Of a DNA stretch of 32,578 nt, positions 1-32,578 are shown piece by piece. The notes under the pieces are model-generated. The model saw only the letters and a list, made by a program, of their open reading frames with translations, was not told the DNA's origin and ran no database searches. The position numbers and the translations under genes are program-made. The DNA comes from Pedobacter agri PB92 (GTDB lineage Bacteria; Bacteroidota; Bacteroidia; Sphingobacteriales; Sphingobacteriaceae), in NCBI RefSeq assembly GCF_000258495.1, contig NZ_AJLG01000040.1:1-32578 (forward strand). Direction: 5' to 3'. How positions within the stretch are numbered: the stretch's first letter is position 1; each line of letters starts with the position of its first letter.

Positions 1-480
1 AAGGATGAGGTAATTGTTAAATAAAGTAATTGAAATAATGGAAACAATATACATAATAGCAGCAAAACCGCCGTATTCATCGATAATCTCCATGAAAATG
101 AAAGGGAAAAACAGAAAAATAGGCCAAATATTGAAGGCTGAAAAAAGTGCCTTGATATTTAAAAAGTTGATGATTTTACCTTTCGGAACTTTTAAATGCA
201 AATAAGGAATGATGCTTAAAGTTGGAAGCTCCTGAAGCTGTAAACGCATCACAAAGTCTAACGCAAAATAGTATAAAATAACTCCATTAAAACTGGTAAG
301 GATATCTACACCTTTAAATATCTCAGGCAAAAAAATCGACATTCCAAAACCCACGCCCACGGCAACTGCCAAGAAATAAAGCATAAAAAAGCCCAGAACA
401 ACTTGAGCAGCAATACTACCACCCCGGTTTCGCGAACGCCAGAAAGATTTCCTTTGATGGCTTAAAAAAGTACTCAGCAT
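1..480 (-). CDS. DUF5687-like ABC-2-type membrane protein (3' part cut by window edge)
   Basis: The gene starts at 480 (ATG on the minus strand) and stays open for 160 codons to the window edge, so only the N-terminal part is present. The product begins MLSTFLSHQRKSFWRSRNRG, a short cytoplasmic basic stretch. Hydrophobic helices follow at about residues 25-55, 62-78, 108-130 and 138-158. The SHQ-KSFWRSR opening and helix pattern match, from memory, Bacteroidota DUF5687 proteins, which look like permeases of ABC-2 exporters and usually sit beside an ATP-binding subunit. That partner is not in the window. The substrate is unknown. The family call rests on recall rather than a profile search. 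Confidence 0.6.
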   Translation of the reverse strand, partial: MLSTFLSHQRKSFWRSRNRGGSIAAQVVLGFFMLYFLAVAVGVGFGMSIFLPEIFKGVDILTSFNGVILYYFALDFVMRLQLQELPTLSIIPYLHLKVPKGKIINFLNIKALFSAFNIWPIFLFFPFIFMEIIDEYGGFAAIMYIVSIISITLFNNYLIL

Positions 481-537
481 ATTATAAGTTTAGTAATAGT
501 TCTTTTTATTAGTAGCCATTTGTAGCGAAATGTTACA

Positions 538-1818
538 CTAATAATTGTATTTGTCTTTCCAGTTTTGTTTTAACTTTTCACGTAGCTTTTCTTCTGCCGG
601 GTTTTTCCCCGGATCATATAATTTTGTTCCACTTAGCTCATCAGGAAAATATTCCTGAGCTTCAAAGTTTCCTTCATAACCATGAGAATATTTATAGTCT
701 TTTCCATAGCCAATATTTTTCATCAGTTTGGTTGGCGCATTTCTAATGTGAAGTGGAACGGGCAGGTTACCTGTTTGCCTCACCAGAGCCTGAGCATGAT
801 TAATGGCTTCGTAAGATGCATTGCTTTTTGCAGAACTGGCCAGGTAAGTAACGCATTGAGATAAGATAATCCTGGCTTCGGGATAACCGATTACATTTAC
901 TGCAGTGAAACAATTATTGGCCAAAAGTAAAGCATTCGGATTGGCATTACCAATATCTTCTGATGATAGAATGAGTAGCCGACGGGCAATAAATAGCGGA
1001 TCTTCACCGCCTTCAATCATTCTGGCCAGCCAGTAAACAGCCGCATTAGGATCGCTACCACGAATGGATTTAATAAAAGCCGAGATGATGTCGTAATGTT
1101 GCTCGCCAGCCTTATCATAAAGCGCCAGATTTTGTTGCGCATGTGCCAGAACATTCTCATTTATTAGTGTAATTTCATCTCCACCGATTCCATTGATCGC
1201 GATTTCTAAAACGTTCAAAAGTTTACGGGCATCGCCGCCACTCAATCGAATTAAAGCTTCATGTTCCTTAATGGTAATGTTTTTTTGAGCCAGAACGGAG
1301 TCTCTTTTTATTGCCGTTTGAAGCAACCCCGCCAATTCATCTTCAGTAAGAGATTTGAGGATGTATACCTGACAGCGGGAGAGCAAAGCGGAGATGACTT
1401 CAAAGGATGGATTTTCGGTAGTCGCACCAATCAGCGTTACCAACCCACGCTCTACAGCACCAAGCAAACTATCCTGCTGCGACTTACTAAAGCGATGAAT
1501 CTCGTCTATAAACAAAATCGGTAAACCTAAAAAACTATCTTTAAGCTGTGCTGCCCGATCAATGACTTCCCGAATATCTTTTACGCCACTGTTAATTGCG
1601 CTTAAGTTAAAAAATGGCCGATCTAAGGCCTGAGAAATAATATAAGCGAGGGTTGTTTTGCCAACACCCGGAGGCCCCCAAAAAATCATCGATGGGAGCT
1701 GACTGCTTTCAATTGCCTTACGCAAAACGGCATCAGTTCCAACCAGATGTTTTTGCCCAACATATTCATCTAAATTTTGAGGGCGCATTCTTTCGGCTAG
1801 TGGAGCTTGGTTTTGCAT
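538..1818 (-). CDS. rarA: Replication-associated recombination protein A (RarA/MgsA), AAA+ ATPase
   Basis: A 426-residue clamp-loader-like AAA+ ATPase of the RarA/MgsA/WRNIP1 family, which acts at stalled replication forks with SSB and recombination proteins in the cytoplasm. Walker A is GPPGVGKTT (residues 48-56) and Walker B is LFIDEIH (about 102-108). A sensor-1-like GATTENPSF follows near 132-140. The C-terminal half carries the helical tetramerisation region typical of the family ([17 protein letters not shown]). Length is normal for RarA. The start is an ATG whose upstream base sequence contains a near-consensus -7 box only 5 nt away, so translation may begin at or very near the 5' end of the mRNA. 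The gene lies 57 bp upstream (in coordinates) of the DUF5687-like gene; both are on the minus strand, and no operon link is evident. Confidence 0.95.
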
Positions 1819-1823
1819 AATGG

Positions 1824-1831
1824 TAAAGATA
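1824..1831 (-). promoter_or_regulatory. Candidate -7 promoter box for rarA
   Basis: Read on the minus strand the box is TATCTTTA, 7 of 8 matches to the Bacteroidota TAnnTTTG element. It ends only 5 nt before the rarA ATG, which predicts a very short or absent leader. No convincing -33 TTTG is visible, so this is tentative. Confidence 0.35.
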
Positions 1832-2000
1832 GAAAAATTGAGGTTTTTAAAGGCGGTTTTTGCTACAAATTTTAGCCGTGAAATTCACCGTCGTATGAGA
1901 TTTTTAATCTTCAAAATCTTAATCTATGCAATTCACCTATTGATATTTACAGGTTCAATTTGAGATAATTACACAGATCTTAAAATCATATTATTTTAGC

Positions 2001-3308
2001 TTAATCGTCTATTTTCGAATGGTGTTTGGTATCTTTCATCGTGGTATATAAAATTAGAGAAATCAAAATGCAGGCCGTAACATACCAGTAAAAATAATTT
2101 TCATGACCGATGTTTTTAAACCACAAAGCGAAATATTCTGCCGTTCCTCCAAAAATGGCAACGGTTAGCGCATAAGGCAAACCCACACCCAAAGCCCTGA
2201 TTTCTGCAGGGAACAATTCTGCTTTTACTACAGCATTAATACTGGTGTACCCACTCACAATAATTAATGCACCGATCATCAACAAGAATACAATTGTGGT
2301 GTTCGTTTCACTTGCCATACCAGTTAATATTGGCACAGTACATAAACTACCCAATACCCCAAAGCCAACCAACAAAGGTTTTCTACCGATTTTATCTGAC
2401 AATAATCCAAACAGAGGTTGCAAAACGGCGAAGACCAAGAGCGAAATAAATGAAAGCATTGTTGAGGTTTCTTTGCTCAGATGAACCGTATTGACCAGGA
2501 ATTTTTGCATGTATGTGCTAAATGTATAAAAAGCGATGGTTCCGCCCAAAGTTAAGCCTACAACAGTAAAAACCTCTTTTGGATATTTCATGAGCACTGC
2601 AATGCCTCCTTTTTTCTCTTCCTTATTCTTATTTTCAAAGGCTGATGTTTCAGCAATGTGCCTTCGAAGATATAACGCAATGAAAGATAGAATCGCCCCT
2701 ATAAAAAAAGGTATTCGCCAACCCCATGCACTAAGTTCTTCTGGCGTAAGCAACCAGTTTTGTAAAATCAACTGTATCCCCAAGGCTAATAATTGACCGC
2801 CGATTAATGTTACGTATTGAAAACTCGAATAGAAACCGCGATGTTTCTGGCTGGCCATTTCGCTTAGGTAGGTGGCAGATGTACCATATTCACCCCCGGT
2901 GCTTAAACCCTGAATTAACCTGGCAAATACCAATAACAAAGGAGCAGCAATTCCGATCTGTTTATAGCCTGGTGTTAAGCCAATAATCAACGAGCCAATT
3001 GCCATAATCAGTACCGAAAGTGCCATCGATTGTTTTCTGCCTTTTTTATCGGCAATGCTACCAAACAACCACCCGCCAATCGGTCGCATTAAAAATCCTA
3101 CAGCGAAAATCCCTGCCGTATTGAGTAATTGTGCCGTTGGATTACTATTTGGGAAAAATATCGGCGAAAAGTATAGAGCAAACGCAGAATATGTGTACCA
3201 ATCGTACCATTCAACCAAATTACCCACCGAACCACCAAAAATAGATTTAAGCCTATATTTCACATCCTTCATTTCTTCTGGCCTAAAATCGTTCAAGGTA
3301 TTATTCAT
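2001..3308 (-). CDS. kgtP: MFS transporter, metabolite:H+ symporter family, KgtP-like (2-oxoglutarate permease)
   Basis: A 12-helix major facilitator of the metabolite:H+ symporter branch. From memory it follows E. coli KgtP along its whole length: SGNLVEWYDWY-type helix 1 (here VGNLVEWYDWYTYSAFALYF), GFLMRPIGGWLFG before the DKKGRK loop, LIQGLSTGGEYGTSATYLSE in helix 4, and FYTFSTYMQKFLVNT in the second half. It is predicted to import 2-oxoglutarate or a related dicarboxylate with protons across the inner membrane. I place the start at the ATG at 3308 (435 residues) because the longer reading begins with a TTG at 3332 and adds eight residues not needed by the fold. It is divergent from the methyltransferase gene at 3445. 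Substrate is inferred from similarity only. Confidence 0.85.
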   Translation of the reverse strand: MNNTLNDFRPEEMKDVKYRLKSIFGGSVGNLVEWYDWYTYSAFALYFSPIFFPNSNPTAQLLNTAGIFAVGFLMRPIGGWLFGSIADKKGRKQSMALSVLIMAIGSLIIGLTPGYKQIGIAAPLLLVFARLIQGLSTGGEYGTSATYLSEMASQKHRGFYSSFQYVTLIGGQLLALGIQLILQNWLLTPEELSAWGWRIPFFIGAILSFIALYLRRHIAETSAFENKNKEEKKGGIAVLMKYPKEVFTVVGLTLGGTIAFYTFSTYMQKFLVNTVHLSKETSTMLSFISLLVFAVLQPLFGLLSDKIGRKPLLVGFGVLGSLCTVPILTGMASETNTTIVFLLMIGALIIVSGYTSINAVVKAELFPAEIRALGVGLPYALTVAIFGGTAEYFALWFKNIGHENYFYWYVTACILISLILYTTMKDTKHHSKIDD

Positions 3309-3444
3309 GCGTTTGGAAGTATTGATTTTCAATAAGTGATTTAAACACTAATTGATAACTTTTGTTTAATTTGTAAGTTAGCTATTAGAATAACTGATTT
3401 GCAAAAAAGTATTCAAAAAATCACTTACTTATTCGAAATTAAAT

Positions 3445-4176
3445 ATGAAAGACAACTTCTCTACACAGGCGGCTGAATATGCCATCTATCGTCCAACTTA
3501 CCCACAAGAGTTGTATGACTATCTTTTTTCTTTAGTGAAAAGTAAGGATACCGCATGGGATTGCGCTACAGGAAACGGACAAGTTGCCCGTGTTTTAGCG
3601 CAACATTTTCAAAGTGTTTATGCTACCGATATCAGCGAGAAACAGTTGAATCAGGCGATGAAACTGCCTAATATAATTTATCAGGTAGAATCTTCAGACA
3701 AAGCAAATGTTCCTGATCAAAGTTTTGATTTAATTACAGTTGCACAAGCTATCCACTGGTTTAATTTTGATGCGTTTTATGGAGAAGTTAAACGTACACT
3801 TAAACCAGATGGCTTGATCGCCGTGATTGGTTACGGCCTGATGTTTATTGATAAAAAAGTTGATCAGGCGATTCATAAATTGTATGAAGACATTTTAGGA
3901 AAATACTGGGATAGCGAACGTCGTTATATTGAAGAAGGCTATAAAACCATTCCGTTTCCTTTCGAAGAGATTGTTGCACCACATTTTCAAATTAAAACAT
4001 CGTGGAATTTTAACCAGATGATTGGATATTTAAATACCTGGTCATCCTTGCAGCATTATAAAAAAGCGAATGACAGAAACCCTTTAGAATATATGTTTAC
4101 GGAATTGAAAGAAGCCTGGGGCAACGATGCTATTAAGGATGTGCATTTCCCAATATTGCTGCGGATAGGAAGATAG
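3445..4176 (+). CDS. Class I SAM-dependent methyltransferase
   Basis: A 243-residue cytosolic methyltransferase with a Rossmann-type SAM fold. Motif I is WDCATGNGQVAR (about residues 38-49), the acidic end of strand 2 is YATDISEKQL, and post-motif II is DLITVAQAIHWFNFD. The opening FSTQAAEYAIYRPTYPQELYDYL and the AQAIHWF segment resemble the Methyltransf_11 group that includes trans-aconitate methyltransferase-like and yeast Crg1-like enzymes acting on small carboxylic acids. The substrate cannot be told from sequence. The gene is divergent from the permease and convergent with hisS, so it appears to be a single-gene unit. The ATG at 3445 is the only reasonable start. Confidence 0.85.
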   Translation: MKDNFSTQAAEYAIYRPTYPQELYDYLFSLVKSKDTAWDCATGNGQVARVLAQHFQSVYATDISEKQLNQAMKLPNIIYQVESSDKANVPDQSFDLITVAQAIHWFNFDAFYGEVKRTLKPDGLIAVIGYGLMFIDKKVDQAIHKLYEDILGKYWDSERRYIEEGYKTIPFPFEEIVAPHFQIKTSWNFNQMIGYLNTWSSLQHYKKANDRNPLEYMFTELKEAWGNDAIKDVHFPILLRIGR

Positions 4177-4179
4177 TTG

Positions 4180-4268
4180 TTAACCGAAAGAAATAGAAGA
4201 TGAAAACGCAAAGGACTGCAAAATTGAAGGTTTAATTTCTATCTCAGCTTGGCGTCCTTTGCGGTTAA
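4180..4268. repeat. Inverted repeat between convergent genes (CGCAAAGGAC/GTCCTTTGCG)
   Basis: A perfect 10-bp inverted repeat, 4207-4216 and 4254-4263, with a 37-nt loop, fills the gap between the methyltransferase and hisS. The flanks TTAACCG (left, 4180-4186) and CGGTTAA (right, 4262-4268) also pair. The right side (CTTTGCGGTTAA) resembles a word that recurs in intergenic DNA of many Bacteroidota. It may act as a transcription barrier between the convergent genes, but it lacks a clean U-tract. Confidence 0.5.
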
Positions 4269-4270
4269 GC

Positions 4271-5803
4271 CTATTTCAATACATCCAGAATACCCAAAAC
4301 CGTCAACTTCTTTTGCTCGCCACTTTGCATATCCTTTAGCGTCAATTCGCCGCTTGCAATTTCATCGCCACCAATTAAAATTACATAAGGGATATTTTTA
4401 GCATCGGCGTAAGCCATTTGTTTTTTCAGCTTTGCTGATGAAGGATAAAGTTCTGCGGAAATACCAGCACTTCTTAATTGTTGCAAAATCGGCAAGGCAT
4501 ATTTTTCTGCTGCAACATCGAAATTACTAATCAAAACCTTGGTGCCAACTTCTGCAGCTGCCGGGAAAAGATTTAGTTCTTCCAATACATCGTAAATTCT
4601 GTCTGCACCAAAAGAAACGCCAACGCCTGTTAAATCTTTCAAACCAAACATGCCCGTTAAATCGTCGTAACGGCCGCCACCACCAATGCTGCCCATCGCT
4701 ACTTCGTTGGTTTTAACTTCGAAAATACAACCTGTATAATAGTTTAAGCCACGAGCCAATGTGATATCCAATTCGAGTTTTGCGGTTAAAGGCAATCCGT
4801 AAGATATCAAGCTTTCCACATATTCAAAAACCTGTTCAATTTCTGTAATACCCTTTAAGCCTGTTTCTGAAGCTGCTAAAACATCTTTCAAACTCGTCAG
4901 TTTTTCTTCGTTAGTTCCCTCTAACAAAATAACCGGACGAAGTTTTTCCAGGTCATCTTCTGTGAAACCACGCTCCAATAACTCTTTACTCACCCCATCT
5001 AAACCAATTTTATCCAATTTATCGATGGCTACGGTCATATCAATAATTAAATCAGGTTTACCTATAATCTCAGCAATGCCTGATAGAATTTTTCTATTAT
5101 TAATTTTGATGGTGAAATCTTTTAAGCCTAATTTGCATAAAGCTTCATTGTAAATCAGGATGAATTCTGCCTCGTTTAATAAACTTTCCGAACCTACTAC
5201 ATCTACATCACATTGGTAAAATTCACGGTATCTGCCTTTTTGCGGTCGGTCGGCACGCCAAACCGGCTGCACCTGAAAACGCTTGAAAGGTAAGGTGATT
5301 TCGTGTTGGTGCATCACCACGTAACGAGCGAAAGGAACGGTTAGGTCGTAACGAAGTGCTTTTTCAGAAATATCTGTTAGAACAGTCTTGCTGACATTTT
5401 TGTAAAGAGATATTGCTTTTTGCAATTTAGCAAATTCTTCATTGTTCCCAAACACAACTGATGCATCTCCACCTATAACAATCTTATCTGGATTAGAATC
5501 ATCATTTTCAGCAAGATACCCTTGCGCATGCTCAAATTCTTTTTTAAGGTTACTAACTTTATCTAAAACTTTTTGGCTTAAAAACTCGCCACTATTCAGA
5601 ATTTTAAATATCAGTTTATCGCCTTCATCACCATATTTTCCGGTTAAAGTAGAAAGGTTTTCAAAACTTGGTGTTTGAATTTCCGCATAACCATATTTCC
5701 TGAAAACCGATTTAATGGTATCGTAAATAAAGTTGCGTTTTACCATTTCAACAGGCGTAAAATCGCGTGTACCTTTTGCTAACGAGGGTTTAATAACTGA
5801 CAT
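4271..5803 (-). CDS. hisS: Histidyl-tRNA synthetase
   Basis: Class II aminoacyl-tRNA synthetase that charges tRNA-His. Numbered from the ATG at 5803 (510 residues): motif 1 region GTRDFTPVEM (11-20), ISEKALRYDLTVPFARYV (145-162), motif 2 with VWRADRPQKGRYREFYQCDVD (181-201), the histidine A loop LARGLNYYTG, and motif 3 GVGVSFGADRIYDV. The C-terminal anticodon-binding domain (about 420-510) is complete. An upstream in-frame ATG at 5836 exists, but a -7 box lies between the two, so 5803 is preferred. The protein is about 50 residues longer than usual for bacterial HisRS because of a segment at roughly residues 75-141 between the GDKLIFKILNSG and ISEKALRYDL blocks. Confidence 0.95.
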   Translation of the reverse strand: MSVIKPSLAKGTRDFTPVEMVKRNFIYDTIKSVFRKYGYAEIQTPSFENLSTLTGKYGDEGDKLIFKILNSGEFLSQKVLDKVSNLKKEFEHAQGYLAENDDSNPDKIVIGGDASVVFGNNEEFAKLQKAISLYKNVSKTVLTDISEKALRYDLTVPFARYVVMHQHEITLPFKRFQVQPVWRADRPQKGRYREFYQCDVDVVGSESLLNEAEFILIYNEALCKLGLKDFTIKINNRKILSGIAEIIGKPDLIIDMTVAIDKLDKIGLDGVSKELLERGFTEDDLEKLRPVILLEGTNEEKLTSLKDVLAASETGLKGITEIEQVFEYVESLISYGLPLTAKLELDITLARGLNYYTGCIFEVKTNEVAMGSIGGGGRYDDLTGMFGLKDLTGVGVSFGADRIYDVLEELNLFPAAAEVGTKVLISNFDVAAEKYALPILQQLRSAGISAELYPSSAKLKKQMAYADAKNIPYVILIGGDEIASGELTLKDMQSGEQKKLTVLGILDVLK

Positions 5804-5808
5804 AGCCG

Positions 5809-5816
5809 CAAAAGTA
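5809..5816 (-). promoter_or_regulatory. -7 promoter box for hisS, consistent with a leaderless transcript
   Basis: On the minus strand the sequence is TACTTTTG, an exact match to TAnnTTTG. It ends 5 nt before the ATG at 5803, so transcription would begin at or within a base or two of the start codon. This supports 5803 over the in-frame ATG at 5836, which lies upstream of the box. The -33 element is weak. Confidence 0.5.
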
Positions 5817-5862
5817 CAAAAAGGTTTATTAACCACGGATATGTTTTACTGCAAGATTAGAA

Positions 5863-5910
5863 CGGTCGGCGTTGCGAGGAACGGGGCAATCTTCATGCGA
5901 TCGCTATGAC
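5863..5910. repeat. Interspersed intergenic repeat fragment (GCGAGGAACGGGGCAATCT type)
   Basis: The run GTTGCGAGGAACGGGGCAAT followed by a CATGCGATCG palindrome resembles a widely dispersed intergenic repeat of Bacteroidota whose usual form is TTGCGAGGNACGAAGCAATC. It lies in the gap upstream of hisS and has no coding content that I can recognise. Repeat identity is from memory and would need a genome-wide count. Confidence 0.45.
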
Positions 5911-5963
5911 TTAATTCTTATTAAAAAGTTTTCCTACTATCGGTAGAAATTACGGTAGAGACG

Positions 5964-6146
5964 CTAACGATTGTTTCTTTTCACAAGATAAACAATTAAC
6001 CAAACGATCAATCCTACTGGAACCATTAATAAAATGCAAACCACAAGAAGAATGATTATTTCGGGAGTGCCTAGCATCGCTGCGTAAGCAAAGTTTATCA
6101 AGCAAACTAAACAGAAAGTTAAATAGAGCGATTTTAGCGTTTTCAT
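5964..6146 (-). CDS. Small two-helix membrane protein, unknown function
   Basis: A 60-residue protein with an N-terminal hydrophobic segment that could be a signal peptide or first helix (residues 6-22, ending NFAYA), a short TPE-containing turn, a long second hydrophobic helix (about 27-55) and a basic tail VKRNNR. The stretch IIILLVVCILLMVPVGLIVW resembles single-helix small membrane proteins of the PLDc_N-like type, but no family can be claimed. It lies 29 bp upstream of the stop of the response regulator on the same strand, so it may be transcribed as the last gene of that signalling operon. Confidence 0.6.
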   Translation of the reverse strand: MKTLKSLYLTFCLVCLINFAYAAMLGTPEIIILLVVCILLMVPVGLIVWLIVYLVKRNNR

Positions 6147-6175
6147 AACTTAAATATAATAATATTTGTTAAATC

Positions 6176-6919
6176 TTACTTCCCCAAAACAGCTTTTACC
6201 ATTTCTCTATTCGGTTTCGAAACCGGAATTTTATGCCCGTTATTCATCAATAAAGTTCCGCCATCTTCTTTAAGCCAGCTTTTTACATATTTTGGATTTA
6301 CCAAATGACTTTGATGCGCCCGAATGAAGCCCTGAGGTTTCAGCAGATCAGCATATTCTTTCAAGGGTTTGGAAATTAAGATTTTTTCATCCGTGGATAA
6401 GTAGAAAAATGTATAAGTATTGTCTGCAACGCAACGTACGATATCATCAATCGAAACATAACGGATTTCATGTTGCTGTGGCAATGCAATTTTTGGAACG
6501 GCAGGCTCGCTTCTTTTGATTTGATTGAGCAAAAAACTGAGCTGCTCACTATTCATCTTATTTGTAATTCGTTCTTTGGCTTTTGAAACCGCAGCAATTA
6601 ACTCATCAGGATCAACAGGTTTTAGCAAATAATCGAGGGCAGCAAACTTTACGGCTTGGATGCCATAATTGTCGTATGCCGTAACAAAAATCACCTCGAA
6701 AGTTTTTTCAGGCAACAAGTTTAGCAAATCAAAACCTGTGGTTTTGCCCATTTGGATATCAAGAAATAGCAAATCTGGTCGATGCAGCTTTACTTTTTCA
6801 AAGGCATCATTTATGTTGTTGGCAATAGCTACAACCTTAACTTCTGGACAGTTCTTGGCTAGCAAAACCTGCAAATTCTCCAAATTTGCCCGCTCATCAT
6901 CTACTAAAATTGTCCTCAT
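6176..6919 (-). CDS. LytTR-family response regulator
   Basis: A 247-residue two-component response regulator. The receiver domain covers residues 1-118: acidic pocket VDDE (6-9), phospho-acceptor Asp54 in LFLDIQM, Thr in FVTAYDN and Lys in LLKPVD. A linker follows, then a LytTR DNA-binding domain (about 140-245) with the typical IRYVSIDDIVRCVADNTYTFFY and RAHQSHLVNPKYVKSW segments. It should bind paired direct repeats at target promoters as a dimer once phosphorylated by the histidine kinase encoded immediately before it; the two genes are separated by one base. Targets are not visible in the window. Confidence 0.92.
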   Translation of the reverse strand: MRTILVDDERANLENLQVLLAKNCPEVKVVAIANNINDAFEKVKLHRPDLLFLDIQMGKTTGFDLLNLLPEKTFEVIFVTAYDNYGIQAVKFAALDYLLKPVDPDELIAAVSKAKERITNKMNSEQLSFLLNQIKRSEPAVPKIALPQQHEIRYVSIDDIVRCVADNTYTFFYLSTDEKILISKPLKEYADLLKPQGFIRAHQSHLVNPKYVKSWLKEDGGTLLMNNGHKIPVSKPNREMVKAVLGK

Positions 6920-6920
6920 T

Positions 6921-8558
6921 TTACAACCATTGTGTTAAAGTTATAGTAACTGTGGTTCCGTTGGTATCAGATTGAATATCCAAAATGAAAGGTGTTTCTT
7001 TATAAATTGTATTCAGTAAAGATATTCGATTTTTACTCAAAGCCAAGCCTAAGCCATTGTAAGTTTGAGTTGTATCGAAACCTTTGCCATTGTCAGATAT
7101 TTTTAGCACTAAATTCGACACTTGCTTTTCAAAAGTTACTGTAATTTCGCCATCATTACTTTTTTCTGCAATTCCGTGTTTAACTGCATTTTCTACAAAA
7201 GGCTGTAAAAGCATGGCTGGAATTTCTATATTTTCTTTGTCTAAATCGGTTGAAGCATTTATTTTGTATTGAAACCCAAAGCGTAATTGTTCCATTTGCA
7301 GGTAATCATCTAACAAGGTTTTTTCTTCAGTTAAACTGATGAGTTCTTTACTATCTAAAACATTTCGGGTAAGGCGGGCGAACTTGCTTAGGTAGCGATT
7401 GGCATTATCAATCTCGTTTTTATTCATCAGGTTTTGAATGCCCGCTAAAGCGTTAAACAAAAAGTGCGGATTGAGCTGCGAACGGACGGAGTTAAGTTTG
7501 AGTTGAGCCACCTCCTTTTGTTTGGCCTGCTCAGCTACTTTTTCTTTAATCTGTTTGTTTTTGACATAAACAGCTAGGCCTCCAGTTATTGCGCCTACTA
7601 TTAAGGAAAACAGTAATGCTGAGGTGATAAGTTGTTTAGTAGAGAAAAGCTTTTCAGTTGACACATCGAAAATAATCTTTTTAGCTTTATTTGATGTCAG
7701 TCGTCTAAATCCAATAGCTGGAATAATCTCCAGCTCATATTTACCTTCCTTACTTAAATTATCAATATCTAGTTTTGCCACCATGTTACCTTCAGAATCG
7801 TAATTCCAAGAAGGTTGAACGAGTTTACTGATCACTTCACTACTGTTGTTTATGCGCTGCAGTAGTACCTTGTAAAGAAAAACATTTTCTACAGGCTTAA
7901 TTTTAATTTCGACGTAAGAAAGATTTTTAGAAAAGAGTATAGAGCCATTATTTAAAGTTAAAACTTTACCAGTAGTAACTTCTCTGCGCACAAATTTACC
8001 TTCTTTGTTTTTGAAGTTTTTAATTTCCGGATTTTTAAAAACTTCTATAACTTGGGCACTTAACAAATCAACAGGCTTAACATCTTTATTATAAAAGGCA
8101 AATTTGTAGTCAGATTCAGATTTGTTTTTTTCGTAGAATACGATTGATATTGTTTTATCAACAATATTAAATCTCCCAAAATCAATGTAATATGAATTTT
8201 TGTTTTTACTAACTGTTCTTGGTATTACATCTTTAGCTAGAATAACTGAATCATTCTCTAAAATCGTGTACCTAAAATTATCCAAGCTCTTTGCGTAAAT
8301 CCAGCACATCAATGAAATATTTTTAGCCCTATCAAGATAAATTACTGAGCGTCTTGCAGAAAGTGGATCTGCAATTATTGAACTTACGTTTTTAGTTTCA
8401 TTGTCTACTGTAAAGGTAAATGTATACTTGGAACTCATACCATAAGACCAATATTGGCTACCTTTTTCAAATGGCCTATTGTATAAGGTATCTAGTCGAA
8501 CCTGTGCGTACGATTGAAATGATAAGATTAAAATCCAAGAAAATAACAACTTTTTCAT
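6921..8558 (-). CDS. Sensor histidine kinase, LytS/YehU type (His_kinase family)
   Basis: A 545-residue membrane kinase. A signal peptide (1-19, cut after SYAQ) precedes a roughly 290-residue periplasmic sensor region of beta-rich character with no recognised ligand domain. A single transmembrane helix is at about 311-333 and a short coiled coil at 335-357. The His_kinase phospho-acceptor block NPHFLFNAL has His365. The ATPase has N-box FVENAVKHG (454-462), G1 SDNGKGFD (488-495) and G2 NGLGLALSKNR (501-511). It feeds the downstream LytTR regulator, one base away, forming a cognate pair. The large periplasmic region suggests sensing an envelope or extracellular cue; which one cannot be told. 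Confidence 0.9.
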   Translation of the reverse strand: MKKLLFSWILILSFQSYAQVRLDTLYNRPFEKGSQYWSYGMSSKYTFTFTVDNETKNVSSIIADPLSARRSVIYLDRAKNISLMCWIYAKSLDNFRYTILENDSVILAKDVIPRTVSKNKNSYYIDFGRFNIVDKTISIVFYEKNKSESDYKFAFYNKDVKPVDLLSAQVIEVFKNPEIKNFKNKEGKFVRREVTTGKVLTLNNGSILFSKNLSYVEIKIKPVENVFLYKVLLQRINNSSEVISKLVQPSWNYDSEGNMVAKLDIDNLSKEGKYELEIIPAIGFRRLTSNKAKKIIFDVSTEKLFSTKQLITSALLFSLIVGAITGGLAVYVKNKQIKEKVAEQAKQKEVAQLKLNSVRSQLNPHFLFNALAGIQNLMNKNEIDNANRYLSKFARLTRNVLDSKELISLTEEKTLLDDYLQMEQLRFGFQYKINASTDLDKENIEIPAMLLQPFVENAVKHGIAEKSNDGEITVTFEKQVSNLVLKISDNGKGFDTTQTYNGLGLALSKNRISLLNTIYKETPFILDIQSDTNGTTVTITLTQWL

Positions 8559-8621
8559 ATAATTTAATTTTCCATAAAGCTCCGCGATACATCTGGCTTA
8601 AAAAACCCCAAAATAGTAAAT

Positions 8622-8652
8622 GAAACCATTAACTTAGTATTTGAATGGTTTC
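8622..8652. repeat. Perfect 9-bp inverted repeat GAAACCATT/AATGGTTTC
   Basis: Arms at 8622-8630 and 8644-8652 with a 13-nt loop, in the gap upstream of the histidine kinase gene. It may be part of the neighbouring repeat cluster. No T-tract, so not an obvious terminator. Confidence 0.45.
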
Positions 8653-8673
8653 GGGCAGGATTTAGATTCTCTT

Positions 8674-8737
8674 GGCTAAAGCCGAACGGCAATGAACTTG
8701 CTATTTTGTTAACCTTTGTCGTTGGTTTCGACCAACG
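8674..8737. repeat. REP-like palindromic unit
   Basis: Contains the short stem GGCTAAAGCC (8674-8683), a CGGCAATGAAC word, and a perfect 7-bp stem with a TTCG tetraloop, CGTTGGT-TTCG-ACCAACG (8720-8737). This combination resembles dispersed extragenic palindromes in Pedobacter-type genomes that are associated elsewhere with REP-associated tyrosine transposases. No transposase is present here. Identity as a multi-copy element needs a genome count. Confidence 0.45.
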
Positions 8738-8816
8738 GAACAATGATTAAACGCTTTGGGCTTATGCCAAAATTTGCATTATGCTCCTTTATTGATTGTA
8801 GTTTACAGGCCACTCC

Positions 8817-8925
8817 TAAACCCGATGGCAGCGGAAAGTTTTTTGTTGCCGTGTTTCGACAAGCTTAACATGACAATCACAAAAACTTTAAGCGAATCAG
8901 CGGGGCCGAACCAATCAGAAGAACC
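8817..8925 (-). repeat. Interspersed repeat copy A (inverted relative to copy B at 10541-10667)
   Basis: Read on the minus strand, the order is TTCTTCTGATT, GGCCCCGCT, AAGTTTTT, TGTCATG, a run of A, CTTTCCGC, ATCGGGTTTA. The same words in the same order occur at 10541-10667 on the plus strand. The inside of copy A also folds back on itself: arms 8835-8855 and 8867-8889 pair with few mismatches around an 11-nt loop. It is therefore a non-coding palindromic mobile-type repeat, not the small open frame that overlaps it. Confidence 0.6.
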
Positions 8926-9007
8926 ACATCAGCACCTTTCCAAAATAAAAACTTAGCACATCTAAAAAACGCTCAAATGACACCTTAGTAAATATCGAAT
9001 ATAATAC

Positions 9008-9037
9008 CTTGCTTTATAGGCAAAAAACTTAAATTTG
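9008..9037 (+). promoter_or_regulatory. Candidate fumC promoter (-33 CTTG, -7 TAAATTTG)
   Basis: The -7 box TAAATTTG (9030-9037) matches TAnnTTTG exactly. CTTG at 9008-9011 lies 18 nt upstream as a -33 element. Predicted transcription start near 9044 gives a leader of about 16 nt before the fumC ATG. Confidence 0.55.
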
Positions 9038-9059
9038 CGACAACAAAAATCAAATTATA

Positions 9060-10457
9060 ATGAGTTTCAGAATAGAACACGATACCATGGGCGAGGTTCA
9101 GGTACCTGCCGACAAATACTGGGGTGCACAAACCGAACGCTCACGCAACAACTTCAAAATCGGTCCTGAAGGTTCAATGCCTAAAGAAATTATTCATGCT
9201 TTTGGCTACCTGAAAAAAGCTGCGGCTTTAGCAAATACAGAGCTTGGCGTACTTTCTGCAGATAAAGCTGATTTAATTGCCAAAGCTTGTGATGAAATTA
9301 TTGCCGGCGATTTAGACGATCAATTTCCGTTGGTAATTTGGCAAACCGGTTCTGGTACGCAAAGTAACATGAACGGAAACGAAGTAATTGCAAACCGTGC
9401 CCACGTAATTAATGGTGGTGCATTGGCTGATGATAAAAAAGTGCTTCACCCGAATGATGATGTGAACAAATCGCAATCATCAAACGATACTTACCCAACT
9501 GCAATGCATATTGCAGCCTATAAATTAACGGTAGAAAACACCATTCCTGGCTTGGAGCAGTTGCGTAACGCTTTGGCTAAAAAAGTAGAGGAATTTTCGG
9601 GCATTACCAAAACCGGCCGTACCCACTTTATGGATGCTACGCCTTTAACTTTAGGGCAAGAATTTTCAGGTTACGTTCAGCAAATCGACAACAGCATCAG
9701 AGCCATTAAAAATGCTTTGGTTATGGTTGCTGAGTTGGCTTTGGGTGGTACAGCTGTTGGTACTGGCTTAAATACACCAAAAGGTTACGATGTTTTAGTG
9801 GCGCAAAAAATTGCCGATTTAACAGGTTTACCATTCGTTACGGCGCCAAATAAATTCGAGGCTCTAGCGGCTCACGATGCCATGGTCGAACTTTCTGGCG
9901 CTTTAAAACGTACTGCGGTTGCCTTAATGAAAGTGGCGAATGATGTGCGTATGTTAAGTTCTGGTCCGCGTTGTGGGATTGGCGAAATTGTAATACCAGA
10001 TAACGAACCAGGTTCTTCAATTATGCCAGGAAAAGTGAATCCTACACAGCCGGAAGCCTTAACAATGGTTTGTGCTCAGGTTATTGGTAATGATGTGGCG
10101 GTTTCTGTAGGCGGCATGTCTGGCCATTTTGAGTTAAATGTTTTCAAACCTTTAATCGCGGCAAACGTTTTACAATCAGCTCGTTTAATTGGCGATGCTT
10201 GTGTTTCTTTCACCGTAAAATGTGCGGAAGGGATTACGGCTAACTTGCCAGAAATTGAGAAACATTTACAAAACTCCTTGATGTTGGTTACGGCTTTAAA
10301 CCCGCATGTAGGTTATGAAAATGCGGCTAAAATTGCAAAGAAAGCACACAAAGAAAATAAAACCTTAAAAGCTGCAGCAGTTGAATTAGGCTTGTTAACC
10401 AACGAACAATTCGATGAGTGGGTTCGTCCGGAAGATATGGTTGGTAGTTTGAAATAA
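9060..10457 (+). CDS. fumC: Class II fumarate hydratase (fumarase C)
   Basis: A 465-residue iron-independent fumarase that interconverts fumarate and L-malate in the TCA cycle; homotetramer in the cytosol. The three conserved fumarase/aspartase regions are present: [10 protein letters not shown] (97-106), the [14 protein letters not shown] block with proton-relay His189, and the signature [11 protein letters not shown] (318-328) with catalytic Ser319. [12 protein letters not shown] (132-143) forms the B-site loop. Length and C-terminal helical domain are normal. The ATG at 9060 is 22 nt after a consensus -7 box. It stands alone between two repeat-bearing gaps, so it is probably monocistronic. 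Confidence 0.97.
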
Positions 10458-10466
10458 TCCGAGTAG

Positions 10467-10527
10467 CCTAAGAAGCGGAACTTCTTTCTATGGCTCAATT
10501 ATAGTCATAGAGGAAAGTTCCTTTAGG
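10467..10527. repeat. Long imperfect hairpin directly after fumC
   Basis: Arms at 10477-10492 and 10506-10521 pair over 16 positions with one mismatch and two G-U pairs around a 13-nt loop. An outer CCTAA/TTAGG pair (10467-10471 with 10523-10527) extends it. It begins 10 nt after the fumC stop. It lacks a T-tract and may be an mRNA 3'-end stabiliser or part of the adjacent repeat element. Confidence 0.55.
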
Positions 10528-10536
10528 TATTCAGGG

Positions 10537-10579
10537 AAAAGCAGGGCTTTCATTCTTCGGATTCGACAGCCCCGCTTTT
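10537..10579 (+). terminator. Probable fumC terminator (stem inside repeat copy B)
   Basis: AAAAGCAGGGCT (10537-10548) pairs with AGCCCCGCTTTT (10568-10579) with one mismatch around a 19-nt loop. It ends in TTTT and is followed by a further T-rich run at 10588-10595. Symmetric A/T flanks mean it could work in both directions. It overlaps the left part of repeat copy B. Confidence 0.45.
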
Positions 10580-10667
10580 GCTACAAGTTTTTTTTAAACT
10601 CCTGTCATACTAACAATTATTCAACGTTGATGCAATAAAAAAAAGCTTTCCGCGTCAATCGGGTTTA
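10541..10667 (+). repeat. Interspersed repeat copy B (pairs with copy A, opposite orientation)
   Basis: Ordered words TTCTTCGGATT, AGCCCCGCT, AAGTTTTT, TGTCATA, a run of A, CTTTCCGC, ATCGGGTTTA match copy A at 8817-8925 read on the other strand, with divergence and small indels between. The two copies flank fumC as an inverted pair. No open frame is conserved between them, so this is non-coding repeat DNA. Confidence 0.6.
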
Positions 10668-10727
10668 TTTAACAAATACAGCAACTCAAACTCAGTTTGC
10701 GTAGCGCATAGAGAAAAGACTTAAAAT

Positions 10728-11084
10728 ATGGGAAGTTCGTTCACCACAACACTATTCAGTTTAATTTCGATTGTTCCGCAAATAATCGGTTTTATTGCTT
10801 GCTGCTATTACATTTCGAAACAGGTAAAAGCCGATTCGATACTACTGATTATTGGATCTGGTATTTCGTTGTTACTAACAATATTCTACCATTTTGTGAT
10901 GCCATATTTCACGCAGAGTAGTGGTCTTTCAATACTCGACGCGACAAGTTATTATACGATTGCCGGAGTGATTGGCTTTTTCGTAGGAATCTGTTTTTCA
11001 GTAGGGTTATTCATGCTGATTAACAATACCTTAAACGCGAATAAAAATTTTCCAAAGCAATTCCCACCGAATGAGTTTAAATAG
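10728..11084 (+). CDS. Small integral membrane protein, unknown function
   Basis: A 118-residue protein with three predicted transmembrane helices, about residues 9-30, 37-60 and 74-98. The middle loop has a MPYFTQSSG segment. The C-terminus is hydrophilic (NANKNFPKQFPPNEFK). There is no recognisable family motif. It is the first of three closely packed plus-strand genes; its stop lies inside or immediately before the start of the next lipoprotein gene, which points to co-transcription and translational coupling with that lipoprotein and the S1/P1 nuclease. Confidence 0.65.
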   Translation: MGSSFTTTLFSLISIVPQIIGFIACCYYISKQVKADSILLIIGSGISLLLTIFYHFVMPYFTQSSGLSILDATSYYTIAGVIGFFVGICFSVGLFMLINNTLNANKNFPKQFPPNEFK

Positions 11085-11640
11085 TATGCTCACTAATATT
11101 AAGTTTAATCAATTGGGGAAAATCGAAAGCTCGATTCAATTTAAACATCTTTACCTTTTAGCTTTCACCCTTTACCTTTTACCTCTTTTAAGCGCCTGTA
11201 CCCGCTTGCCAAATGTTCAGGGCAAGGGAGAAGATTTTATGCAGGGTGTGTGGAATCAAGATTCCGTAGCCTACAGCAACAAATTAAGCAATTACACCAA
11301 ACACCATTTTAAGTTCACCTGCGATTCGGTTTACATCGATTTTGAAACCCACAGCAAAGTGAATTTTTATGAAGATTCTTGCTACAACAATGGCATTTGG
11401 AAAGAATATGCGAAAGGTGTTTATGGCGTTAAAGGCGATACTTTAATTGTTGGTGCTACATTTACTCACGCCAATTACAAACAAAAAATTTCAGGCTGCT
11501 ACCGCATTGGCCGGTACGAAAGGAATTTCCTGATCAAGAAAAAATCAGCAGATACTTTAGTTTTAGAAAGCATGAGCGATCAGCGAGAAATTACATTATC
11601 CTTAAAAGAAAAAGTTACTTGCGTACAAAAAGAATTATAA
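11071..11640 (+). CDS. Lipoprotein of unknown function
   Basis: A 189-residue protein with an unusually long basic n-region, a hydrophobic core at about 27-41 and a lipobox LLSAC (Cys43 if the first ATG is used). The mature part has a QGKGEDFMQGVWNQDS opening and several short beta-strand-like stretches with scattered Cys residues, resembling small lipocalin-like Bacteroidota lipoproteins, but no family can be named. Two starts are possible: ATG 11071 overlaps the previous gene by 14 bp, while ATG 11086 begins one base after its stop. Neither has a clear ribosome-binding site. The signal-peptide core is encoded by a 21-bp tandem repeat (11149-11181). It ends one base before the nuclease ATG. 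Confidence 0.65.
   Translation: MSLNSMLTNIKFNQLGKIESSIQFKHLYLLAFTLYLLPLLSACTRLPNVQGKGEDFMQGVWNQDSVAYSNKLSNYTKHHFKFTCDSVYIDFETHSKVNFYEDSCYNNGIWKEYAKGVYGVKGDTLIVGATFTHANYKQKISGCYRIGRYERNFLIKKKSADTLVLESMSDQREITLSLKEKVTCVQKEL
11149..11190 (+). repeat. 21-bp imperfect tandem repeat inside the lipoprotein signal peptide
   Basis: CTTTACCTTTTA occurs at 11149-11160 and again at 11170-11181, a period of 21 bp or seven codons, encoding LYLLAFT then LYLLPLL. The second unit runs to 11190. The pattern resembles CTTTTACCTTTCACC-type simple repeats seen between genes in this group. Confidence 0.6.
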
Positions 11641-11641
11641 A

Positions 11642-12448
11642 ATGAAATTTACATCAATTAAAAAGAAATTAGCCACCGTTGCGGCCATCGGTTTTTTAGC
11701 TTACTTGCCCATTCAGGCTAATGCCTGGGGCATGATTGGTCACCGTGTGGTGGGCGAAATTGCCGATAGTTATTTGAAAACCAAAACCCGAAAAGCAATC
11801 CAATCCATTTTAGGCTCAGAAACCCTGGCGATGTCGGCTAACTGGGGCGATTTCATTAAATCAGACTCTACCTATAATTACCTATACAACTGGCACTTTG
11901 TAAACTTACCCGCAGGGCAAACCAAAGATGTTATCTTCAATTTTTTGGAAACAGAAAAATCGCCAAACCTGTACAACAAAATTATCGAATTAACAGCTGT
12001 TTTAAAAAAATCAAGCAGCACAGCTGATGAGAAAAAACTGGCCTTACGCATGTTGGTACACATGGCTGGCGATTTATGCCAACCAATGCATGTAGCCCGC
12101 AAAGAGGATTTAGGCGGAAATAGGGTTTCGGTTTTATGGTTTAACGAAAAATCGAACTTACACCGCGTGTGGGATGAACAATTGATCGAGTATCAACAAT
12201 TAAGCTATACTGAATACGCAAAAGCCATTAATCACCCTTCTGCTGTTCAGTTATATAACTGGCAAAACACCAGCCTGAAAGAGAATGTTTATGAATCTTA
12301 TCTGGTTTGCAATAAAATCTACGAAACCACTAAACCAGATTCGAAATTAAGCTATCGCTACAATTTCGACTGGGTCGAAACTTTAAATCAGCAGTTACTT
12401 AAAGGTGGCGTTCGCCTGGCGAAAATGCTGAATGATATTTATGGATAA
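11642..12448 (+). CDS. Secreted S1/P1-type nuclease (zinc-dependent)
   Basis: A 268-residue exported nuclease of the S1/P1 family, which cleaves single-stranded nucleic acids and removes 3'-phosphates using three zinc ions. A signal peptide (1-28, ending QANA) leaves Trp29 as the mature N-terminus, as the family requires because its backbone binds zinc. All nine expected ligands are at the right spacing: Trp29, His34, Asp70, His85, His140, Asp144, His150, His174 and Asp178. Characteristic blocks are WGMIGHRVVGEIA, HMAGDLCQPMH and SNLHRVWD. It starts one base after the lipoprotein stop and is probably the last gene of a three-gene operon; it is followed by a strong terminator. Likely role is nucleotide scavenging in the periplasm or outside the cell. 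Confidence 0.93.
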   Translation: MKFTSIKKKLATVAAIGFLAYLPIQANAWGMIGHRVVGEIADSYLKTKTRKAIQSILGSETLAMSANWGDFIKSDSTYNYLYNWHFVNLPAGQTKDVIFNFLETEKSPNLYNKIIELTAVLKKSSSTADEKKLALRMLVHMAGDLCQPMHVARKEDLGGNRVSVLWFNEKSNLHRVWDEQLIEYQQLSYTEYAKAINHPSAVQLYNWQNTSLKENVYESYLVCNKIYETTKPDSKLSYRYNFDWVETLNQQLLKGGVRLAKMLNDIYG

Positions 12449-12462
12449 GAATTCCAATGAAC

Positions 12463-12498
12463 AAAAAAAAAGCGCTGACAATCATCAGCGCTTTTTTT
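12463..12498. terminator. Bidirectional terminator between the S1/P1 nuclease and aspS
   Basis: Perfect stem AGCGCTGA (12471-12478) / TCAGCGCT (12485-12492) with a CAATCA loop, extended by an A-tract on the left (12463-12470) and T-tract on the right (12493-12498). The U-tract appears on both strands, so it can serve both convergent genes. Confidence 0.92.
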
Positions 12499-12536
12499 AT
12501 ACCTTGAATAAATTCAGAGTAGCATTTATTAGATCA

Positions 12537-14282
12537 CTACAAATCAGTTTTGATCTTCAATTCTTTTAATTGTTTATCATCAATTGTACTTGGGCTATCG
12601 ATCATCACATCTCTACCTGAATTGTTTTTAGGGAAAGCTATCACATCACGAATCGAGTCCAAGCCAGCAAAAATCGAAGTTAAACGATCGAAACCAAAAG
12701 CGATACCACCGTGTGGAGGTGCGCCGAATTCGAAAGCATCCATTAAGAAACCAAATTGTTTTTGGGCTTCTTCTGCGCTAAATCCTAAATGTTTGAACAT
12801 TAAAGCCTGTAATTCTCTGTCGTGAATACGAATAGAGCCACCGCCAACTTCAGTTCCGTTAATTACCATATCGTAGGCATTCGCACGAACATTTTTCGGA
12901 TCAGTATCTAACAAAGCAATGTCTTCCGGTTTTGGTGAAGTAAACGGGTGGTGCATGGCATGGTAACGTTCGGTTTCCTCATCCCATTCCAATAGCGGAA
13001 AATCAAGCACCCAAAGCGCTGAAAAAGTATTTTTATCGCGTAAACCCAAACGGTTACCCATTTCTAAACGAAGTTCGTTTAGCTGCTTGCGCACTTTATC
13101 AGTAGAACCTGCCAGGATTAAAATCAAATCGCCTTTTTCTGTAGCAAAAGCTTCGCTCCATTGCTTTAAATCTTCTTCGTTAAAAAATTTATCTACTGAA
13201 GATTTGATGGTTCCATCTTCATTATGGCGGGCATAAATTAAACCTGTAGCACCAATTTGCGGACGCTTGATAAAATCAGTTAACTCGTCTAATTGTTTAC
13301 GGGTATAACTGGCTGCGCCTTTTGCATTGATACCAACTACCAATTCAGCGTTATCAAAAACAGGGAAACCTTTTCCTTTTACCAAATCGTTCAGTTCTAC
13401 AAACTGCATATCAAAACGCGTATCTGGTTTATCAGAGCCATATAAACGCATCGCATCAGCATATTGCATACGTGGCACTTCAGGTAAATCATAATTGCGA
13501 ACTTCTTTAAACAAAGTACGGATTAACCCTTCAAAAGTGTTTAAAATATCTTCTTGTTCAATGAACGACATCTCGCAATCAATCTGTGTAAATTCAGGCT
13601 GGCGATCGGCTCTTAAATCCTCATCTCTGAAACATTTCACAATCTGGAAATACCTATCGAAACCAGAAACCATAAGCAATTGCTTAAAAGTTTGCGGCGA
13701 TTGAGGCAAAGCGTAAAACTCACCCTCGTTCATACGGCTTGGCACCACGAAATCTCTTGCACCTTCTGGCGTAGATTTGATTAAAACTGGTGTTTCAACC
13801 TCAATAAAATCTAAAGCATCTAAATAACGGCGAACCGATTGTGCCATTTTATGACGCAAAACCAGGTTGTTGCGAACCGGGTTACGGCGTAAATCTAAAT
13901 AACGGTATTTCATGCGCAACTCATCGCCACCATCCGTTTCATCATCAATCATGAATGGCGGTAATTTTGCAGCGTTTAAAATCTCTAAAGCAGAAACTTT
14001 AATCTCTACATCACCGGTTGACATTTTTGGGTTTTTGTTGCTGCGTTCAACAACAGTACCAGTGGTTTTAATTACAAATTCGCGACCTAACGAACGTGCT
14101 GCTTCGCAAAGTTCACGGTTATCATCCATGTTAAAAACAAGCTGTGTAATACCATAACGATCGCGGATATCAATGAAAGTCATACCGCCTAAATCTCTTG
14201 ATTTCTGTACCCAACCACACAGGGTTACACTTTCGCCTAAGTTATTGAGGGTAAGTGCACCACAAGTTACTGTTCTTAACAT
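12537..14282 (-). CDS. aspS: Aspartyl-tRNA synthetase, bacterial type
   Basis: A 581-residue class IIb synthetase that charges tRNA-Asp. The N-terminal OB-fold anticodon domain spans about 1-105 ([20 protein letters not shown]). The catalytic core has [26 protein letters not shown] and motif 2 [20 protein letters not shown] bacterial insertion (GAD-like) domain lies at about 290-410, followed by [17 protein letters not shown] and motif 3 GIAFGFDRL near the C-terminus. Leu31, at the position equivalent to E. coli Leu30, is what discriminating AspRS enzymes carry; non-discriminating ones usually have His there. Length is normal. It converges on the S1/P1 nuclease across a shared terminator. Confidence 0.97.
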
Positions 14283-14305
14283 ATATTGTAATCTAAATTA
14301 AGCGG

Positions 14306-14313
14306 CAAAAATA
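14306..14313 (-). promoter_or_regulatory. Candidate -7 box for aspS
   Basis: On the minus strand the box reads TATTTTTG, an exact TAnnTTTG match, ending 23 nt before the aspS ATG. Predicted transcription start near 14299. The -33 element is only a weak TTTC. Confidence 0.45.
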
Positions 14314-14370
14314 CCGAATTTGTTTTAAAGTTTTTGAAAGAAGATTTAATGAAGTTTTGAACGGGTTTAA

Positions 14371-14487
14371 ATCAATTATAATTTAAGGATACTGCTTAAA
14401 GAAACGGACATTCCTCTGTTTGATACTTATCGAAGGGGGAAGATCAGCACAGATATTGCCGATAATATTTTCGCGATGGCAGGTTAA
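14371..14487 (+). pseudogene. Possible C-terminal coding remnant
   Basis: A short plus-strand frame between aspS and the NTF2-like gene, with a stop codon immediately upstream and no start codon until near its end. It reads (INYNL)RILLKETDIPLFDTYRR then GKISTDIADNIFAMAG and a stop. The tail has the composition and helix-like pattern of real protein rather than random translation. It may be the last 30 or so residues of a gene whose front has been lost. I cannot name the parent family, and chance is not excluded. Confidence 0.2.
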
Positions 14488-14500
14488 AAAGATCAGGAAT

Positions 14501-14905
14501 TTAATATTTCTCTTCCAAAACTACCTCAACAGCAAGCACCTTCCATTCGCCACCAACGTTTTTCCATTGGTAAACTTCTTCTGTTTGTATGGTTTGCTTT
14601 TTAGAAAAAACAAGCAAATTGGGTTTAATGATAATTGATTTACGGGCAATTTTTTCAGTAAACACCTCGTTTTCAAAGGCTGATTTTATCCGGTAATGAC
14701 TTGTTTCAATGCTTTTTGAATTTCTGAAAAGGCTCTGAATATCAGCTTTATAATCTCTTAAGTTTAAGGTAACCGAATTGGAACCAGTAAATTGAAAAGA
14801 TGGATCGAAGATTAAAAAGTAGTGATCTGCATCCTTAGCTTGCAAAGCCACATCTTGCTTTTTGTGTAAGGCATCAATTTCTGAAATGATTATATCGGTT
14901 TCCAT
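14501..14905 (-). CDS. NTF2-like (SnoaL/DUF4440-type) protein
   Basis: A 134-residue cytoplasmic protein without a signal peptide. The layout is an N-terminal helix (ISEIDALHKKQDVALQAKDADHY), a curved sheet beginning FLIFDPSFQFTG, and closing strands EEVYQWKNVGGEWKVLAVEVV. This is the cone-shaped alpha+beta fold typical of NTF2-like proteins, which use a central pocket for small ligands or as a scaffold. The IARKSIIIKPNLLVF... EEVYQWKN...GEWKV order fits DUF4440-type members. Function is unknown. A TAnnTTTG box lies about 31 nt upstream, suggesting its own promoter. Confidence 0.7.
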   Translation of the reverse strand: METDIIISEIDALHKKQDVALQAKDADHYFLIFDPSFQFTGSNSVTLNLRDYKADIQSLFRNSKSIETSHYRIKSAFENEVFTEKIARKSIIIKPNLLVFSKKQTIQTEEVYQWKNVGGEWKVLAVEVVLEEKY

Positions 14906-14936
14906 GGCATGAAGTTAACGGTTTGTACTTTGTTTT

Positions 14937-14944
14937 CAAATTTA
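14937..14944 (-). promoter_or_regulatory. Candidate -7 box for the NTF2-like gene
   Basis: On the minus strand TAAATTTG matches TAnnTTTG exactly, 31 nt before the ATG at 14905. No clear -33 TTTG. It lies just downstream of the receptor terminator. Confidence 0.35.
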
Positions 14945-14970
14945 AGATGAAAGCATTCATTACATTCCAC

Positions 14971-14998
14971 AAAAAAACCACCAATGGTTAGTTGGTGG
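14971..14998 (-). terminator. Terminator of the TonB-dependent receptor gene
   Basis: On the minus strand, CCACCAA pairs with TTGGTGG (7 bp, arms 14992-14998 and 14978-14984, 7-nt loop) and is followed by seven T. It begins 18 nt after the receptor stop codon. Confidence 0.85.
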
Positions 14999-15016
14999 CT
15001 TGAGTTTTAACTTCAG

Positions 15017-17458
15017 TTAATTTTTCATTCTTCCCTGCTCGGCTTCTAAACCGGTGCTCCTGTTGCGGGCAGGCTTAATTTCATTCTTACCAAAACGATA
15101 AGTAAAAGTTAAACTTACATACTGTCTGTCGTTAACACCATATAATGTGTAATAAAGCCCAGGGAAAGCGCTGTTGATATTATTGATTTGCGTATTGAAA
15201 ATGTCGTTTGCCGCAAGTTTTAAACTGGCTTTTTTATTCATTAGCGATTTGCTAACTCCAGCATCAAATCCATAACGCGTTCCAATTTCCATTACGCCAA
15301 AAGTAACCGGACTATCATAGCTAAAATTTAACTCTGCTGATAAGCCTGGCTGAATTTTAAAGCTATGCTGCGACTTAAACTGAAATGAGGTGCTCTTATT
15401 GTCGAGCTTTTGCCCTGCAATATCTGGTGCCTTAAAACCAATGTGAAATAAATTCAGGTTGTTGTTGCTGCTCCACCATTTCGTTAAACTTACAGGCACA
15501 TTAATCACCATCGAATAGGCATTTTGGGTAGCAATGTTCTGATTGGTTTGATACAAAGCTTGCTTTTCATTATCAGGCAAAATTACCTCTGTAATTACGT
15601 CAATCGTTCTGCTATAATTTAAGGTTACCGAATATTTCTTTTTAAGCAAATACGTAAACTCAAAATTATTCGTATACTGAGGATTTAAAAACGGATTGCC
15701 CTGGCTGTAAGTGTATTGATCAAGGAAATAAACAAAAGGATTTAGCGCATCATAACTCGGGCGGTCAATCCGGCGACTATATGAAAGACTGATGTCGTTA
15801 TTCTTATCCAAGGTTTGATTAACAAATACACTCGGAAAGAAATTTAAATACTCCCGCTCAATCACTTTACTGGTGGTAATCGAATTTCCTTTTGATGTAG
15901 TTTGCTCAGCCCGTAAACCCAACTGAATGCTGGTTTTTTTAAACTGCTTGTTAAAGTTCACGTAAGCTGCGTTTACATTTTCATCGTATACAAACTGATT
16001 GCTGAGCAATTGATTGTTTTGCCAGTTGTTGTTCAAAAACTGCTCGGCGATTAAGTTATTATCTGTAGTTACCCAACTACTTTTTAAGCCGGCCTCCAAT
16101 TTCATCTGCTTTTTTAGGGGAAGTGCGTAATCAATTTTGAAGGCTTTAATGTTGATGACAGATGGTGTAATATTTCTGGTAATCACCGTTGGCCGGATTA
16201 CACTTCCGTTATTGAAGAAGTAATCACTCACATAATCGGCATCATCGTTGCCTTTGTATCGTCCATAATCCAAGTCAATGGTAAGTTCCTGTCCTGCACT
16301 ATCTAAAACTGATTTATAGTTTAAGTTGTAAGACAAGTTGTTGTATTTATTCCTGATGACATTGTTGGCCAACACTGAAGAATCTTGTTGAGCAAACGAT
16401 GCACCAATCCGGGTTCTGTTAACCGAAAATTCCTTATTGCTGCCTTCATAACCGGTTACTAAAACGCCTATTGTGTTGTTTTTATTAATGAAATAATCTA
16501 CGCCAGCTTTAAAATTTTGCCCATGGTTTCGTTTACTAAAATCACTTCTTTGAGAGAAATACCGGTTGCTCGGCGATACTGTTGCAATCCTGTCAATCTC
16601 CATAAAGGTTTCCCGGTCTCGTTGATAATAGTTATAGTTCCCAAATAAATTCAGAGACTTTGTTCGGTGATTGATGCTTCCACCCGCACTCGATCTGAAT
16701 TTTGTACCGCGACCAAAAGCACCTGTTAAACTTCCGTTGGTGCCGCCGCCTTTATTCTTTTTGGTTTTAATGTTGATGATTCCCGAATTTCCCGCAGCAT
16801 CATATTTGGCTGATGGATTGGTAATCAATTCAATGGTTTCAATCTCCGAGCTTTGCATGCCCCGAAGTAAATTAGCCACATCGCCGCTGCTCATGTAGGT
16901 TTGTTTTCCATCTATCTGAATCAATACACCCTGCTTGCCCTGCATTGAAATGTTATCGTTCTGATCTACATTTACACCAGGTGCTTTTTGCAATAATTCC
17001 AGCGCCGTTGATCCTGAAGCGATGGAACTGCTGGCCACATTCATTACCGTCCGGTCCATTTTACGTTCTACCAAAGGAACATTGGCCGCAACGGTAACTT
17101 CTTTTAAACTCTGACTGGTTGGGCTCAGTTGAGCTGAACCAAAATCAATTTTCTGGCTATCATCAAGTGTTACAACTTTACTTTTCAAGGTTTTATAACC
17201 CATGCTACTCGCCTTGTAAAAATAATTGCCTTTCGTATTCACCGTAAAACCAAAAGTCCCGGCCTGATCAGTAAATGCTGTTTTTACAATGCTGGAATCC
17301 GCCGCTTTGAAAAGCACAACGGTAACATAATCGGCTGGTTTTTTATTTTCATCCAGAATAATTCCGGTAATATTTGCTTTGGGAGTAGTTTGTGCTGTAA
17401 CCTCAAAAGAAGTAAAAATGCTTAATATGATAAGTGATAATTTGTAAAAGGTTTTCAT
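15017..17458 (-). CDS. TonB-dependent outer-membrane receptor (CarboxypepD_reg-like plus OMP_b-brl_3 barrel)
   Basis: An 813-residue outer-membrane protein when read from the ATG at 17458, which directly precedes a good signal peptide (MKTFYKLSLIILSIFTSFEVTAQ region). An upstream ATG at 17509 would add 17 non-signal residues and is less likely. Residues 28-110 form a carboxypeptidase-regulatory-like beta domain (ANITGIILDENKKPA). About 125-235 is the plug (ALELLQKAPGVNVDQN, VLIQIDGKQTY, YDAAGNSGIINIKTKK), followed by a long beta-barrel ending in YVSLTFTYRFGKNE and the RSTGLEAEQGR tail common to this subfamily. It is not SusC-like in size and no SusD partner is adjacent. The ligand is unknown; peptides, siderophores or metals are all possible. 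Confidence 0.88.
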   Translation of the reverse strand: MKTFYKLSLIILSIFTSFEVTAQTTPKANITGIILDENKKPADYVTVVLFKAADSSIVKTAFTDQAGTFGFTVNTKGNYFYKASSMGYKTLKSKVVTLDDSQKIDFGSAQLSPTSQSLKEVTVAANVPLVERKMDRTVMNVASSSIASGSTALELLQKAPGVNVDQNDNISMQGKQGVLIQIDGKQTYMSSGDVANLLRGMQSSEIETIELITNPSAKYDAAGNSGIINIKTKKNKGGGTNGSLTGAFGRGTKFRSSAGGSINHRTKSLNLFGNYNYYQRDRETFMEIDRIATVSPSNRYFSQRSDFSKRNHGQNFKAGVDYFINKNNTIGVLVTGYEGSNKEFSVNRTRIGASFAQQDSSVLANNVIRNKYNNLSYNLNYKSVLDSAGQELTIDLDYGRYKGNDDADYVSDYFFNNGSVIRPTVITRNITPSVINIKAFKIDYALPLKKQMKLEAGLKSSWVTTDNNLIAEQFLNNNWQNNQLLSNQFVYDENVNAAYVNFNKQFKKTSIQLGLRAEQTTSKGNSITTSKVIEREYLNFFPSVFVNQTLDKNNDISLSYSRRIDRPSYDALNPFVYFLDQYTYSQGNPFLNPQYTNNFEFTYLLKKKYSVTLNYSRTIDVITEVILPDNEKQALYQTNQNIATQNAYSMVINVPVSLTKWWSSNNNLNLFHIGFKAPDIAGQKLDNKSTSFQFKSQHSFKIQPGLSAELNFSYDSPVTFGVMEIGTRYGFDAGVSKSLMNKKASLKLAANDIFNTQINNINSAFPGLYYTLYGVNDRQYVSLTFTYRFGKNEIKPARNRSTGLEAEQGRMKN

Positions 17459-17509
17459 CTTTCCTGGTATAAATAGTTTAAAATTTGGGCAAAACAATCC
17501 CATAGCCAC

Positions 17510-17824
17510 TTATTTAGCGCTTTTAAAATTTTGCCTTCTTATTTTAAAGTTTAGTTTGGAAACGAACGGTTTCCATTGTTTAGTTATGAATAAGACGATG
17601 GTTTTTCAGAAAGGTTACAGCAGGATGGAAAAAAGTGAAAACTGGGTATTTTGATAGAGCTTTTTATGACTAGGAAGGTAATGTCAGTGAAAAAAAATGG
17701 CCAATGTGGTCCTGCCATTTACTACAATCTTTTAAAAGGTAACGTTTGAGGGATAACGAAGTCGTGTAACCTTTTAAAAAGGATTTTCGTTTCTGTCAGG
17801 CTTATCGAACAAAAGGTAGTGCAC
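17510..17824. other. Intergenic region with repeat DNA, no credible gene
   Basis: Gap between two minus-strand genes (receptor and M49-like peptidase). It carries a small AATGGC/GCCATT stem near 17696-17719, a larger inverted repeat at 17728-17783 and a CTGTCAGGCTTATCGAAC word near 17796 related to words in repeat copies A and B. No open frame with protein-like composition was seen. The receptor promoter must lie at its left end, but no TAnnTTTG box is evident. Confidence 0.6.
17728..17783. repeat. Inverted repeat with CTTTTAAAAGG arms
   Basis: Left arm TCTTTTAAAAGGTAAC (17728-17743) and right arm GTAACCTTTTAAAAAGGA (17766-17783) are near-complementary with one-base indels, around a 22-nt loop. 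Each arm itself contains the palindrome TTTTAAAA. It looks like an extragenic palindromic element rather than a terminator. Confidence 0.5.
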
Positions 17825-17865
17825 AAAAAAACCGCAGACTAACAGAGCAATCTGCGAATCTGCGG
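17825..17865 (-). terminator. Terminator of the M49-like peptidase gene
   Basis: On the minus strand CCGCAGA (17859-17865) pairs with TCTGCGG (17832-17838) and is followed by a run of T. A second TCTGCG at 17851 offers an alternative, shorter-loop hairpin. It begins 24 nt after the peptidase stop. The CGCAGATT words resemble a common Bacteroidota intergenic repeat. Confidence 0.75.
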
Positions 17866-17888
17866 CTATTTTATAATTGAAATAGTTT

Positions 17889-19568
17889 CTACTTCACCCC
17901 TAAAACATCAACCCCCTGTTCAAAAACAACATCAACAGGAATGCTCTTTCTGGTCAATCTATCCAAATCTTTTTGAAGTTCTGTAGAAATAACAGCTTTC
18001 TCTTTTTGTGCTTTTTCTACAGCCACCTTATCACCATTACCTTGAAGGGTGATAATGAAAGCACTAAGCTCATTCATGGCTGTCGCAAATTTTTCAAAAT
18101 TTACTTTGTAAGTCCCTTTGCTGGTACGTTCAAAAGCACCCTTCTCTTGAAAATAATTAAAACATTGCATGTTGGCTTTACCGTGTGCTTCAGAAACTCC
18201 AAAACGAACAGAGCGTAAAATGCCAGCCATAAAAGTGGTGTAGTAATCTTTAATATCGCCCGCTAACTCTCCTTTTTTCAAAAGGCCTGTAACCATATAT
18301 AATCCCAAAACATCTGCTTTTCCTTCTTCCAGCCAGCTATATTGTTCTTTCAAAGCCTCGCGTACAAAACCTTTGCCGGTAATGGTTTTTTTAATCCCTA
18401 GTCCATGCGCTACTTCGTGAAACATCACATTAGCAAAAAAGGCATCGAACTTGATGTATTTCTGTTGATCAGCATCAATTAGCTCTTTCGAAATGGGAAC
18501 CAGAATTTTATCAAACTTGGCCTGCATCGCATTTTTCAGTTGAGATCTACGCGTACCTTTTTCCTGTTGAATCTTCTCATCATTTGGCAAGTTAACCGCA
18601 ATGGTTTTCGAACCTGCATTGCAATCTCCGGCATAATAAACCACATCATATGCGTTCAGTTCTGAATCCGTTCCAGGGCTTTCAGTTTTATATTTAGCCG
18701 CAACAGGCAGGTTTTTCTGCAATTCAGGAAGCATTTTAACATATTTCGCTAAACGCATGCTCCACTCCTTATCTTTAATCAACACATACGCCTCATAACT
18801 GGTGCGGGCATTAAAAAGTTTGTCTTCATAATTTTCAATCGGACCAATGATAATATCCAAACCATTGGTTTTCATATCCAACCAGGCGTAATCACTTGCA
18901 GTAAAATTATCGGTAACTAAAGCATCAGCCCTTAAATTCAGGTATTTTTTTAAACCAGCATCTTCAGCTATTAATGCAGCCTGCTTTAGTAATGAGCTTG
19001 CCCTTTGTAATTCTGCAGCAAATAAAACATGGTAAGGAACGGTGGTTAATTTACCTGCAGTATCCTTCTGAATAACCGAATAAGCACCAAACTTATCTGC
19101 TAAATTAGATTTTTCAATTTCTGCTTTTGTAATCCCGTAAGGATAAAATGAAGCGCCTTCTGGCTTGGCACCCACACCAGCAACAAAGGGTTTTTCATTA
19201 TTCAATCGATCCCATGGACCGTAGTTAATGTTCACGAACTCACGGGTTTTCTCATCTTTAATGGTTGCCAACAAGCTATCGCGTTGCGGATAAGCCTGTT
19301 TCCAATACAAATCGTCCATAATTTCGGCAGCCTGTATTAGCAATGGCAAAATTTTTCTATCGTTAATGCTAAGTTGATTCAGGTTCGTGGTAAGCTTAAC
19401 CTTCTCATAAATTGGCAAACGCTGTGCGACATAATCAATTAAACTATCAGTTTGAACTGTTGCTTTATTATTATTTGCTGCTTTATCAGTATTGGTGCAG
19501 CCAGATAATAACACTGCCGAGATAGCCAATGCAGATAAATATGAAAGGGGTTTGTATAGTTTCTTCAT
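17889..19568 (-). CDS. M49-like (dipeptidyl peptidase III family) zinc metallopeptidase lipoprotein
   Basis: A 559-residue lipoprotein: signal peptide with lipobox LLSGC (Cys24), then a catalytic region resembling peptidase family M49. Zinc site HEVAH (His384, Glu385, His388) and the downstream glutamate in WLEEGKADVLG (Glu414/415) are present. The upstream block IGPIENYEDKLFNARTSYEAYV (241-262) corresponds to the conserved GFIETYRDP-type segment of DPP III. Typical M49 enzymes have a six-residue HEXXGH motif; this one has the five-residue HEXXH form. It probably removes dipeptides or cleaves short peptides in the periplasm or at the outer membrane. It is divergent from the amidase gene. The family call is firm for the fold; exact activity is not. 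Confidence 0.8.
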   Translation of the reverse strand: MKKLYKPLSYLSALAISAVLLSGCTNTDKAANNNKATVQTDSLIDYVAQRLPIYEKVKLTTNLNQLSINDRKILPLLIQAAEIMDDLYWKQAYPQRDSLLATIKDEKTREFVNINYGPWDRLNNEKPFVAGVGAKPEGASFYPYGITKAEIEKSNLADKFGAYSVIQKDTAGKLTTVPYHVLFAAELQRASSLLKQAALIAEDAGLKKYLNLRADALVTDNFTASDYAWLDMKTNGLDIIIGPIENYEDKLFNARTSYEAYVLIKDKEWSMRLAKYVKMLPELQKNLPVAAKYKTESPGTDSELNAYDVVYYAGDCNAGSKTIAVNLPNDEKIQQEKGTRRSQLKNAMQAKFDKILVPISKELIDADQQKYIKFDAFFANVMFHEVAHGLGIKKTITGKGFVREALKEQYSWLEEGKADVLGLYMVTGLLKKGELAGDIKDYYTTFMAGILRSVRFGVSEAHGKANMQCFNYFQEKGAFERTSKGTYKVNFEKFATAMNELSAFIITLQGNGDKVAVEKAQKEKAVISTELQKDLDRLTRKSIPVDVVFEQGVDVLGVK

Positions 19569-19620
19569 TATAAATGTATATCGCGACTAAATTAGTAAAA
19601 TTTGAAGGCTTTGTATAAAG

Positions 19621-19653
19621 TTTGATGTAATGAATGAATTTAACCTAACTTTG
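19621..19653 (+). promoter_or_regulatory. Promoter of the amidase gene (-33 TTTG, -7 TAACTTTG)
   Basis: TTTG at 19621-19624 and TAACTTTG at 19646-19653 match both elements of the Bacteroidota primary sigma promoter, with a 21-nt spacer. Predicted start of transcription near 19660 gives a leader of about 18 nt. Confidence 0.7.
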
Positions 19654-19677
19654 TAATCCATCAACTAAAATCAAAAC

Positions 19678-20514
19678 ATGTTTTCAGTTAAAACCACTAG
19701 CCTTAAAGCTATATTATTATTGGGATCGGCCATTGTTATCTCTTCTTGCGGCTCGAGCAAATATGCAGCAACGGAAAAAATCTATAAAGAAAAAACTAAA
19801 GAGTTTGCAAAAATTATAACAAGCACACCCCCGGTTGGACAGCTTTATGACACTTTAAACCCAACAAACCAACAATGGATTGGTTCTGTAAATTTTGGGG
19901 TACGCAAACCAAACTTCGTTATTCTGCATCATACCGCCCAGGATAGTTTGGCACAAACAGTTAAAACATTTCATTCTACCAGAGCAGGTACCAGTGCGCA
20001 TTATGTGGTGAGCAGAGATGGAAAAGTGGTGCAAATGGTAAATGATTATTTACGATCGAACCATGCTGGAGTAAGTAAATGGGGTAAAGATACGGACCTG
20101 AATTCCTCCTCTATTGGGATAGAGTTAGATAATAATGGTACAACTGATATTTGGACGGATGCACAAATTAATAGTTTGATCAAATTATTAACCACGTTAA
20201 AAAAGAAATACAACATTCCAACGGCAAATTTTATCGGTCACTCTGATATTGCGCCAAAGCGTAAACCTGATCCAAATAAATTTCCTTGGAAAAAACTGGC
20301 ATTAAAAGGCTTTGGTTTTTGGTATAATGATATCTTAAAAAATCCGCCCGCGAATTTTGACACTACAAATGCACTGAAACTAATGGGCTATGATACCAGT
20401 GATATTGGCGCAACCATTACAGCTTTTAAACGACATTTTATCCAAACCGATATTACGCCAAAGCTAACACCTGTTGATATTTTGGTTTTATATAATGTTT
20501 ACACAAAATATTAA
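19678..20514 (+). CDS. N-acetylmuramoyl-L-alanine amidase, Amidase_2 family, lipoprotein
   Basis: A 278-residue envelope hydrolase that cuts the amide bond between N-acetylmuramic acid and L-alanine in peptidoglycan or its fragments. Signal peptide with Cys24 in ISSCGSS makes it a lipoprotein. The Amidase_2 domain spans about 77-215: FVILHHTA with zinc ligand His84, GTSAHYVVSRDGKVVQMV (105-121), SSIGIELDN (144-152), GHSDIAPKRKPDPN with His188, Lys196 and Asp198 as the remaining ligands and catalytic residue. The C-terminal 60 residues form a small helical extension. It has its own consensus promoter and shares a terminator with the convergent S41 peptidase gene. Likely role is cell-wall turnover or recycling at the outer membrane. 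Confidence 0.92.
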   Translation: MFSVKTTSLKAILLLGSAIVISSCGSSKYAATEKIYKEKTKEFAKIITSTPPVGQLYDTLNPTNQQWIGSVNFGVRKPNFVILHHTAQDSLAQTVKTFHSTRAGTSAHYVVSRDGKVVQMVNDYLRSNHAGVSKWGKDTDLNSSSIGIELDNNGTTDIWTDAQINSLIKLLTTLKKKYNIPTANFIGHSDIAPKRKPDPNKFPWKKLALKGFGFWYNDILKNPPANFDTTNALKLMGYDTSDIGATITAFKRHFIQTDITPKLTPVDILVLYNVYTKY

Positions 20515-20558
20515 ACAAACAACGCCCTTAAAAGATAATTCAAGGGCGTTGTTTGTTT
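20513..20558. terminator. Bidirectional terminator overlapping both stop codons
   Basis: A perfect 17-bp stem, 20513-20529 with 20542-20558 (core AACGCCCTT/AAGGGCGTT), and a 12-nt loop. The arms run into the TAA of the amidase (20512-20514) and the stop of the S41 peptidase (20557-20559), so it serves both convergent genes. Confidence 0.9.
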
Positions 20559-22812
20559 ATTTAGAAGCTTCGGCAATTGCCCGCTCTAATATTTCATCTC
20601 TACCTTCCGTTATCCCTTTTATTGTTTGATTAACATAAATATTGGGAATAATGCCGACTCCATGATGCTGCGAACCATCATGTTTTAATACTTTCATCCC
20701 CGTAAACCACATATTAAAACCACCAGGAAGGGTTATGGAGTTCACATTGCCGTTTGTGCCAGCAGTTGGTTGCCCAATAATTGTAGCCAGTTTGTAGTGT
20801 TCAATAAAACTCATGTAACTTTCTGCATAGCTGATTGCTTGGCCATCAATCAAGAAAAATATTTTGGCATTCAAATGTGGAGACTTTGCTTTTAGTGGCC
20901 ACCGCTCGTTTTGATAGGTAATTAATTTCTCCTGATCTGGATAGATAATCTGAGGAATCTGCATCCACTTAGATGAGGTATCATCACTTACCATCAGATA
21001 TTCGATTAAACCAGTATTGTCAGTCGGGTAACCACGTAGGTCGCAAATAATGGCTTTGCTGCTTTTCAACAGCTCAATCGATTCATCAATCTTTTTCATC
21101 TTTGCATTACTAATACTGATGTAGGTAATATCGTTCCCTAATGATTTGATCGCTTCCTGTTTAGAAGCATCAGCGCTATAAGAAGATGAATGAATTTTTC
21201 GAGAAGTACTTACTTGCTGCCCGTTTGCAAGTACAATATTGAATGGCGAATCTTTTTCTCCTATTAAAGATTCAGTTTTTGCCCGGTGATTAAGGTAGCC
21301 AGGCGTAGCAGCAGAAATATGTTCGTATATATTCTGGAAATATTTCTGGGCATCCTGGCCATTTATTTTTTCAACAATATCGCCTTTTTTAAGCTTCAAT
21401 GTAGAATCCATCACAGATTTGATCATCAGCTTATTTTCGATCCAATCCCATGCAAAGGGTGGATAGTATTGATTTTTATTCCCGGTATACCAAACACTTA
21501 TATGCCCGTCCTTTAATTTTGCAGTCATCTTTTTCAAGATATTGGCATATTCCACATCAGAATTACTTTGGTAGCTTTCCGTTAGCGATTTTTCCAAATC
21601 AGCAGTCCAGTTAGTTTTGGCCACATCGAAATAGGGATAGAAATGTTGGAATATGTTCCATGTATTCGTAATATTTCCTATTCTCAAGTAAAGATTATTT
21701 ACCGTTAATTTATCTCCCGACATTGAATTTATTGCAGATAATTGCTTGTTTACTTTTACACTATCCGTTAAGGGGAAAGTTTGGTTTTGAGTACCATAGA
21801 GTACAATTGGAACAAATATTTTTAAATTCTTACTAATTGGTTTCTCAACGTATTCACCAAACTTTGCATGCCGCTGAAAAGGTTTTATTTCCAGACTTTC
21901 GCTTTCAATGATCGCCGGACTGGCAACTTCAGCAAACTTGTTTTGTTGTTCTGTATTTACGGAAAAAACATATTTAGCATTTTCGACACTCGACCTACCT
22001 GTAGAACCTGAAATTGTTTTTGGCTCGCTGCCAACTGTTTCATCTTCAAAATCCCTATGGTAAATTTCTTTCCCATCCACTTTTAATATCAGGTCGTCTA
22101 TAGCAAACTTCCCACGGTTAACCAAAAAAGCCCCAAGCAAGAGTTGCTTTGCGTCTTCATTAATTATGCCTTTAATTTCAAAATTTTGCCAGGTTTTGCT
22201 TTTGATTGGCCGACTATCCATATTCTCAAAAAATCCCATCTGCCCATTTTCTCTATCAACCCTTATCCAGAATTGTCCTTGCCCATCATCACTCAGCATT
22301 TTGCCTCTTCCTGATAAAACGAAGTTTTTTCCTTTAATGTCCTTGGCGGGTAATAGTGTGCTTAAATTGCCAAAACCTGTAAATTTATTTTTAAAAACAG
22401 TTTTTCTATTTGTTCTGGCGCTTTGATATAAGCTTCTTTTATCATTCAATAAACCAACGCCTAAATGCTGCCAGGTTATCTCTTGATAGCCATTTAAATT
22501 TTTCGGTTTCAGGTTTGCAGGAAAAACAATTTTCTCACTGCCAGGCACTATACTTACGCCAGGCATTAAAACTTTCGCCATTGCGTTTAAATTTTCTTTC
22601 AGCTCTTCATCTGTTTTGCATCGGTCTACCTGCTGAGCACCATAGATTGCAAATTTATCCCAGTCGAGTTTTGCCGCATCATCGCCTGGATAAAAATACC
22701 GTACGTAACCGTAAAATTTGGCAAAGGCCATTTGGTTTTCAATTTGTCGCTGCGATTGGGCGAAACAAGCATATCCTAAAAATAGGAATAGGGCAGTTGA
22801 GATGGTTTTCAT
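20557..22812 (-). CDS. S41 family peptidase (C-terminal processing protease-like), exported
   Basis: A 751-residue exported protein with signal peptide MKTISTALFLFLGYACFAQS. The N-terminal part (about 25-110) has the FAKFYGYVRYFYPGDDAAKLDWD motif seen in Bacteroidota S41 proteins, repeated in degenerate form near 395 (IFQHFYPYFDV--NW). A jelly-roll-like region covers about 120-260. A PDZ-like segment (LKLKKGDIVEKINGQDA) and the S41 core are in the C-terminal third: AIICDLRGYP, then DGQAISYAES with probable nucleophile Ser661, and IGQPTAGTNGNV. It probably cleaves C-terminal tails of periplasmic proteins or peptides. Target is unknown. No protein partner gene is adjacent. Confidence 0.85.
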   Translation of the reverse strand: MKTISTALFLFLGYACFAQSQRQIENQMAFAKFYGYVRYFYPGDDAAKLDWDKFAIYGAQQVDRCKTDEELKENLNAMAKVLMPGVSIVPGSEKIVFPANLKPKNLNGYQEITWQHLGVGLLNDKRSLYQSARTNRKTVFKNKFTGFGNLSTLLPAKDIKGKNFVLSGRGKMLSDDGQGQFWIRVDRENGQMGFFENMDSRPIKSKTWQNFEIKGIINEDAKQLLLGAFLVNRGKFAIDDLILKVDGKEIYHRDFEDETVGSEPKTISGSTGRSSVENAKYVFSVNTEQQNKFAEVASPAIIESESLEIKPFQRHAKFGEYVEKPISKNLKIFVPIVLYGTQNQTFPLTDSVKVNKQLSAINSMSGDKLTVNNLYLRIGNITNTWNIFQHFYPYFDVAKTNWTADLEKSLTESYQSNSDVEYANILKKMTAKLKDGHISVWYTGNKNQYYPPFAWDWIENKLMIKSVMDSTLKLKKGDIVEKINGQDAQKYFQNIYEHISAATPGYLNHRAKTESLIGEKDSPFNIVLANGQQVSTSRKIHSSSYSADASKQEAIKSLGNDITYISISNAKMKKIDESIELLKSSKAIICDLRGYPTDNTGLIEYLMVSDDTSSKWMQIPQIIYPDQEKLITYQNERWPLKAKSPHLNAKIFFLIDGQAISYAESYMSFIEHYKLATIIGQPTAGTNGNVNSITLPGGFNMWFTGMKVLKHDGSQHHGVGIIPNIYVNQTIKGITEGRDEILERAIAEASK

Positions 22813-22904
22813 AGATAATGATTATTTAATGCAAGGTAATCAACTGCTATTAAAGCATTTGTTAAAAAATGCTAAACCTTCTTCCAAAACCTTTAACACA
22901 AAAA

Positions 22905-22936
22905 AAACACGGATGAACATAAATTCATCCGTGTTT
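22905..22936 (-). terminator. Terminator of glnS
   Basis: Perfect 13-bp stem AAACACGGATGAA (22905-22917) / TTCATCCGTGTTT (22924-22936), 6-nt loop. On the minus strand it is followed by a run of T. It starts about 22 nt after the glnS stop. Confidence 0.9.
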
Positions 22937-22958
22937 ATCTATTACTAATCAGCGCCGT

Positions 22959-24614
22959 TTAATTTGGTTTCTTAAACGTATCTTTCAATGTAACCGTCCT
23001 GTTGAAAACCAATTTATCGGTTGTGGAATCTTTATCTAAACAAAAATAACCTTTGCGAATAAACTGATAACGACTATCTAAATCTGCATCTGTTAAAGCA
23101 GGTTCAATGTAAGCGTTTGGTAGGATAGTTAAACTTTCAGGGTTTAGGTAATCCTTAAAATCGCCTTCTTCAGCATCTGGTGTTTCTGATGAAAATAGAC
23201 GATCGTATAAACGAATTTCAGCAGTTTTTGCATGTTGTGCGCTCACCCAATGGATGGTTCCTTTCACATTTATGCCGCTGGTGTCATTTCCACTTTTTGA
23301 TTCAGGGATGTAAGTACAATGAATTTCGGTTACGTTACCATTTTCATCTTTCACAAAATCCTCACATTTTACAATGTAAGCAAACTTTAAACGAACCATT
23401 GCGCCAGGTGCCAAACGGAACCATTTCTTCGCCGGAACTTCCATGAAGTCTTCACGCTCAATCCATAATTCGTTGCTGAAAGGAATTACACGAGTACCGC
23501 CACCATCTTCTGCTTCAGGATTATTTTCACCAATTAAATCTTCCGTTCCTTTTTCATAGTTGGTGATGATCAATTTAATTGGATCCAAAACCGCCATCAC
23601 ACGATTTGCTGATTTGTTCAAATCCTCACGGATACAGAATTCCAATAAACTCAATTCTATAAGGTTTTCGCGTTTGGCAATACCAATTCGCTCACAAAAC
23701 TCGCGAACACTTTTTGGCGTAAAGCCTCTTCTGCGCAAACCGGAAATGGTAGGCATGCGGGGATCATCCCAGCCGCTCACCAGATTTTCATTCACCAATT
23801 GCAACAACTTCCGCTTACTCATTACGGTTGAAGTAAGATTTAAACGGGCAAATTCATATTGCTTAGATGGAAAAATTTCCAACTGCTCAATAAACCAGTC
23901 ATACAATTCCCGGTGTGAAACATACTCTAACGTACAAATAGAGTGTGTGATATTTTCGATGCTATCGCTTTGTCCGTGGGCAAAATCATACATCGGGTAG
24001 ATGCACCATTTGTTACCTGTACGATGGTGTTCTGCATGTTTAATGCGATAAATAATCGGATCACGCATTAACATATTCGGACTGGCCATATCGATTTTAG
24101 CCCGTAAAATATAGGCGCCATCAGCAAATTCACCATTTTTCATTCTGGTGAAAATGTTTAAATTTTCTTCCACACTGCGGTTGCGGTATGGGCTATCCTG
24201 ACCAGGTTCTGTTGGCGTACCTTTTAAAGCTGCAATTTCATCTGCAGAACTTTCATCTACATAAGCCAGACCTTTTTCGATCAGTTTTACTGCAAAAGAA
24301 TACAACTCATCAAAATAATCTGATGCATATAATTCGTTTTTCCAGTTAAAACCCAACCATTTAATATCTTCTTGCTGGCTGTTAACATATTCTGTTTTCT
24401 CTGTTACCGGATTGGTATCATCAAAACGCAGATTGGTGTAGCCGCCGTATTTCTGTGTTAGTCCGAAGTTTAAGCATATTGCTTTTGCGTGGCCAATGTG
24501 TAGGTAACCATTAGGTTCTGGCGGAAAACGCGTAACCAAGGTTTCATACTTACCACTATTTAAGTCGTTCTCAACAATTTCTTCAATAAAGTTCAATGAC
24601 TTTTCTTCACTCAT
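22959..24614 (-). CDS. glnS: Glutaminyl-tRNA synthetase
   Basis: A 551-residue class I synthetase that charges tRNA-Gln directly. The signature HIGH lies at residues 39-42 (PPEPNGYLHIGHAKA) and the KMSKS-like loop is VMSKRKL (264-270). Acceptor-binding segments such as RFDDTNPVTEK, YPMYDFAHGQSDSIENITHS and DPRMPTISGLRRRG are intact. The C-terminal half forms the two beta-barrel anticodon domains. Length is normal. The ATG at 24614 follows a TACATTTG box. The acidic stretch GENNPEAEDGGGTR at about 355-368 is a lineage-type insertion in the first beta-barrel. Confidence 0.97.
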   Translation of the reverse strand: MSEEKSLNFIEEIVENDLNSGKYETLVTRFPPEPNGYLHIGHAKAICLNFGLTQKYGGYTNLRFDDTNPVTEKTEYVNSQQEDIKWLGFNWKNELYASDYFDELYSFAVKLIEKGLAYVDESSADEIAALKGTPTEPGQDSPYRNRSVEENLNIFTRMKNGEFADGAYILRAKIDMASPNMLMRDPIIYRIKHAEHHRTGNKWCIYPMYDFAHGQSDSIENITHSICTLEYVSHRELYDWFIEQLEIFPSKQYEFARLNLTSTVMSKRKLLQLVNENLVSGWDDPRMPTISGLRRRGFTPKSVREFCERIGIAKRENLIELSLLEFCIREDLNKSANRVMAVLDPIKLIITNYEKGTEDLIGENNPEAEDGGGTRVIPFSNELWIEREDFMEVPAKKWFRLAPGAMVRLKFAYIVKCEDFVKDENGNVTEIHCTYIPESKSGNDTSGINVKGTIHWVSAQHAKTAEIRLYDRLFSSETPDAEEGDFKDYLNPESLTILPNAYIEPALTDADLDSRYQFIRKGYFCLDKDSTTDKLVFNRTVTLKDTFKKPN

Positions 24615-24636
24615 AAAAACCTGTAAATTAGGAATG

Positions 24637-24644
24637 CAAATGTA
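24637..24644 (-). promoter_or_regulatory. Candidate -7 box for glnS
   Basis: Minus-strand TACATTTG matches TAnnTTTG exactly and ends 22 nt before the glnS ATG. No good -33 match at the usual distance. Confidence 0.4.
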
Positions 24645-24730
24645 AAAATATTAGTGCAATTCTGGTTGTTTTGCCTAATGATTAATTTGAGCATCAAAAT
24701 CAATACATTTACATCAACTTAATATTCATT

Positions 24731-25150
24731 ATGAGCAAAGTATTAAACCGGCCAATACGTGTTTTGGTGGCGAAAGTTGGCCTGGATGGCCATGATCGAG
24801 GCGCCAAAGTGATCGCCACTTCCCTTCGAGATGCGGGTATGGAAGTTATTTATACCGGCCTTCGCCAAACCCCAGAAATGGTAGTAAATACAGCCTTGCA
24901 GGAGGATGTGGATGCTATCGGAATTTCCATCTTATCAGGTGCGCATATGACGGTTTTTCCTAAAATCATTCATTTTATGAAAGAAAAACAGCTCGATGAT
25001 GTGTTATTAACAGGTGGAGGAATTATTCCGGAGGCAGACCGGATTAAACTTGCAGCATTAGGTGTTGGTGAATTATTTCCACCCGGAACAACCATGGCGA
25101 GCATTGTAGATTATATTCAGAATTGGGTTGCACAAAACAGAAATTTTTAA
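24731..25150 (+). CDS. Stand-alone cobalamin-binding subunit of an acyl-CoA mutase (IcmB/MCM C-terminal type)
   Basis: A 139-residue B12-binding Rossmann domain. It carries the base-off motif LDGHDRG with axial ligand His21, the SxL element in ISILSGAH (Ser66, Leu68) and the GGG loop [12 protein letters not shown] (95-97). It matches the C-terminal domain of methylmalonyl-CoA mutase and the free small subunit of isobutyryl-CoA mutase (IcmB) in length and in the [17 protein letters not shown] opening. It would bind adenosylcobalamin and pair with a large TIM-barrel subunit, which is not in this window. Three bases separate it from the crotonase gene, so the two are co-transcribed. Which acyl-CoA is isomerised is not determined. 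Confidence 0.88.
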
Positions 25151-25153
25151 ATT

Positions 25154-25933
25154 ATGGCATATCAGAATTTATTATCAGAGGTAAAGGATAACATTTTATA
25201 CATCGTTATAAACCGAGAGAAGGCATTAAATGCACTAAATAAAGAAACACTTCAGGAACTTGCAGACGTTATTGCATTTGCAGAAAAGAACGAAGAAGTT
25301 AGAGGCGTAATTCTAACCGGCGCCGGAGAAAAAGCATTTGTAGCAGGAGCAGATATTAAGGAATTTTCTAACTACAACGGAACGCAGGGAGAGGAACTTG
25401 CCAGAAAAGGCCAGGAAAATGTTTTCAACGCAATAGAAAATTCATCGAAACTCTTTATAGCTGCCATAAATGGCTTCGCGTTAGGCGGAGGATTAGAACT
25501 TGCCATGGCCTGCCATATCCGAATTGCGGCAGACAATGCTAAACTAGGCTTACCAGAGGTTACATTAGGCTTGATTCCCGGCTACGGAGGTACGCAGCGT
25601 TTGACACAACTTGTTGGCAAAGGTAAAGCAATCGAACTTATCACTACCGCAAATGCGATTTCAGCAGTCGAAGCTGAAAAAATCGGATTGGTTAATTATA
25701 CGGTACCCCAGGCCGATTTAATCAATAAAGCCAGAGAAATTTTAGATATCGTGAAACAGAGAGCACCACTAGCTATTAGTGCAGCCATTCAAGCGGTAAA
25801 CGCCTCAATAAACACTGATCATGGCTTTGAAACAGAGATCAAGGCTTTTGGCAAATGCTTTGAAACTGATGATTTTAAAGAAGGCGTAACCGCTTTTGTT
25901 GAAAAACGACCAGCAAAATTTTCCGGAAAGTGA
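25154..25933 (+). CDS. Enoyl-CoA hydratase/isomerase (crotonase family)
   Basis: A 259-residue crotonase-fold enzyme. The oxyanion-hole segments are AFVAGADIKEF (61-71) and ALGGGLELAMACH (109-121). Both catalytic glutamates of true enoyl-CoA hydratases are present, Glu115 (GGGLELA) and Glu135 (LPEVTLG), followed by IPGYGGTQRL, so 2-enoyl-CoA hydration is likely. The C-terminal helices (FETEIKAFGKCFETDDFKEGVTAFVEKRPAKFSGK split around the usual trimer contact) are complete. It lies 3 bp after the B12-binding subunit gene, suggesting a shared acyl-CoA pathway such as branched-chain amino acid or odd-chain fatty acid breakdown. Confidence 0.9.
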   Translation: MAYQNLLSEVKDNILYIVINREKALNALNKETLQELADVIAFAEKNEEVRGVILTGAGEKAFVAGADIKEFSNYNGTQGEELARKGQENVFNAIENSSKLFIAAINGFALGGGLELAMACHIRIAADNAKLGLPEVTLGLIPGYGGTQRLTQLVGKGKAIELITTANAISAVEAEKIGLVNYTVPQADLINKAREILDIVKQRAPLAISAAIQAVNASINTDHGFETEIKAFGKCFETDDFKEGVTAFVEKRPAKFSGK

Positions 25934-26096
25934 TAATTAAGTCTAATTAATTCTATATCCGTAAAAAATAAGTGTAGAAAAAATTTCCCATTTTCAAAAA
26001 ATTTGAGTAATTATGCGCTGTCTATATAACTCTCTAAAAAGTGCATTATCTTGTTGATTTAAGGGATTCTATAGTTTATTTAATAGGTTATTCTGA

Positions 26097-27503
26097 ATGA
26101 AAAAGAAGATTCTCATAGTCGACGATGAGGTAAACATCGGTTTATTGCTTTCAAAATTTCTAACAAGGAATGGTTTTGAAGTGGCAAACGCTATTACTGG
26201 CTCCTCAGCTTTAGACATCATGTCAAACGAAACCTTTGATTTGATCTTGTGCGATTATAGATTAGATGATACCGATGGCCGGGAAATATTAATTAAGGTA
26301 AAAGAAAACTATCCTACAACCGGAGTAATTATTATTACGGGTTATTCAGACATCAAGCTAGCCGTCGAATTAATCAAGTTAGGGGCCTACGATTACATTA
26401 CCAAGCCATTATACCCTGATGAAATTCTAAATACCATTAACAAGGCACTGGAAACACAAAGGGCTTTAAATGAAAATAAAGGGTCTTCAAGCAAAAGAAA
26501 TGAAACTGATTCTGAATATGTAAACTTTACGGAATACATTGATGGCAATAGTGAGGTTTCAGCTACGCTATTGAAACAGATACAGTTAATTGCACCAACA
26601 TCTTACAGTATTATCTTAACAGGAAAAAGTGGTACCGGGAAAGAGTGTGTAGCCAAAACGATTCACCTCAATAGTTTAAGAAAAGATAAGCCATTTATTG
26701 CGATGGATTGTGGTTCGTTAACCAAAGAACTCGCGGGAAGTGAATTCTTCGGTCATGAGAAAGGCTCTTTTACAGGTGCGCTTTATACAAAAATAGGTCA
26801 CTTTGAACAGGCAAATGGAGGCACTTTGTTTTTGGATGAAATTGGAAACCTTTCTTATGAAATACAGGCTACATTACTGAGAACTGTTCAGGAACGCAAA
26901 GTTAAACGCATTGGCAGTACGAAAGAAATTGATTTAGATGTTCGCATTATTGTAGCCACAAACGAAAACCTGGTTGACAATATTGGAAAAGGTACGTTTA
27001 GAGAAGATTTGTATCACCGCTTTAATGAATTTTCAATCCACCTTCCATCATTAAAAAAGCGTGGAAATGATATTCTCATTTTTGCAGATAAGTTTTTAGC
27101 CGTGGCTAACCAGGAACTCAATAAAAACATCAGAGGCTTCTCAGATGGTGTTAAAAATTGTTTTTTAAACTATAGCTGGCCAGGAAATGTTCGGGAGCTA
27201 AAGAACGTTATCAGACGAGTTGCTTTACTAACAGACGGAAATTTGATTCAGGTTGATGTGTTGCCTCTGGAGTTATCAAATTATATTAAAGATTTCGACA
27301 ATGAGGAATCTTTAAAGCAAATGAAACCCAAAGCAATCGATAAACCGAAAGACTTGAAAAATGCCGCTCAGGAAGCAGAGTACGACACTATTTTACGGGT
27401 ATTGAAAGAAGTTAATTTCAATAAAACAAAAGCAGCTCAGATTTTAAAAATTGATAGAAAGACGCTTTATAATAAGATCAAAGCTATTAAATTCGACGAG
27501 TAG
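26097..27503 (+). CDS. Sigma-54-dependent response regulator, NtrC family
   Basis: A 468-residue activator with three domains. The receiver (1-120) has VDDE, phospho-acceptor Asp53 (LILCDYRL), Thr81 and Lys103. The AAA+ domain (about 150-385) has Walker A GKSGTGKE (176-183), the sigma-54-contacting GSFTGA (223-228), Walker B GGTLFLDEIG (241-250) and an arginine-finger region FREDLYHRF. A Fis-type helix-turn-helix closes the protein (about 425-468, NFNKTKAAQILKIDRKTLYNKI). It should hydrolyse ATP to open sigma-54 promoters after phosphorylation. No histidine kinase is adjacent. A tandem set of envelope genes follows 69 bp later, though no -24/-12 (GG-N10-GC) promoter was found before them. Confidence 0.93.
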   Translation: MKKKILIVDDEVNIGLLLSKFLTRNGFEVANAITGSSALDIMSNETFDLILCDYRLDDTDGREILIKVKENYPTTGVIIITGYSDIKLAVELIKLGAYDYITKPLYPDEILNTINKALETQRALNENKGSSSKRNETDSEYVNFTEYIDGNSEVSATLLKQIQLIAPTSYSIILTGKSGTGKECVAKTIHLNSLRKDKPFIAMDCGSLTKELAGSEFFGHEKGSFTGALYTKIGHFEQANGGTLFLDEIGNLSYEIQATLLRTVQERKVKRIGSTKEIDLDVRIIVATNENLVDNIGKGTFREDLYHRFNEFSIHLPSLKKRGNDILIFADKFLAVANQELNKNIRGFSDGVKNCFLNYSWPGNVRELKNVIRRVALLTDGNLIQVDVLPLELSNYIKDFDNEESLKQMKPKAIDKPKDLKNAAQEAEYDTILRVLKEVNFNKTKAAQILKIDRKTLYNKIKAIKFDE

Positions 27504-27572
27504 CAATATTTTCGGCTACTAAGAAAACAAAAGCACACGTTTTAATATTAAAAGAATACCAAACATCTATTT

Positions 27573-28623
27573 ATGTCGGTATTCTCTTACAAACAGCGTA
27601 ATAATATTAATTTGCTTATTATAATAGCACTTGGGCTATTAATTGCCTATTCATTGCAGGGAATTTTTAGTGCCATTTTAAGTACGCTTGTGCTTTACAC
27701 TATTATGCGGCCTGCTTATATTCATTTAGCTGAGATAAAAGGCTGGAACAGGAGACTTGTTGCTGTTTTGTTAATTACAATAAGCATTGTATTAATTGTG
27801 CTGCCATTTTATGCGCTAAGCAGCATGGTGATCAGTAAAATATCAGAGCTTAAAAACAACGAAATTTTCTTTAAAAATCTGCTGGTTAAACTTCAACACC
27901 TGGTTCCATTTAAAATTAATCAAGATCTTATCCAGGACGGATTAAACAGAGTAGGCAGCTGGGCAACAGATTTATTTCCTTCATTAATTTCCAGTGCGGT
28001 AAATATTATACTGAGCCTGCTGGTGATGTACTTTTTACTATACTTTATGCTCATCGAACGTAAGGTATTTGAACGGTCGCTAATAAAATATGCCCCGCTG
28101 AGAGAACAAAATGCGCTTCGTTTTGGAGATGAAATGCGGAATACCACCTATGCAAATGTACTCGGACAGGGATTGATTTGCCTGGTTCAGGGATCTTTGG
28201 TGAGTTTATCTTTTTATGTTTTAGGATATAAAGACCCGGTGTTTTGGGGTATAATTACAACATTCATCTCCTTTGTTCCTATCCTGGGCCCTCCAGTAGT
28301 GTTTGTGCCGGCTGCAATTTTGCAAATAGCAAATGGAAATAATTTTGCAGGGTGGACAATGTTAATTTTCGGTTTCGTGGTCATAATTAATATTGATAAC
28401 GTATTAAGATTTATCATTGCGAAAAAAAGTTGGCAACATACATCCTATAATTACGGTAATTGGCGTAATTATTGGTATTCCTTTATTCGGAATTTTGGGT
28501 CTTGTTTTTGGCCCATTACTCTTATCTTATTTTATTTTGCTTGTTAAAATTTATGAAACCAGCACGCTGGCATCAGAAAGATTAGAAAGAATTAAAACAA
28601 ATAACGAGCATAACGAGTTATAA
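27573..28623 (+). pseudogene. AI-2E family transporter, frameshifted at an A7 run
   Basis: The product is a polytopic membrane protein of the AI-2E/PerM/YdiK family, with helices at about 10-48, 60-80, 140-160 and 205-275, and the family block GIITTFISFVPILGPPVVFVPAAI. The frame that starts at 27573 runs off after FIIAKK into an unrelated tail and stops at 28547. Removing one A from the seven-A run at 28422-28428 joins it to the frame that gives VGNIHPIITVIGVIIGIPLFG, the standard family C-terminus, ending at 28623 (349 residues). The defect may be a real mutation, a sequencing error or a site of slippage. Without the repair the protein lacks its last helices. Substrate of this family is generally uncertain. 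Confidence 0.85.
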
Positions 28624-28694
28624 TTTATAGCTTAACAATAAAATAATATAGTAGTTCTTATATTGTGAATGTTAAACCCTTAAAATACATTATT

Positions 28695-28961
28695 ATGAAT
28701 GATAACTCAAAAGTTGTAGTTGCTCTATTAGCAGGCTTAGCTGCTGGTGCCGCTTTAGGTATTTTATTTGCACCAGATAAAGGTGAAGAAACACGCGACA
28801 AATTAAGTCAGTCTCTAAAAGATTTAGGCGATTCTATTAAGGATAAAGCAGCAGACGAAATCAATAATCTATCAAGTTTGAAAGATAAAGTTGTAAGCTC
28901 TATCAAAACTAAATTGAGAAGTGTTGAAGAAGAATACAGTGATGACGTTGAGCACGCTTAA
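28695..28961 (+). CDS. YtxH domain-containing protein (general-stress/gas-vesicle-protein-like)
   Basis: An 88-residue protein with one N-terminal transmembrane helix followed by an amphipathic coiled-coil tail. Residues 7-25 (VVVALLAGLAAGAALGILF) and the APDKGEETRDKL continuation are the YtxH signature (COG4980). The rest is charged helix (SLKDLGDSIKDKAADEI). I use the ATG at 28695; a GTG at 28665 is in frame but adds ten non-family residues. In Bacteroidota, YtxH genes often stand with holin-like membrane proteins in envelope or stress clusters, as here. Exact function is unknown. Confidence 0.85.
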   Translation: MNDNSKVVVALLAGLAAGAALGILFAPDKGEETRDKLSQSLKDLGDSIKDKAADEINNLSSLKDKVVSSIKTKLRSVEEEYSDDVEHA

Positions 28962-28972
28962 AAATAAATTAT

Positions 28973-28998
28973 AACTGAGCACCTTAACGTGCTCAGTT
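28973..28998 (+). other. Intercistronic hairpin between YtxH and holin-like genes
   Basis: AACTGAGCAC (28973-28982) pairs perfectly with GTGCTCAGTT (28989-28998), six-base loop, extendable by one T-A pair. There is no T-tract, so it is more likely an mRNA-processing or stability element than a full terminator. The end of the YtxH frame contains GAGCACGCTTAA, an alternative partner for the right arm. Confidence 0.6.
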
Positions 28999-29013
28999 AA
29001 ACCCATCTAAACT

Positions 29014-29395
29014 ATGCAAGAAAATAAAGATAAAAGTATTGAAGATCTTGTTGAAGACGCCAAAGGTTTTTTGGAAGCAAGAATCGAATATACAAGACTT
29101 TACCTTGTAGAAAAGGTATCCAAAATATTTGCGGATCTAGTTACCAATACTGCCGTTATAGTATGTTTTATATTGGCTTTTTTATTTGGTAGTGTAACGT
29201 TAGCACTATTTCTATCAGATGTTTTAGGTAGTTATACCAGAGGTTTTTGGTTGCGTTTCGGGAATTTACCTTTTACTTGCTGTTATTGTTTATCTTACAA
29301 AGGATAAATACATTGAGAAGGCAATTATAAACGTAGCAATTAGAAAATATTTCGACAAACTTGCAGATAAGGAGGAAGAAGATGAGAAAGTATAA
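29014..29395 (+). pseudogene. Holin-like membrane protein (DUF1469/Phage_holin_3_6 type), frameshifted at a T5 run
   Basis: Starts MQENKDKSIEDLVEDAKGFL with a charged amphipathic N-terminus, then a first membrane hairpin helix NTAVIVCFILAFLFGSVTLALFL. After SYTRGF the reading frame turns into unrelated sequence and stops at 29307. Deleting one T from the five-T run at 29244-29248 restores GCVSGIYLLLAVIVYLTKDK, the second helix, and a basic/acidic tail ending EEEDEKV at 29395 (126 residues). The repaired protein has the normal size and two-helix layout of the family. The repaired stop overlaps the next gene's start by 14 bp, as expected for a coupled operon. Same kind of defect as in the AI-2E gene nearby. 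Confidence 0.8.
29369..29375 (+). promoter_or_regulatory. Strong Shine-Dalgarno AAGGAGG deciding the start at 29382
   Basis: AAGGAGG with a 6-nt spacer to ATG 29382. Strong SD sequences are uncommon in this window. It supports 29382 over the in-frame TTG at 29361. Confidence 0.7.
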
Positions 29396-29816
29396 CATCA
29401 GAACTCTCGAAGATTTGAAAGCCGCAAAATTAGAGCTGAAAGTAGAATATACCCTGAAACAAAACATGCTCAAAAGTGACGGAAAATCATTTATGAAGCA
29501 ATTTACCTTGGGTGCGTTGATTAAAAAATATGTTACGCCAAATAACCTGTTTAAGGCAGATGAAAAGTTAAACATCAGTGGTACAGCAATGTCATTGCTT
29601 TTACCAATGGTTATGAATAAAACGCTTTTCAGAGGTGCTGGCTTTTTAACAAAAGCGGCCGTTGGCTTGGTATCAGGTAAAGTTGGTAAATCGCTTGATG
29701 CAGAACATCTCTCAGCAATTTTTAATTCAGTAAAAGGCTGGTTTGGAAAAAAGAAAGACCAAAAAGCAAAGAAATTTGTAGATTATGGCATTCCTCCAGA
29801 TAGTGAAACCTATTAA
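29382..29816 (+). CDS. Conserved-looking protein of unknown function, downstream of holin-like gene
   Basis: A 144-residue protein with no recognised domain. The N-terminal third is basic and helical (IRTLEDLKAAKLELKVEYTLKQ begins at about residue 6). The middle has two glycine-containing hydrophobic stretches (ISGTAMSLLLPMVMNKTLF and AGFLTKAAVGLVSGKVG) that may be membrane-associated. The C-terminus is KKKDQKAKKFVDYGIPPDSE. The ATG at 29382 has an AAGGAGG at ideal distance. It overlaps the repaired end of the holin-like gene and is probably the last gene of the AI-2E/YtxH/holin cluster, as a terminator follows. Function is probably related to the envelope, but this is only from context. Confidence 0.65.
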   Translation: MRKYNIRTLEDLKAAKLELKVEYTLKQNMLKSDGKSFMKQFTLGALIKKYVTPNNLFKADEKLNISGTAMSLLLPMVMNKTLFRGAGFLTKAAVGLVSGKVGKSLDAEHLSAIFNSVKGWFGKKKDQKAKKFVDYGIPPDSETY

Positions 29817-29824
29817 GTATTTAT

Positions 29825-29861
29825 AAAGCCTCTTATATTAAATATGGAGGCTTTTCTTTTT
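29825..29861 (+). terminator. Terminator of the YtxH/holin cluster
   Basis: AAAGCCTC (29825-29832) pairs with GAGGCTTT (29847-29854), with extra ATAT/ATAT pairing in the loop, followed by TCTTTTT. Begins 9 nt after the last stop. Confidence 0.85.
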
Positions 29862-29928
29862 ATGAAGATTTTATAACTTTACTTGTAGCGAAATTATGAT
29901 TTCAACCGTTTTCATAAAAAGGATATCA

Positions 29929-30354
29929 ATGAAAAATCTATTATTAATACTCGCAATCTGTTTAACACTTTCATGTAAAAAGGATTTAGACAAAAAACTT
30001 ACAACAAATAACTGGAACATTGAGTCGGCCAAAATTAATCCGGCCATGACTATTGGAACAAAATCAAGCACCAATTATTTGGAACTCATGGGTCCTGCGA
30101 GTTGTGCAGCCACAACAACATTAACCTTTTCGGAAGATGGCATCTTTACATCAAGCGCAAATGGTGCCTTATGCGATAGGTTTTACGACCCGAAGGCTGC
30201 ACCTGCAACCTGGTCACGTGAAGGAAACCAAATAATAATTTCTTCTATGACAGGCTCGCCATATACAATTAAAGGAAATAAACTCACTCATACGACAACG
30301 TTTACATCTGGAGGCACAACCTACACATTGGCGGAGGTATATAAAGCAAAATAA
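29929..30354 (+). CDS. Small lipocalin-like lipoprotein, unknown function
   Basis: A 141-residue lipoprotein. I use the ATG at 29929, which directly precedes the signal peptide MKNLLLILAICLTLSC (Cys16); the upstream ATG at 29896 adds a non-signal stretch. The residues after the cysteine, KKDLDKK, resemble the charged lipoprotein export signal that sends Bacteroidota lipoproteins to the cell surface. The mature protein has NNWNIESAKI and alternating strands (TTLTFSEDGIFTSS, TWSREGNQIIISS, YTIKGNKLTHTTTF), typical of the lipocalin-like/DUF4923-type beta-barrel lipoproteins of this phylum. Ligand and role are unknown. It stops 6 nt before the phosphatase start, so they may share an mRNA. Confidence 0.7.
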   Translation: MKNLLLILAICLTLSCKKDLDKKLTTNNWNIESAKINPAMTIGTKSSTNYLELMGPASCAATTTLTFSEDGIFTSSANGALCDRFYDPKAAPATWSREGNQIIISSMTGSPYTIKGNKLTHTTTFTSGGTTYTLAEVYKAK

Positions 30355-30360
30355 TACAAA

Positions 30361-30795
30361 TTGAAAATTTTAATGGTTTGCCTTGGCAACATCTGTCGCT
30401 CTCCATTGGCAGAGGGCATGATGCGTCATCTTGTTAAACAAGAAAATCTGAATTGGGAAATTGCATCTGCCGGTACTGGAAATTGGCATATTGGAAAAGC
30501 CCCGGATCATAGAAGTATAGCTGCAGCTAAGGCTTTAGGTTATGATATTAGCCAGCAAAGGGCGCAGCAGTTCAATCAATTGATGTTTTCGAGATTCGAT
30601 CTTATTTTAGTGATGGATCGAAACAACTTAACTGCTGTGAAACAGCTAGCTAAAACAGCTGAAGAGCGAGAAAAAGTTAAGCTTTTTTTAGATGATGATG
30701 AAGTAACGGATCCCTACTGGGACAATCACTTATTTCAGCCAGTTTGTAAACAAATTGAAGATAGATGCAAGGAAATTATCAAACAACTTTCGTAA
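30361..30795 (+). CDS. Low-molecular-weight protein-tyrosine phosphatase
   Basis: A 144-residue LMW-PTP, which dephosphorylates phosphotyrosine on proteins such as exopolysaccharide kinases. The P-loop CLGNICRSP has Cys7 and Arg13 (CX5R), and the general acid is Asp117 in TDPYW. Conserved SAGTGNWHIGKAPD and DLILVMDRNN segments are present. Translation starts at TTG 30361; the next in-frame ATG would leave only two residues before the catalytic cysteine and destroy the first strand, so the TTG is the credible start. It is next to a lipoprotein and a ThuA-like gene. No polysaccharide operon is in the window, so the substrate is unknown. Confidence 0.92.
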   Translation: MKILMVCLGNICRSPLAEGMMRHLVKQENLNWEIASAGTGNWHIGKAPDHRSIAAAKALGYDISQQRAQQFNQLMFSRFDLILVMDRNNLTAVKQLAKTAEEREKVKLFLDDDEVTDPYWDNHLFQPVCKQIEDRCKEIIKQLS

Positions 30796-30822
30796 GTTAG
30801 TGACCATTACCAAACCACTAAC
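30796..30822 (+). other. Hairpin in the leader of the ThuA-like gene
   Basis: GTTAGTG (30796-30802) pairs with CACTAAC (30816-30822), 13-nt loop, ending 5 nt before the ATG at 30828. It could be an operator or modulate translation; there is no T-tract for termination. Confidence 0.4.
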
Positions 30823-30827
30823 CAATA

Positions 30828-31562
30828 ATGAAGAAATTACTTTTCTTTTGCACAATTTTAACAGCTTTTATAACCTTTCAAAGTAATATCATCTTAAAGA
30901 AAGTTCCGCGAATTTTGGTTTTCTCAAAAACTAAAGGTTTCAGACATAATTCTATCGAGGCAGGGAAAACAGCACTCATTAAAATGGGAAAAGAAAAGAA
31001 CTTTGCTGTAGATACGACTGAGAATGCAGCTCTTTTCACCAGCGATCTTTTGAAAAAATACGCTGTTGTAGTCTTTCTAAACACAACCGGTGATGTTTTA
31101 GATAATCAACAACAAACCGCATTTGAAAATTATATTAAGAACGGAGGCGGCTACGTGGGTGTACATGCCGCTACTGATACGGAATATGATTGGCCTTGGT
31201 ACGGAAAATTAGCTGGTGCATACTTTATTAGTCATCCAGTTGTACAGGAAGCCCGATTCATTGTAAAAGACAAAAAACATCCATCAACAAAATTCCTTAC
31301 TGACTCTGTTTGGATACACAAAGACGAGTTATACAATTTCAAAGATATTAATCCTGATATCAATGTGTTGTTAACCATCGATGAAAAATCATACAATGGG
31401 GGTAAAAATGGAACTTTCCATCCCTTTAGCTGGTATCATGATTATGATGGAGGCAGGGCATTTTATACATCAATGGGCCACATGAAAGAAACCTGGACAG
31501 ATGAAATGTTTCTGAAACACCTCTATGGCGGCATTACTTACGCAGTAGGACAGAAAAAGTAA
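30828..31562 (+). CDS. ThuA-domain protein (trehalose-utilisation-like glutamine-amidotransferase fold), exported
   Basis: A 244-residue protein with an N-terminal hydrophobic signal (KKLLFFCTILTAFITFQSN). The ThuA domain then spans about 28-240: ILVFSKTKGFRHNSIEAGK, VVVFLNTTGDVLD, the GGGYVGVHAATDTEYDWPWY block (about 106-125) with the conserved HAATD, and PFSWYHDYDGGRAFYTSMGH near the C-terminus. The family has a class I glutamine-amidotransferase-like fold; members are found with sugar-catabolic genes in Bacteroidota, often as isolated secreted proteins. Enzymatic reaction is unknown. It follows the phosphatase after 32 bp and may be co-transcribed. Confidence 0.88.
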   Translation: MKKLLFFCTILTAFITFQSNIILKKVPRILVFSKTKGFRHNSIEAGKTALIKMGKEKNFAVDTTENAALFTSDLLKKYAVVVFLNTTGDVLDNQQQTAFENYIKNGGGYVGVHAATDTEYDWPWYGKLAGAYFISHPVVQEARFIVKDKKHPSTKFLTDSVWIHKDELYNFKDINPDINVLLTIDEKSYNGGKNGTFHPFSWYHDYDGGRAFYTSMGHMKETWTDEMFLKHLYGGITYAVGQKK

Positions 31563-31655
31563 AGACTATATTTTCAATGTGCAATGAATTTGCAGTCATC
31601 AACATATTAAACAAGTGATAAAATCATGACAGTACCTAAATTGGAAGAAAAAACA

Positions 31656-32330
31656 TTATCGATCAATCATTTTATGATTAACCAGGTAAATGTAATTCAG
31701 CATACAAAAAGCAGCCACTGCGCCAAACGTGTGCCATAAAAAGTGGGTGCCGATTTCTAAAATTTCCCATTTGTCAGCGATACGAAAGGTTAAGGCAAAG
31801 ATAAAAGCCAATAATGCAAAGCCCACCCATTTTCCGTTACGCCATTCTGTTTTCATGAGATAGCCAAAAACCGGGAACAATACCAATGCGGCCATAAAGG
31901 CGTAGTTGATGTTAATGAAAATCTGAAAATCGCCGTTTGAAAAAAGCCGTCTGACATAGAATTGAAAGAAAGCATAAACTACAACGATTAGAACAGCATA
32001 ATACCACTTGGTTAATTTAGCTAAAAAGTAAACTCCTGCAGAAAGGCAAAGCAACATGATCGGCATCCAATCCATCATAATAAATATTGGCCATCGTCGC
32101 AAGCCGTGATAGGTTGTTCCGCCAATTCCTCCGATATAAAGAAGCACCAACGCTATACTTAAAAATGGGTGTTTTTTATAGTTTCCCCATATTTTAAATG
32201 TCCAGTAAACTGCAATCATTAAAAAGAAAAAACTGGTGATGGTATTTAATGGCTCTGGAAATAAATTATCCAAATTTGTTTCTGTGTAGGTAGTTCCACC
32301 ATCAGGCGGATTCTGTTTAAAAGCGTTCAT
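31656..32330 (-). CDS. Alkaline-ceramidase-like membrane hydrolase (CREST superfamily)
   Basis: A 224-residue, seven-helix membrane protein when read from ATG 32330; longer readings start in non-membrane sequence. It has the ceramidase opening EPLNTITSFFF (26-36), TTYH with His75 preceded at -4 by a Thr (Ser in most family members), Asp87 (MMDWMP), and GTHFLWH with His196 and His200. In human ACER3 the equivalent residues (Ser77, His81, Asp92, His217, His221) bind zinc and activate water. It is therefore predicted to hydrolyse an amide bond in a membrane lipid, ceramide being the likeliest because Sphingobacteriaceae make sphingolipids. It converges on the ThuA-like gene. Activity is inferred. 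Confidence 0.72.
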   Translation of the reverse strand: MNAFKQNPPDGGTTYTETNLDNLFPEPLNTITSFFFLMIAVYWTFKIWGNYKKHPFLSIALVLLYIGGIGGTTYHGLRRWPIFIMMDWMPIMLLCLSAGVYFLAKLTKWYYAVLIVVVYAFFQFYVRRLFSNGDFQIFININYAFMAALVLFPVFGYLMKTEWRNGKWVGFALLAFIFALTFRIADKWEILEIGTHFLWHTFGAVAAFCMLNYIYLVNHKMIDR

Positions 32331-32560
32331 ATCGGTAGATATTTTGATTGTGCAATCTGCATTTATAAAACAAAAACACAATAAAAAAGAGCATGTATTT
32401 TGAGTAAAAAATTTGCGACTTTGTCCTAACAGTATAAAAACATCATGATAATCTCCACATAACTTTTCTAACGATTCACAATAAATCATCTATTATAAAA
32501 AATGACAAACCTTTTCATCTGCCTTCATGTTGGAATAATAACATCAAAACTTATAAAAAC

Positions 32561-32578
32561 ATGAAACTACAACAGCAA
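32561..32578 (+). CDS. Start of a plus-strand gene cut by the window edge
   Basis: ATG at 32561 opens MKLQQQ and runs off the end. It is divergent from the ceramidase-like gene across a 230-bp AT-rich gap, which fits a promoter region, but six codons cannot establish a gene or name it. Confidence 0.3.

What the first reader, a model, noticed from the sequence alone, without database searches (positions are those of the whole stretch)
31656..32330. Ceramidase-like gene in a lineage known to make sphingolipids
The protein keeps the metal and catalytic positions of alkaline ceramidases (His75, Asp87, His196, His200) in the correct helices, with Thr replacing the usual Ser. Sphingobacteriaceae are known to make sphingolipids; a dedicated bacterial alkaline-ceramidase would give a turnover route for them that is little described.
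Basis: partly seen in the sequence, partly recalled or inferred. Interest (0 to 1): 0.55.

Follow-up and report, generated by a model that had tools for sequence, protein, structure and literature searches.

The report
Ceramidase-like membrane enzyme, substrate unsettled
A soil bacterium carries a membrane protein built like human alkaline ceramidase, but its genome appears to lack the enzyme that starts ceramide synthesis and has one that starts the sulfur-containing look-alike lipids, so the protein may trim those instead.

Summary
The gene is real: 31656-32330 (-), 224 aa, Pedobacter. It is a seven-helix CREST protein of the alkaline-ceramidase branch (ACER3 Z 19.4, next CREST branch 14.3). 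His75, Asp87, His196 and His200 are invariant. The window protein scores below the Pfam Ceramidase cut-off (19.7 against 32.5 bits); three distant members of its clade pass.

The sphingolipid-turnover reading is not supported. No canonical serine palmitoyltransferase (SPT) was found in the window's genome; a SulA-type cysteate acyltransferase, which starts sulfonolipid synthesis, is there. Of 30 gene-bearing genomes, SPT was found in 14 and SulA type in 29. Presence does not track SPT within the genus. SulA type is near-universal in the class, so that link alone proves little.

Best reading: a Zn-dependent intramembrane amidase that removes the N-acyl chain of a ceramide-like aminolipid, sulfonolipid being the leading candidate. 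Activity is untested.

The parts
31656..32330 (-). ceramidase-like CREST membrane protein, 224 aa, seven predicted helices (27-46, 55-76, 81-106, 109-129, 135-160, 166-188, 196-223)
   Evidence: translation; AF2 model mean pLDDT 86.7, pTM 0.82; PF05875 E 6e-4, 19.7 bits, below cut-off 32.5; ACER3 best fold match
32118..32120 (-). Gly71 codon, at the place of the CREST Ser (SxxxH; ACER3 Ser77)
   Evidence: Gly 90 of 93, Ser 3 of 93 in the clade; Ser 5 of 5 in the f38 outgroup
32115..32117 (-). Thr72 codon, invariant neighbour of Gly71; candidate stand-in for the Ser (inferred)
   Evidence: Thr 93 of 93
32106..32108 (-). His75 codon, predicted Zn ligand
   Evidence: 93 of 93
32070..32072 (-). 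Asp87 codon, predicted general base (ACER3 Asp92)
   Evidence: 93 of 93
31743..31745 (-). His196 codon, HxxxH motif, predicted Zn ligand
   Evidence: 93 of 93
31731..31733 (-). His200 codon, HxxxH motif, predicted Zn ligand
   Evidence: 93 of 93
32253..32291 (-). segment T14-E26 that corresponds to the ACER3 Ca2+ loop; E17 and E26 kept, N19 mostly N or D, the ACER3 D19 and C21 positions not kept
   Evidence: column counts against the ACER3 ligands; the mapping is mine, by motif

Best explanation
A Zn-dependent intramembrane amidase of the CREST superfamily, alkaline-ceramidase branch. His75, His196 and His200 hold the zinc; Asp87 activates a water that attacks the amide carbonyl of an N-acylated membrane aminolipid, giving a fatty acid and a free long-chain base. 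The usual Ser, thought to stabilise the oxyanion, is replaced by Gly, and the adjacent invariant Thr72 may take over, as a Thr is proposed to do in LpxC. The likeliest substrates are ceramide-shaped lipids, above all sulfonolipid (N-acyl-capnine), whose first synthetic enzyme this genome encodes, rather than ceramide, for which no SPT was found. Shown here: gene, predicted fold, metal-site residues, the Ser-to-Gly change, no SPT found, a SulA-type enzyme present. Inferred: zinc, catalysis, role of Thr72, substrate, periplasm-facing active site.
For: ACER3 is the only Foldseek hit at E 0.001 or better (1.6e-4). VIA Z 19.4 over 221 residues, rmsd 4.0; next SIDT2 14.3 and AdipoR1 13.7, unrelated sodium pump KR2 11.8. 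H75/D87/H196/H200 93 of 93. Three distant clade members pass PF05875 (43.2, 42.6, 37.1 bits). ACER3 His and Asp mutants had no activity, S77A is 600-fold down, and an LpxC Thr is given a similar oxyanion role (PMC9436119 passages). Own genome: three AOS proteins; a Pedobacter SPT query finds at best 36% identity, to the glycine C-acetyltransferase, against 87% in control genome G001; no NF047600 match over cut-off. The SulA-type protein scores 623 bits to 7u7h, 586 to a cysteate acyltransferase and 223 to S. multivorum SPT, and has Lys281, against Ala in 6 of 6 SPT loci (diagnostic per PMC9304779 passages). SulA type found in 29 of 30 gene-bearing genomes, SPT in 14 of 30.
Against: No activity data. 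SulA type is in 91 of 98 class genomes, so co-occurrence is not specific (class Fisher p = 1.0; the phylum p of 8e-8 is confounded by ancestry). The SulA-type protein passes no NCBIfam cut-off, and Lys281 was checked in 16 genomes only. Five weak matches (f38, E 7e-9 to 3e-13) come from genomes with neither SPT nor SulA type found; counting them, the SulA link in the phylum sample is 11 of 16. The gene is patchy (18 of 36 in the genus), so dispensable. No lipid gene seen beside it. Ser to Gly may mean weak activity, though in Per1 the Ser-to-Ala change did no harm (PMC3146951 passages). I found no report of sulfonolipid in Pedobacter.
Confidence: 0.5

Rival explanations
1. A true alkaline ceramidase acting on the cell's own ceramides.
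For: ACER3 is the best fold match; 14 of 30 gene-bearing genomes have SPT over the curated cut-off.
Against: No SPT found in the window's genome; no association with SPT in the genus (13 of 18 with the gene, 14 of 18 without) or in the class sample (1 of 11 with, 16 of 87 without); gene in 0 of 7 class genomes with SPT and no SulA type.
Confidence: 0.15
2. A deacylase of N-acyl amino-acid lipids (ornithine, lysine, glycine or serineglycine lipids).
For: Such lipids are reported for Flavobacterium johnsoniae (PMC10025309 passage) and ornithine, lysine and hydroxylysine lipids for Pseudopedobacter saltans (PMC4484230 passages); the bond is an amide too.
Against: Their shape is less like ceramide (recalled). 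No neighbouring gene points to them. Their synthesis genes were not surveyed, so co-occurrence is untested.
Confidence: 0.2
3. A scavenging enzyme for ceramides from eukaryotes or other bacteria.
For: Patchy gene (18 of 36 in the genus) with signs of transfer: Chryseobacterium copies group with Pedobacter chitinilyticus and P. helvus, support 100/99. The charge pattern suggests an active site facing the periplasm.
Against: No uptake or secretion partner stands beside it across genera in the 80 loci listed.
Confidence: 0.1
4. A CREST protein without hydrolase activity, in which the loss of the Ser marks loss of catalysis.
For: The Ser is called universally conserved in CREST (PMC9436119 passage) and is absent in 90 of 93 rows.
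Against: All three His, Asp87 and Thr72 are invariant, unlike decay; in Per1 the Ser was dispensable.
Confidence: 0.05

Closest known systems
Human alkaline ceramidase 3 (ACER3, PDB 6g7o), Pfam PF05875
   Same: Seven-helix fold (Z 19.4); three His and one Asp; Glu at the E22 and E33 positions of the Ca2+ loop, Asn or Asp at N24 in 87 of 93 rows.
   Different: 12% identity; Ser77 is Gly71; D19 and C21 of the Ca2+ loop not kept; the window protein is under the PF05875 cut-off; charge pattern predicts N-out while ACER3 is N-in.
Bacterial CREST hypothetical groups 1 and 2 (Pei et al. 2011, PMC3146951)
   Same: Proteins of unknown function, bacterial (group 1 with plants too), that group with alkaline ceramidases (section read).
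   Different: Bacterial members mainly Proteobacteria; whether this family belongs to them was not tested, as their sequences were not at hand.
PF05875 proteins of family f38, same phylum (L144-L146, L152, L153)
   Same: Weak matches to the family profile; same His and Asp set.
   Different: Keep the CREST Ser (5 of 5) and a YCE loop like the ACER WCE; no SPT or SulA type found in their genomes.
SID-1, PAQR/AdipoR, myomaker (other CREST branches)
   Same: Same overall fold.
   Different: Lower structural scores: SIDT2 14.3, AdipoR1 13.7, myomaker 12.8.

Membership tests
CREST superfamily | seven core helices with His at the end of TM2, Asp at the start of TM3, HxxxH at the start of TM7 | tested here: met
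   model and columns, against the description
CREST superfamily | Ser of the SxxxH motif | tested here: not met
   Gly71 in the window; Gly 90 of 93, Ser 3 of 93 in the clade. Other members of the same clade keep the Ser, so kinship to CREST does not rest on it
Alkaline ceramidase family (PF05875) | Pfam gathering score of 32.5 bits | tested here: not met
   window protein 19.7 bits; met by three distant members of its clade, 43.2, 42.6 and 37.1 bits
Alkaline ceramidase family | closest solved fold is ACER rather than another CREST branch | tested here: met
   no Per1 chain among the rows shown, so against Per1 this is inconclusive
Alkaline ceramidase (ACER) | Ca2+ loop DWCE(x)N and AEF with the C21-C196 disulfide | tested here: not met
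   E22 and E33 equivalents invariant, N24 equivalent N 58 and D 29 of 93, D19 and C21 equivalents not kept
Alkaline ceramidase (ACER) | hydrolysis of ceramide | not testable with these tools
   needs an assay
Endogenous sphingolipid pathway | serine palmitoyltransferase in the genome | tested here: not met
   no NF047600 match over cut-off in G000, all candidates scored; an SPT query finds only three paralogues, at 36, 35 and 21% identity; draft assembly, 99.89% complete, 3.06% contaminated
Sulfonolipid pathway | cysteate fatty-acyltransferase of SulA type with Lys281 | tested here: met
   L119 protein; it passes no NCBIfam cut-off
Sulfonolipid pathway | cysteate synthase, 3-ketocapnine reductase and N-acyltransferase | not tested
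   no search was made for these

The most novel reading that the evidence does not exclude
A sulfonolipid amidase: a CREST enzyme that lost the superfamily's Ser, uses the neighbouring Thr, and deacylates N-acyl-capnine at the periplasmic face, the first turnover route for sulfonolipids and a source of free capnine.
Probability: 0.25. Interest if true: 0.65.

Novelty: new variant of a known kind. Interest (0 to 1): 0.4.

Why it matters
Several genes of sulfonolipid synthesis are known, but a sulfonolipid-degrading enzyme did not turn up in my searches (listing; in PMC11211663 the word starts 'hydrol' and 'degrad' occur 0 times). A ceramidase-shaped protein in bacteria that encode the first step to this ceramide analogue, often without SPT, is a testable candidate. 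A natural Ser-to-Gly variant with an invariant Thr beside it would also test what the CREST Ser does.

Tried and rejected
Operon clue: genes around the 80 loci were clustered. In 22 of 27 Chryseobacterium loci the next gene is one cluster, typed on one representative (L075) as PIG-L deacetylase and followed there by a sodium symporter and a DUF2911 protein. The gap is 156-1007 bp and the loci of other genera listed do not show it, so I do not read it as an operon. Solved-structure sequence searches found nothing with single sequences; the profile found only GABA-receptor chains and a chimera with them, E 0.013 and above, taken as chance between membrane helices. NCBIfam: no family. PF05875 in the own genome at E 0.001 gave nothing; at 0.01 the gene appears with E 0.009. 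No Per1 structure was among the 50 rows each. A geometric check of Thr72 was not done: the model's coordinates are not among the files in the Python box.

Rows dropped before counts: one search matched 16 of 395 genomes; I counted the 11 with E below 1e-50 and set aside 5 (f38). L082 (159 aa) and exact duplicates left out (115 rows to 98 distinct: 93 clade, 5 f38), and the poor PF05875 matches L148, L151, L155 and L158; L150 gave no match to the family profile. In the 395-genome samples only part of the first-look candidates were scored per genome (at most 4, 6); for G000, G007, G008, G021 and G031 all were scored. Lys281 was checked on 17 loci from 16 genomes, not on all SulA-type hits. Class membership (98 genomes) was read off the listing and counted. 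The tree had an unsettled bootstrap and long branches.

Full report
What is there. The ORF at 31656-32330 (-) is intact, 224 aa. The window is G000:C40:1-32578 of a 5.14 Mb assembly in 379 contigs. The locus fetched around the gene stops 248 bases upstream of it (L001, 2420 bases), so the contig ends there and the upstream neighbour is not seen. The 3' neighbour is a convergent ThuA-family gene. The closest named relatives are Pedobacter. One search kept 80 of 82 loci: mostly Pedobacter and Chryseobacterium, with some Flavobacterium and other Flavobacteriaceae or Sphingobacteriaceae, one Hufsiella and one Mariniphaga.

Fold and family. The AF2 model from 33 sequences has mean pLDDT 86.7 and pTM 0.82, with seven helices. 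Foldseek gives ACER3 as the only PDB hit at E 0.001 or better. VIA-align gives ACER3 Z 19.4 (221 residues, rmsd 4.0, 12% identity), then SIDT2 14.3, AdipoR1 13.7 and myomaker 12.8; the unrelated sodium pump KR2 has 11.8. It thus sides with alkaline ceramidases and not with PAQR or SID-1; Per1 was not among the rows. By sequence the window protein has 19.7 bits to PF05875, below the cut-off of 32.5. 24 of 33 family members match PF05875 at E 1 or better, best 1.5e-7, and three more distant members of the clade pass the cut-off (43.2, 42.6 and 37.1 bits). The link to PF05875 is therefore transitive for the window protein.

Active site. Over 93 distinct clade rows (the window included; mostly close relatives, so not independent), His75, Asp87, His196 and His200 are 93 of 93. 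The CREST Ser column is Gly in 90 and Ser in 3 (L020, L109, L111). Thr72 is 93 of 93. Five outgroup rows (f38) all keep the Ser; their next residue is Thr in 2 and Ala in 3. A tree built without that column needs at least two changes between Ser and Gly (bootstrap not settled, long branches). In ACER3 the S77A mutant loses 600-fold activity, and the authors propose oxyanion stabilisation and compare it with a Thr in LpxC (PMC9436119, passages). In the Per1 family, Ser to Ala did not affect activity (PMC3146951, passages), so the Ser is not needed everywhere. That Thr72 stands in is my inference: residues at His minus 3 and His minus 4 of a helix can both face the metal. Of the ACER3 calcium loop (D19, W20, E22, N24, E33; PMC6303388, passages), the E22 and E33 equivalents are invariant, the N24 equivalent is N or D in 87 of 93, and D19 and the C21 of the disulfide are not kept. 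Asp10, in 101 of 101 rows, might supply a ligand; that is a guess.

Topology. In the window protein K/R number 10 on the side opposite to the N-terminus and 6 on the N-side; all 33 aligned rows lean the same way. They are related, so this is close to one observation. It suggests N-out, with the metal site towards the periplasm. ACER3 is N-in. This is a prediction only.

Lipid context, own genome. A TIGR01825 search finds three AOS proteins. L118 is glycine C-acetyltransferase over its cut-offs. L119 matches SulA of Alistipes finegoldii (7u7h, 623 bits) and another cysteate-C-fatty acyltransferase (28eh, 586 bits), far above S. multivorum SPT (223 bits). It passes no NCBIfam cut-off and has 281 bits to the SPT model NF047600 (cut-off 640). 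The third is a weak match. A Pedobacter SPT as query finds no SPT in G000 (best 36% identity, the L118 gene), while the control genome G001 gives 87%. [quoted passage not shown]

Co-occurrence. Genus (36 genomes): gene in 18. SPT over cut-off in 13 of these 18 and in 14 of the other 18 (Fisher p = 1.0). SulA type in 17 of 18 (the miss is a 78% complete genome) and 18 of 18. Phylum sample (395 genomes): gene in 11 strongly and 5 weakly, SPT in 17, SulA type in 93. Of the 11, SPT 1 and SulA type 11; of the 5, SPT 0 and SulA type 0. Within the class part of that sample (98 genomes): gene in 0 of 7 with SPT only, 1 of 10 with both, 10 of 81 with SulA type only; neither test is significant at class level (SPT p = 0.68, SulA type p = 1.0). 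Adding two class relatives (G036, G048), 30 gene-bearing genomes were examined: SPT found in 14, SulA type in 29. The data speak against a role that depends on SPT-made ceramide. They permit, but do not show, a tie to sulfonolipid.

Surroundings. No lipid-metabolism gene is conserved beside it; the only repeated downstream set is in Chryseobacterium, see Tried and rejected.

Literature seen. Pei et al. 2011 placed bacterial CREST groups of unknown function near ceramidases and suggested testing them for ceramidase activity (PMC3146951: abstract, sections 12 and 13, passages). Searches for bacterial alkaline ceramidases or sulfonolipid-degrading enzymes (listings only) showed none by title or by the abstract openings shown, apart from the secreted Pseudomonas aeruginosa ceramidase (PMC5150637, listing), which as I recall is of the unrelated neutral type. 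The library lacks most subscription papers, so this is weak. Sulfonolipid synthesis in Chryseobacterium gleum and A. finegoldii: PMC11211663 (passages). In PMC10025309 and PMC4484230 (passages) I saw no sulfonolipid reported for Pedobacter.

Verdict. A member of a known superfamily with an unusual active-site change, whose substrate in this organism is probably not SPT-made ceramide. Interest 0.4.

Noticed in passing
window 27573-28547: The AI-2E family transporter gene looks frameshifted: its last ~40 residues are unlike the rest, another frame continues with plausible sequence, and the four relatives found match residues 1-285 only. It could be an assembly error.
   Followed up: partly
window 29014-29307: A small membrane-protein ORF also seems to change frame near its end, judged from the three frames printed; relatives were not compared.
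   Followed up: no
loci L071-L081, L083-L096, L099, L100 (Chryseobacterium): Chryseobacterium copies group with those of Pedobacter chitinilyticus and P. helvus (support 100/99), which suggests transfer between families; in 22 of 27 such loci the same gene cluster (PIG-L deacetylase by one representative) follows.
   Followed up: partly
genus sample: Canonical SPT is patchy in the genus (27 of 36 genomes over cut-off) while the SulA-type enzyme was found in 35 of 36, so sphingolipid synthesis should not be assumed for each Pedobacter.
   Followed up: yes
class part of the phylum sample: Each of the 98 class genomes has SPT only (7), a SulA-type enzyme only (81) or both (10); none was found with neither.
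   Followed up: no
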